Part shown: positions 1-64,000 of the stretch, in pieces
Layout of the letters: each line of letters begins with the position of its first letter
Position numbering within the stretch: position 1 is the stretch's first letter
NCBI GenBank assembly: GCA_946699065.1
Contig: CAMPDV010000194.1
Coordinates: 372,001 to 436,000 of the forward strand
Origin: Loxodes magnus
Lineage: Eukaryota; Ciliophora; Karyorelictea; Loxodida; Loxodidae
Length of the DNA: 64,000 nucleotides
Direction: 5' to 3'
The notes under the pieces: generated by a model
Told to the model about the DNA's origin: nothing
Database searches by the model: none
What the model saw: the letters and a program-made list of their open reading frames with translations, nothing else
Made by a program: the position numbers and the translations under genes

Positions 1-2616
1 TTTTCCTAAGCCTTATTATCATCCATTTTCAAAAGTACCTTCACAACAATCTCCATTAAAATAAGTGTAAATTCCTGATTATTGTTAATCTTAATTTCAC
101 CTTCCTTCAAATACTTCACCATTATCGTATATCATTTTTCCTTATCCTTGTTTTTATCCATTTACATAAGTACCTTCATAACGATTCCCATTTGAATATT
201 TGTAAACTCCATTTCCATTTTTTGGAAGGTCATTAAATCACTCCCCTTCAAACATTTAACTATTTTAGTATATCATTATTCCTTGTCCTGCTTTTTATCC
301 ATTTTCAAAACTACCTAAATAGATTTCTCCATTTGGATATTTGTAAATTCCGGATCCATTTCAAGGAAGATCAAAATATCAATTGCCTTCAAATATTTCG
401 CCATTATCGTATATCATTTTTCCTTAACCTGATTTTTATCCCTTTACAAAAGTACCTTCGTAGATTTCTCCATTTGGATATTTGTAAATTCCGGATCCGT
501 GTCAAGGAAAATCCTTTTATCACTCCCCTTCAAATATTTAACCATTTTAGTATATCATTTTTCCTTAACCTGATTTTTATCCCTTTACAAAAGTACCTTC
601 GTAGATTTCTCCATTTGGATATTTGTAAATTCCACATCCATTTCAAGGAAAATCCTTTTATCACTCACCTTTAAACATTTAACCATTTTAGTATATCATT
701 TTTCCTTGACCTGATTTTTATCCGTTAAAAAAATGACCTTCATAGAAATCTCCATTTGGGTATTTTTAAAAGCCGTAATCAAGTTAATTTTATTATCACT
801 CACCTTCAAATATTTCACCATTTTAGTATATCATTTTCCCTTATCCTATTTTTTATCCATTTACAAAAGTACCTTCATAACTGTCACCATTTAGATATTT
901 GTAAATTCCTGATTATTGTTAATCTTAATTTCACCTTCCTTCAAATACTTCACCATTATCGTATATCATTTTTCCTTATCCTTGTTTTTATCCATTTACA
1001 TAAGTACCTTCATAACGATTCCCATTTGAATATTTGTAAACTCCATTTCCATTTTTTGGAAGGTCATTAAATCACTCCCCTTCAAATATTTCACCATTTA
1101 TGAAAGTCATTTTTCCTTGTCCTGCTTTTTATCCATTTTCAAAACTACCTAAATAGATTTCTCCATTTGGATATTTGTAAATTCCTGATTATTGTTAATC
1201 TTAATTTCACCTTCCTTCAAATACTTCACCATTATCGTATATCATTTTTCCTTATCCTTGTTTTTATCCATTTACATAAGTACCTTCATAACGATTCCCA
1301 TTTGAATATTTGTAAACTCCATTTCCATTTTTTGGAAGGTCATTAAATCACTCCCCTTCAAACATTTAACTATTTTAGTATATCATTATTCCTTGTCCTG
1401 CTTTTTATCCATTTTCAAAACTACCTAAATAGATTTCTCCATTTGGATATTTGTAAATTCCGGATCCATTTCAAGGAAAATCCTTTTATCACTCACCTTT
1501 AAACATTTAACCATTTTAGTATATCATTTTTCCTTGACCTGATTTTTATCCGTTAAAAAAATGACCTTCATAGAAATCTCCATTTGGGTATTTTTAAAAG
1601 CCGTAATCAAGTTAATTTTATTATCACTCACCTTCAAATATTTCACCATTTTAGTATATCATTTTCCCTTATCCTATTTTTTATCCATTTACAAAAGTAC
1701 CTTCATAACTGTCACCATTTAGATATTTGTAAATTCCACTTCCGCTCTAAGGAAAGTCATTAAATCAATTACCTACATATGTTTGGCCATTTTGATATAT
1801 TATTTTTCCTTATCCTTAACCATTTACAAAAATACCTTCACAACGATCTCCGTTTTTATCAATGAATTTCCCACTTCCGTTTTGAGGAAAGTCATCATCT
1901 CACTCACCTTCAAATATTAAACCTTTTTTGTTAATTAATTTTCCTTATCCTGTTTTTTTTCCGTTTTAAAGAGTACCAAAATAACGGCCTCCATTTGGAT
2001 ATTTGTAAACTCCTTTTCCGTTATTTGGAAAGTCATTTTATCACTCACCTACAAACACTTCACCATTTTAATATATCATTTTTCCTTGGCCTGCTTTTTA
2101 TCCGTTTACAAAAGTACCTACATAATAATCTCCGTTTGGATATTTGTAAGTTCCTTATTCAGGTTAATTCTCATTCCAGACACCTTCAAATGTTTCTCCA
2201 TTTTCGTATATAATTTTTCCTAAGCCTTATTTTAATCCATTTACAAACTATCCTTCATAATTGTCTCCATTTTGGAATAAATAAATTCCTGATTATGGTT
2301 AATTCTAATTTCATTTACCTTCAAATGTTTCCTCATTTTTATATACCATTAATCCAAATCCTTATTTTTATCCATTAACAAACTGACCTTCAAAACGTTC
2401 TCCGTTTTTATAAATGAAAACTCCACGTCCATTTCAAGGAATATCATTAAATCACTCCCCTTCAAATATTTCACCATTTTCGAATATCATTTTTCCATAT
2501 CCTTATTTATATCCATTTACAAACTATCCTTCATATTTGTCTCCGTTTGGATAAGTTTATATTCTAATTTCAGATTCTTCTTTAAAGACTTGCTATGGAT
2601 TGCTTTAAGAATCCAT
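1..2616 (-). CDS. MORN-repeat protein, 3' end cut off by window edge
   Basis: Read from ATG at 2616 leftwards with TAA/TAG=Q and TGA=W, one frame stays open to the window edge (872 codons). After about 12 N-terminal residues it is a near-uninterrupted series of 23-residue (69-bp) units of the type Y-x-N-G-x-x-Y-E-G-x-[FW]-x-N-G-x-x-x-G-x-G-K-M, the MORN motif; roughly 36 copies are present. The conserved Trp of the E-G-E-W step is usually TGA, so the gene is itself good evidence for UGA=Trp. MORN arrays typically form long beta-sheet ribbons that bind membranes or cytoskeletal partners in protists; which applies here cannot be told. There is no kinase or other catalytic part inside the window. 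The plus-strand ORFs in this interval are shadows. The C-terminus lies outside the window. Confidence 0.93.
67..1735 (-). repeat. Higher-order tandem duplications inside the MORN gene
   Basis: Above the 69-bp MORN unit there are long near-identical blocks. The block starting GTAAATTCCTGATTATTG (plus-strand reading) occurs at 67, 901 and 1177; the last two are 276 bp apart (4 units). The block starting TCACTCACCT recurs at 661 and 1489, exactly 828 bp apart (12 units). Spacings in whole units keep the frame, so motif number has grown recently by unequal exchange or slippage. Confidence 0.85.
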
Positions 2617-3901
2617 TTTTAAATAGCGTAGAATCAATTTAATTTAAGTTAGAAATACTTACTAAGAATCGCTTTTTCAATGACTAATACAAATATTCTT
2701 ATAAATCTAGATATTTATCCTACACCTTGCTATTTTTAAGTTAAAGCCTTTTAAATACTTTAGTCTATTTCATAGCTATACTTCAACTGTTTACTTACTA
2801 TTGAATTATCTAATATAAAAAGAGAGTTATTTATGATTATGACTAGTTAAAGTTAGAGTTACTAGTTAATAGATCAAACTATAGTGAATGATAATATAAA
2901 AGCTATTAGGTTTATTTCTACTTGTACTGTCATATGTGGAATTTCATTATTTAGAGCAAGAAGACTTATTTGCCTTTAGCTTACTAGCTTTCATTATTAC
3001 CAGTTCCTGTTTAATTTTATCACCATTATTTTATATATCAAATGCCTGCCTTCATTCAGGGATTTAATACCTCCTACTCTAAGCGGAAAACTAGAAACAG
3101 CTCTTCTTACTCCGTCTTAGTTATAACTAGTCCATGCTCTTAAGATAAAATAGATTCTATTCATATAGTTCTGGAAATACTCTAAATATATAGAAGCAAC
3201 TAATTACTATCAGTTAGCATTTATAAGATGACATAGATAGATCATAAAGCTCTACAAGCTACATCCAATAGTTGCGCTAATTACAAAAGAAAGGAATATA
3301 ACCTCTCAGCTGTAAGGAAGAGTTTAAAAATTAGACTACTGGAAGAACTAGAGTCTAGAACTAAGAAACTAAGGTATAAAGTAGAGGAAACAAATGCTTT
3401 GCATTTATTGATTAGTAAATAGCTTTGCAGGAATAGTACCCTTAAGGATAGACTTTTAAAGTAGAAAAATTAAGAATAATAGTGAGGAATTAGAGTGTTT
3501 AGAAAGAGATAGAGGCATAAAAAAGGGTACCAGATCATCATAGAAAAAGCTTTAAAGTTGGTTCTCTAATTAGTCATTTGAGAGTAATTTTAAAGTTGGA
3601 TTTAGCTAAAAGTCTTCTAGTAAGATTCTAAGAAACTATGATAAGAAATTAGAACTTAGCCAAAATTGTTAGTATCTATATGTAAAGAACTATAAAAGAC
3701 CAAAGAGGAAACTATTTTAAAAGTACTTTTCAAGCAAGAAAGCTAAGTATGGTAAATTCAGTATATTTTGAGATTGATTCTCGAAGCATAATGATTGAAG
3801 ATAACAGATGAAGATAAAAATAATAATAAAGACTTAAACATATAAAATGCTAAAGATTAGTAAATTAATGAGGTATTGTGCTTCTTGGCTTTAAGTTACT
3901 A
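2617..3901. other. No gene recognised
   Basis: Upstream region of the MORN gene. From about 3220 the plus strand is purine-rich and has open frames with coiled-coil-like composition, possibly the N-terminal part of the hypothetical gene that follows, but no frame could be chosen with confidence. No RNA gene or repeat was seen. Confidence 0.3.
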
Positions 3902-4783
3902 ACCAACAAAAGCAAAGTTATTTATAATTAAGACTCAAAAGTTAATTAACCTTAAAACGAAATAAAGCTTCAGTAATTAATGAATAGATGGCAAGCTAAA
4001 ATATTATCTATCTACTGTAATCTCAGAAGGAAGATATGTTAATATAAAGTACTTAATGGATGTAAAGAAGTGAAAGAAAAAATCTATTAAGCTCTTCTAA
4101 TGACTATAAAGCTTGATAGATTTTACCTCTTTCTAGATTCTAAAGAAGATAAGATGAAAGAGTGGATATGTTTTTGTAAGAGAGAAGACTAAAGCCAAGG
4201 AAAAATTTATATAGATTAATAGTAAAACATCATTAACTTCTTAGAATTACTAAATACTTCTTGAGTAAGTACTTAAAATTTCGGAAACTAGAAAATTTAA
4301 AAAAAGATTGGCAGAAGAAATAGGGCTAAAGTGTAAGTAGAAGATTAAAATATACAGTTTAAGTTTCATTCAACACTAAAATTAGGAGATCTTGGCTTTA
4401 AGCAATATGAACTAAGCTTGGTTTTATTCACTAAAAGAAAGATCATAAAAGTAGGGAAAGACAAACAAAGGAAAGAGCTGAAGGAAAACTTTTACAGTAA
4501 AAAGATAAGACTTAACTCCTGAGTAATCTAGAAAGTGAAAGCTTAAACAGATGCTAAAGTATAATTAGAACTAAAATGAAAGTTTAGCAAAAAGCTTAGA
4601 AAATCTAAAAGCAGATATCCAAAGTAAATAGAATTTAAGCTAATTGAAAGTGAAAAAAGTCTGAATAAGTATTATATAGTAAGAAGTAGCTATAATTTAT
4701 TGAAGTAAAAATTAGAAAACTAAAATAAGGAAGAAAATAAAAGAGCAGCTGCTATCTATCATCTTTATCTGCTATATTTCTGA
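3902..4783 (+). CDS. Hypothetical protein, C-terminal part (tentative)
   Basis: One plus-strand frame stays protein-like for about 290 codons and ends at TGA 4781-4783. Readable stretches include K-D-K-Q-R-K-E-L-K-E-N-F and I-E-F-K-L-I-E-S-E-K-S-L-N-K-Y-Y, a mix of charged and hydrophobic residues that suggests helices or coiled coil. No domain is recognised. The 5' end is unknown and an alternative frame is also open over part of it, since only TGA can interrupt a frame in this code. Strand choice rests on the purine bias of the plus strand, which the recognised genes also show. Confidence 0.35.
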
Positions 4784-6080
4784 AGAGCTTTACGGTTTTA
4801 AAATCATTTTACATATTTCCTTCTTGTATAGCTATTATAATCCTTAAAGAAGAGGCTAGTTAATAATGCTAATCCATTCCTTCTAATATTTTTAAATTTA
4901 GTCATTATCCATTTTATCCAACTTAACTACTAAAATTCAAAAATATGAATGATAATTTTCTAATTCATTTGTAAAGAACCAACCCAGCAGACTAATCCTG
5001 TCAAGCTTTCGTAAAGCAACAGAAGATTATTATCTAAAACTATCTTTTAGTACACCATCTACTTTCTGCGCGACTAATATCATTACCCTAAAAGTTATCC
5101 TCTAATATATTTTTTTAAATATACTTTATTAAACATACATCGATTATTTAAAGTTCAGTAATATTTATAATAAGCTTAGAAAAAACTTAAATTCTAACTC
5201 AAAATCTAAGATTCTTTTTAAGAATGGTCTCATTAAATGTATCTTAAATGGTTAGTATGATTTCTTAGTTTAAGTAACAAGATAAAATATTTAAATACTA
5301 GAATTTCTTTGATCGAGGAAGTCTTATCTATCAAGCTTTCCTTCTTCAAGGTTTCCTGTATAATTCTTCGTTTTCATCCTTAAAACTGGTTATTTATAAG
5401 CAGCTAGTATTTACACTCTTCTTATCAATAGGAGATCCTATACTTTCTCAATACTCTTGAAATTCTTTTTCTAAAGAATGATTGCAACATAAAATCTGCG
5501 GCTTAAGCCTTTGACTTGTTTACAGCTAGTTACTACTAAAGTAACTTCCTCCCCACATCTTCTCTTATTGCATACTTAGCAAGAACTAAGTCACTTACAA
5601 CCACACATCTAGGAACTTAACTCTAAGTTTGTTTACCTAAATACAAAAGCCAACTAATTTGCTTTTCTTCACCAGAAGTTAAAAAAGCCTTGGAATATTA
5701 TTGTATAAATATAAAGTAGCAAATAAGTATAATGAGTACCGTTATTAAATGAGATTTAACCCTCAATTTATAGATATGGAAGCAACTCCTATTTTGCCTA
5801 TACTACTATACAAACATCTCTGATTATGTATATTTCTATCTACTGAGACTTTAGTTTTAACTCTCAGTTGATCTTTATATATCATTAGTTGAACGTTTAG
5901 CGAGGTATGTCTAAGCTAGTTGTCTAAGCTATTATCTATCCCCTTTTTTTACTTCTCAAAGTTTTAACTTTTTTTCGTTCTTTTTTTCTAACACCGAATA
6001 ATGATTTACCTAAAAATGGATTAGAAGACTTTCCTAATATACAGTTTTAACTAACTAAAGCTTATTTGAATTTAATTAAA
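4784..6080. other. Intergenic, no gene recognised
   Basis: From about 5000 to 5960 the plus strand is pyrimidine-rich, which in this window usually marks minus-strand coding, but no convincing protein could be read. The last 100 bp are the 5' flank of casein kinase 1. Confidence 0.3.
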
Positions 6081-7233
6081 ATGGGAACAGAAATCAAAGT
6101 GGGAGGGCGTTTCCGCTTAGGAAGAAAGATAGGAAATGGATCATTCGGAGAAATATATTTGGCAACGAATATGCAAACTAATGAAGAAGTAGCAGTGAAG
6201 CTAGAATAAGTAAACACTAGATATCCTCAACTTTTATATGAGTCTAAGATTATAAAGCGATTATAAGACGGCAGTAAGTTTAATTAACTCTCTATAGTTG
6301 GATTGCCAAAACTACTATGGTATGGAGTGGAGGGAGCTTATAATGTCATGGTGCTTGACTTGCTAGGACCTAATCTTGAAGACCTGTTTAACTTTTGCAA
6401 TCGAAGGTTCTCTTTGAAGGCTGTGTTGATGTGTGCTGACCAAATGGTAATTTTACCTATTAAAGATAGCGAGAATTGAATACATTCATGGGAATAATTT
6501 TATTCATAGGGATATTAAGCCAGATAACTTCCTGATAGGCATGGGAAAAAACGCATAATTAATATACGTGATTGACTTTGGACTTGCTAAAAAGTACAGA
6601 GATCAAAAAACTCTCTAACATATCCCTTATAGAGAAAACAAAAACTTGACTGGAACTGCGAGATATGCGTCTATCAATGCCCATTTGGGAATTGAATAAT
6701 CAAGACGAGATGATCTTGAAGGCTTAGGATATGTCTTAATGTACTTCCTTAGGAGTACATTGCCTTGGTAAGGAGTTAATGCTGGTACTAAGCAAGATAA
6801 ATATCACAAAATAATGGAGAAGAAGATGTCAACTCCTGTTGAGATGCTCTGTAAAGGATTCCCAAGTGAGACAGCTACTTATTTAAATTACTGCAGATCG
6901 CTTAGATTTGAAGATAAGCCAGACTATGCTTACCTAAGAAGAATGTTTAAAGACCTATTTGTGAGAGAAAATTACACGCTAGACTACATCTTCGACTGAT
7001 CTCTACTTAACTATGGTGGTAAATATACTCAAAAAAAACCAACTGAAAGCCCTTAGATATAAGATAGATAAGGTCAAATGAAGAAAAATGTAGAAATAAA
7101 AAAGCACAACACATTACCCGTAAAAAATCAGATGGAAAAAATGTCTAGTGGTTTTTCCAATGGCCCAAACAGGTCAATTACTAAAGCTGAATCTACTAAA
7201 AAGAAAGACGGGTCAAAATGCATAATCTTTTGA
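6081..7233 (+). CDS. Casein kinase 1 family serine/threonine kinase
   Basis: join(6081..6446, 6466..7233), 377 aa. The kinase domain begins within the first 10 residues ([19 protein letters not shown]) and carries the ATP-site lysine in E-V-A-V-K-L-E, the catalytic H-R-D-I-K-P-D-N-F, the [11 protein letters not shown] magnesium loop and the CK1-specific stretch [26 protein letters not shown]1 enzymes phosphorylate acidic or primed substrates in cell-cycle, trafficking and circadian pathways. Eight in-frame TAA/TAG codons fall on Gln-compatible sites, and TGA at 6997-6999 falls on the conserved Trp of F-D-W. Without removal of a 19-nt intron the frame breaks in the middle of the domain. The tail (about 80 aa) is Lys/Ser-rich. 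The stop is TGA 7231-7233. A standard-code ORF shows only the last 61 residues of the domain. Confidence 0.97.
6447..6465 (+). other. 19-nt intron in casein kinase 1
   Basis: GTAATTTTACCTATTAAAG lies between ...C-A-D-Q-M and I-A-R-I-E-Y-I-H. Its removal restores the frame across a conserved part of the kinase domain. It sets the scale for introns in this genome: GT...AG, under 25 nt. Confidence 0.9.
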
Positions 7234-7429
7234 TTCTAAATGATATTAATTGCATTTAAAAAATGTTGCTTTATATGCACTTTGCCTTATTTTAAAGTAA
7301 TGATTAGTATTATAAAGTAGAATTACTTATATAGTTCTTACTTTAGATTTTTTAATACTAAAGTTTATCTCGCTTAATGCTTTTTAGCTTTATCTTTAAT
7401 GCCTTAAATTTTCTTTATTACATATCCTC

Positions 7430-9180
7430 AATTTTTTCCCTTTAATTGGATTTTACTTGAACGTATCATTTATATGCGTCTGCTCTTTAATCTTAAGATC
7501 AATGTGAGTTTTATAGCTAGACTATTTAAGTTCGTTGGATATAACTCCTACTTTTAATCTTCCTTGAAACATAATACCTTCTTCTCTCAGTATTAAAGTA
7601 AATCAAATCTTGAAACTATTGTCTAAATCTTTTCTATTCCTCTATGACTTGGGGTTAAACTTTCAGTCTTCTATTGAACATTCGACATTAACTAAGGAAC
7701 TACTTTTGTTAACTTCTACTTTTTTCCTGTGTTATATCATGGTAAAAATGTGATCTCTATACTTTCTTTTATTTATTCAGTTTACCATTTTCATTCTTAC
7801 CTAAATCTAGTTGAAAGTTAGTACTTATCTTTTGCACTTTAGTCCTTTCACATATTTCAGCCTTTACTGTGTTAAATTTAGACATGGATTAAATCAAATT
7901 ACCTCCATGATATCTTTAATACATTATTCACTCTTACAAAGAACTACAACTTTTCGCCTTCAGTTTTTTTATAAGCACTTAATTTGAGATTTTCAGTTTA
8001 GAGTTTATTCAAATCTTTACTTAAAATACTTTGGCTATTTAAGTTCCTCTAAACTTAAGCATTTCCTATAAATTTCTTCCTTTAGACTTTCTTCAAAGTT
8101 TTGGATTTTTCGCTGTTTTATGGTACTCTTAGTTCATTCTTTTTCCATAATGAAGCCTATCTTTAATATAATTGCTAGTTATTTTCCTCTTTTCGTTCCT
8201 GATAACTATTTATTTATTCTTCTTTGCCCACTCCAGTCTATCTTAATTCTCAGTAATCAGCTCATTATGATTGTAATCCTCATGCTTTTTTCTATTTCTA
8301 GGTTAATGATTCCCAGTGTTACTATTTCAAAGATTCAGTTTACCTTTTATCTTACTTTCAGTTCATTTGTTTGACAAGTTGGTCTATATACAACCTTTAT
8401 CTATAACTCTGCCCTTTAAGCTTCTAAATTCACTTTTAAAATTTTATTTTCTTTGATGGCATAAGCTTTCATCATTCATTTCGAAATCATCGAGGTTAAT
8501 AGTCTGTAACTAAGCTTGTACTTTGGTTCTCTTTTAAGGTAAAAGTAGATTAAAGTCTTAGGCCTAAATATAAGAGACTACATGAGTTTTAAATTGTCTA
8601 GAAACTCCCTCACAAACTTTCTTAGTATGCAGGGTATTTTCTAGTCCCTTCTTAATCCTTAAGTTTAAGATTCCATTTAGACAAACGCTCCCTAACTTGT
8701 TCACTTAACGAATTAGCGAGCTAATGCTTGATGAGATTAATATCAAAATCTATGGATGTCACTTAAAAGCTTTAACCGTTTGAATAAATTACCACTTGTT
8801 GAGAGCCAATCTAAGAACCCCATACTAGAACTTAAATCAGAAAACTCAACAAAATTTTATTTTTTTCTTTTTAATCTCTCAATAGATTGTTTTTCCCTCC
8901 CCTTTAAGGAACTAAATTTTCCTTTTATTTGCTTATAGTTAAGGATCTCATCCAACTTCCTCTAAGCTCTTCAAATCTCTACTTCTTAATGAAATCAAGT
9001 TAGTATTTCAAGTGTTCTTTACCTTTTTTATCCTTCCTTTTTAGTTCCCAGATTTGCTTCTAACATTTCTAAACTTAAAATTCCCTTATCCATTCAATTT
9101 TTATCCTCCTTCCTTTTATTATCTCTAACTAAAGCTTTTATCTTTCTATTAGTCTGATTTGTATTATTTTTATCTTAGGC
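7430..9180 (-). CDS. Coiled-coil protein (tentative, exon structure unresolved)
   Basis: The minus strand is purine-rich and reads as charged, helix-forming protein in several stretches, for instance F-E-E-S-L-K-E-E-I-Y-R-K-C-L near 8,070 and N-L-E-A-Q-R-A-E-L near 8,420. The best frame changes along the interval, as expected if 15-25 nt introns interrupt it. No domain other than coiled coil is visible. Boundaries are approximate, and start and stop were not fixed. The plus-strand ORFs at 8120 and 8756 are shadows. Confidence 0.35.
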
Positions 9181-10059
9181 TTTAATTAAAATATTCTGAA
9201 AGATATCTACTAAAAAATAAGCCTTCAAGGTTATTGCATTCATATAAATCAGAACTGAGATGGATTCTTAGTGACCAAGTCAATAAAGCTAGGACTAAAG
9301 AATCAAGCTATTAACAGAAATTTGAAATTCAAACATATAGCAAAGATATTTAAGCTAACATCTAGATTTTTAATTCACTGGTTAAATGGTTAAAGTCAAA
9401 GAATTAAAAGCCCTGAAGGTTAAAATGAGAAAAGAGAGATAGGTAAGAAGTTTAACTTTGAAAGTAACTTTAAAGGTCTTTATAAATGAGTGCGCTTTAG
9501 CAAGGTAGTGATGATATAAAGAAGTTGCAAGTACAAAAAAATAGGAAAGGAGATAAGTAGGATTGGCTTAGATATATGAAGAATGTCTTTAAAACTAGCT
9601 TATTTTACTTAATAGAAGAAAGGAAGTTAATAGTTACCAGACTTCCTTAAAAGGATGAGAAATCTAAGCTATAAACAGTCAGAAGAAAAAAATTTAAGTG
9701 AAAAATAGTAATTTGAGAGCAGTAAGGATGATTAAGACTGAAGCTTTACCATCAAAATATGTTTGAAAATAAGATAAAAGAGGCTTTACTTATTGATCTT
9801 TAATCGTTAGTGGTAAACTAATTACTTACTTGATAAATACTACTATATGCATATATAACCCCCTTTTATGTATTTTAATTGCCTTTTAATATAGAAAGGC
9901 ATTTAAATACTAGACCTTATCCCTTTTTATAGTAATTAAGCTTAGAATGATCAATTTTTTCAAAGTTTAATTAACTTTTTCTGACTTCAAGATTTTAATT
10001 TCAATAGCAGTTTTAAGTAAATATACATAATAATCAGTTTACATATGCAAAGCCATTAC
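9181..10059. other. Intergenic or unassigned coding
   Basis: From about 9240 to 9780 the plus strand turns purine-rich and is open with TGA read as Trp, giving a Lys/Glu/Gln-rich peptide. This may be a short coiled-coil gene, but no start, stop or motif could be fixed. The remainder is AT-rich spacer. Confidence 0.25.
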
Positions 10060-11862
10060 TCATGCTTATCTATTAATTTTATCCTCAAAGCTTTCTAAAG
10101 TTTATCTTTCTTAACTTCATTAGATTTCTTATTAGCTTCTTATGTTTTCTTTCTGAATTCTATCTATAACATCTTCAAATCCTGCTTCATCTTCTAAATG
10201 TGAAAAGCATTCTTAGTATTCACTTGCATTATATGATGTCAGCATTTTACTTGAAATTTATCGAGATAGATTTGAATTTCATCCGACAGAGTAAAATGTT
10301 TCGCTTTCTGTATTTTGAAGTACAGGCAGTTTTTCTTTAAAGGCTTCTTCTTAACTCAAGAGTTAATTAGTATCCTTTTAGATGTTCTAGTCATTTAATT
10401 TATGACACTATTTCTTTACTTCTTCCTATGCAAAGTAAATCTCTTAATTTTCTCCCATCTTTTCAACTGCTAGCCTTAAGTCTTGCTATGTATTCTATTC
10501 TACTTTTTCTTCTATCTATCGAAGGTTTTTCATTGATAGTTCTCTCTAAGGACTGGTTATCTCCTACTCTCTGTCTTGCAATTCTTTTCTTACTTCTTAA
10601 CTTCTCTCTTCAGTTTATCTAATCTCTCCTTTAAAAAAAACCAAAAGATGCTATTTCGTTATACCAGTGTTAAAGTTAACTTTACCTCTTTAAACATAGG
10701 CTTTTTTCTTCTTTAGTTTGCATTTCATTCAATTCTACAACTTTTAGTTCTACCAGTCAACTATTTATACCTCTTCTAGGTTTGAATTTTATTACTTGGG
10801 CATTTAGTTCATCTGCTAATTTGGTTCTTTTTGGTACTTATTTTTCTATTATTAGCTTGTAGAAGTTGATTATTAACTTAACCAACAGTTTTTAAAGCAA
10901 TTTCCAAATTCTTTAATCAGTCATGACCCAGGAATTAGACTTAGCATTCTTTCTTACTCTCTTCAAGCTCTCTCAGATCTTAAAAACTCATTATCCAGTA
11001 TTTTTAGATCCTTTTTAACTTAAACTGCTTGAGTTCTTACCTTTTCATTATCTTAAGCAAGTAAAAGCTTATAATTAGTTGTCTCTTATTTTAAATCCTC
11101 TCTATTTAACCCGGTTTGACTAGCGATTTATGCCCGACGTTTCTCCAAGTCTTAGTTATATCAACCTCCTTAATGCTTACTCTAAGTTTCTTAGCTTTAC
11201 CTCTACTTGAAATCTTTTCAGGCAATACATTTACTAATCCCTTACTCCCAGTTTAGCTTTTATCTTCCTTAGATACTATTTTCCCAACAATCTTACTACC
11301 AACTTTACCCACATTCCTTAGTTTCCTGTTTGTACATTAGCAGAATTCTATGGTATCTAGTTTAAATAAATGTCAGAAGTGAATAAATATTAGTACATAA
11401 GATCTTAAAGCTTATAATTTTTATTCTAGGATTTATCTTCCTAGCTTGAAAATTAAGTTTTTGTGTGATTAGTTAATTTTATCAAAATGACTGATTAACT
11501 GTAACTGAAATCGCGCTTAACTCTCTCTATACTTGCTAGCTTTTGACTTTGAGATTTAATTAAAGTAATGAAGCACAATTTAAACCAGCCTGGTTTATCT
11601 AGCCTCTCTTGTATTTAACCTAGGTTCATTCTTATAAACTTAGTTAATGCTTCAGCTTTCTTTAAAGCACTTTTTTACCTCTTTTGAGTTAATTTTTGTA
11701 TTATTGCCTTTATTAAAATAATTTAAGCTCTTGTTACCTTAACCTTACGTTTCGGAAAAGTAAGTCTATCCTATTAGAACCTACTGAGACTACTGCTCTC
11801 CTTTTCTCCTTTTGCTCTTGCTTCATACTTAATCTCCTTCCTTCTAACCTACTACTTTTCAT
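10060..11862 (-). CDS. Coiled-coil protein
   Basis: ATG at 11860-11862 opens M-K-S-S-R-L-E-G-R-R-L-S-M-K-Q-E-Q-K-E-K. Strong protein-like runs follow in the same direction: I-Q-E-R-L-D-K-P-G-W-F-K near 11,600, D-L-E-K-R-R-A-Q-I near 11,140, and the long Q-I-E-E-K-V-E-Q-N-T-Q-Q-D-L-R-L to V-L-Q-N-T-E-S-E-T-F-Y-S-V near 10,500-10,300. Composition and heptads indicate an extended coiled coil, so a structural or centrosomal/basal-body type role is possible but not shown. The frame shifts at a few points, consistent with several tiny introns (one candidate: 23 nt near 11,160). The end is set at TGA 10060-10062, but that codon could be Trp and the protein somewhat longer. Confidence 0.6.
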
Positions 11863-12449
11863 ACTCTTTAAGCTTTATTTTTTAATTTCCCTTCTAGGAT
11901 ACAAGGAAAGAAGGGTGCTAGCAGTCGGATGTAATTGAGTGAAGATAAATTCTAGTTGAGAAGGCTGGGAGTTATAGAAGCGTTCAGATATGTGTATGAT
12001 GGCTGGAAATAGTCTAGCATTTCTAGTCGTTGATGATCGGGAATCTATTAAGCAGCAACATAAGAAGAGATGTTGATACAGTCATAGGGTCATAAAGTAT
12101 TGGCTTGAGAAAGAAGAATAGCCTTTTATTAGAACCACAAACAGAGATGCTACAAAAGCTTTTATAAAACTAGTTTGATCTACATTGATGACCAAAGAAA
12201 TTTAGACAGAGTTTAGCTAAACTAGTAATAGAGCGCTATTATAGTATCAATATGAAGAGCAAGAAATGTCATCCAAAATAAAGCAGAAGAATATTTCTTA
12301 GATATAGTAGCAACTTAGAAGCATATCATTTATGCTATTTTAAGGTTCAAAAAGAACCATAATATAGTCTATTAAATGATATTAAAAGCCTGTAGTAGAG
12401 ACTAAGTGGTTTACTGGTTTGATTTAAATCAAGATCTTTATTTGCTCAT
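11863..12449. other. Intergenic, no gene recognised
   Basis: Plus strand purine-rich from 11,900 to about 12,420 with an open but unconvincing frame. It lies between two minus-strand coiled-coil genes. No RNA gene or repeat was seen. Confidence 0.25.
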
Positions 12450-15400
12450 AAAGAATAAAGACTAGGCGTGTATAATTTAGCTACTTTTTGGATTTTATTT
12501 TTAAGGTCGAATTTGTACTTTATTCGCTTTCTACCGAAGTTATCTGTTTGTGTTCATAAATTGTAGATCCTTTAGTCTGTTAAGCTTTATCTATTATATC
12601 CGATGCTTTATCATGCAGCTTTTTGGATATTTGATCATTTTGTTGACTTCAGGATCTTTATTAAAGTTCTTCTCTTTATTACGATAATGTCAAAAATTAC
12701 TTTCCCTAGAGTTGAGAAATATCTAGAAAGATAATTAATCAGCTAACAATTTTTCTACCTATTGTATAACTCCTAGTGATTGGTTTTAAGTTAGTATCAA
12801 TTATCTTTGAGACTTGCTTGCTTCATATTTTACTCTTTTCCGTTACTATCACTTAAGACTTAAATTTATTACTTTTCCTTTTCAAAGGAAAGCCTTTCCT
12901 GCTTCATTAATGACAAGAAAATATTAACTTTCAAAATTAGCTTTTAGTGGTAATTACACATGAAGGATATTATCAAGTTTAATCGATTGAAAGCTAGCTT
13001 TTTATAGGTTCTAGATACTCTATCTAGTACTACTCACTTACCTTCTAACTTACCAAAAATAAAACTTCTCTACAACTATCTCTCTCTAAAATTTCTATAT
13101 AGCTACTTTCTCCTTTCCTTGATGCTCTTCCTTCTTTCAATCTTCACTATAGCTATTAAATATCTAATCTTCTGATAAATTAAGTATAGCTTTAGTAAAT
13201 AGAGTCTGATATTATAGGTTCTAGTTGGCATTATCTGCTAGCGTTGATAGATCAGTATGTGAGAGTTTTATGCAGCAAAATCATAATTTTCTTAATATTA
13301 ACCTCATCTGTTTCTAGTGCCTTGAGTAGAATGATTTAATATATTGACACTTCATGACACTTGCTTGATTTGGATTAACTATTTTTTATCTAAAGGATCG
13401 TTAAGAATGGTTTTTGGCTTCTTTATAGGTAAATATCAATTTTTCTTACTAGTAGTTCAGAGCTGAAGTTTTTTAGTTAGTTATGTCTACAGTTTCTTTC
13501 GTTGATCATCTAGTAAGTTCTTTTATTAACTTGATAGATTTAATATCTTTAATAGTCTAGACATTAACTTCATTAATCCTAGTTACTGAGTTACATTCTC
13601 TCGTTATGAATCTTAAAGTTTATATGGTAGACTTTTTAATCAAAATGATGTCCATTCCAGCCAAATCCAATCCTATATTTTAACCTGGATCTCTCAAGCT
13701 AAAGATTTATTTATATAAACTCATAATTATAAGTCTATTCATCAATCTCTTCTTTTAATCTTATATCTTAAGCTATCCAACAAACGAGTAGATAGATTAA
13801 ATCCTTTGATCTACTTCCTTTGGAATTAATTTATATGATATATTTATTTAGGATAATACTAATACCACTTGTTTATGGTCTTAATAGATTATTCCAAACT
13901 TTTTTCATAGAAGAATGCAATTTTTTTCTATGCAAATGATATATCATGATACATAGAGTCTTTAGTAATATTGAGCTATTTAATCTCTAGTTAGTGTTTA
14001 AGATTGCTTATTTTCTAATTCTTTCGTTTTCAGTTTTTGATACACTTAACTTATCACTAAAGAGTAGAATTTGCATTGATGGAGATTATTTTTCTCTTAC
14101 CATTTCATTGAAGATCCATTAATATCCTCAATGCTTTCTTCCAGCTCAATAAGTAAAAATTCAGTTCTGAGCTTCAAATAATTTAGTTATATCCTTTAGT
14201 TTAAGTCTAGTTTTCTTATTTTTATCTTACTTCTTTATTACTTTTAATAGTTCCAATTTTTTACCCACACTCTTAGCTACCTTTTAATGCTGCAATTAGT
14301 TATTTCCTATATCCATGATTTTACAAAATAACTCAGTCATAGGACTATAATTCCTGAAAGTTACTATCTAATCTTATTTTTCATTTATTAGATTCCCTCT
14401 ATTTTATGATCAACATCCTCTTGTTGAATTTCTTTGATTTTATTTTATTAAGCTAACGAAAGTTTCTCTTGTAAGTAACTTTTTTATTCCCTTTTTCCTT
14501 AATCTTCTACTTATGCAGGTTACTTAGTTCTATCCCAATATTTTTACATTTTATTAATGTGTCTCTTATCTTATCAAAGTCAGGTTACTACTCCTTATAT
14601 CCTAGATACTATTGTCTTATTTCTCAACTGATAGTTAGCTTTATTAGCTGTTTTTATCTAACTTATTCAAGTATTTGATTATTTTAGATTCAGGACTTAG
14701 TATTTTGTATCTCAAGCAGTCTTCAATTCCTTTCTACTCAATACCCAAATATCATTTCTTGGATTCCTATAAAAGCAGTTTATCTCACTTATTCCTTATT
14801 ATTTCTATTAATAAAGTCAATATCTAATTAATCCAAAGCTTAGGTTAATAGCTATATATCTCATCTAATTTAAATTCTATCGTTACCTCATCAATTTGTA
14901 GGCTATCTTTACTATCTTATAAGTAATAACTAATCTTAACTTTTCTGCTTCTTTAGTATCTTTCTAATACCTTTATTTAGCTTTTAAATCCTAATTTTAC
15001 TGTATTACTAGCTTGATTAGACCGAATTTTATCTCCCTTTAGCTGTTATTATATCTCAATACTCTACGTACTTATTTAATGCTAACTCTTTAAGACAGAA
15101 AATCTAACATTGTTTCTTAATTCGCCTCCTTTTATTATTTCTCAACCAATTGGTAGGTTTTTCATTGGATAACTTCTTTAGACTCCTCCTTAATTGCATC
15201 TCGTTAGTTAGAAAATTTATTGTTATAGGATTTGAATGTACTTAAGTCACTTTTAGAACTAGTCATGTTCCTCTTATCATCTCTCTATAGCTGATCTACT
15301 TTTATTTTTCACCTAATTTTAGTTCTTAGCTTACATACCACTCTAAGCATCTCTTTCCTATCTTTTAGGCAACTTGATTATATAGTTCTCAGCCTCATCA

Positions 15401-15490
15401 TTGCTTAGATTTCAACAACCAGCCCAATAAACATTTTCCTCCCTTTTAAGAAGCACCTGGACCAGCTCTCCTCTTAGCTAAACTTGCTCT
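12450..15490 (-). CDS. Long coiled-coil protein (exon structure unresolved)
   Basis: The minus strand reads as helix-rich protein for most of 3 kb. Clear parts are N-D-E-A-E-N-Y-I-I-K-L-P-K-R-Q-E-R-D-A at about 15,400-15,300, A-I-K-E-E-S-K-E-V-I-Q-W near 15,170, and D-F-D-K-I-R-D-T-L-I-K-C-K-N-I-G-I near 14,570. Several in-frame TGA codons must be Trp. The reading frame changes at intervals, which I take as short introns. No enzymatic motif was recognised. It is divergently placed to the open frame leading into the STAND ATPase at 15,540, so the two may share a promoter region. Ends are approximate, and it may be more than one gene. Confidence 0.45.
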
Positions 15491-15539
15491 TCTTCTTGAA
15501 TAATCCTTAAACTTAGAAATTTGTTCAGAAACAAGTGTT

Positions 15540-16859
15540 AATAATATCTTAGTCCTTATAAGTAAAATTAGAGAGTATAAAAGTAAAATACAGTAACCTG
15601 AATTGAAACTCGAGAGTAGAGAACTTTAAATCAAGTATAGAAGCAAGAACTGAATCAAGATAAAGCAGCAGGTAGGACAGATTTCCCTGCTAAAGAAGAT
15701 TGAAAATTTATATAAGGAATAACTATAAACTGAAGCAATTAAGATGAATTAAAGTGATTAGCTAAAATAAGCTAATAATAGTCTAAAAGCTAAGTAGTTT
15801 GATCTAATCTAATTATAAAGCTTAGAGATAAAAATAGATCGTTTGATAGATCTTACTGTAGCTATAAAGGAGTAAGGCGTAAGAAATTATGGAATGTTAG
15901 TCTGACTAAATAGATAACAAGATATAAGATTTGATTCATTCTGTAAGTTCAAAGAGAAATTAAATGTAGGAAGCTTGGTAAAAGGAGAACTCAAAAGGAA
16001 AAATTCAAATTGGATTAACTTTTGAGAATCTAAAAGTGTCGAGAACTAATGCTTGAGATTAATGAAGAGGAATCTGATTTATAAGTTAAGTATAAATCAA
16101 GTGGAGTTGCTTCATCTAATTTTAACTATTCCTTTGTAGTAAAAAATTGTGATTGCAATGCTAAGAAAAAACCTAACTAATTTGTGTTGAGAAGTTAGAT
16201 TTGATATAATAACTCTGCAATGGACTAAGATCAATCTAAGTATTATTTGTGAAAGCAAAGGATAGTAAAAAGAATAAGCCTCGTGCATTACTAGCAGCTT
16301 TGGGATATAAAAAGGACCAGCAGGAACAAAAGCAAATTAGCATAAAGGAAAAAATATTCAAAAGCAGTACTGCAATGAATAAGAAAAGCTAAGGCCTTTT
16401 AATAATATTATCCTAATATTGATTGAAAGATATTACACTCATCTCCATGGACTCCTATAAATTTCCCAGTTTAGCAAAGGATTGCTATAAGAATCTGACT
16501 AACATTAAAAAAAGCAGTCATCAGATTGTTCAACTATAAAGGAAAATTTCCCTCATAATAAAAATGTATAATCTACCAATAAACCTAAGTTTTCAAATTG
16601 TTGTCTTTTTAATCTACATAAAATCCAGAATTCTAAGAAGTAAAATAGTCAAGAATTTTCTTCTATCATCTTTGATCAAGCAGAGATATCTCAATAAAAC
16701 TGGATTAACTTTCTTAAGTTTTTAGATAGGCTTTCAATGAGTAAGATTAAGCAGACCCTATTTACTTCTTACTTCTGTATTGATTATGAAGGTTCTTTGA
16801 TAAACCCTTAGAGCTCACAAGGTATTTTGTATATTTAATATTCTTACTTTACATATAAA
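15540..16859 (+). other. Open frame continuous with the STAND ATPase: N-terminal extension or separate upstream gene
   Basis: The frame of the STAND gene stays readable upstream to about 15,540. It begins as coiled coil (E-L-K-L-E-S-R-E-L-Q-I-K-Y-R-S-K-N near 15,600; E-I-K-I-D-R-L-I-D-L near 15,830) and continues as F-D-Q-A-E-I-S-Q-Q-N-W near 16,690 straight into the MGC start. In-frame TGA codons occur only before about 16,190, so from there to 16,860 nothing separates it from the downstream protein. Either the ATPase starts much earlier, or this is 5' leader plus the end of another gene. Confidence 0.4.
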
Positions 16860-19800
16860 ATGGGATGTAAAATATGCTGCTTGAAAGATGAATCTTAGGA
16901 GAATAGCGATAAGCAGATTCGAAATTTGTGTAAGAAAAATAAGCAGTAATATTAAGATTTTTCAGAAGAGGGAGTAAAGCTAGAAGTTCAGTAAACTTTA
17001 GCTGAGCAAGTGTAGAGATAAGTAGTTTAGCTATCTCTAAAAGTCAAAGAAGCAGCGAGAAATGGGGATAAATATGAAATGAGAAGCTTGAGGTAGTAGC
17101 TGTAGCAACTAGATTTGCTGAGACTTTATGAAGTGTAGAAAATTATAGATGATATGGTAGAAGCGATTGATGTGATATATATGAATGAGTACTTCACTGC
17201 TGAGCTAAAGAAGCTTATGAAAATGCTCAGAATATTAACAGCTAACTTTCTAGGGAAAAATAGAATTATGAGAGTGGAGAAATAATAACAGTACTAGGAA
17301 AAGCTTGAATACATCATTAACTTTTTGGTAAAACAAGGTAATAAGAGATTCGATTTTGGACTATAACTTGAACTAGAAATCATCAACCAAATTTTAAGCG
17401 AAACACCTAACAATGAGTTGGCTTCTAAATAGCTATTTGCATTGACTAAAGATATCTAAAATATAGCTCAAAACTAGGATGTAGTAACTGCTCTGAAGTT
17501 AATCTAATAAGGGTGGTAATATCTAGAAGTAAATTTGATAAATGCTAACTTCGTTGTATAAGTAGAAGAGATGTGGGCTGAGGTCTAAGCTCTAAAAGTA
17601 ATTAAAGAAACGACTTTTTAAATGAAGTTCTTCAATATCTCGACTGAGAAAATCTAAAAGCTGTTCTGAACTACTAAGTTATGGCAAGTTAAATAGTATG
17701 CCATAGAATGCTTATTCGATATTTATTAGCTATGCTAAGATGAAAGCATTTTAGATCTAATTTTAGATAGCAAAAATGAAAAAACGAGAGGATTAGTATA
17801 TATAATGGAAAAATAGGCTTAAGATTAGATAGGTAGTTCTAAGGAATACTGGAGGATCAAATAAACTTTCATATGGGAGCTGATGAAAAATAGAGATCAG
17901 TTAAGATGTAAGGATCTTCTTGAAACATACCAGTAAGACTAAAAGCTAGAATAACAAGTGAAAGTATTGATAAGAAATTAAGATTGGTATCTAAATGAAT
18001 GATATCAATGTGAATAGAAACGACTTGATATTGAACTGATTAAGCACATACAAAAAGTGAGGAACATAAAGTAGCAATAGAAGAAAAATAAAGGGGATGA
18101 TTTAATTTCACTCATTAAGAGAAACGAATATTTAGTCCCAATAAGATGCGCAGATTAAAAAGATGATCCTAAAAACTAGCGAGACGCTTTAGAAGTAATA
18201 AAAGAGTTTCTCCAGCCAGATGAAAGGTTTAACTCTGACAACTTATCAAACTAGCCTAGACACTTATTAATATTTGGAGACTCAGGTAGTGGCAAAACAA
18301 CTCTTGTTCGTAAACTTGAAGACATGCTATTAGAGGAGGAGAAAGTTTTTCCTATTTATATAAAACTAAATAACTAAGATAGCTAGAACCTTATCCAAGC
18401 CGAACTGGACTAAGAATACTTAAAAAAGCTAAACGATAAACTTAAGTAGACAACTGATAGTTAAGTAGTGTTCATCTTAGATGGCTATGATGAAATGAAG
18501 AAGCAAAAGAATATAGTGGAAAACGTGTTTACTAACTACCCCCAGTTTAAGGTAATTACAACCTCCAGATTTCAGTAGATAATTCAAAAATAGGGATTTG
18601 AAAAGCAGTTCATTCCTGAAGTTTTCACATCTCCTTAAGAAAAATACCTAAAAATAGTTTATATTCAACCTTTTGATGAAGGTACAGTAAAGCTATTCTT
18701 TGAACGTGTTCTAAGTCTTGATAAAGAGCTGTAAAAGAAATTGAACGTGAGGACAGGACTTGAATGCTACGAAATTATTAAAAAGCAGAGTAACTTAGTC
18801 GAACTGATAAAAAACCCTTTTATTCTCTGTCAAATAACTTAATTACTTACGAAGATAAAATCGAAGTGAAACAGGTACATAACATAAATAAAGCATATGA
18901 AGTAAGAAGAAAAAAGCAAGATGGCTTAATACTAAAATTAAGAAACTGTAAATCAGCTTGATTAGATAAACCTTAATCTAGTCACAGAAGAAGAATAGTA
19001 TGATATAAGTATGATATATAATGCCTTTCTATTAGAGATATTCAAAATGTAAAAATCTCATTTTCAAAAAACCTTAAAACAAGAGGCGTTTGTCGAAAGG
19101 TATATTTCAGAAATATATTCATTCTGTAAAGAGCTCTGCCTTTTATAGCTTCTAGAGGATAAAAGCACTTAAGGAACTTTTAACGAAGACTAGTTAGACT
19201 CATTGTTTAGCTAGAAGTACTATAAATAGTATAAGAACTAAGTAGTGCAATCTTTACCTATCTAAATCCAGAAAAGTGAAGGAAGGAAAGTTTATAACTG
19301 GTTCCATAAGACTATATTCGAGTTCTTCTAATGTATGAATCTTTTTGAGCCTGATTTGAAAAGTTGGTACCCTGAAGAAGACGATATGTTTTATAACGGT
19401 GAGTATACTATCAATGAGTAAAACTTTAACTCTTTCTCAATCTGTAACAAAATACCTGTGATAGATTTTTGTGTTGGAATACTTTAAAGCAAATCAGGGT
19501 AACAATATAACGCTATGATATAAAAACTTCTTCAACTTATTCAGAGTTCGAAAGGCAGAGAAAGCTAAAAAATAGCTGCTTCTAACGCTATAACTATTCT
19601 AGTCAAAGCAGGTTATTGTTTCATTGAAAAGGACTTTCAGGATATAAGGATAGAGAACGCTGATATACGAAATGGATTTTTCTTCAGATGCAACTTTACA
19701 AATAGTTAGATTAGAAACGCCAAGCTTCAGTATGTATTCATGTATCAATGCAACCTTAATGGGGTAGACTTACATGCAAGCTCTTTTGATACAAAGGAAT

Positions 19801-22352
19801 AGAAATCAATAAACTGACTTAACTATATAGAAGCCTTTAAAGTCTTTGGTGACACTGCTATAGTAGTATCCAGTAATAGCTAGCAAAACAAAATCAAGAT
19901 ACAATAAATCTAGAAGAAGCTAATAGAGGAGGATGTGTATTAGTTGGACGAAATTTATACTTTTGAATAAGAACTAAAGGAAGTGAAATGAATAATGGGA
20001 GCTAAGATAGTCAAACGCTAAACGGAGACTGTAGTTGCCCTTTTATAAACTTAAAATCAAATGCTCTAGGTAGTGTAGTTCGAGATAAACAGCTCTAACC
20101 CTTTTTAGTCCAAGATACTTAAGAATCAGATCGTTCAAATAGATCCTCAGAACTTATAAAAACAGCACAAAATATTTTAAAATAATCCACTTAACCGAAG
20201 CTATGACTTTTATAATAGCTGTATAATTGATGATTAAGGAGAGATATCGATAATAAGCCATTTAGTATAAAACGAAGAACTATAGATCTTAAAGCTAGAC
20301 TCAGAGATCAATGAGAGCTGTGAAAATCTTCAACTTAAGGGATATGAAAACGCTAAAGTGAAATACTATGGCATATGTGGGTATTTTGATATAATATTGG
20401 TAGATGAAGGAAAAGTAGATCAAAAGAAGCTCCTTAGCATAGGAAGTGAAGTAAATATCCTTGACTAAGGATATATATTAACGGTTTAGAACTTAGACTA
20501 GTAAAAAATAGCAGCTTCATTTATTCATTACGTTCAAATTTACGATCTAGTTAACAGTTCGTATAATTGTAGAGCAGAATTGCAGAGCTAAATACTCATT
20601 TCTGGTATTTCGGACTACATGTTTTCAACTAACTGGTAGAATTTACAGGTTTCTGAAATATAATCAGGAAGCTAAATCGAGAATATTACAGGATCTTGAA
20701 ATTGAATTTAAGGAGATTAGCTGTTATGATTAGCCTCTGAAGAGGATAAGCAACTTAAGGTAATCGATATCGATAAATTGAAAACCAGTTAGTCAATAAC
20801 TCTCCCTTAAATCTAATCTACTTTTAAAAACTCGAGTATACCCTTATATACCATCTCGAACGATCTGTAATATTATGCCTTTTAGGATATTCAATAAATG
20901 AGTAAAGCCAAGAAAAAAACGATTACAGTTATAAGAAATAATGGGAACATCCTTGCTAAATTTAGTATAGATATAAGAAAAGATTCTAATGACTCAGTAT
21001 TTTTGTAGTTTATCAATGACGAACTATTTGTAGTTAACTCATTTGAGATCTTAAAGTACAATATAGCAACAAGATATATATAGTACTGTAGTATAACCTA
21101 ATAAGAGTATGAAGTATAGAAGGTAAAATTTCCAGTACCTGGATATAGTAATCTAGTGATAAGGAAGAAAGGGGAAAATGAATATTTATTCTGATATCTG
21201 AACGTTTAAAAAGACTAATTTGGTAATATACTTAAAGTCTCATCGCTTAAGCCATTCGTTTGGAACACATTAATAAACAAGATCTTCATAATAGATACTG
21301 ATCCATTCTGTCTTCCTATATTCTTATCAGATTGGAGAAATTAGTATATTGCTGTTAATCAGTAGCATTTAGAGGAGGAAAAATTGAAACTAAAGACATT
21401 CTAAATGGAACTAAATTACCTTGGCTAAGAAGGGAAGAAATAAGAATTCTAGACTTAGGAATATTGGATTAGAAGATCTAGTCAGTTCTAGTATTTCTAT
21501 GAGTTTGATATGACTTAAGACTATTTCGTCTATATTGAGAAAGACTTGCTAGTTGTCCAAGAAATAGAAAACTAAGAAAACATCTATGAGTTCTCACTTT
21601 GTGATGAGATAAAATATGTTCAAGCTATTAATGACACACATTTGATCATACTATCAGGGTTTGAAGATAAGGAGTATAGAAGGGTGCAGATCTTTAACTT
21701 CAAAGAAGCTATCAAGCACTATAAAGAATACGATCAAAGCTGAATCCCTTATACTACATACGATGATTATGCTAATTTCAATCAAAAGCAGTATGCCTTT
21801 ATAAGATGGAATAAAGAGTTAGGCTACTTATTTTCTATTAATTATATCCCAGTTTGAATATATAAAATAACACCTACCAAGTTTGAACTAATTGGAAGTA
21901 TTGGAACAAGTGGATCGCTTATACTATAATAGTCATATGGAATAGTAAACAATATTAATTAGTCATTTTATGATCTTATGGAATCTGTTGGGTTTCTAAT
22001 TAATAGAGAGAAGTTAGATTATTCTATCTGTGAGTAAGGGCATATTTTAAAAATGATGATCAGAAATGAAGGGTAAGTTCTAAAGTGTGATAAATGTTAG
22101 GATAAAAATAAGTCTGTTTACTGGTATTGTAGCTAATGTAAATTATACGTCTGTGAAAAAGATCTGTACTAAAGATGGTAAGACTAGAAAAAGATTTCAA
22201 TTGAACAAATTCCAGCGAAGTTTCATGAAGAGTAGCAAAAAGAAGTAAGATGCTAGGAATGCAATAACTGTTATAAGCATAGTAAATTCTACTATGACTC
22301 TAAACAAGAAAAAGTTTATTGCGAGTTATGCGTAGAAGGGAAATCAACCTGA
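16860..22352 (+). CDS. Giant NACHT-type STAND NTPase with C-terminal zinc-finger module
   Basis: 1830 aa in one open frame with no intron needed. The chosen start gives M-G-C-K-I-C-C, a typical N-myristoylation plus palmitoylation signal, suggesting membrane attachment; the frame is also open upstream. Residues 1-460 are helical. A NACHT core follows: Walker A G-D-S-G-S-G-K-T-T near residue 473, Walker B V-F-I-L-D-G-Y-D-E near 541, sensor V-I-T-T-S-R, then K-N-P-F-I-L-C, as in the NACHT winged-helix start. Around residues 920-965 is a pentapeptide-like stretch (I-E-N-A-D-I-R-N-G-F-F-F-R-C-N-F). The long C-terminal half is beta-rich and may be a propeller. The end has paired C-x2-C clusters (C-D-K-C, C-S-Q-C, C-Q-E-C, C-E-L-C) like B-box or treble-clef zinc fingers. 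STAND proteins act as ligand-triggered switches in immunity and cell death. TGA 22350-22352 is taken as stop; a second TGA follows three codons on. Confidence 0.85.
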
Positions 22353-23552
22353 GAACTTTGACTTACTTAATTACGTAACTTTTTTATTCGATAGTTTTAA
22401 GCCAATATTGGTATCTTTTAATCAATGACTGTATTTATCTTTCTTCTTATTTAGTTACTTTAATTATTATATCAATATCTTCATTTTAAGTGCCTCAGAA
22501 ATATCGTTCTTTCATGCTTTCTTTGTGAGATACTTTTTAAGAGGCAAAAAGAAGTTTTTAATACTTTCTCTTTTCTTCTAATATTTCAACATATCTTGAA
22601 ACAGTCTGAAAATCCTTATATTTCAAATATCTCTCTTCTCTTCTTTTTATTACTGAGAAGTCATTTGTTGATCTACTATTTAAAGCTATAGATTAGAGCT
22701 TAAATAAAGATCAGGAAGAAAAGAAGTAGAAATTAGAGATGCGATTCATTTTATGGAAGATGTTGGATCTCACGATTTTAAAGATTCAAAGTTTATCTGG
22801 TAGACTTAATGGCTCCTATTTTTTTAAGAGGCTTAGAAATATACCATCATTTTTAAGGGGTAAGATAAGGCTAAATGACTCTATTTCATTCTCTAATGTT
22901 TGAAATTACTAATAGAACTTTTAAGAAACCTTTGAGACTAAATTAAGAAAGCTAACAATAAGAATCTAGTTCAATTAAACGTTAGTTCGTTATAATCATA
23001 TCGGATGTCATATTATTATAACTACTTTTAGCCATCTATGTTGTCTTAATGTAGCTATTTATACTTTGCTTCTTCGTCTTTGGTAGTGAAAGTTTTTTAA
23101 ATAAGTGAAGGAGTTGATTGTGTAAAATCAAGGGATGGATGAAGCAGATTTTGAGACTTAAACCTTGAACTAATTTTTTGGAATAAAGAACAGAATTCTA
23201 GAGCTAAGTTAAGGTTGCAAGAGAAGTGAACATTTGAGGATAATCATATTTACAAGCAAATAAAGAAGTAAGACATGGAAGAAACCAGGAAAACACTTTA
23301 AAAACCTTTATCTGAGTTTAGAAATCACTCAAGATATGTCTATCTTCCTAGGATACTTTCTATAAAATAGATCTTCATTTTATTAAGTCAATTATACAGA
23401 TAGACAACTAACATGTCTATATATACAAATAAGCCAGATATTACTACCCAGATAATTAAATATAGAGATAGAGGGAGTATAAAAAGATTGCAATATGGTT
23501 TAATTAAAAGAAAATAAGAGTAATTTAGCCTATTATTAGTTAAAAGTTCATA
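22353..23552. other. Intergenic, no gene recognised
   Basis: Downstream of the STAND gene and downstream of the converging minus-strand coiled-coil gene. Composition is mixed and no frame reads convincingly as protein on either strand. Confidence 0.35.
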
Positions 23553-24431
23553 TCAATCAAATAAGTTCTTTGGAACAGTTTCTATTTCATTGTAATTATT
23601 ATGTGCATTTCCAGCATTTCCTCCACTTCCCATAATTCACTAAAAATTAACGTCAGGGTCTTGAAAGAACTAGTCGTATTAAGAACTTTTAGGTGGTGTA
23701 CAACTTTGACTAGCACCGACTCGTTTAGGTGTACTGGATTATGATTTCTATTTTTACATTTCAGGCTCTTCTTTTAATACTTGATCTACAAACTAGAACA
23801 ATTTAGTAGATAGAAGCTCTCTATTTTGCTCTACCTTTTTAATTTACTTTTCTGACGCATTTTTGAATTTTACTTAGTCTTACATTACCAGATCAAACCT
23901 TTAAAGTATTTACTACCTTTCATTTATCAATTATACCGTTTGCTTAACTAATTGATCTACTTACTACTATTTTTGGGTCAGTTATTTATCCATATCTTAG
24001 ATATTACTAAGAGATAGCTCTGACTTGCTGTTCTCCTACACTAGTTTATCTTTATTACTTAACTCCTCTCTTAATTTTCTATTTTCTTCCTCCAAAAACT
24101 TTTGCCTTAATTTCTCGTTGCCGATTTCGCTTTCAAATTAAGTTATTTTTAATTTCATCTAGTCTATTTCAGGCCTATTCTTGAATCCTTCTCTGCTTTA
24201 TGCTTCCTCAAATCTTTGTCTGTTAAATCTTTAAGGAGTTTCCATTGGTTCTTCTGCTATTTCAGTTCTGTGAGGTTGTCTTAGTTGTGTATCATCATGT
24301 TATGATTCAACAGCTAAGACTGGTATTAATGGGAGCTCGTATTTTTCTTCTTCAACATAAACGACAGGAGCTTATTCTTATTCTTATCCTTAAAGAGATT
24401 AAAGATACGGACCTGCCTTTATTTTTTCCAT
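23553..24431 (-). CDS. Coiled-coil protein, 292 aa
   Basis: ATG at 24429-24431 to TGA 23553-23555 is a single uninterrupted frame. The N-terminal third is acidic and Pro/Gln-rich (M-E-K-I-K-A-G-P-Y-L; E-E-E-K-Y-E-L-P-L-I-P-V-L). The middle is a classical coiled coil (F-L-E-E-E-N-R-K-L-R-E-E-L-S-N-K-D-K-L). The tail carries two S/T-P-P-K-type sites (S-S-T-P-K-R and S-C-T-P-P-K-S-S), which could be targets of cyclin-dependent kinases, then a Gly/Asn patch and the terminal V-P-K-N-L-F-D. One in-frame TGA is Trp (F-Q-W-I-M). It lies beside two cyclin genes on the same strand. Function is unknown. The 64-aa plus-strand ORF at 24245 is a shadow. Confidence 0.8.
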
Positions 24432-24449
24432 TTTTATAAATAAAAATCA

Positions 24450-25100
24450 TTTAAAAACTTCACTGAAAACTCTCTATAACAGACTATTCTCGCTGATAAA
24501 GTTGACTAGGATATAATTTAAATTTGTCAGATGCTTTTAAATACCTTTACATTCGCAAAAATACCTATAAAGTTATTTTTTCCTATCAAATGAATTAAAA
24601 ATTAATGAAGCGACTAATTTGATCACTTCCAAATAGACGTATAAAAAGCCTATGCCTTTAATTTTTCTCTTACTAGCTAACTATCTATAAGTTTTTCTCT
24701 CTTTCTTACATAATCAACTTTCCTATACTAATTATTACCTAAATTACAAACTAAAATCTAGCTTCTTTAATCTATTTCTCTTAACTAACACTTATATACT
24801 CATAGTCATCCTTAGATCTTATCAAGCTTACTATTATAATGTTTAATCTCTTCAGTTAAGTTTAAGCATAGACCTTCTTATAATATTTTAGAACCTCACC
24901 TTCTCTTCTAAACTTGGCTTATAATTACACATCTCATTGATATTCCCATAAACCCTTTTACCTTACAAATTAACCAGCTAAACTATCTTATCATACAGCT
25001 TTACTCACCCTACTTCTACTTCCCCATATACTCATATAAGCTTACTAATGCATCAATATATAAAAAGGTACACAAAATACCTCGTTTAACCATTTAATGA
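24450..25100 (-). other. Probable minus-strand coding, TPR-like (weak)
   Basis: Minus-strand runs such as A-L-V-S-L-Y-E-Y-M-G-K-Q-K-Q-G-E near 25,020 and E-M-C-N-Y-K-P-S-L-E-E-K-V near 24,920 resemble tetratricopeptide helices. They lie in different frames, so either a short intron joins them or one is chance. Start and stop were not fixed. Confidence 0.25.
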
Positions 25101-25176
25101 AGATAGATTTGATATTAAGTAATACTAAGTCTAAGCTTACTAAGCTAATTAATTAACATTAATTACAATAACACTA

Positions 25177-26115
25177 TCAAAAAGCTTCCTAGGTAGAACC
25201 TTCAGGGTCTAAACTGTTTCTTGGAATGTTACACCTTGAATCTTATATTATAATAGAGGGTTTTTACTCAGAATTTTGATCGCTTTTGTTATAGCTAGTT
25301 AGGAAGGAATCTTAATAGAACTAGTATAGATGGATAAAACAGTTTTAGATCTCCTTGAACTCTATTTTTGTCATCTGTTGTAGTTCGCTACTTCATATTG
25401 GACTAATTTTAACTGCTTAGCGTGCAGCTGCTATGCAACTACACGCGAGTATAACAGAAGGGTATTTAATGAAGTCATACGATTGTAAGCTTAGATCCGC
25501 AAAAAACTCACAATACTTCCTAGCGTATCTTGAGATTTTAATATCTATCTTTGATTTGTACTTATCATTGGAGAATACTATCCCTTAAGCTAGGAAAAAG
25601 GATACAAAGTGAATAGGCGTGTTACATATTAGATTCCAGTTTAGAGCTTTAAGCAACTCATTTTCAGCAAGTTGAATTTCCTACTTAGACCCTACATTTA
25701 TGATTTTCCTTATTTTTGGTATATCTTCTTCCTTCTCTTCTAACTTTGCAGCAGTAACCAGAGATATTATCGCATAGATCTACCACTTGGTTCTTACAAT
25801 CTACTAGCTCATATTTGAAAAAAATGAGTCTATATAAGCAACTGAGGTATGAACAGTCTAGCTGGATAATTTATACTTCTCCCCTACTTCGCACATTCAA
25901 TCTACAAGTAGACTTCTGTAGTGTAGATAAAGCGACTCAGGCTTATATATCCTACAATTTACCTAATTCTTCCACATATTTTGGTACACATCCTACAAGG
26001 GAATTTCAATTACAAAATTACTTTCTAGTTCCTTTACAGCTCATGACTACTAAGAAAAGAAAGCCCCACAATCATTGCAGTTTTGTTTAGCTTTATTAAC
26101 ATGCTTGCATTCCAT
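25177..26115 (-). CDS. Cyclin (cyclin-box protein), 312 aa
   Basis: A single frame from ATG 26113-26115 to TGA 25177-25179. The cyclin box is easy to follow: D-V-Y-Q-N-M-W near residue 50, R-S-L-L-V-D-W-M-C-E-V-G-E-K-Y-K-L-S-S-Q, T-V-H-T-S-V-A-Y-I-D-S-F-F, K-W-Q-I-Y-A-I-I-S-L-V-T-A-A-K-L-E-E and N-E-L-L-K-A-L-N-W-N-L. The second fold includes T-P-I-H-F-V-S-F-F-L-A-Q-G and Y-P-S-V-I-L-A-C-S-C-I-A-A-A-R. The Lys and Glu that contact the CDK PSTAIRE helix (A-K-L-E-E) are present. The W of D-W-M is TGA. The first 20 residues hold C/H residues (M-E-C-K-H-V...C-N-D-C-G) of unknown use. Cyclins activate cyclin-dependent kinases; the subtype cannot be named by eye. The plus-strand 91-aa ORF at 25815 is a shadow. 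Confidence 0.93.
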
Positions 26116-26909
26116 TTTGGTTTATGAAAAAGTACCGCTTATTTCTTTAAATAACGCTTGTTATTGAAAATAGTAAAGAATTTACCGTGACAATTTACGA
26201 GATAATTAATAATGCTGGTTTGGTAAATCAGCATTTACTGGTATTAATATAACTTAATATCTTTTTCCCTTTTTTATTCCTAAAAGTAGTTTTATGCTTT
26301 GACTCCTTATTTAGAACTTTAGTATATAATGGTTGATAGAAAGATAGCTTTGTCTAGTTTTATGTTTAAATGGGTTATTGATTATTGGTAGGGTTTTATA
26401 GAGACATTTCTAAAGATCTGTGAAACTGATGAAACTTGGTTGTTGGATAACAAGCTTAAGATGTTATTTATCTGCTTTTGCTTAATAAGCTATTAGCTAT
26501 CCTGTAAAATAGTCTTTAAATAGCTTTTTTTATATACCATGAAAAGGAAGACAGCAAAGCTCTGTAACTCACTATCCTTTATAAAGTTTTCGTTTGGTCA
26601 ATAATGCCATACCTATTTTTAGGCCATTTGTTCTTCTAAGAAATTTCATATTAGAAACACTTTAATTCTCAGCCATAGAACTAACCCTTTAAGCCTATAC
26701 ATCCAGCCTAACTGCATTCCCACTTTTAACGTTAATTTAATAAATGCATTAATACTAAACTTCATAGCTTATGAGATAGATATATAGTGACACTCTAGAT
26801 GAGAAGCTAAGTTAATATAATAAAAAAGGATTTAAAATAACAGAGTGAATTAAGCTATTAGACGGTTTAATTTTCCATAAATTAATCGTTAATTTTACGT
26901 TCCGCTGGT
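26116..26909. other. Intergenic between two cyclin genes
   Basis: AT-rich spacer between the start of one cyclin and the stop of the next. It serves as 5' region of the first and 3' region of the second. No gene recognised. Confidence 0.4.
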
Positions 26910-28306
26910 TCATTTCCTTGCATGTAACTTTTTTTCTATCTGTTGCAGTTTTTTAATAAAGTTGCTCTTCAAAAAAAATCCCCCTTCTTTGAAATCTTCC
27001 AGTAAGGAATCATACTGAAATTTGTTGCTGCTTATTCCTTTAATGTCTCCTAGAAATATCTTCAGACAGGGTTTCATCATACTTTCTGTTATGTGGGTGA
27101 ATTTTTCCTGGTCTTGATCTCATTCTTTTCCTAGGATTAGTTTCTGTGATATTTATAAAGCGGATGAGGCTATTAAATTAGGTGGGTATTTGTTCATGCT
27201 AAAGTCAAAAAGGGATATTTTCATTAGAATCCTTGCCAAGGCGTTTATACTTTAATCCCTTATACCGAACTTCGTAGCTATGATATTGTAGAACTTAAGG
27301 CTTGATGCTATGACAAACTTGAATTATAAGATCTTAGCTATTTGCATTTCCAGCTACTTAATTTCAAGTGCTGATATTCCATTAACTTACTCACAGCAAT
27401 CTTAGATGAACAATGGCTTAACATCCTCGAATTTACTTGCCATTAGCAGAGCTGTTATTGCTATCTTTTCCAAATCCTTCTTCTTGACTGTGACTTAGGT
27501 TAAGTATCGGTCTAAATAGTTTACTGTTAGGTAAAAAGTTTCTTCGCTTATGTTAAGTCGGCTTTTACAAATCTTGTGGATCCAGTCAATGACTCGTGCT
27601 CTAATTACTTTACTGAAATCTTTCTACTTTGCCATATAGTTTTCGGTAGGCCAGTTTTGATATCATTTCTGACACAAAGTGTCGTACATTAGCTACTAAT
27701 AGCAAACCAAATTTTGAATATCTCCTTTCATCTCTGGACTAAATTACGTAAACAGCTCTTCTGGTAACCTTCCTGAAGCAAGTCCTGTGCTTGATCTTAA
27801 GTTTATCCTAATAGGAGATTCAAAGGAATTATTCAGATGCTTACTATCAGCCTACTTCTACATACCTTTTTCAAACTTAATCTAGTTCTAGTTACTAGAC
27901 CTTGGCTTAGGCAGTTTAAACTCAAGTTCTGAAGGTCTATTTTCAATAGCCTGCATCGTCTCTCTGGCTGATTTTTCGTTTTACTTTACTTAGTTTCCTT
28001 GCATTTATTATCTAACGGGCTGATTTGATTTAAATTTGAATTTCTTAGTTTAAAAAGCTAAAAGAAATCTATAGAATTAACTTCCTCAATGAAAGATAAA
28101 TTAATTTAATTTAACTTATAAGAGACTAGCTCCTTGGCTGTTGTCTACTTATTTGAGAAAAGCTTATTAGACTGCTTTTAAGCTCTGCTTGACGATTATT
28201 TTATGGGGAGACAAGGATTGCTACTTGGGGTGAAATCTTGCGCTTCCTTTAACTCTTCTTGCTCTTTTGTTCTTGGCTTATTTTTTTAATTAGGTTGTAA
28301 AGTCAT
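26910..28306 (-). CDS. Cyclin, B/A-like, second of the pair
   Basis: The cyclin box reads without break from about 27,720: F-S-K-V-I-R-A-R-V-I-D-W-I-H-K-I, then S-E-E-T-F-Y-L-T-V-N-Y-L-D-R-Y-L, A-I-T-A-L-L-M-A-S-K-F-E-D-V and I-S-A-L-E-I-K-Q-L-E-M-Q-I. The C-terminal fold includes K-Y-P-P-N-L-I-A-S-S-A-L. The D-R-Y-L and S-K-F-E-D signatures fit mitotic-type cyclins better than the neighbour does. The stop is TGA 26910-26912. The N-terminus starts at ATG 28304-28306 (M-T-L-Q-P-N-Q-K-N-K-P-R-T-K-E-Q-E-E-L-K) in a different frame, so one intron of length 3n+2 must lie near 28,000-28,100; a 38-nt GT...AG candidate fits. The N-terminal 190 residues are low-complexity, with no destruction box that I could identify with confidence. 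Confidence 0.9.
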
Positions 28307-28799
28307 TGTTAGATGTTGTCTTTGGATAGTTAAATATCTTCAAGATCTTTGATTAAAGAATGATCATAGAATTTTAGATAAAAAGCGAAAAAATAATTTT
28401 TTCTCGAATCATAATTTATAGTATGAGAGTCTGAGAGATCTGAGAGTTCTTAGAGTTCTTAAAGTTCTGAGGTTTATGCTTTTTTAAATAGGTTAGTTTT
28501 AGACAAATAAAGGGGATAGTGCTAAGCTTATATCATATCTTATCTTATCTTTTAGTAAACTGTGAAGTTGATTTCTTCTCATTCTTTTTTTGGTCTTAAT
28601 CATATAAGACTACAAGTCTGTTCGTTTGCTTTTTCAATAAGGTAAATTCTTAGCTTTGCTTTCTTCTTTTACTTTAACCAGTTATTTTAAAATAATTTGA
28701 GACACTAAAAAGAAACTTGCATAACTCCTAATTTATGAGTATATCTTAATGATATAAATAATATCTCTTCATTGCTCTTTTATCTTGACTTAAACATTC
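28307..28799. other. Intergenic, no gene recognised
   Basis: 5' flank of the second cyclin. It contains a short run of imperfect GAGAGTTCT-type repeats at about 28,425-28,470. Otherwise AT-rich. Confidence 0.35.
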
Positions 28800-30800
28800 T
28801 TCAGTACTATAAGCCGAGTAATAATTTTTGCTACATCGCTTTTAGATCCTCTTACCATATAATTATTGTTTTAGCATTATGATGATACTTCTAAACTATC
28901 AGCATAAATATTACAAATCTTACTTATTTTATTATCTTTCAATCAAATTCTTCAATATTTTTGTTTTACATCATAATCTTGGCCTTTAATTCTTATGTTT
29001 CAATCATTTTAAACAATTATGAATTTTTTCTCTAAGCTTAGGATTGATTCCCCTAGATTATTTCATTCATCTAACTTTATTAGATTGCTTATTTTTTTAA
29101 TTAACTCAAATCTCTTTATGGTAAACTTTTATAATTGATCTTTCCGTTTTAATATTATATTATTATATCACTTCTAGCCTACCTATCTTCTCTTGAACTA
29201 CTTTATACTATTTCTTCATTATTTTAATTTTGTAATTTTGAGCTTAACAGAAGCGGAGTCTTAAAATTTTATATAAATCTCAGGAAATTAAAGTTACGAT
29301 CCTCTTTTTCATTATTTCGATTCATTTAAACTTTTTTAAATTCTAAATTTCTTTTATCTATTATTCTAGCTTTAAAGCATATCTATAAATATTTGGTCAG
29401 ATTCCTAGTTTCATCAAACTGCAGCCTCATCTTTTCTTAAAAAGGAACGAAACTACTTTCTTATCATGATTTGTATAAAATTGCTCGATTCAATTTTCAT
29501 TTTATGCTTACATTAGTTAAATTTTTCTTATTATAGCTTTTAAAATATTTCCAATTTTCGTAGATAGCTTTCTTCGAAACTACCTTATGAAAGTTCCAGT
29601 TTTAAGTTTATTTTTATGCTTGGATTTTTTGTTTTAAAAGACAGTTCTTGATGTAATATATTTTAAGCTTTAATTTTATTAATTAATTACCTTAAGATTA
29701 AAGCTGATATATTCAGTTTCTCTTTACTTGCGTTATAGAGTAATACACATCTATCTTCAGGTTTAGTTTTTAATTAATTCATTCTTTTAATATCTTAAAC
29801 TTTGCTCTTTCTTTTTAATCTACAATATTCTTAAGATAAAGTAAGTCTTAGTGTTCTTAATCATAGCTATTGAACTCTCTAAAATTAATAAAAACAAGTT
29901 CTAGGTTTTCGTAGTTAGCTTAGATTATTGGGATCTTTACTGTTTATACTCTAAATTATTAGTTTGCTAACTAGCTTTCCTTTGCTTTTATAGTTTCATT
30001 TAAATCCTAATATTATTTAATTTTAATGTTTTGCTCGAATCTTAAGTTACCTAAGTTCGATTAGTATACTTTTGTATCTTTTTATTGCTTGAAAATTATG
30101 AAAAAGCTCAACTTCGGTAGATGTTGCCTAATTAAAGAGAGATATCTGACTAAAGATTAGAATCTGTCATTCATGAATTATACCTAATTTTTCCTTTAAG
30201 TTTTTAAATTTATACCTAAGTTTAGTTTCTCCTTTAATACATATTAATCCTTCATTCTTATCACCAACTATAATATTTTTCCTTATATAAATAAAAGACC
30301 TTTCTTTTGCTATTTTAGGTAATAAATGAGTTGATAAATTTTAAAAGTAATTATCTTAAATCTGGAATAAAGAATTACTAGATAGTCTGCTAAGTGATAA
30401 CTAAATTTGCTTTATTTGCTTAAATATAAAGTATTTGTCTATTATTTCTACTAGATTTGCTTTTAAGGATATCATTAAAAATGTAGTTAGTAGCAACTTA
30501 TCTAAAGATTAATTATCTTTAGCTTGCTTTTTATTCGTTTATGCTTAATAATTGAATTAACTTAGTTATCTCTTCTACTTTTCTCCTTCTTTATGAAAGA
30601 AACAAATAGATTTCTTATATCTTATTTATGTGCTTTTAGAAAAACTTCTTCTTTAGTCTTCTTGGTGAGATGAAGTCTGCCCTGAATTTTATTTGATAGT
30701 TCTTCCTTTCTTGAATCTCTTTACTTAATATAACAACTTGCAACTTAACTTTGTTTAGCTTAGCTACCAAGGCTCTTACGTGAAAGATTAAAGTAAAGCT
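28800..30800 (-). CDS. Coiled-coil protein (tentative, exon structure unresolved)
   Basis: Minus-strand helical runs include E-I-Q-E-R-K-N-Y-Q-I-K-F-R-A-D-F-I-S near 30,700, R-R-R-K-V-E-E-I-T-K-L-I-Q-L-L near 30,580, R-N-L-E-F-K-K-V-Q-M-N-R-N-N-E-K near 29,330, and E-L-K-A-K-I-M-M-Q-N-K-N-I-E-E-F near 28,960. They all lie on the same strand but not in one frame, as expected with tiny introns. No domain recognised, and ends not fixed. It may be more than one gene. Confidence 0.35.
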
Positions 30801-31189
30801 ACACGAAATAGAATTAGATTTCTCTCAAGTTAAGCTTAAACAGGTGACAGGTCTCTTAGCTTATCTTATATGGAAAAAAATAGATAGCATCAATAAAAGT
30901 AAGCAAACATTTAGCTTACAGGTAAATTGGAACTTTTTAGAATCTAATTTGCTTATAAGTAGCAACATCAAGGCTATTGATTACATGTATGCTTCATTAA
31001 TGTACTTTAGCAATAATTAATCTGCTTAATAGACCTAAATAGGTTCTAGCTATCTTTATTTATTATAAGGATATAATATTGTACTATACATTTGTATAGC
31101 TCTTATTGGTTCATATTTATAGTCTCTTACTAGAATAGATTGGTTATTATCATCAGTTACCATTTTGTTTCATATTTTAAGTATAATTG
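30801..31189. other. Intergenic, divergent promoter region
   Basis: Lies between the start region of the minus-strand coiled-coil gene and the plus-strand 432-aa gene. AT-rich, with no gene or repeat seen. Confidence 0.35.
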
Positions 31190-32488
31190 ATGGATATTCA
31201 AATTTGTACATTCAACAATAATAAAATGTTGACTGGATATTGCAACTCTAATTCCTTTATTTTCGGTTAACTTCTTGGAAACTGTCATAGTTTTCAGTCT
31301 TAAAGCTAATTAAATGGCTTTCTAAAATATAATGATCTTTTAGCTTGATAAGGCTAGTAACGCTTAAATGACATGGCTGTTAATGGTTAGGAGATATTCA
31401 AAAAGTATGAGGGATCAAATTTAAGTAGGATATTAAATCAATTACGTTAAAAGGGAAATAACCAAGAAAAAACTATACCAAATTTACCCGACAACTACAC
31501 TAATGGTCAAACTCCAAAATTCCCTTTATGATGCTACCAAGCTAATGAAATTTACAGCTTTACTTAAAATTATCCTTGTACGGCTAAATCAAAAACATAA
31601 AGCATTATAAAGGGTTAGATAAACGAAACGATCTCTCTAGTAGAAAACCTTTAAATCATTTCTTGTTAAAGAACTATTTTGGTTAAAAAAAATAAAAACA
31701 TCAAATTTTAGAAAAGCATGAAACTAAAGGGAGGTGGATGTGGGAGTAATAAAGCAACTAATACTGCTTAAACTCAGTAGTTAAAATCTAAAATATCTTA
31801 AGGAACTAAGTAAGTATCAAACTAGGCTAATGTTAAGAAGACTGAGGAAGGTTTAGGAAATCTAGGGAATTTAGAAACGGAGGAACAAAAGATTTATCAA
31901 AAAGGATTATAACTATTAAAAAAAGGCATTAACGAATAAAAGATGGAACTAACTCTACAAGGAATTTAAACTATCAAAAAAAGTAAGAATACTAAAATAA
32001 GTGATCCTTTGGTTCTTATTAAGCAATTAATTGAAATTTTCTCTCATTAATATACTGAAGCTTGGCCTTAGCTCTTGAAGGAGTAACTTGTACAAAATCT
32101 TCCTGAGTTATTGGATATGTTGCTTTAAAAGAACGTGAATGATCCTTAAAAAAAAGAAGAAAAGAATAATAATAAAGATTCCTTAATAAGTGAAGAAACG
32201 AAGAAGCATCTTATTTAATAAATAGAAGCAGTTTAAGGATTAGTAAATATAAAGAAAATACTGCTTATACATTGTTAGATAAAGTCTTTATATTTTTGTA
32301 GTTTTTCAGGAGTTACATTCAATCTTATTTCATAGTAACTTGAAACTTCTATTATTATCTATTTTTGCTTCTCTATGTTTTAAACTAGATATCATGATAC
32401 TGTTTCATATCAAGAGGAGAAATATTAAGAATACAAGTACTTTGCTCAGTAGTTAAAATATACATAAATTCTAAGCTTCTATATCTGA
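31190..32488 (+). CDS. Hypothetical protein, 432 aa
   Basis: ATG 31190-31192 opens M-D-I-Q-I-C-T-F-N-N-N-K-M-L-T-G and the frame stays open to TGA 32486-32488. Two in-frame TGA codons read as Trp (L-A-W-Q-G; P-L-W-C-Y). The N-terminal half is Asn/Gln-rich and of mixed composition. After M-K-L-K-G-G-G-C-G-S-N-K (residue 177) comes a helical part (E-E-Q-K-I-Y-Q-K-G-L-Q-L-L-K-K-G; E-A-W-P-Q-L-L-K-E-Q-L-V-Q-N-L-P-E-L-L) and an acidic/basic stretch. The last 80 codons are less protein-like, so the true end may be an intron boundary near 32,250. No domain recognised. Confidence 0.55.
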
Positions 32489-33190
32489 GGTGAATTATCT
32501 AGTTTTAGGGGATTATATTGTTCCTTCTACTTATTTAGGAGAAAACACTTTAGTGGATGCATTTAACTAGTCATAGATAGCAATTTCTACTAATGAACTG
32601 TTATAATCTACTTAAGGTAACTTCAAGTTTTAAATGCAATAATCCTCTATCTAATTAAATGAAATTATTGGTTTAAGATACTATATAAAAGAACTGGTAT
32701 CTTAAGAGATAATCTTCATCTGAATCAGTAGCATCATCACATATTAAAGTAGATAAAGTATCTCACGCTTTTCCTTTTTGAGAACTCACTATAAAACTTT
32801 CGGCTTTAGGAGCATGATTAGTATAGATAACTTTTTGGTTAATATATTTAGTCATTCCTTATAGTTCAAAAATGAATATTTAGTAGTTTCCTTACTCTAG
32901 TTCTTGAGCCTGATTTATATAAGCAATACAGCTTTAAGCATGTTCCTACTAGGATTACTATTCTTATAACGTAATGGAAAATGTAAAGAGATGACATTTT
33001 TATTTTATTCTTTTTTAATTGCCTCATTATATGAACTTCAGTTTTAGTTTAAAACTTAGCAACTTTATTCATATCTCAATTCTTCACTTTGACTATCAAT
33101 TACTATATTATATAATGTATAGTCATCTTATTAAGCCGTTTCTCTATACTCATAACCAGAGATAAAAACCTTCATCGTCTTAGTTAAACT
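32310..33190 (+). other. Possible multi-pass membrane protein or 3' exons of the preceding gene
   Basis: Another plus-strand frame reads well from about 32,310, with hydrophobic segments such as K-L-L-L-L-S-I-F-A-S-L-C-F near 32,340, L-L-Q-F-L-S-L-I-Y-I-S near 32,900 and F-L-L-G-L-L-F-L near 32,945, and a soluble part with Y-L-G-E-N-T-L-V-D-A-F-N near 32,540. It overlaps the end of the 432-aa ORF in a different frame, so a short intron may join the two. No family assigned. Confidence 0.35.
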
Positions 33191-35036
33191 AACGAGTTAA
33201 AGAAGATTAAAAATCTTCATTTAACCAAAAATTAAAATAAGAAAATAACAAATTCGATCTAAATAATCCTATCTAAATCTCTTATCTTGAAATATCAAGT
33301 CTAAAATTATTTGGCTTGATGTCTTTTTGAAGAGTTGAGACTTATTAATTAGTAATTTTTGATTTTCTAAGGTCTTTAGATAGACCATAAGAGAAAGGCT
33401 ATAACCTTTTTATTTACTAAATTGTAAATAAAGGATTGTATATTTAGGCTATAGTTTAGTAAAAATAGGTTTGGAATATTTATCTAATTTGTTAGCTTAA
33501 AAGTAAGTTAACTCTTTAATACACTTCTCTATTTGTAGTCTAACTTAAGCAAGCTAAAAAGCTTTCAATACCTGGTTATTTGTGAATAATGAAATTCGTT
33601 ATTTTTAGGTTAAAATATAGGGAAAATGAGAAAATAAGGTTAAATGATATTAATAAGGTCTAAATTGACTTTTAGCTAGAAGATATAAGAAATTTTAAAG
33701 GTGATAGGCTGAAGCAATTAGAACTATAGGATTGTAAGAATTATTAATAAGTATGAGTTGATTAGAGAAGCATTTTGAAATGAAATAAGATAATTAGGAT
33801 ATAATTATCCCATTATTAGCTATACTCATGAAATTAACTTCATAACTAAATTATGATAAATAGGTTACTATTTCAAATCTCTAATTACTTATAAAATCAT
33901 AATGGAAGAGAATTAGAACTCTCATATTATTAGCTTAAAATTTGTCTAGGAAAATCAGATTCTATGTTCATTAGCATTCCTATATTAAGATTTAAATCAT
34001 TAAGAAATGGCAAAAAATATTAGAGAAAGCTAGGAAGCAAAAATCGCATAAAAAAGGTTTATTAATTTAGCTAAAGGTATTTGATATTAAAATCATTCAG
34101 CATGACTAATTAAATAATTTAAAGCTTAGTAAAATTAAAATAAATAAGCTAAAAGAATATAAAAAGAGCTGTCACATAAAACATACTTGTTTTTATTAAG
34201 TATGCAATTAAGGTTTAAAACTTAATTAATATTTCTAATATTTAAGATAAAAATACTTAGGATTATCTAATTGATTTAAAAGGTGAATTCAATTAATATT
34301 TTACTACAGTCGAGATATAAAATTAATTACTATTTGATAATTTTAATTTATTAACTTGCTATTGTATAAATATAATAATCAATTGAAGAGCTCTACATTA
34401 TAATTAGGTGTGCTTAAGTATAAGAGATGCTTTTAATCGTTTATTTGAAAAAGTCCTCAGTATAACTTTAGGTGAGATTAAAAATAAATAGACTAAGAAT
34501 CATTATATCCTTTAAAGACTATAGTTCTAGAACTTTATGAAGGTGATACATCTATTTAAGATTTGTAACATTTGCTTTAATTATCTTAAACAAGAATAAA
34601 TAAAATATTAAGCATTCATCTATTATAAGATCCAACAGCTATATGAACATTTTAATTAGAAAACTATTCCTAATAAATCTAATTTATAATTATGGTCTAT
34701 AAAATATTTATTTCATATGATTCATAAAGATTTCATAATTTACAATCCAGTCTCTCATATGACCTTTATGAAGCTATAAATTTCCTTATATAATAGCATG
34801 AATTTTGTAAATTTTGGTTTTATCATTTGGATAATAAAAATTAATACAAAATGTTTAAAAATTAAAGTAGTTTAATTCAAGATGCCTAGATTATACTACT
34901 TTTCTTTTATTGTTTCCATTCATTAAATTTTGAGAAAAAGTTCTATCTTATTAAAGAAATAAAATGCTTAAGTATATAAAATGGGGAGTTAGTCTGTTAT
35001 CTTTAAATAAGAAATTTAAAAAATAAACTGGTAGAA
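33191..35036. other. AT-rich, no gene recognised
   Basis: About 1.8 kb without a convincing coding frame on either strand, and without repeats related to the others in the window. Confidence 0.35.
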
Positions 35037-35815
35037 ATGTAAGAAGGCACTTTGGCTAATTTAGCCGATATTAATAAAACCCTTGCTAATTGTGGAATTA
35101 CTTGAGAGTCTAAAGAAACTTCATAGAATGCTTAGTATTAATAAATTCAAAAATTCCAAGTTACTGAATTGCTGAAAGTAAATTAATTAGCTACAGGAAA
35201 TCATTTCACCTTACTTGTTATCATGAATTTAATTAATTCAACTGATATCAGAAGTTTATACTTTATGTGGATCTAAAACTATTAAAGAGGTAAAATCAAG
35301 AGAATTCCTTTCTCGATAGATAATTTGGTTAAAGGCATAGAGTATAACAATAATATAACTTAAGATGAAGGCTAGCATATCTCAATTTTCATCAAATACT
35401 AGAAAGGTAGTAGCGTTAGTATATAATAGGAGCAATTTCTTCCTTCTCCTCCTGTAATAGGAAGAAGCCAACCCTTCCAAAATATATTTGGAAAGATTGC
35501 TACCTTTGGAAACTTTAGTCAAATTACTAGCAGATAGAATAGACTATTTTATCTTTTATTACCTTATTTTACTTCAGTTAGATTATTGTTTAATTAGAAG
35601 GTTTCAATTTCCATAAAGGCTTTAAGGTAAATAAATGCTGATGTAACTAGAGTAAAGCAGACAAAGTCTACTTCCAGCTTGATAATAAGAATTGGCAAAC
35701 TAAAGAGATGCTAAGCTGCGAAATAAAAGAAGAAGAACGATGCTCGGTATGCTAAGAACAGCTAATTAGTAGGTGAAGTTTCTACATCACCTTGCAAGGT
35801 TTCTTTGCAGAATGA
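35037..35815 (+). CDS. Small protein with C-terminal zinc ribbon, possibly RPA/OB-fold-like
   Basis: join(35037..35517, 35538..35815), 252 aa. It starts M-Q-E-G-T-L-A-N-L-A-D-I-N-K-T-L. The middle is beta-rich (G-N-H-F-T-L-L-V-I-M-N-L-I; G-Q-H-I-S-I-F-I-K-Y). A 20-nt GT...AG intron is proposed because the downstream part reads well only in another frame. That part contains V-N-K-C-W-C-N-Q-S-K, M-L-S-C-E-I and E-R-C-S-V-C-Q-E-Q-L-I-S-R-W-S-F-Y, a spacing like the zinc ribbon inside the C-terminal OB fold of replication protein A large subunits (C-x2-C, aromatic, then strand). The stop is TGA 35813-35815. The match is by pattern only; telomere-binding or other single-strand-DNA OB proteins are alternatives. 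Three TGA codons act as Trp. Confidence 0.6.
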
Positions 35816-36677
35816 TTGTATAATGCCTTTTATATTTTAATAAATAAAAATTAAAAAATATGAAATAGATTCTAAACTTCTTCTACTTAAATTGCATACT
35901 ATTTGCTAATTATTCTTCTCATTGCTATAACTATTTAGTTAAGCTGATAAATGTTACTGTCGAAGGCTATCACTATTAATAGATAAACATCAAAAATGGT
36001 AAATATGATTTTAGCTTAAATTATATTTGTACCTTTGCTATTTCTAAAAGTATTTTTCTAGCTAGAGTCATAAACTAACTCATATATCATCTTCTAAATA
36101 AATAATCACTTTCTTAAATGTTTTAACTTTAAATGATATTATCTTTTCATTTGGTCTCTCATCTCTAAGGTATAAGTATCGATATTTATATATAAATCTT
36201 ATAAAATAAAATCTAAACTAAAGAAACCAGCTTAGTGTAAAAACCTTAATAAACTAAAAATTATTCAAAAATAAAAAAATAAAGGAAATAAAATAATCCT
36301 TTAAAAGAGCTAACCAATGCTATTTAATTATATCCTTCCTATTATAAGCTAAGCCTTTATAAATGACTAGCTTTAATTATTTTACAAAAGCTATTATAGT
36401 TCCATTATTGATTCTATTAAACTTCTAAATGATAGACTAATATATATAGATTGACAATAGTTGATTATATATCCATTTAAATAAGTTTAACAACTAAATG
36501 ATTTATTAAGTTAATGTGTTGATTCTTAATTTAATAAAGGTTGAGAATAATAGATTTAAGCTAGTATAATAACTATCTAATTATAAATAGCTTATTATTT
36601 TCTTAAGGTTTTCCTTATATTTAAACATTAATAGATTTATTTTATTTGCTTTATTTTCATCTTTAATTATAATAAAG
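35816..36677. other. Intergenic, no gene recognised
   Basis: AT-rich spacer between two plus-strand genes. No motif recognised. Confidence 0.4.
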
Positions 36678-38940
36678 ATGACTCAATCTAGCAGGTGCAA
36701 TTCATGCTACTGTAATTTCGACTCTTAAATAGTCATTCTCGTAACCCTTCCTTGCAAACATAAAGTTTGCTAAAATTGTGCTCTTGAAGAATATTAAAAA
36801 GAAGGTTCTAACCAGTGCTCAAAAATAAAGTGCAAAACAATTTCCTTCGATGAGCCATAAAGTTTAATAAGCTAAAAATGTATATCAAGTGAAAGCAAAT
36901 AAGAGTACAAATAGCTTCATCTTGAAGAAACTAAAATTGAGCTATCTTTATAACAAAAACCAAAATTAATAAAAGTTAAGATTGTAACTGAAAATGAAGA
37001 AGAAATAAGCTTAACAGTAGAGGAAGGAGAAACAATTGAATAACTTAAATAAAAAATAGAAAAATTAGAAGGAATCGACCCCGATTTTTATGAACTTTAT
37101 AAAGAATAAGAAAAAATAGATAGTCAACATAGAATAAATAAGATAGAGAATGAAGAAGAAATTTAGTTAAATCTAATCTTAAAAAATTGTAATTAATTCA
37201 AATTTAAGGATGTAAGAAATAAGATAGATATAATAGGTAAAAAATAAAGATAGAAAGTAATTAATAATAAATTAGTTTATGAGATAATGAGAAAATAATA
37301 TGGTAAATTACATAATAATAGAGGGTAAAATAATAATAAAATTAGAAAGTAATAAATAATCAAAATAGGAGAAAGTAAGATCATTAAAAAAAAAAGGTGA
37401 AAACGATTTAAAGCAAAGTTAAGAATAAATGTAAAGGAAGTAAATTCTAAAAAAGAATGTAATATATTAAAAAAGGGAGTAATACTTTAAAGCTAGGAAG
37501 TAATAAAATTAAATTTAAGAATGTAATAAAATGAAAAAGAATGTAAAAATACTAAGAAAGGAAGTAAAAATCAAATATAGAATGTAAAAAATAAAGAAGA
37601 TTGTTAAGTAATAATATTAAGTCGGTAATCTAACAAATCCAGAAAGTAATTATTTAATGTATAGCGAGTAAAACAATAAATAAAGGGGGTAAAAATTGAA
37701 ATCAGAGGGTATTTCTATTTAAAATAGAATGTAAGATAGTTTAAATAATTATAGATGGTAAGACATTTAAATATTTATAGAACGTAAGATATTTAAAATA
37801 TTTATAGATGGTAAGATATTATAACTATTTATAGATGGTAAGATGCTTAAATATTTATAGATCGTAAGATATTTTAACTATTTATAGAATGTAAGATATT
37901 TTAATATTTGTAGGCGGTAAGTAATTTAAAATATTTATAGATGGTAAGATATTTAAATATCTATAGAAGGTAAGATACTATAAATATTAATAGTTGGCAA
38001 TATATTTAAAAAAATTTTAGAATGTAAGATATTTAAAATATTTATAGCTAGTAAGATAATTAAAATTTTTTTAGACAGTAAGTTCCTTTAAATATTAATA
38101 GGGAGTAATATATTTTAAATTTTTATAGAGAGAATGATATTTAAAATATATATAGGGAGTGAGATACTTAAAGTATTTATAGATAGTAAGATTTTTTAAA
38201 TATTTGTAGATCGTAAGATATTTTTATTTATAGTTTGTATTTAAAAACTATTATAGCTAGTATTTTTCTTATTATTAGAGAGTATTAATTACCTCAGGCG
38301 GTAAGAGTCTATTTTAGGTATCTTTTTAATTTTGGATTGTAAGAAATAATTATTAGATGGTATTGATTTTATTGAAGCTTGTATTTATTTATATAGTTTG
38401 TAATTTTTAAGTTCAGTTAGTAATAAAGTGATATAGAATGTAATATTAGTAATATTTATAGGGGGTAATAGTTAATTTTAAAAGAAAGTAATTACTAATA
38501 TTAGGTAATAACTTATTATAGAATGTTATTGTAATGATTGATATTAAACAGATTTATTTTACTAGGTAGCTATTTTTCTATTTTAGGATGTAAAGAATTT
38601 ATCATATGCAAGTTTATTTATTATAGAGTGTAATTCTTTATTTAAGCCGATGTGGAAGTAACATTTAACTCTTATTAAATATTTATCTTAATTAATCTTT
38701 TATTAGTCATTTATTTTTATTTAGATACTTTATTTGTTTAAAAGTTTCTAAACATATTAGCAATATATTTTAAGATCTTTAATAGCTAATTTTCTTTCTT
38801 TTCCTTTTATTAATGAAAAAGTGATTCCTATTAAAGAGATGTTGGGATTAATAATTTAGGTAATATTTTTATTATAGCTAGAGCTTTTTTATGTATTAGG
38901 TTTCTTTATAATAGTTCTTAGATTCTTAAAATATGTTTGA
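36678..38940 (+). CDS. RING-finger/ubiquitin-like protein whose 3' part is an intron array
   Basis: ATG 36678-36680 starts M-T-Q-S-S-R-C-N-S-C-Y-C. Residues 7-55 form a C3HC4-type RING: C-N-S-C, P-C-K-H-K-V-C-Q-N-C and Q-C-S-K-I-K-C, as in E3 ubiquitin ligases. Residues about 97-165 read as a ubiquitin-like fold: K-V-K-I-V-T-E-N, T-V-E-E-G-E-T-I-E-Q-L-K-Q-K-I-E and D-P-D-F-Y-E-L-Y-K-E. The first exon would end exactly on a codon boundary at 37211 (178 codons). It is followed by the array of intron-like units to 38646. From CCG at 38647 a hydrophobic 97-codon frame runs to TGA 38938-38940, in phase with exon 1. If nothing is spliced, the protein stops at TGA 37398-37400 (240 aa). RING and Ubl calls are firm; the 3' structure is inference. 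Confidence 0.75.
37212..38646 (+). repeat. Tandem array of more than 40 mini-intron-like units with 3-nt spacers
   Basis: From 37212 the sequence resolves into consecutive units beginning GTA (mostly GTAA/GTAAG) and ending TAG, AAG or CAG, mostly 16-24 nt long. The spacer is almost always exactly 3 nt, and 6, 9 or 27 nt in the first few. Example at about 37,777: TAG-AAC-GTAAG...TATAG-ATG-GTAAG...TATAG-ATG-GTAAG. Units in the middle (37,720-38,230) resemble each other (GTAAGATATTTAAATATTTATAG type). Those on the flanks share little but the two ends and the spacing. Unit length and boundary bases match the 19-nt casein kinase intron. All spacers are multiples of 3, so a reading frame entering in phase 0 is kept. 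A few units have GC or GA instead of GT, or are longer. Confidence 0.85.
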
Positions 38941-39083
38941 AGTGTTAATTTTATATCCTTTATATTTATAGCTTTAGTTTTTTTTGAATAGAAAGATAAT
39001 ATGTAATTATCTAATCTCCTCTCTATAAAATATGTGCTTAATTAATAATATGATTAAAAAAGATATTTAAAAAAAATGTTATT

Positions 39084-39363
39084 ATAGAGTGCGTAGTCCT
39101 ACAATAGGGCGCAGCTCTTTAAAAAAGTAAATTTATAAGTCCTTCAGTCTCCAATATTCCCAAAACATTCTCTCTTCTAATTGTGGGTAAGGTTGCGATT
39201 CAAAATCTCCAAAGCACAGGACGCCAACAGGCGATTACAGGTAGATTTCCAACCCATGATGAAGAGATTAGTCAGGTCCAACATTTAGAACAGGTTGCTT
39301 CAACATCAGTTCATCTCTGGGGAATTCTTCTCTCTACTTTAAAAGATAAGATCCACCCTATTT
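39084..39363 (-). repeat. Diverged SINE-like copy with the shared terminal hairpin
   Basis: The left end (ATTATAGAGTGCGTAG...GCGCAGCTCTTTAAAA, 39,084-39,125) is a variant of the hairpin that ends all the SINE-like copies and the LINE. Inside is one diverged copy of the CCAAAGCA-CAGGA...CCATGATGAAG module. The 60-aa plus-strand ORF at 39183 is chance. It lies just after the RING gene. Confidence 0.7.
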
Positions 39364-39680
39364 AAATAAAATTATAAAATATAATAAATTAGCTTAATTA
39401 ATATTATTATTCTTATTATAAAAAATACTTAAATGTTTTTCTTTTTCATTTCTAATATTGTAACACACTGTATCTAAAACTATATAGCCTATCTATTACA
39501 AGCCAAAACTATTTTATAGTATTACTAACTCTAATTCATACTATATTAATATCAATTATCCACTTTTTTACTTTATTAACTCTAATATATTACTATCCTT
39601 AATACCTAACATTTTCCTATATCTTCAGAATTTTAATTTCTTAATAATAATAGTAAACTAAAAGTAATTAAAGTTTAGCA
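39364..39680. other. AT-rich spacer
   Basis: Spacer between a SINE-like copy and the zinc-knuckle ORF1 element. It is the 3' side of the latter. No gene seen. Confidence 0.4.
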
Positions 39681-40463
39681 TTCCCTGGATTTTCAACCAG
39701 GTTTTTGCTACCATTTTTTTAGCGTGGATGGATACCACGCCATTTTTTTATGTGGATGGAACCACAGAGGATCTTCTGTCTTTTATGTGAATAGTTTTCT
39801 CTTGTAAATCCCTGTTTAGGTTATTCAGAGTCTGCTGAGTATGCTTAACGTTCTTTATTGTTCTTTTATCTAAATTTATCTTCACTAATCGCAATTTTGT
39901 AATAAGTGTCACTTTGATTTGCAATAATAGCATTGTTTGCCTTGTTTTTTCTTGAATCTCTTCAGAAATACTTTTTTTTCAAGTTAATCGATTCTTTTGA
40001 TTAAATCTATATTAATCTTTTAGTCATTCTATTTTTCTTAAACGTTTGCTTATGTAGAAACATTTTCGATAATCATATTTTGTTCTTGCTTAAAATTCGA
40101 TTGAGATTATTCATATAGTTACTATTCCGTGACTAGATTATTCTAAATCAATTATCGTCTAATTATTAGAAGCTCGTTATTTTAATCTTCGATAGTATTC
40201 ATTAGTTCTCTTATTTTTTCCCCTTGGTTGTAAATTGTTTCCTAATAATTTTGTATTATTGTTTTCATTTGGTCAAGCTATATTTATATTTCGGATTATT
40301 TTTATACCTTTACTGGATTCGATTCTATTGTTCCGATTATGATTTTTCCTTCAGAGGAGGAACTTGATTTATCTTCTTCTTGTTGTTGTCTCTGCATTTG
40401 TTTCGCAGCTTTCCTTTTTGTGTTCTTAATTTGGTTTTTGGAAAGGCGAATAGATTATTCCAT
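39681..40463 (-). CDS. Retroelement ORF1/gag-like protein with coiled coil and CCHC zinc knuckle
   Basis: ATG 40461-40463 opens M-E-Q-S-I-R-L-S-K-N-Q-I-K-N-T-K-R-K-A-A, and the frame stays open for 261 codons when TAR=Q and TGA=W. A Ser/Gln-rich region is followed by a long coiled coil (I-R-E-L-M-N-T-I-E-D-Q-N-N-E-L-L-I-I; R-I-D-Q-L-E-K-K-V). Then comes a CCHC knuckle C-Y-Y-C-K-S-K-W-H-L-L-Q-N-C in which the W is TGA. This layout is that of LINE ORF1 or gag nucleic-acid-binding proteins. A paralogue at 62,058-62,854 is conserved at protein level through G-I-Y-K-x-K-L-F. No reverse transcriptase is attached. The end is set where the structured repeat begins; no TGA stop was seen. The 61-aa minus ORF at 39748 is a shadow. 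Confidence 0.75.
39684..39765. repeat. Series of three short hairpins downstream of ORF1
   Basis: Three stem-loops follow one another, separated by runs of T (plus strand): CCTGG...CCAGG (39684-39701), GCGTGG...CCACGC (39722-39740) and GTGG...CCAC (39752-39765). The paralogous element at 62,110-62,154 has CGTGG...CCACG and GTGG...CCAC at the same places with different loops, so the stems look preserved. Confidence 0.65.
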
Positions 40464-43400
40464 TTTTTTTAATAATTTTAATTTCTTAAATCTTATAAAA
40501 TTATTAAACATTACATGCTAAAAATTGCCTATTAAATGGTATGAAGATGCGGTTAATGTACTCTAAAAATAATTGATTTGTATTGTAAATACTTGATGCT
40601 AAACTAATAATTAATGTCTTTAATCAGAGTAATTTATTGAACTGACTTTTTTAAGAGAGTTATCCATTTCTACAAGCATTTCAAATCTTAAGTACAATGA
40701 AAACAGATTTTTATCTTATTATATAAAAAGATTTTAATAATGACTATGTAGAATAAAATAAAATCAGTTACTAATAAATGTTGCCTATAAGTGTAATTGA
40801 TAAGTACAACTTGACTATGACATGAAGATTTTGGGAGTGTAATATAGCATCATATAAAAGTAAAAATTATAAAAAGTATAAATAAGTAATAAATCTGTTC
40901 TAGTTAAGTCTTTTTAAAAGTTAATGGCATTAGATCTGCTAAATAAAACTAAATAACATTATAAAATGCTTAATTTATGCTAAGAAAATGTAAATTATCA
41001 CTCAAAAAAGTTGTGCTATCTAATCCATTATAGAGTTAACTTGAGATACTCTTAAATTAATTTCAAAACTTTATAAATTGGATTATAAAAGCAGCCATTC
41101 ATAGATGAATAACTTATTAAAATGCTAAAAATTATAAATAAAATTATTAAACCTATTCCAAAGTAAAACGACAAGCAATCTTAAATACGAATTTTGAAAA
41201 AGATGTATAAAAAATGTTTTCGAAAAATCTAACTATAAGATCTTAAGTCTCGGATTTAAACGATAAAATTAAAACTTTGCTATAAGCCGCGATAAAGATA
41301 AATTAGAAAATAACTAATTAAAAAGAAAATCTGTAGCAAATAGGAAATGTAAGAGGTAAATTTCTAACTAAAGTATATAAAAGCTAGACAAAAATAATAT
41401 ACATTATATTAATAATTAATAATCTAGAAAAGTTAAAACAATAAAGACCCTATGGATATTGAGAAGTATCTAAAATAAGATTAAACCTTTAAGTAAATAA
41501 GAATATTTAGAAAATAATTCTGCAAGAAGAAAGGATATCTAATAAAACAATGCTAACAGTTTAAAATAAGTAAATAATGGAAGAAAAAAGATTTGAGGAA
41601 AATTGAGTTAATAAATTGCATGTGAGAAGGTAAAATTTATATATTAAAATATTATAAAGGAATGGAATTAAATGAATCAATAACAGAAGTAAGCAATAGA
41701 ATAATAAGGAAAATATTGAAAGGAGCTACAGAACGTATAGAACTTGAAGAGGGTTAAAAGGACTGATTTTCTAGATGAAAATCGAGCTGAAGAAAAGAAG
41801 AACAAGAAATCTATGAGTAACTTTGCAGGAAGCAGCAGAAATTTAACTAGAACAAATAAAATTTAAATTAAAGAAGTTAATCTTATAAGCAAAGCACTCT
41901 CTCTAATTACTTTTCGTTATTATTAATATTAAAAAAATTTTAGAAGTAAAAAAATAGATAAATTTTCTTACACTTAAAATATATAATGAACTAGCTAAAA
42001 AACTATTATTACTTACCTCAAGTCACTTAACAAAATAATCCTTAACAGCAAACAATAGTAGAATATATTTAAATAAGATTAAAATAAAAAACTCGAATAT
42101 CAATAAATCATTTTTCCAAAAAAAAAGAATAAAAATAAAACTCAAAATATTTTTAAAATGTTGAAGGGAAATATGAGAAAAGAAAAAAAGCTTTAATCCT
42201 AAAATAAAAGAGTTATAAGACAAAAAATCGATAAAAAAATTTAAATGCAAGTAATCTAAAATAAAACATTAAATTTATTTTATAAAAATCCAAAATCCCT
42301 TTAACTTATAAAAAATAATAAAAAATATAACAAAAAAATAATTATAAAGATTAATTTATATTGAAATTTCAAATCTTTAAGATAAAAACCTTAAAAAAAG
42401 AAAAATATAAAGAGTAAAAATTGTATTTTTAATAGAATAAAAATAATTTTTTATATCGAAAATTAAAAAATAAATAAAAATAAATCTGAAAAGTAAACGA
42501 AAGTGTATGACAAAAACTTTATCTAGAAAAGAGAAAGTAAGAAAAAAAGAGGACCATGATAAAATAAAATTATATGAAAAAAAGACAAAGAAAAATAAAA
42601 GAGAAAAGTTTTTGCAAAATTTTTCTTTAAATTTTCAATTTCGCACAAAATCTTACATTTTTTTCTTCTGTCTAAATTTTTGCTAATTCATTAATCAGCT
42701 ATTTTCAATTAAAAATAATTTTCGCTAATTTTTTTAAATATTTTAATTTAGGCTTAATTATTTGGGAAAAAAGTGTTTTTTTACATATTTTTAAAATGAA
42801 TAATGAATTAAAAAATTGTTTATTAGAAAATTTAACAAAAGTTTAAAAAATGATATTTATATAGAATAAATTTAACTCTTTTTTAATTTTTTTTTTAATT
42901 TTTAAAGCAAAATCTTTATTTAAAATTATTTAAATTTTTTTTGATTATTGAATTAATGTTTTTAATTAAAGATTTTGTAATTTGGAATAAAGAATTAATT
43001 TTTTATAATATGATAAATTTTATAATTTAATTACAATATTTCTAATTTTTTTATCGAAAAAAATGTAAACTTATTGAAACGAATGATAAGGTCATTTGAA
43101 AAAATACTTATTTTTTAAACAACATTTTAATTACAAATTTTTATAAATATTTCTTTTTATGTAATTTCAAATAAAAAAGCATTAACTCAAAAAACAGTTA
43201 AATTATAAAAATACTTGAAATAAGATTTCGTCTTATCTACTAAATTTATGATGCTTTTTTCTTTATTTTTAATTTATAAAAAATATGGAAAATTTAATAA
43301 CATTAAAAAAAGTTAATGTTTCTTTAACTTATTATAAATATATTTTATACTTAAAACATGTAAAGAAATAATTAAAATAATAATAATATCAAAAATTTAT

Positions 43401-43614
43401 AAATCTATCAATAAAGACAAAAGATAAATAATAATGAAAATATATAAAAATAATAATTATAATAAATTTAGTATTATATTAATAATAATAAAATTAATAA
43501 GTTATCAGCAAAATAATTATTACTAATCCAATAAATAGCATGAAACAAAAATTTAAAAACCATAAATATAAATAATAATAGATATAATAGATAATAATAA
43601 TGCTTTTATTAATT
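40464..43614. other. AT-rich, no gene recognised
   Basis: About 3 kb, extremely AT-rich after 42,300, where long A and T runs dominate. A Lys/Glu-rich plus-strand reading at 41,740-41,880 was too weak to call. The 75-aa minus ORF at 42023 is low-complexity. Confidence 0.4.
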
Positions 43615-44125
43615 ATAAATAAATAAATAAATTTGATTATAGAGCGCGTAGCACTCTCATTGGTGCGCAGCTCTTTAAAAAAAAATGTTTCATACTGACA
43701 AGAATGTTTCTTACTGATAAAATTATCAGATACTGATAAACCTTGTTCAATACTGGTATAATTATTCAGTACTGATAAAAATGTTCAATACTGATACAAT
43801 TTAAGAATACTCGTAATCTTTAATACTTGCTGGAGGTCCAAGGACATGGCAGGATTGTGTCTCATTGCATCACCAAAGCAGAGGACGACATATGTCAATT
43901 ATAGGTACTTAAATTCCCCACCTCTGATGAAGCTCGCAATATTATTTCTTTTTCGTTCCAGAATTAAAAATTATAATAAGTCATATCCGGAGGTCAAACT
44001 AGCAGATGTCTTGAGTCCAATCCAAAGCAGAGGAAGGTATAAAGTCGGTTAAGGTACTTAACTTCCCCAACTTCTGATGAAGATGACCTTGTTGCTCACC
44101 TTCGAACAATGAGCAAAGCAATTTA
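43615..44125 (-). repeat. SINE-like element, copy A (inverted relative to copies B and C)
   Basis: Reading on the minus strand the element runs from TTCGAAGG (near 44,105) to a terminal hairpin (CGCACCAATGAGAGTGC at its core) followed by GCTCTATAATCAAA and a (TTTA)n tail ending near 43,615. It holds two tandem modules with CAGAGG...CCTCTG stems and a run of GATA-AAA/ACTG-type short repeats before the hairpin. It matches copies B and C over its full 490 bp. The 68-aa plus-strand ORF at 43846 lies inside it and is not a gene. Confidence 0.85.
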
Positions 44126-45069
44126 ATAAAATAATATATAATAATATCAATAAAAAAATAGTAATAATATCCTCAACAATACAAATGAAAAAATAGTAAT
44201 TAAAATAATTATAACAATAATAATAATATTAATATCAATAATAATAATAATAATTGATTAACGTGGAGTCGCCTTTATTTGGTTGTCCACAGATTAATAG
44301 TTTATTGTTAAGTAATAGAAACTTCAAATTTGTCTTGATCAAGTTTATCATAAATTTTCAAGATTTTTAATTTATTTTTAATAATCAATTTATTAGCTGA
44401 AATTAATATAGCTAAGCATATTTAGTTATACTAAAAGTTATTAAAAGTTTCCTTCTAAAAAGTAAATCAATGGTAAAATTGAAAAATCACGAGTTTTTTA
44501 TGCTCTAAAAATTTGTTATTTTACGTTCTAAACTAAAAAGTTAAAATGATTTTTCTATAGTTACGATTTGTAATAATTTAAATTTTAAATAGTAGCAACT
44601 AATAAATTTTGCTTAAGTAAATATAGGATTTAAAAATAATTGTAGAGTGTGATTGTATGAGATATACTTACTAAGTTTATTAAATAGAAATCCAATCTTT
44701 TCTAATATGGAGGGTATAATAATAAGATATGTAAATAAGCAATTCATTATAGAAAATTTTAGTAATAAGGAGATGAATAAGTAATTACTAGATGATTCTT
44801 CTATTATATCATTTAAAATATTAATTTTAAATGAAATAAGCAATAACTTGCTTTTAGGATTAAAGAAAATATAAAAGAAACTTATTTATGAAAAGTTAAA
44901 AAAGAAAATAAGTATTCCTTTTTAAAGCTTTAATATTAATATTTAAGATTAAATTTAAGGTTAATCACTATATAATTATTGTTTGCATAGAAATCAGTGA
45001 TGATATTTTAGGTTATAAGATTAATTTTAGTTATAAGATAAATTAAATATGAAATATTATGAGCTAATA
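44126..45069. other. AT-rich, no gene recognised
   Basis: Begins with (TAA)n-type microsatellite to about 44,255. The rest is AT-rich. The 76-aa minus ORF at 44613 is hydrophobic low complexity, and I do not call it. Confidence 0.4.
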
Positions 45070-45382
45070 ATTGGAAAGATGGTGGGAGCTGAGAATGACC
45101 TTCGTGACTAAACTTTCTGATTTTATGGCTAGGAACAAGTTCCTTTCCTGTCGCTGAGAAAGTCCCTGGTCAGAGTCATTTTCTGAAGGGAACACTGTCT
45201 TTGAGGTTATCCGCTCATGGTAGGGGCTTGAAGTCTGGCTGCTTATAGCGATGGAGCTCCCTAGCAGCTGTGCCTGGAGCACAACAGGATATCCCCGTTA
45301 TCCCCGCTATCCCCGTTATTCCATAAAAAGAGAGCGTCGGGTCGTGCAATCGGAAAGTAGTTTCCGGTCTAAAAACTTTTTT
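45070..45382 (+). ncRNA. GC-rich structured RNA candidate with Pol III-type terminator
   Basis: A 300-bp island far richer in GC than its surroundings. It contains GGAAC-aa-GTTCC (near 45,133), TCAGA...TCTGA (near 45,175), three copies of the 9-mer TATCCCCGY (45,290-45,316), and at the end GGAAA-GTAG-TTTCC (45,352-45,365) followed after 11 nt by six T (45,377-45,382). A terminal hairpin plus T-run is the usual end of a Pol III transcript, which sets the plus strand. The stretch GAGAAAGTCCCTGG (near 45,157) resembles the conserved region I of RNase P/MRP RNA, but I could not find a matching region V. Identity is therefore open. The 72-aa minus ORF at 45064 is considered chance. Confidence 0.55.
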
Positions 45383-45855
45383 AATTGAAATTAATTAAAT
45401 ATTATGAGCTCATTAGGCTATCATTTTTTGAAATCATATTGAAATAAAAATTTATATAGTAAAATAACTAAAAGATATAATCTGCTTAAGCTTTTATTAC
45501 TTTTTAGAATAATTTTAATCTATAAATTTATCTTTCGCATTTTATAAATTTGATAGAAATTGTTTATAAATGAGATATATCAATAAGTCTCAAAAGCTCA
45601 TTAAAAATAGAAAAAATTTAATGAGTGTTTTTATAATAAAAATTATTTTTTATTCCTTTTTTATTGCTAATAGATTTCATTTGATTTACATCTATTTTAA
45701 AGTTTATCTTTTTTGTCTTATATTTATAAAATTAGTATTTTAAGACTGTTTTAGAAATAAAATTTATTAAATATTTTATAAGAAATAAGCCTAAATTAAT
45801 ATTTTAAGGAACTAATCGTATAAGATTATTTTTATTAAATAAATAAAATAAAAAA
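45383..45855. other. AT-rich spacer
   Basis: Spacer between the RNA candidate and tRNA-Lys. No gene seen. Confidence 0.45.
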
Positions 45856-45928
45856 CGCCCAACGTGGGGCTCGAACCCACGACCACCAGATTAAGAGTCT
45901 GACGCTCTACCGACTGAGCTAGCCGGAC
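45856..45928 (-). tRNA. tRNA-Lys (anticodon CTT)
   Basis: 73 nt on the minus strand. Acceptor GTCCGGC pairs with GTTGGGC (with G-T pairs), D arm TAGCTCAGTCGGTAGAGC, anticodon loop CTCTTAA with CTT at 45893-45895, T arm CGTGGGTTCGAGCCCCACG, discriminator G. No intron and no encoded CCA. Boxes A and B are canonical. The transcript's 3' flank is T-rich (TTTTTATTTTATTT), suitable for Pol III termination. Confidence 0.97.
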
Positions 45929-47243
45929 TTTATTTAATATAATTTAGCTTCTTTAAATATTTGATTAGCCTTTAAGATTCTATTTACTTATTTATATCAT
46001 AAACTAGTGTAATTTGATAATGACTTCTCAAGAGATAGAAAAAGAACTAGCTTGGTAAACAAATTATAAGAAAACCAATACAAGCATCTAATCAATCTTA
46101 ATCAATTGCTTTATGATTATTTTTAATATTTGAGAATAGATAAAAATACTAACTTATTTTTCTTTTTCGACATTAGATATGTTCTTGACAATGAGGTCTT
46201 GAATTGAATATAAATGAAAATAATTTTCAAGTCACTTTTACATTTAAAAAAGAGATAGCGATTTTAGTTTGATATTAGATTTTAAATTTATAAGTGACTA
46301 TTATTATTATATACCAAGTTAAAATTATTTACAGTCTACATATAGGTAAAAGATATAAAGCCTAGAATGAATAATATATATTAAATAATTAAAGAGCTAT
46401 TAATATTTAATTTCTTATAATTTCTAGCATTATATTATTTTATTTTCACATTACATTTATTAGATGTATATTTGTTAATTAGCTTATTAAAGTATAAAAT
46501 TTTTTATCCTTTGATTAAATGTAATGAGATTACTCTAAAACTTTATTCTAGTACTAAATTTAAGATGATTGTTTATATACTTCTTACTCTCATTTTCTAA
46601 AATTTCAGCATTGTTTTTATTTTAATAATTCTTGCACAAATGAACATTTTTTATCCTCGTTATTATCATTGTCAAAATTCTGAAAATCAAGCCATCTTAA
46701 AATATAAAATCATAATTAGATTCTAACTAAGATTAAAAAAGATGACTTTGAATTAATAATTAAGATATAAATTTCTATTTGAAATAAAAGCATAAAAAAT
46801 TATTTTACCAGATAGTTTGATAAGTAAATATTGCTTTGCTGCAAAAGGCAAAACTAAAATAAAAATGAAATAATTCTCATTTAATTTTAACTTAAATTCT
46901 GATAGATGAAATTTAATATTAGTGATATCATTCGAACAAAATAAAATTCTCTTAGATAAGTTCTACAATTTTTATTCATAGAACTATAAAACGAAAATTA
47001 AATATAAAAATATAAATTTATAGTATTTTATTATTTAAAAGAGCTATCATTTAAATTCTATGACTATCTTATTTTGTCTGATCTTAAGAACATAAATATA
47101 GTTGCAATGCTATTCATGTAAAATATAAAAATCAATTATGATAAATTATATGATTAAGAGTATGAAAGAATTTTAAAGACAATAGTTTGAGTTAAGATTT
47201 TTAATTTTAAGGAGTTATTTAGTTTTAATAATTACTAAAAAGT
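45929..47243. other. AT-rich, no gene recognised
   Basis: A short plus-strand frame at 46,020 (M-T-S-Q-E-I-E-K-E-L-A-W) has a possible 16-nt GT...AG unit after it and could be a first exon, but nothing follows convincingly. The remainder is AT-rich. Confidence 0.35.
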
Positions 47244-48188
47244 TCACATGATTCTTCTCCACTTACCTGTTTTCAATCCAAAACCTATAAGTTCACTTTC
47301 GTAATTGAATTAAAATACAGTGTTTTAACTCAAAACAGGCTAGACGTAATCGCATAAATAGCTTTCGTCTAATGGATATTTTTCTCCATAAACTCTTACA
47401 GTTTTTAAGTCAAATATTTGTGTGTCTATCTCTTTGTAATTAGCATAAATGAGAAAATACTTTAGCCAAGGAATATAAATTGCTTGAGAATATGACTTTT
47501 ACTTCAACTATTATTCGCTTTACTTTCAATCATTAAGCTTTTAGTCATAAACCTAAATATAATCACACAATGGTGGATTTATTAGATTATAACCTCCAAA
47601 TGTATAAACTTTTTATGAAGTTTGATCACAGCCGAAAAGGAATACGGGAGTTGTAATTGGTTAGATGCTTTTAAATTTGCAATATTGCATGTCAAACACT
47701 TCACACTCTCTTCTATCTATATTTAAACCTTATTAAGTCTCAATTCCTGAAATTACATAAATTTATTTCTTTCTATCGAACTTAGTTTTGTGCCATTATC
47801 TTCCAAATTACATAGTGTATTCATCTACTGTTTTTTGATTATAGATAATGAATTTTTCCTTATGAGAAGCAGAACCTCCTGATACTAGAATAGCGTGATC
47901 TTAAAACTATTCTATTTATGTGTAAATATGATCCGTTTTCTAGATTTTTATATCATTTTATTTTAATTATTTTGTCTTAACAGAGTAAGTCAGTTATCTG
48001 CTAGTACTCCTTTTCACCATGCGTAAATTATTGAAATTTTTCGAATCCTTAAGATTAGAAAAAACTTCATATTTTGTCACTCCTATTCCAAATTTGGAAA
48101 AGATCCTAGTGCCAGAAAAGTTTTATGAGGTCCTAATAAGTTTCCGTAGAAATAAAATTTAGGTGGTTGTCTTAGTTGAGTTATACAT
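47244..48188 (-). CDS. Kelch-repeat protein, 314 aa
   Basis: ATG 48186-48188 to TGA 47244-47246, a single frame. The N-terminal 80 residues are basic and undefined. Three or more kelch-like blades follow: H-A-I-L-V-S-G-G-S-A-S, I-Y-V-I-S-G-I-E-T, and the clearest, Q-K-V-Y-T-F-G-G-Y-N ... I-Q-V-Y-D-Q-K-L-N-D-W-K-Q, in which the conserved kelch Trp is encoded by TGA. The pattern G-G, then a Tyr, then Trp about 20-25 residues on defines the family. Kelch propellers are protein-interaction platforms, often substrate adaptors. No BTB or F-box is visible in this short protein. No intron needed. Confidence 0.8.
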
Positions 48189-51100
48189 TTATTATAAAGT
48201 ATTAACTCAAATTAAAATTAAAAATGTATAAAGTTGGTAAATTCTAAAATAACTAAGATTTATCTTTTTCTTTTTTTGAGTAAATAAGCTAGAAAAGGAT
48301 TTATCTTCCCTAGAAAAACAAATTTATTTGAAAGTCGGCTTATTGAGCACAAAAATTTAGCATTTTCCTTTATTTTTTAACTTTATTTCATGAGACTGAA
48401 TAAATATTCTTCCTTATTTGATTTTTTAACCATAAATTTTTAGTAAAAAAGACAAGTATTTTCGTTAGAACTTTACTAATTTGTTATTTATGCAATTATT
48501 TTAAAAAAGTATAATTAGCTTTTATAAATTAAATTATAAAGAGGCAATGAAAAATTGTTTTGATGTGTCTTCTTTGGTCTTTAGATAATTTAGAAATTAA
48601 TAATATAGTTGGCTATAAAGTTTGTCTTAATTAAATTAAGAAAATAGCTAGCAATTTTTTTCTCAGTAGTAAAGTTTAATTCCTAAGAAAAATATTAATT
48701 ATTATAACCTACATTTATGGGATAGAGTGTATTCATATGCTTAGCTAAAAAGTTTTTCTCAATCTATATTTAAATTTTGATAATATAATATATAAAAAGT
48801 TATTATAAGCAACTTAATTAATTTTTAGAATGAACAATCTTACTCTTAGCTTATCTCTTATTTTATTTCATAAGACCTTACTTGATAAATTCGAATTATC
48901 GTTTAAAGAAAGCTTTATTCTGATAAATAAGATTAAAATAAATTATATCTAAGATTAATAAGTTTTTCTAACTATCTAAAATTAGCTTAGATTGATATGC
49001 CTTAATCAGCTTATTAATTATTATATTCAATAGACTTTTGTATTTTTCAGTCTACTAACTAATTAACCAAAATTAAAATGCTAATGATGTATATTCTCTC
49101 TTGAACTTACAAAATTAAATTTAGAAATCTAAGTTTGGCTGTACTTTATTGTTTGTGTTAAGGTCTTTTATAAACAAAATTTTCCTTTTTAGAGGATAAA
49201 CCTTTATATTTATTTGGATCTAACAATAAATTCTTTATTCATTTAAAATAATTAAAATGTTTAGTATGCAAATGAGATATATAGCTTACTTTTACTAAGA
49301 TTTACTAAGCATATAGATAGAATCAATTACTATTATTTAAATTTAGATTTAGATCATCAATCTCCTAAAATAGAGTAGTCATTTCTAAATAAATCAGAAA
49401 GACAATGATAAAAATAGGATGTATAGAGTTATAAAAATAACTTGATACCTCTTTAAATGTAGTAATTTAGTATCCCTTTCCTGTTTCTGTTTCCTTATTT
49501 TATAATTTACTATTTTTTTATTTTATAAAGTTATATCTCAAGTCCTTTGTAAATCCCTTAACTTTTTATTTCATTTGGAAAAATTTTAGATAGAAAATTA
49601 GATAATTTTTTAATCTAAATTCTACCAAAATCACCACTTAATATTATCATCTCCTCTATAAGCTTAAATATCTAAATTTTTTAGCGAGTGTATATGAAAT
49701 GATATCAAACTTAAATATATTATAAGAGATTAAGTTTAATAACTTAGTAAAAATTTAGTTAAATGAAAAGCATTGCCTTCATATAAATAATTTCTTTAAT
49801 TTTTTCTAATATAAGGCAAACACTTTGTATTGTATTAAATCAGCAAGAAGATCTAGAATAATAAATGTGAAAAAAGAAAAATAAGAAAAGCCAAAGTTAA
49901 ACTTTCCATATTGATACAGTTTGAAACTTAATTGATGCTTATCAGCTTATCTTATCTATATATAATTCAACTAAATAATGAAAGTTCTAGGATTATGATA
50001 AAAGCATTATATAACAATTTTCAATTAACTATTTAGATATTATTAGTTATATTTATAATATCCTTAAGCAAAGGTAAAAATATAAAATAAGACGCTTCCA
50101 TAATAAAGCTATTACATAATAAGCATTTTAAGTCTTTAATATAAATAAAATTACTATTTTACAAGTATTAAAGCTTATAGGTTTGCTTATCTAATTATTA
50201 TTAAAATGACTATTTTTATTTAAATCTTTAGATAACTGAACTTTATTATCTATATAATAACTTAAATTTATATTAGCTTAAAATTCATGCCTTATTCAAT
50301 AAAATATGTAGAAGTTCTACTTTTTTAGAAAATTTAAAGAAATCTAGTAATTTATTTTAATGATTGAGAAATTTGAAACTAGCATAAATCTTTTTAATCT
50401 GATCAAGATTCGAGATTTCGATTTAATTTTCAAAATTTGCAAACTATAAAAATAAGAAAATCAAAATTAATCCTTATATTATGTCAATATAAAACTAATA
50501 ATAATAATAAATGTTTATCTAAATTTTAAAATAACTTATATACACAAAAAAATAGAAAAAGGATATATCATAAAATTTAAAAATAATTTTCAATAAATTT
50601 AAATCAAAAAATCAAATTTTTTTTATTTTTGAAATTTTTATTAATAACTAAATTGTGAAATATAAGAAAGCTAAAAGAAAGTTATTTTATTTAAAAATAT
50701 TACATAAAATAGATAATTATACTATTAAATTTATTATGAAAAATTAATAAATTATTTTTCTAGCTTACTATCTTTCATATTTATAGTAGAGTCATATTAT
50801 TAAATAGCGCGTTTTCATTTGAAAAATTTTCATATAGAAAAAAATTATAAAAAATAAAATAAATATAAAAATTTGATTTAAATAAAGAGTTCATTAAATT
50901 AAGAAAATTGTTAAAAATAAAGTTTAAAAAGATAGAGCTATCAAAATCTAGTTTTGGTTATGATCCTTTTTAATCTTACGAAGTAATTTTTTAAATAATT
51001 AAAACAATTTTCTTAGTGATTTTCGTTGAAAATATAATTTATGCTTATTTAATCTTAGAAAGTTTCCTTATATCATCTAAATTTTAGCTTTTCGTATGAA

Positions 51101-52443
51101 TAATCGCTTATGTTTAAAACAAATAGGCTCTCTTTACTTTATGTTTTCGTAAATATAATTTATAATTAACAAAAATTTAAAACTTCTGTGCTTATAAGCT
51201 TAATTAGACTAGATTTAAATAAATTTTACAGAGACATAAAGATTTGATTCTTCGAAATTCCTAATTTTAATATTTTAACAAAAATAAAAATATAGCTTTT
51301 TATTATGTTAAATAATTAGCAAAAATGATTATTCTTAAGAAAGAAAATAAAAAAGTAGTAATTATCTAGAAAAAATTTATGAGAATTTGAAGAAAAAAAT
51401 TATGTACATTTGAAATCTTTATTAAATAAAGATTTAATCAAAATAAAGGAAAAATAAATTTTAGTTAAAGTAATTTTCTTATCTACAGAAAGCTTAAGAT
51501 AAAGAATGGAAAAGCTCACTTTGCAAATCTTTAAAGATATCAGAATAAATTAAATTAAGAATAAGTGGGACTTTAGGTATAATAGTTTTATAATTAAAAA
51601 TTTCAAGAATCACGAGATTTGGAGATAAACCTGGTTTTTTTAGAAGGCAGATTCGCAGAAAAAAGCATAAAATATTATATTATAAATTATAACAATTTTT
51701 TATATTTTAGCTTAGCTGATATTTTTTTCTTTTTGGCAGCTTTTAAAATTTTTTGCAATTAATATTTTAATTTTACTAATACTTTATATCTCAATTGTGT
51801 CATTTTATAATTTTTTTCTTTATTTAATTTTAAAATTTTGACTAGTTTTTATTAATTCTAATTAATTTGCTTAAGTTTTATAATATATATTTATTTTATT
51901 TTTAAATCGGTTTTTATTTTTTTTAGTTTTATTCATGTTTTAAAATATGATCTACAGCTATTTTTACATTTTTTTTATTAAATAAATTTTATTTCTACAT
52001 TTTAATTTTTAAATATTATTTTATAAATATCTTAAACTTTGAGGATCTATTTTTAGTATTTTAATTAATTGATTTATTTTTATTTAATTAAATTTGAGCA
52101 TACTAATTTTAGCTTATATATTTTATTTTAATTGAATTATTTAACTAAAATCTCTTATTTCTTCATAATTATAGAAATACTTTAAAAATTCTATACGATT
52201 TTTGATTTGAAATTATTGCTTTTTATTAATTTTTTTGCATAAATCAAAAATTCTAAATTATATAAAAATAAAAAATATTTTTATCTCATTATTATAATAA
52301 ATTTGTAAGATTTATTTTATATAGTTTGTGATTGTCAAATCATTTTTTATAATTTTTAGTATTTTTAAAGATTTTTGTCTATTAAATCTTTAATTTTTAA
52401 TTTAATACTTTTTATTATATATATTTCTTTAAAACTGCCATAG
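48189..52443. other. AT-rich, no gene recognised
   Basis: About 4.2 kb with very high AT content and many A/T runs, especially 50,300-52,400. No protein-like frame, RNA gene or repeat family member was identified. Confidence 0.4.
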
Positions 52444-52957
52444 TTGTTCGAAGGTGAACAACAAGGTCATCTTCATCAGAGGTTGGGGAAGTTAAGTACC
52501 CATAATCGACTTTATGTCTTCCTCTGCTTTGGTTTGGCCTCGAGACATAAGATTCTTAGACCTTCGACGTTGGCTTGACTTGGTTTCGTTTATTTTTAAT
52601 ACTGGAACGAAAAAGAAATAATATTGCGAGCTTCATCAGAGGTGGGAATTTAAATACCCATAATTGACACATGTCTTTCTCCTTTGGTGATGCAATGAGA
52701 CACAATCCTGCCATGTCCTTGGACCTCCAGCAAGTATTAAAGATTACGAGTATTCTAAAATTATATCAGTATTGAACATTTTTATCAGTACTGAATAATT
52801 ATACCAGTATTGAACAAGGTTTATCAGTATCTGATAATTTTATCAGTAAGAAACATTCTTGTCAGCATGAAACATTTTTTTTTTAAAGAGCTGCGCACCA
52901 ACGAGGTGCTACGCGCTCTATAATCAAATTTATTTATTTATTTATTTATTTATTTAA
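52444..52957 (+). repeat. SINE-like element, copy B
   Basis: Plus orientation, nearly identical to copy C over about 490 bp. It starts GTTCGAAGGTGAAC, has two CTTCATCAGAGGT modules (about 52,470 and 52,632), the run of short TCAGTA-type repeats (52,760-52,860), and ends with hairpin core GCGCACCAACGAGGTGC, GCTCTATAATCAAA and (TTTA)n. Confidence 0.85.
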
Positions 52958-53099
52958 TTAAATTTAAATTTAATCTATTTTAATACCAATTTTTCTAAAG
53001 GAGTTGTTTGCATTAATAATTTTTGAACTATATTTAATTAATATTTTTTACGCATTTATTGATCAAATTCATAAAATCTAAAATAATTGTTATAAATAA
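52958..53099. other. Spacer between SINE copy B and LINE 3' end
   Basis: 140 bp of AT-rich DNA between two element tails that face each other. No gene. Confidence 0.5.
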
Positions 53100-56000
53100 T
53101 AAATAAATAAATAAATTTGATTATAGAGCGCGTAGCACCTCGTTGGTGCGCAGCTCTTTAATAAATGTTTCAATACATGTCTATTTCTTCAAGTAACCCT
53201 TCAGGTGATAAAAATTCTTCTCTTATTAGTTCCATATCTTCATCATTTTCTTCTTCAATATCTCTTGTTCTTCTGTCTTCTATCTATCTACGTTTTATTG
53301 ATTCTTTGTTACAAGCGTCCATTATTTTTTTTACATACTTTGCTAATTTTCGTTTCTAATTCTTTTCTTCTTAATCATGCTTTTATAAACTCATAAAAAC
53401 TATCCTTTTCCTGCTCTTAATATTTTCCTATTTCTTTTTTTCATTCTATTTTCTTTTCTAAGTATCCTTTTTTTCTTTTTTCTAATATGTTTTTGATATA
53501 ATCTTTTATTATCAAGTCAGTTTTAGCTCTTTTTTACTCTTCTTAGGTTCTAATGAATTTTTCGAATTTTGCCGTACCTCATATTATATCAAATAGTTCC
53601 ATTCCTTGTCTTTCTACTCCTATTGTTCTTAACTTTCAAATACATATTTATCTACTTTCTTTGTATTCTGAGCATTTTTCTATGATATGCCTTTCGTTTT
53701 CTCTTGCATCATTACAGAAAGGGCATTTGGTTTTCGCAACTAGGTGTCTTTCTTTTAAACAATCCTAGTTCCCATTACATCTCGTTCTTATTCTAAATAT
53801 GTAATAATTTCTTCTTTTCTATTTTTATTGTATCTCAGGTAGTTGGGTGATCCTACTACATATTCATCAAATCATGTTTTTCTATACTGTAGAGTTGTTA
53901 TCATTTGCTCCATTCTTTCTCTATCTTCTATGTATACTCTATGTTCTCAAATTGCACGAGTAATTTTTTTCTTCCTTTTTTGATTATTATTACCATCATC
54001 TATAAATATATTTTTGTCTTCAATTTTTAATTCTAATTTTATTGTCGTGCAGTATTGTTCAAAAATAAAGTTCTCTTCTTTACTTAGGTCGAACATTAAT
54101 CCATCTACTGTTTTTCCTTAGTTACCTATTAGTCTGCCTCTTAATCTCAGCGTTTTCTGCCATAGGTAAAACTTAAATTTCATAAACTGTAACTCGTATT
54201 CTAGCATCTCATTTTACACTTAGAAAGGGGTATCTATGATTGCTCGTAAAGATCTTCTCTATATTATTTCTAATTGTTCCATCATTTATTTTCCTATAAA
54301 TTATTCACAATATGGGATAACTTCTGTCCCATAGCTGAATACTGAGCTTACGAACGTTTTTATCATTATTCCTGCGTTATATGGTGTTAATCCCTTATTC
54401 ATTATTTTACCCAGTATTCATGTTTACATCTTTTATGCTGCTTCTAGTCTGTTCTCCATGTGTTTTTCAAAGCTGATGGTTTCTTCTATTATATGCCCTA
54501 AGTATTAAAAGGACGTTACTCTTTCGATTCTTAAATTTCCCACCTCAATAGTATTGCCTATATTTTCTCAGTTTCTATTTTCTGCTGCTTTTCATATAAT
54601 TCATTTTGCTTTATCTGCAATTTCCAGTTTGTATTTTTCTGCCCATGAGGTTAAATTTTTGATTACTTTCTCTAATTATTCTCATTCACTTATTAAGGCT
54701 AGGTCATCTGCATATGCAAAACACCCTGCATATATTTCTTGTGTTCCTCCCTCTTAGTTTTTAAAGTCTATCGTAATTCCTAGCTTTTAATCTTCCAAGC
54801 TATGTAGAAGTCTTGCTATTATCCAGTTAAATAGTCTTGGCGACGTTATGCTTCCTTGTTTTAGTCTTTTATTTGTCGCGAATAATTTTGCTATTTATTC
54901 ATTGATTTTAAGTTTAATTTCTTCTTCACAGTAGAAGTTTGCTAGGAGTTTAATTATCTATTCCGGTACTTTTAGATCTTTTAGGATTTATCATATATCC
55001 TTTCTTTGCACCGAGTCGTACGCTTTTTTAATATAAACAAATATTACGAAAACATCTTTTATGTTCCGTATTGATCATTCCTATACTGTTCTTAGGTTGA
55101 AAATTTATAGTGAGCATGATTTTCCTTTTTTAAAACCATATTAATATTCGCTTTCATCATTATGCAGATAGCCTTATAGTTGCTAGAAAATTCATGCATC
55201 TAAAATTTTTAAAGCATGATTCAATAAAGAAATTTGTCTATAGTTCATCGAGTTTATCTATTCTCCTTTTTTTTTGTATATTAATATTATGTATTATTAT
55301 TTCATTTCCTAAGGTATTACTCCCTCTAAAATCATCTTAGCTATCATTTTGCAAGTTACTTATATTAATTTTTTCCCGCCTGTTAAAATTGTTCCTACTT
55401 ATATTTCATCAGGTCCTGCTGCTTTTCATTTCGCCAATTAGTTAATGTTTTCTCAAATTTCATATTTGTTTACCACTATTTGTCTCTTGTTTAAGAATTA
55501 ATTGGTAACATATAATCGCTTTCTTCATATAACTGCTATCATTCATCCCTGAAAGTTTTAGCATCTTCTTTTGATAAGGATATTCACTAATTAATTTTTC
55601 TATTAAGCAGGTTTTTTAGTTTCTTCCAAATTTTGTCAGGTTTCCTTATTTAAATTGTCCATAAATAGGTTAAGTTAGTTTCTTTTATCTTTTTTTCTTG
55701 ATTAAATGTATTTTTGTCTTACTCTTTGGTATTCTCTTTGATTCTCAATTTATTGATTTTCATTTATTTGTTCTCTGTTCTTTACCCTTTATTTTAATTG
55801 TTTGCTGCATTTTCTAAAGATTTTATTACACTATTTTGTTGTTTCTGAATATTTATATATCTTAGAGTTTTATGTTTTGAATTTTCCGCATACTATTTAA
55901 ACTCCTTCTTATATCTTTTTCTTTCATCATTTATAAGTCTATGTGCCGTTTAGGTTATCAATTTATTCTTCTTAGATATTTTCTTGTATAAATCTTTCCA

Positions 56001-57727
56001 ATTTTTCTTGTATCTCTTTTTTCTTTAATACTAGGTAATTTATTTTTTGCTAAATCTTTTATGGCTTTCTTACTTCTTTACCCATCTTTACCTATATAAT
56101 ACCAGGCCTATGGTCACCTATTACGTATGAGTAATAAAAATCACTCTTTAACACCTTTTCTCTCATTCTCTCTTCGATTAAAAAGTAATCTATTTTATAC
56201 TCATTGTTTTAGTGAATAAAGGTACCTATTTCAGTTGGGTCTAGGCATATTAAATTATTCTGTTCCATAAACTGTGTCATTCTCTTTCCTGCTGAGTTTT
56301 TTTTCTTTGGCAGTCATTTTTCTATGTGCGCATTTCAGTCTCCTATTATCATTATATTAAGTCCTTTTTCTATTGCTTATAGTTTAAATTCATTCACTAA
56401 ATTATAGAAAGGTTCATACTGTTCGTTGTTATTTGCAACAGGAGCGTAGACATTTATTACTGCTAATTATTTCATTATTTCTATTGCCATTACTCTCGCT
56501 CCTCCAAAGAGCATCATTTGGTTTACTTCATTCTATATCTATCTGATCTCCTTACATATGTCGTTTCTAATATAGAATGATACTCCTTTTTCTTTTTTTG
56601 ATCCCACATTTATTAAGTTTTTATATCCTGCTATATTACACATATCTTTTTAGTCTTCAATCTAAATTTCTTATATTGCCATTATGTGGATACTTTTTTG
56701 AGTCATGAATTTGGCTAGTGCCTCTTTTGCACTTCTTACTCCCCTAACATTTGCTGTCCCTATTTTTATGACTTATTCTTAATCTCTTTTTACAGTCATT
56801 CCCTCTACTTCCTCTTCACCTTATTCTTCTTTTTATTCATCTTCCTTCTCCACCTTTTCTTCTTCTTATCTATCATTCTATGCTTCCATATTATTTTCTT
56901 TATTAGTTCTTTCCCCTTTTTTGTCTTTTTCATCTTATTATCTACCTTTTCCTTCTTCTTATCTATTCTAATCTTCTTCTTTTTCCTTTTCCTATTAGTT
57001 GAAGTCGGATAATTGTTCATTTTTGTTTATCGGTTTCTTAGCATAGTACATTCTCATTGAAGTTTGCTTCAATTTACTTCTTTCTTCTTTCTTCTCACTT
57101 TTATCTTGCATCTTATTCTTTTTCTTCTTGAGTTTGTTCTATTTCTTTTTGATTTTTTCCTTTATTTACGTTTTTCCTGACATACTCCATTATACTATTT
57201 TGTTTATTTCCTATTTCTTTTGTTAGGGTTTAGCGTTTTTACCATCACCTATCCTACCCTTTTCTCTAATTTGTTTTATGGTATATCTTATTATTTAGTT
57301 GATTGTTTTCTATTTTATTTAATTATTTGAACATTTCTCTATCCCTCTGTCTTACATATGTCCAATTCCATTTTGATGAAAAATAATTTTTATTTATTCT
57401 TTTAGCATAAAAATTTTTATTATTTAATTGTTTAGTTGTTTTAATTATTTTTCTATTCTCCTCATTATATTTCCTTCTCTTCTTCCCTTGATTCCTCTAT
57501 AATCATTTATTCTTCTTCTCTAATTATCCTCTTATTTGCTTGATTTGCTCCAAAATCTGGTTTGTTTATTGTTAAAATAACTTCTCCTTCAAGCATCTCT
57601 TCATAGCTTTACATTTTCTGCTTTCTGTTTTTATTGGAATTAGAAGCAGTTTCTAACTTTGTGTCCTGGTCTCTTGCAGTATCAGCATCGCAGTATTTTC
57701 CTATAGGGAATATCTTTTATTGCAGGC
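53100..57727 (-). mobile_element. Non-LTR retrotransposon (LINE), APE type, decayed
   Basis: On the minus strand the element shows, in order, a CCHC zinc knuckle, an acidic/basic linker, an apurinic-type endonuclease, a reverse transcriptase and a C-terminal CCHC. It then has a 3' end made of the hairpin core GCGCACCAACGAGGTGC, GCTCTATAATCAAA and a (TTTA)n tail at 53,100-53,165. The 5' boundary is taken as the abrupt change at 57,727, where a different LINE fragment begins. No LTRs were seen. The 3' tail is the one shared with the SINE-like copies. Confidence 0.9.
53170..57727 (-). pseudogene. LINE polyprotein: zinc knuckle, endonuclease, reverse transcriptase, C-terminal CCHC
   Basis: The knuckle C-W-Y-C-K-R-P-G-H-K-V-R-N-C lies at 57,640-57,690 and is in the same frame as the endonuclease (I-G-T-A-N-V-R-G at 56,750; I-I-G-D-W-N-A-H-I at 56,330; K-I-D-Y-F-L-I-E-E; I-G-D-H-R-P-G at 56,110). 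RT motifs follow: K-A-A-G-P-D-E-I at 55,410; N-Y-R-Q-I-S-L-L-N; Y-G-F-K-K-G-K-S-C-S; L-K-Q-G-S-I-T-S-P-R-L-F-N at 54,800; F-A-Y-A-D-D-L at 54,710; and F-Q-Y-L-G-H. The motif A Asp is Tyr (F-V-Y-I-K-K-A-Y-D, about 55,030). The best frame shifts between about 55,990 and 55,500 and again near 53,815, before the C-terminal C-P-F-C...H...C. These mark an inactive copy, though sequencing error is possible. Minus ORF 56805 is a shadow of the linker. Confidence 0.88.
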
Positions 57728-59745
57728 TGTTTAATAATAGAGCATTGAAGTCTCCTATCAATATATGAGGATTATTTGGAAATTATCCAATATATGTATT
57801 AATATAATCATAAACTTAATTTTTAATAAGACTAGTTTTATTATTGTCAGGCATATAGCAAGATGTGATTAATATATTTTCCATTTTGACTGAAAACAAA
57901 TCGATTTTATGTTTCTATATTTACTCTAGATTCAGTACTATTTATTTCATCTCTAATAATCAAGCTTACACCTCTTCCTTTATCTGCATTTCTAAAGTAT
58001 GTCCTATATCCTTTTATTAGTATAGGAGGAAAATCTTACTTTTGTCATGTTTCATTAATTGAGAAGATGTCTATGTCATTGTTTTTAATAAATTCTTCAA
58101 TCATTAACTGTTTTCCTGTTATTCCATTAATGTTAACGTGTCCAATCTTGATTCGAGTTCTATATTAATATTAATATTAATTATTATCTTTATTACTTTC
58201 TTTTGATCTAGCTGGAAGTCTATTTTCGTAAATATAAATATTTTGATTCCCTTGCTAATCATAATCAACATTTACAAATTTTTTACCATATTCCGGATGC
58301 TGATGAAAGAATTAGATAATTATAAAAATTACTTATTTATTATAATTTTATAACAGTTTTTGATCCACAAATATTTTGGTTTTTTTAATACTATCAATAG
58401 TTCCGAAGGTTAATTCTTAATTAATTGTCACATACCTGCCTTAAATATTACTCATTTCATGCTGTGTTTTTCTTCAAGAACCCTATAATATAAATTCCTT
58501 GAGTAAAGGCGATTTAAAATTTAAGGATTGCATTATTTTTTCGCTTTCTTTTTGATCTCTATATTTAATACTACGTTTATCTACTGAAATTTAAATATAA
58601 TCTTTTTCCTATTTTCTTTTAAGAGGGTTTGATTTTTTAGCAACAGAACATTTTTAGTTTTCAATTTTATTGAAATCTGTCTAGTTCTATTAATCTTTTG
58701 ATTAAGTTTTAGCTTTAAGGCTATATAATCCTTTCATTAACATTTTATTAATTTCTTATTATTTTTCAGATTTTCCTCTTACTTTTAATTGTTACATATG
58801 AAATCTATATTTAACTAATGATAGGATTACTAGAGTTTTATATAATTCTTTTCTTACAAATTCACTTGGCAAAATTGGTCTAGTTGATTAACTTTTATTG
58901 TGTTAGATGATATATCTAAACACTGGATTTTTACTTAAATTTGCTTATCCTATCCTATAACATCTGTTTAAGTTTAGTTAATTTTGGTTTAATTTGTTTC
59001 TGTTTATGTTCACATTTCAAAATATATTTTTTAATATTTTTATAATTGCTTAGTATAAAAGCTTGCTATGTTTTCAATTTCATTTTATTTTTATGTTAAT
59101 AATCCTTACAGGATTTATTCTTTTTATTACTGCTGTGCTTGTAATATCCTAATCTGTTCAGAATTTTATTGTTATTGATTCTCTAGTTCTTAACTAAAAA
59201 ATAAGATTTAATTTTATAACTCCTAGCACTGTTTATTGTATTATTGATTTACAAATTACTATTTTTTAATTCGACTTCAGTCTTATTCTTTAGCTAATAA
59301 ACTTATTAAAATTCTCATTATATTTGGTCTGATTTATTTTTGTTGATATTAATATAACTCAATCAAACATTGCAGATAGTTCAATTAAAAAGTAAATATT
59401 TCATTGAATTACAAAATTTGTTTATATCGATTTATGATTTTTAACTAACTCAGTTTAAGTCATTTATTGATTAAAAAAAGTTTATTCAAATTATTAGTCT
59501 AAAAAGTCTGTTTAAATTTCCATCTCTCTAGTATTATTCCTTTATTTGTAAACTTCTTAAAATAACTATTAAGTATGATATAATTTAAATTATTTGATTT
59601 CCTTAATTTACTATTAATTTTATTTATATAAATCTTGTACTGCTCAGAGATTGCTTCATAAGAGTTTATCATGTCTTAATTGTTTTGATTAATTTGTGCA
59701 AGAATATTTTTTTATTTATCTAAAGATATGTTATTATACTATTAT
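57728..59745 (-). pseudogene. Fragment of a second, different LINE: N-terminal region plus endonuclease start
   Basis: A minus-strand frame from about 58,700 (K-E-K-D-Y-I-Q-I-S-V-D-K-R-S-I-K-Y-R type text) leads through an Asn/Gln-rich linker into an endonuclease start I-K-I-G-H-V-N-I-N-G-I-T at about 58,150, D-I-F-S-I-N-E-T-W, and I-L-I-G-D-F-N-A-L at 57,750, then stops dead at 57,728. A one-base frameshift lies near 57,900. The residues differ clearly from the endonuclease of the neighbouring LINE, so this is another lineage. The part 58,700-59,745 is open but with no recognised domain (one frame starts M-I-N-S-Y-E-A-I-S-E-Q near 59,670). Confidence 0.7.
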
Positions 59746-59762
59746 ATCATATTGCTTTGTTC

Positions 59763-60260
59763 ATTGTTCGAAGGTTAGCAACAAGGTCATCTTCATCAGA
59801 GGTTGGGGAAGTTAAGTACCCATAATCGACTTTATGTCTTCCTCTGCTTTGGTTTGGCCTCGAGACATAAGATTCTTAGACCTTCGACGTTGGCTTGACT
59901 TGGTTTCGTTTATTTTTAATACTGGAACGAAAAAGAAATAATATTGCGAGCTTCATCAGAGGTGGGAATTTAAGTACCCATAATTGACATATGTCGTCCT
60001 CTGCTTTGGTGATGCAATGAGACACAATCCTGCCATGTCCTTGGACCTCCAACAAGTAGAAAAGATTACGAGTATTCTTAAATTATATCAGTATTGAACA
60101 TTTTTATCAGTACTGAATAATTATACCAGTATTGAACAAGGTTTATCAGTATCTGATAATTTTATCAGTAACAAACATTCTTGTCAGTATGAAACATTTT
60201 TTAAAGAGCTGCGCACCAATGAGAGTGCTACGCGCTCTATAATCAAATTTATTTATTTAT
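59763..60260 (+). repeat. SINE-like element, copy C
   Basis: Plus orientation, full length: GTTCGAAGGTTAGC start, two CAGAGG...CCTCTG modules, short TCAGTA-type repeats at 60,085-60,200, hairpin core GCGCACCAATGAGAGTGC at 60,208-60,226, GCTCTATAATCAAA and (TTTA)n. It abuts the 5' end of the second LINE fragment in opposite orientation and lies 54 bp past the stop codon of the following gene. Confidence 0.88.
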
Positions 60261-60313
60261 CTGTTAAGTTTTTTATTTATGTCTGAAACTTTTTTACTTC
60301 ATTAAAAAGTGTT

Positions 60314-60772
60314 TCATTTTATTTTTTAATTAAAAGAGTATCTTAAATACCCATAGTATTATTCTCTGCTTATAACTGGTTAGATAATATAATATCCAAA
60401 GTATCTTACTATAAAAAGGATATTTTTGATACGATTGGTGAGACTGAGGTACTAAGCTATTTTTTATCTATAAGTATATTTTTCAATCTTTAGAATTCTT
60501 GATAGTTAATTTCCACTTTTTAGGGAATTTCGAAGTAATTTTAACGGAATAAGAAGGAACTTGTTAACTGGAGATTAACTACAGATATTTAGTAAAGCTC
60601 TTAACAAGTTAATTATCTTCTTTACTGATTTGAATTGAAATGAATTAGGGTCACTTTTTAGAAAGTAGTCGAGCATCTGTCTATGCTCATTTCATAAGAT
60701 GGCAGCTTCTTTATTTTTAGATAAAGAAGATTCGTCAAGATTATAATCCTGCGACATTTAGAAATCATCCAT
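60314..60772 (-). CDS. Hypothetical protein, 152 aa
   Basis: ATG 60770-60772 to TGA 60314-60316. Residues: M-D-D-F-Q-M-S-Q-D-Y-N-L-D-E-S-S-L-S, then W-N-E-H-R-Q-M-L-D-Y-F-L, then a helical run (S-V-K-K-I-I-N-L-L-R-A-L-L-N-I-C; F-L-L-I-P-L-K-L-L-R-N-S-L). The helical part recalls PUB/PUG-type domains, which bind p97, but the match is by impression only. The last 40 residues are Tyr-rich and may be non-coding. The W in the first third is TGA. Confidence 0.5.
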
Positions 60773-61584
60773 TTTTTGATTTTTTAATTGCATACTTTAT
60801 TTATTTTATAATATTTAAATATTTATTTCCACGTCTTAAAATTGAATAAAAATGAGATGGTGTCAAAATTTATTCAGTTAGAAGTATCAAAATTAAAAAA
60901 TTAAAAAAATAGCTGAGATCAAGCTATAAAAGGAAGCAAGCTAATCAATAGAACGTTTAAAAAGAATTATAAGCAAACAATCTGTCAGAAAAGAAATTTA
61001 ACTTAGTTAGACGAATAAAATGCATAATCTTTTAATCAAAAGTAACTAGAAACTACAATTCAAAACGTAAAATAGTTAAATGAAAAATACGAGAAAGAAT
61101 AAAATGAAAAGACTAATAAAACAAGGAAAAATAAAAATATTTTAGACTTAATTTTAAATTTTTTAAAGATAGAGATATATGTAATCTTCAAAAATAAATA
61201 TATATTACTGTCAGTTTAAATTAATATGACACTTTAAAAATGTAATAATAATTAATTTAAGTGATCCACCTTTAAAAGGCTCATCACTCTAGTGAAGTTT
61301 AATTGTTTTGTTAAATCTTAAATTTTCAATCTTCGTTTTTATTACTCTATTGAAAGATATATTTACTTGTGTTAATTTAACCTTTTTTTATATTTGTAAT
61401 ACCAGTTCAGTCAAGTTCACTATCTAGCATTTGTTTTTTTTCTTCTATCTTGCACTTAAATTAAATCTCTTAAAATTTCACTCCCTCAATACATTTTCTT
61501 TCTGTAATATGTTCTATTTGGAGTGGATTATAAACTACTGAACGATTTCTATAATTTTAAGTTTTCTTTTTACTATTTTCGTTT
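60773..61584. other. AT-rich, no gene recognised
   Basis: 5' flank of the 152-aa gene and 3' flank of an ORF1 remnant. Lys/Asn-rich readings occur on the plus strand around 60,900-61,140, but without a motif. Confidence 0.35.
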
Positions 61585-61990
61585 AAAATTGACAGCATTA
61601 TCTTACCGTATAACCAATTTTCCAACAATATAAGCATTACTTTATTCTCCTATAAAAATAAATTTTTTGTTTATCTTTAGATTCTAGATCTATAGAACGT
61701 TCATCAACATGTTTTAAATAATTAAATTTTCCATCAACTCTGCGAATTAATTGAACTTTGTTTCTAATTGTTCAATTTTCACATTTGCTGTTTATCTATT
61801 GTCATTTTTTATTCTTAGGTATTAGAAATCAGGTTTGTAATTTTTCTTTTGAGCTCTTTGTACGTATTTAAAAAATTTATGCTTTTCTTCTTTCATATTT
61901 TTGAGTTCTTTAAGTATAGTTTATTAGTCTAGTTGAGATGAATTTTTATTAAAATAGACTTTTGCAATAAATTTTGCATTTTAAATCCTA
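61585..61990 (-). pseudogene. ORF1/gag-like remnant with degenerate zinc knuckle
   Basis: The minus strand reads K-N-M-K-E-E-K-H-K-F-F-K-Y-V-Q-R-A-Q and V-K-I-E-Q-L-E-T-K-F-N-Q-F-A-E-L (coiled coil). After a frame change it gives K-Q-C-L-Y-C-W-K-I-G-Y-T-V-R-Q-C at 61,591-61,640. The spacing is that of a CCHC knuckle, but the His is Tyr. Layout matches the two other zinc-knuckle ORFs. The frame break and the lost His argue for decay. Confidence 0.5.
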
Positions 61991-62057
61991 TAAAATAATT
62001 TATTTACCATAGATGGATTAAATTATAATAATAATAATAATATACTTAAAGTTAGTA

Positions 62058-62854
62058 GAGTTTTGCATTCTCTGGAATTGCGACCGGTTCCTGCGGACAG
62101 TTTTTTTAACGTGGGTGTGATCCACGACCTTTTTATTAAGTGGAAGGTTACCACTGTAACCGTTCAAGTGGTCTTGCAAAAAGCTTTTATTTGTAGATCC
62201 CTGTTGGAGTTATTCATTGTTTATTGAGTTGTCTCCATGTTCTTTTCTGCTCTTATTCGTTTATTTTCTTTCATTATCAACAGTTTTTTAAAATATGTTG
62301 ATTTGATTTGCAACATCAACAAAGTTTGTATTATTGTCTTTATTTCGTTCTTTTTTATGATAATTTATTTTCTATATTTTCTAATCTTTTAATGAAACTT
62401 GTAGCAATCATTTCTTTTTCTGGATTCAATTCTGTTTTTAATTCTATTGGTATTTTTTCTATTTCAATTTTTGTGTAGTATTTAAAATTTTATTATGATT
62501 AAGTTCAGAGTTATTCTTCTGTTATCAATTTGCTACAAATAAGTTATCTTCTAAGTATTAGTAATTCGTTGTTCTAATCTTCTATGTTACTCATTAGTTC
62601 CCGTATTTTTCGCCTAAGTTGTAAGTTGTTTCTTCATAATTTGAGATTACTTTTTACATTTGGTCTAATTAAATTTAAAGTTTTTTATTAGTTTCGTTTT
62701 TAGGTTAATTTATCTCTATTTATCCTACCATAACTTTACCTTCTGAAGAAGAGCTTGACTCCTCCTATTGTTATTATTTTTTCTACATTTCTTTTGCCGC
62801 TTTTCTCTTTAGGTTTCTAAGTTAATTTTTTGAGAGTCGAAGAGATTAATCCAT
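62058..62854 (-). pseudogene. ORF1/gag-like paralogue of the element at 39.7-40.5 kb, one frameshift
   Basis: ATG 62852-62854 starts M-D-Q-S-L-R-L-S-K-N-Q-L-R-N-L-K-R-K-A-A, aligned with the first copy from its first residue. The poly-Ser segment, E-G-K-V-M-V-G and the coiled coil (E-L-M-S-N-I-E-D-Q-N-N-E-L-L-I-L) are present. The frame changes once near E-K/R-E-L (about 62,600). Zinc knuckle: C-W-C-C-K-S-N-Q-H-I-L-K-N-C near 62,310, then W-I-T-P-T-G-I-Y-K-Q-K-L-F. Downstream hairpins are as in the first copy. Divergence is substantial at DNA level but much lower at protein level, so both descend from coding elements. Confidence 0.7.
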
Positions 62855-64000
62855 TTTTTTTAACCTTATAGTAGATGGATTAAATTATTAGTAATTAGAT
62901 TTCCACGACATATCTTAATGTGAAGTTCTCAATAAGAATTCTGAAAAATTTACTAGGATGTAACATCTTGAAAACTATATTAGTAGCTTTGGATGTAATT
63001 AAGCTAAATATTAAGTCTATGCTTTTGAAGGATTTAAATATACAGTGAAGTAAATTTTGGTACTAAAAGAGTTTATGAAGCAAATAAGAATATTTGATTA
63101 TCTTAAAGCAAGATAAACAGAAAGAGCTTTTCTTCAGCTATTTTGGTTTATAAATTTACTAATTTCTCATACATGGAGACAGAAACTATCTGGATACTCA
63201 ACTTTATAACTTTAGATAAATAAAAGTATGTGGACAAAAGTTCTGAGATTATAGCCAACTTTGAAACATTTTTAGCCAGTTTAAAACTATAAATTAGTAT
63301 AATAATTTAGCAATGAAAGTCAACTCAAGACTTTTAATTTTAGTAAAAGTTAGCATATTTTAGATAAGAAGTTTAATGTAATAACCAAAGTAAACTTATA
63401 TTTAAATTCTTAATATATGAAGCTAATTATTAATTTTTACTATCTATATCAATAAAAGGGATTTAAATCTTCGTTGTAAATATAGTCATTATTATGGTTT
63501 TCTCTATTAAGATATGCTATTAAGTTATTCATTTGAAATCAAAGATACAAATTAAATTTTTTAAATTTTACGAAAAAGAAGTCTTAATGGTAAAAAATAT
63601 CCTTAAATGATATTTCCATAAATAATTATTGTATATTTTTGATAAAAACTTAAAATGCTAAGTCTTAGAATTATAGAAGTATTTTTAGTTCTATAGATAT
63701 AATCCAAATTATTTAAAGTATTATATTACTTTAAAGAAGATAATTAATATATTTAATTAATCTTCCTTAAACATCAAAAGGGAATATTAATTTTTAAAGA
63801 AAGCTTATAAAATTAGAATGCAAATTTCAGATGTTATGAGATGTTTCCCTTCTCTATCAACTTTAAATATAGAAATGATGTAATAGTTAAATTGAAACGA
63901 AAGTTGCTTAAATCATTACTTTTGCCTAGTTTTTTTAATTCTTAAAAGTAAAAACAGATTTAAACTAGTTATTATTTCTTTATAAAAGATTATAATTATT
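62855..64000. other. AT-rich, no gene recognised
   Basis: The last 1.1 kb contains no frame or repeat that I can support. Confidence 0.4.

Follow-up and report, generated by a model that had tools for sequence, protein, structure and literature searches.

The micro-exon genes of Schistosoma contain many small exons with lengths that are multiples of three; these exons are larger than those described below, the introns between them are long, and no tandem unit of intron plus codon is known from these genes. The homothorax gene of Drosophila reportedly carries a 3-bp exon. A single-nucleotide exon is present in APC11 of Arabidopsis (PMC4674806). In the ciliate Loxodes magnus, introns defined by RNA-seq have a mean length of 19.3 nt and a mode of 17 nt, with 93% at or below 25 nt and a negligible share below 16 nt (PMC11441545), and the same paper states 15–16 nt for the introns of heterotrich ciliates. 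The macronuclear assembly of L. magnus is 706 Mb in size, coding sequences have a GC content of 33.5%, and UGA is read as tryptophan when far from the poly-A tail (PMC11441545). Neither arrays of introns nor arrays of one-codon exons are mentioned in the main-text passages of that paper dealing with introns and exons.

The array described here, in a RING-Ubl gene of the window (the whole 64,000-nt stretch of L. magnus DNA that was analysed), is real, repeated and strongly patterned (Table 1). Its curated parse consists of 55 GT(GC)...AG units at 37212–38646 on the forward strand, the interval in which an earlier note had correctly placed more than 40 consecutive mini-introns. As that note also had it, most units are of 16–24 nt (52 of 55; the other three are 34, 35 and 37 nt), lengths that fit the RNA-seq-defined introns of the species. 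The internal exons are exactly 3 nt in 46 of 54 cases, the remaining eight being 6, 9, 9, 21, 21, 24, 27 and 30 nt. One further intron, of 18 nt, follows past the array. Donors across all 56 introns are GTAAG (19), GTAAT (17), GTAAA (10), GTATT (6), GTTAA (2), GTGAG (1) and GCAAT (1). In the array 54 of 55 introns are GT-AG and one is GC-AG, AG and mostly GT being required by the parse; 17 of the 55 acceptors are other than TAG. Intron lengths divisible by three occur in 21 of 55, which amounts to no depletion of such lengths, unlike the tendency seen genome-wide in L. magnus, which is not a defining rule for its introns. Because the parse was chosen by eye and with a program favouring multiples of three, the exon list of the window is no independent evidence for phase.

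Table 1. Features of the array-bearing gene, in positions of the window
Feature	Position	Strand	Basis
Part of a larger repeated segment common to other copies	36270..42607		blastn
Exon 1: RING finger and ubiquitin-like domain, 178 aa, TAA/TAG = Gln	36678..37211	+	translation, Pfam
Left flank: 22 introns, A-rich and 16-22 nt long, with exons mostly of one codon	37212..37730	+	parse; units aligned one-to-one in 8 copies
27-nt exon with in-frame TGA (37288-37290) as Trp	37276..37302	+	27 nt in 8/8 aligned copies
Central 27-bp minisatellite, 18 units (17 with donor): 23-24 nt intron plus codon, consensus GTAAGATATTTTAAATATTTATAG-NNN	37731..38212	+	TRF, alignment
GC-AG variant unit	37997..38020	+	sequence
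Donor-less unit (GA for GT): 24-nt body kept in frame, 30-nt exon, TGA = Trp	38129..38158	+	sequence
Right flank: 16 T-rich introns, one-codon exons	38213..38646	+	parse; aligned with four paralogues
Hydrophobic tail region with one 18-nt intron (38860-38877)	38647..38940	+	alignment, translations

Three blocks make up the array. The central one is a 27-bp minisatellite (TRF), in agreement with the mutual similarity of its units that had been remarked on earlier, and the units of the right flank have diverged in all but layout, also as remarked, their introns being no more alike than shuffled introns. The GC content of the one-codon exons is 30–33%, against 5–13% for intron interiors, a contrast present in every block (Fisher P 8e-4 for the left, 1e-7 for the central and 0.012 for the right one). 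The right flank offers two candidate zero-length exons, AG|GT at 38317/38318 and 38504/38505, and positions 38488–38589 are in frame only by way of introns of 34–37 nt or zero-length exons, the frame of the paralogues being unproven there. The exon path contains two in-frame TGAs, one in the 27-nt exon and the other (38135–38137) in the 30-nt exon, which are tolerable only because L. magnus reads UGA as tryptophan far from the poly-A tail.

The motif AGNNNGTA occurs 46 times in the region, whereas over 1000 dinucleotide shuffles it averages 3.57 occurrences (sd 1.82) and never exceeds 11; the longest strict chain is 15 units, compared with at most 3 in 200 shuffles. These comparisons reject a chance origin. 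Distances of 2, 4 or 5 nt from AG to GTA have no occurrence in the array region. Strict chains elsewhere in the window, on both strands, reach at most 2 units (at most 4 if spacers of 3, 6, 9 and 12 nt are allowed), and the longest chain in 20 sampled 10-kb stretches together with eight ubiquitin loci (451,456 strand-bases) is 3. The array is absent from these samples and is rejected as a general trait of genes in this genome.

The window gene is not the only one with such an array, as a genome-wide search of the kind envisaged in the earlier note reveals. In 705,730,643 bases (7843 contigs), three consecutive TAG-NNN-GTAAG junctions occur 13,290 + 12,653 = 25,943 times, compared with 282 + 271 for a reversed-pattern control. 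The version with a 2-nt spacer is found 0 + 1 times (control 0), and a more permissive pattern for 4-nt spacers 37 + 19 = 56 times, below its own reversed control of 108 + 92 = 200; comparison of both with the 3-nt pattern is limited by the expectation that three shifted junctions in a row are rarer than one. Because homogenised arrays dominate them, these counts are of units, not events. The difference between 3-nt junctions and those of 2 and 4 nt rejects a pure minisatellite free of any splicing constraint. Exon length is held to multiples of three while introns drift, both in the spacing counts and in the aligned copies. A phase-blind parser returns 582 of 651 exons as multiples of three (544 of 3 nt, 36 of 1 nt), yet its exon sums are not divisible by three in 7 of 8 copies, and this parse carries no weight; its 1-nt exons are probably an artefact of AGN triplets offering a nearer AG.

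The same genome contains 81 + 78 matches to a signature of exon 1 and 81 + 107 to a signature of the right flank (control 0 for each). These counts, 159 and 188, point to approximately 159–188 copies of the RING-Ubl family, whole or partial. Nine copies besides that in the window (L030–L038) all carry the array or its remains, so that an assembly artefact at a single locus is rejected. The array loci L030–L033 are all paralogous to the window gene: in each of them the RING-Ubl exon lies upstream, in the same orientation. Among L034–L038, three keep the array well, L035 is strongly diverged and L036 is interrupted by insertions; many donors are altered in L038, and L032 is truncated. Homology around the gene, by blastn, extends at least from ~32.3 kb to 42.6 kb of the window and is broken by insertions. 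Some copies stand in tandem, one per 19–25 kb (C77, C279). Other types of array occur among the genome matches listed, for example at C10:232638 with 32-nt units.

Eight copies, including that of the window, were used for all aligned counts, with the diverged L035 and the disrupted L036 left out. The 22 units of the left flank align one-to-one in these, except that L038 is without units 4–5 and unit 1 is ambiguous in several copies. In a run of 14 of these units, all 112 of 112 pass a parser requiring GT and AG. Within this run, pairs of copies differ at 0 of 784 positions at GT and likewise at AG, which is partly so by construction, at 424 of 3853 interior positions (0.110) and at 164 of 1176 triplet positions (0.139). 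Intron length varies in 9 of the 14 units (drift of 1–4 nt), with 100 of 102 pairwise length differences not multiples of three. The triplets of the run are always 3 nt, a lack of indels that alone is not significant (P 0.18). Exceptions lie outside this run, both of them in unit 6: the donor is GC in L034, and in L032 the acceptor has gone, leaving a 5-nt exon. A deletion in L038 removes most of intron 4 and all of introns 5 and 6, and by eye the spliced frame is intact, with an exon sum of 111. The in-frame TGA of the 27-nt exon is kept in 7 of 8 copies and is TAT in L030 (by eye), which fits tryptophan. This eight-copy comparison and the genome-wide spacing counts together give good support to mini-introns with one-codon exons, the central claim of the earlier note.

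The peptide formed by the one-codon exons of the left flank is KNKECWKNIGNILKQEMN in both L032 and L034 and is little changed in L030, L031, L033, L037 and L038. Only the window copy stands apart (KRKENGENNENISKRGRN), so that KNKECWKNIGNILKQEMN can be recognised in seven of the eight copies; in these readings an alignment shift was undone manually by assigning AAA to unit 11 of the paralogues and TGA to unit 10 of L033. The pN/pS ratio of the triplets is 0.51 for 18 left units and 0.43–0.55 for left and right flanks together, the latter figure omitting several triplets of the right flank (an AAT in four copies, among them the window copy, a further one in L033 and one that is deleted in L032). 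For exon 1, the ratio is 0.50 (pN 0.114, pS 0.229; 28 pairs of the eight copies). The triplet codons thus look about as constrained as exon 1, by a weak test in which neutrality is not rejected (permutation P 0.06–0.25; three single pairs only), and over all pairs they vary slightly more than the intron interiors do.

The central block has the same 24-nt intron consensus in all eight copies analysed, and the triplets differ. Among 61 signature pairs, taken from the first ~100 places each of the 159 left- and 188 right-signature matches, the estimated number of units is lowest in the window (18), with quartiles of 43 and 72 and a median of ~55; the highest numbers among the matches listed are 116, 126, 137, 261, 467 and 503, the largest of which may contain insertions. 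Mismatch to each copy's own consensus, for interiors versus triplets, is 0.0% vs 46% in L037 (57 units), 0.9% vs 48% in L034 (43), 1.1% vs 45% in L031 (47), 1.9% vs 53% in L038 (73), 4% vs 42% in L032 (34), 6% vs 46% in L030 (26), 15% vs 43% in the window (14) and 16% vs 51% in L033 (21), these figures covering 24-nt units only, from parses that for most copies start in the left flank. With the 23-nt units included, the block in the window has 32 of 270 interior and 25 of 54 triplet mismatches (Fisher P 4e-8; gapped column dropped). Triplet variation of 42–53% is therefore found over these eight copies, beside near-identical introns in four of them.

The composition of the central codons is odd (I, G, N, W, M, R and L), with tryptophan in 42 of 315, mostly as TGA. 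Twelve triplets (ATT, AAT, TGA, ATG, GGA, AGA, ATA, TTG, ATC, AGG, GGG and TGG) account for 280 of the 315 central triplets, among which there is no TAN. The junctions of the block keep 7 nt in 252 of 253 cases, the exception (L030) being a deletion within the donor and not the triplet. Unit bodies are off-length in 16 of 256, a contrast with the junctions that is weak alone given the triplet and body lengths. The view that simple minisatellite growth is insufficient to explain the array, taken in the earlier note, is not supported: the central block does expand as a 27-bp unit, although the flanks are unlike such a repeat.

Ordinary tandem duplication should leave intron and codon equally alike, and the contrast seen in L037, L031 and L034 is hard to explain by it alone. 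The introns of the flanks differ between copies about as much as upstream DNA does (0.129 vs 0.140), so that full constraint on each intron base is no easy answer. A tentative suggestion, more doubtful than not, is that introns multiply or homogenise apart from the codons, either by intron-only copying (reverse splicing or intron-limited gene conversion) or with targeted diversification of the codons. If this were true, the gene would be a generator of diversity built from one-codon cassettes, or it would document how introns spread through a coding sequence one codon at a time.

The identity of the gene as RING-Ubl agrees with the first description, both domains passing Pfam cut-offs, though in different copies. 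In a scan of four copies, the ubiquitin family PF00240 passes in the window copy (26.8 bits against a cut-off of 25.4) and in L033, and the RING family PF00097 passes its cut-off of 21 in L034 (26.6 bits) and L030 (25.7 bits); RING is below the cut-off in the window copy and no copy passes both. Searches of the protein database with exon 1 and with the spliced part downstream found no homologue, and Pfam gave no match near any cut-off for the latter. A hydrophobic tail of 58 residues is common to L030, L031, L034 and L037; its frame runs in phase 0 from where the last intron ends to a TGA that all four share. The tails of the window copy and of L033 are frame-shifted, L032 is truncated and L038 is cut by the end of the locus. 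The 97-codon frame that the earlier note described after the array is probably not the true tail of the family, since the window copy is shifted relative to four paralogues and this frame is therefore probably the shifted frame of a decaying tail. The protein may be a membrane-anchored RING E3 ligase with a linker of variable length.

Based on these observations, it seems likely, with a probability of about 0.8, that the locus is a multicopy RING-Ubl gene with an array of ultrashort phase-0 spliceosomal introns, one-codon exons and a central minisatellite of intron plus codon. The array would be placed between the Ubl domain and the hydrophobic tail. The L. magnus spliceosome, with introns mostly of 16–25 nt, could remove the units singly by intron definition; each codon would then be added to the lengthening exon upstream, and no 3-nt exon would have to be defined on its own. 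On this reading every unit would be spliced and the codons translated. The flanking introns are presumably old, and the central block has probably been amplified as a 27-bp minisatellite of intron plus codon. Gain or loss of a unit changes one residue and leaves the frame unchanged, so the block would be free to expand to dozens, perhaps hundreds, of introns. Single failures may also be tolerated, because a 24-nt unit without its donor contributes nine extra in-frame codons (38129–38158), and loss of an acceptor can fuse two introns next to each other (L032, with a 5-nt deletion). A huge set of isoforms made by skipping units, which had been proposed earlier, is unsupported; skips of 50 nt look unlikely because 93% of RNA-seq-defined introns are at or below 25 nt.

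The alternative that most of the copies are dead or unspliced is unlikely. The array would then be a relic of past function, with transcripts that read through and stop early. The frame-shifted tail of the window copy, the disruption of L036, the truncation of L032 and the altered donors of L038 are consistent with decay of this kind, as are the many near-identical copies within larger repeats. However, the 3-nt spacing is invariant genome-wide, splice ends are kept in the aligned units, exon 1 has a pN/pS of 0.50, and four copies have a tail in common.

It is less probable again that the whole array leaves as one or a few long introns, whether by recursive (ratchet) splicing or from the first donor to the last acceptor, with the triplets absent from the mRNA. 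Since all units are in phase 0, any pair of donor and acceptor would keep the frame, and the zero-length AG|GT exons of the right flank also suit such a pathway. Under it the triplets need not stay 3 nt, yet triple junctions with a 2-nt spacer number 1 against 25,943; the GC content of the triplets is exon-like, and 93% of L. magnus introns do not exceed 25 nt (PMC11441545). An unspliced coding repeat of nine codons in the central block (X-VRYFKYLQ, with one hypervariable residue) is very improbable and is rejected on body lengths: the 24-nt units are open in phase 0 with mainly the first codon variable, but bodies 1 nt short, which would shift the frame, make up 13 of 256 in eight copies and 7 of 29 in L030, and flank units of 16–20 nt are unreadable in this manner. 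Ciliates do excise short elements from their DNA, but germline-limited IESs are extremely improbable here and are rejected, since the unit ends are GT...AG rather than TA-bounded (17 of 55 acceptors not TAG) and the array is present in an assembly of macronuclear size (705.7 vs 706 Mb), canonical IESs moreover not having been found in L. magnus according to passages of PMC11441545.

If the arrays of the RING-Ubl genes are spliced, the smallest count would be the 55 introns that the window copy has within 1.4 kb, and the largest perhaps several hundred over several kb. Such an array would exceed what exon definition, and probably simultaneous assembly of spliceosomes, allows, so it would provide a natural test of intron definition, splicing order and splicing fidelity. 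It also suggests a route for the harmless multiplication of introns, as a frame-neutral satellite of intron plus codon. Some 160–190 copies of differing array length in one genome make a quantitative study of intron gain and loss possible, and the hypervariability of the triplets calls for a mechanism.

The array is well supported as an apparent case of a known kind of element, the ultrashort spliceosomal intron, in an arrangement without known precedent; searches of open-licence papers turned up single microexons of 1–3 nt and intron gain by duplication, but no array of this kind. The ultrashort introns of L. magnus and heterotrichs resemble those of the array in length range, GT-AG ends and a code in which UGA is tryptophan or stop, but they sit in ordinary genes (PMC11441545). 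Known microexons of 1–3 nt are likewise spliced exons of at most one codon, but they occur singly and not by the dozen in a row. The small exons of Schistosoma micro-exon genes would keep the frame in the same way when skipped, but are not known to come with a tandem unit of intron plus codon. Introners are mobile introns, present as near-identical copies in many genes at sites that are unrelated; the nine array loci fetched represent one gene family. Introns also multiply where they are gained by tandem duplication or copying; here, a whole intron together with one codon is what is duplicated, dozens of times over. The central block is closest to minisatellites and satellites, with head-to-tail units of 27 bp, variable copy number and homogenisation within copies. 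The array differs from these in that its unit boundaries are splice sites with a one-codon spacer, and in that the right flank has diverged beyond recognition while its layout has been kept.

Downstream of the intron array, ~1.6 kb of sequence (39084-40656) separates two stretches that stand much nearer each other in L034, another copy of the gene. Part of this segment (39642-40470) is also related, via a further locus (L040), to positions 62023-62861. Based on these two sequence features, the segment is probably a mobile insertion. In a second copy (L036), where the array is broken by insertions, one insertion contains sequence that looks similar to a 38-39 bp repeat found in the window (see table).

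On contigs C306 and C894 of the same assembly (G000), ~14 kb separates the left-flank signature of a gene copy from its right-flank signature. This distance reflects either several hundred units of the central 27-bp minisatellite or an insertion. Matches to the junction pattern with a 4-nt spacer, at G000:C165:49830-93399 and G000:C7738:1452-17670, often recur every ~2.02 kb, which points to a 2-kb tandem repeat.

The TAG-NNN-GTAAG layout of the array also occurs with different unit bodies, 32-nt or mixed shorter, at G000:C10:232638-232787, G000:C67:772314-772394 and G000:C41:1151204-1151271. The triplets of these three arrays resemble those of the array in the window, and the arrays may represent other gene families carrying intron arrays. 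Long tandem clusters of ubiquitin genes are found at G000:C32:1232544-1288873 and on C537, C930, C1577 and C2553, often with a spacing of ~1,055-1,061 bp.

Near the tRNA-Lys gene, positions 45795-45837 are similar to the opposite strand of 38057-38099 in the central block of the array (79% over 43 bp), and the tRNA region itself (45837-45961) resembles L040 (89% over 125 bp).

Open frame, tRNA gene and tandem repeats in the window
Feature	Position	Strand	Details
Open frame with pentapeptide repeats	18870-19814		PF00805
tRNA-Lys (CTT)	45856-45928	-	
Long tandem repeat array	1-2553		period 141 bp; ~17.5 copies at 104-2535 (TRF)
Short arrays whose repeat units (TATCAGTATTGAACA..., 38-39 bp) are related	43682-43801, 52749-52848, 60081-60201		three separate places
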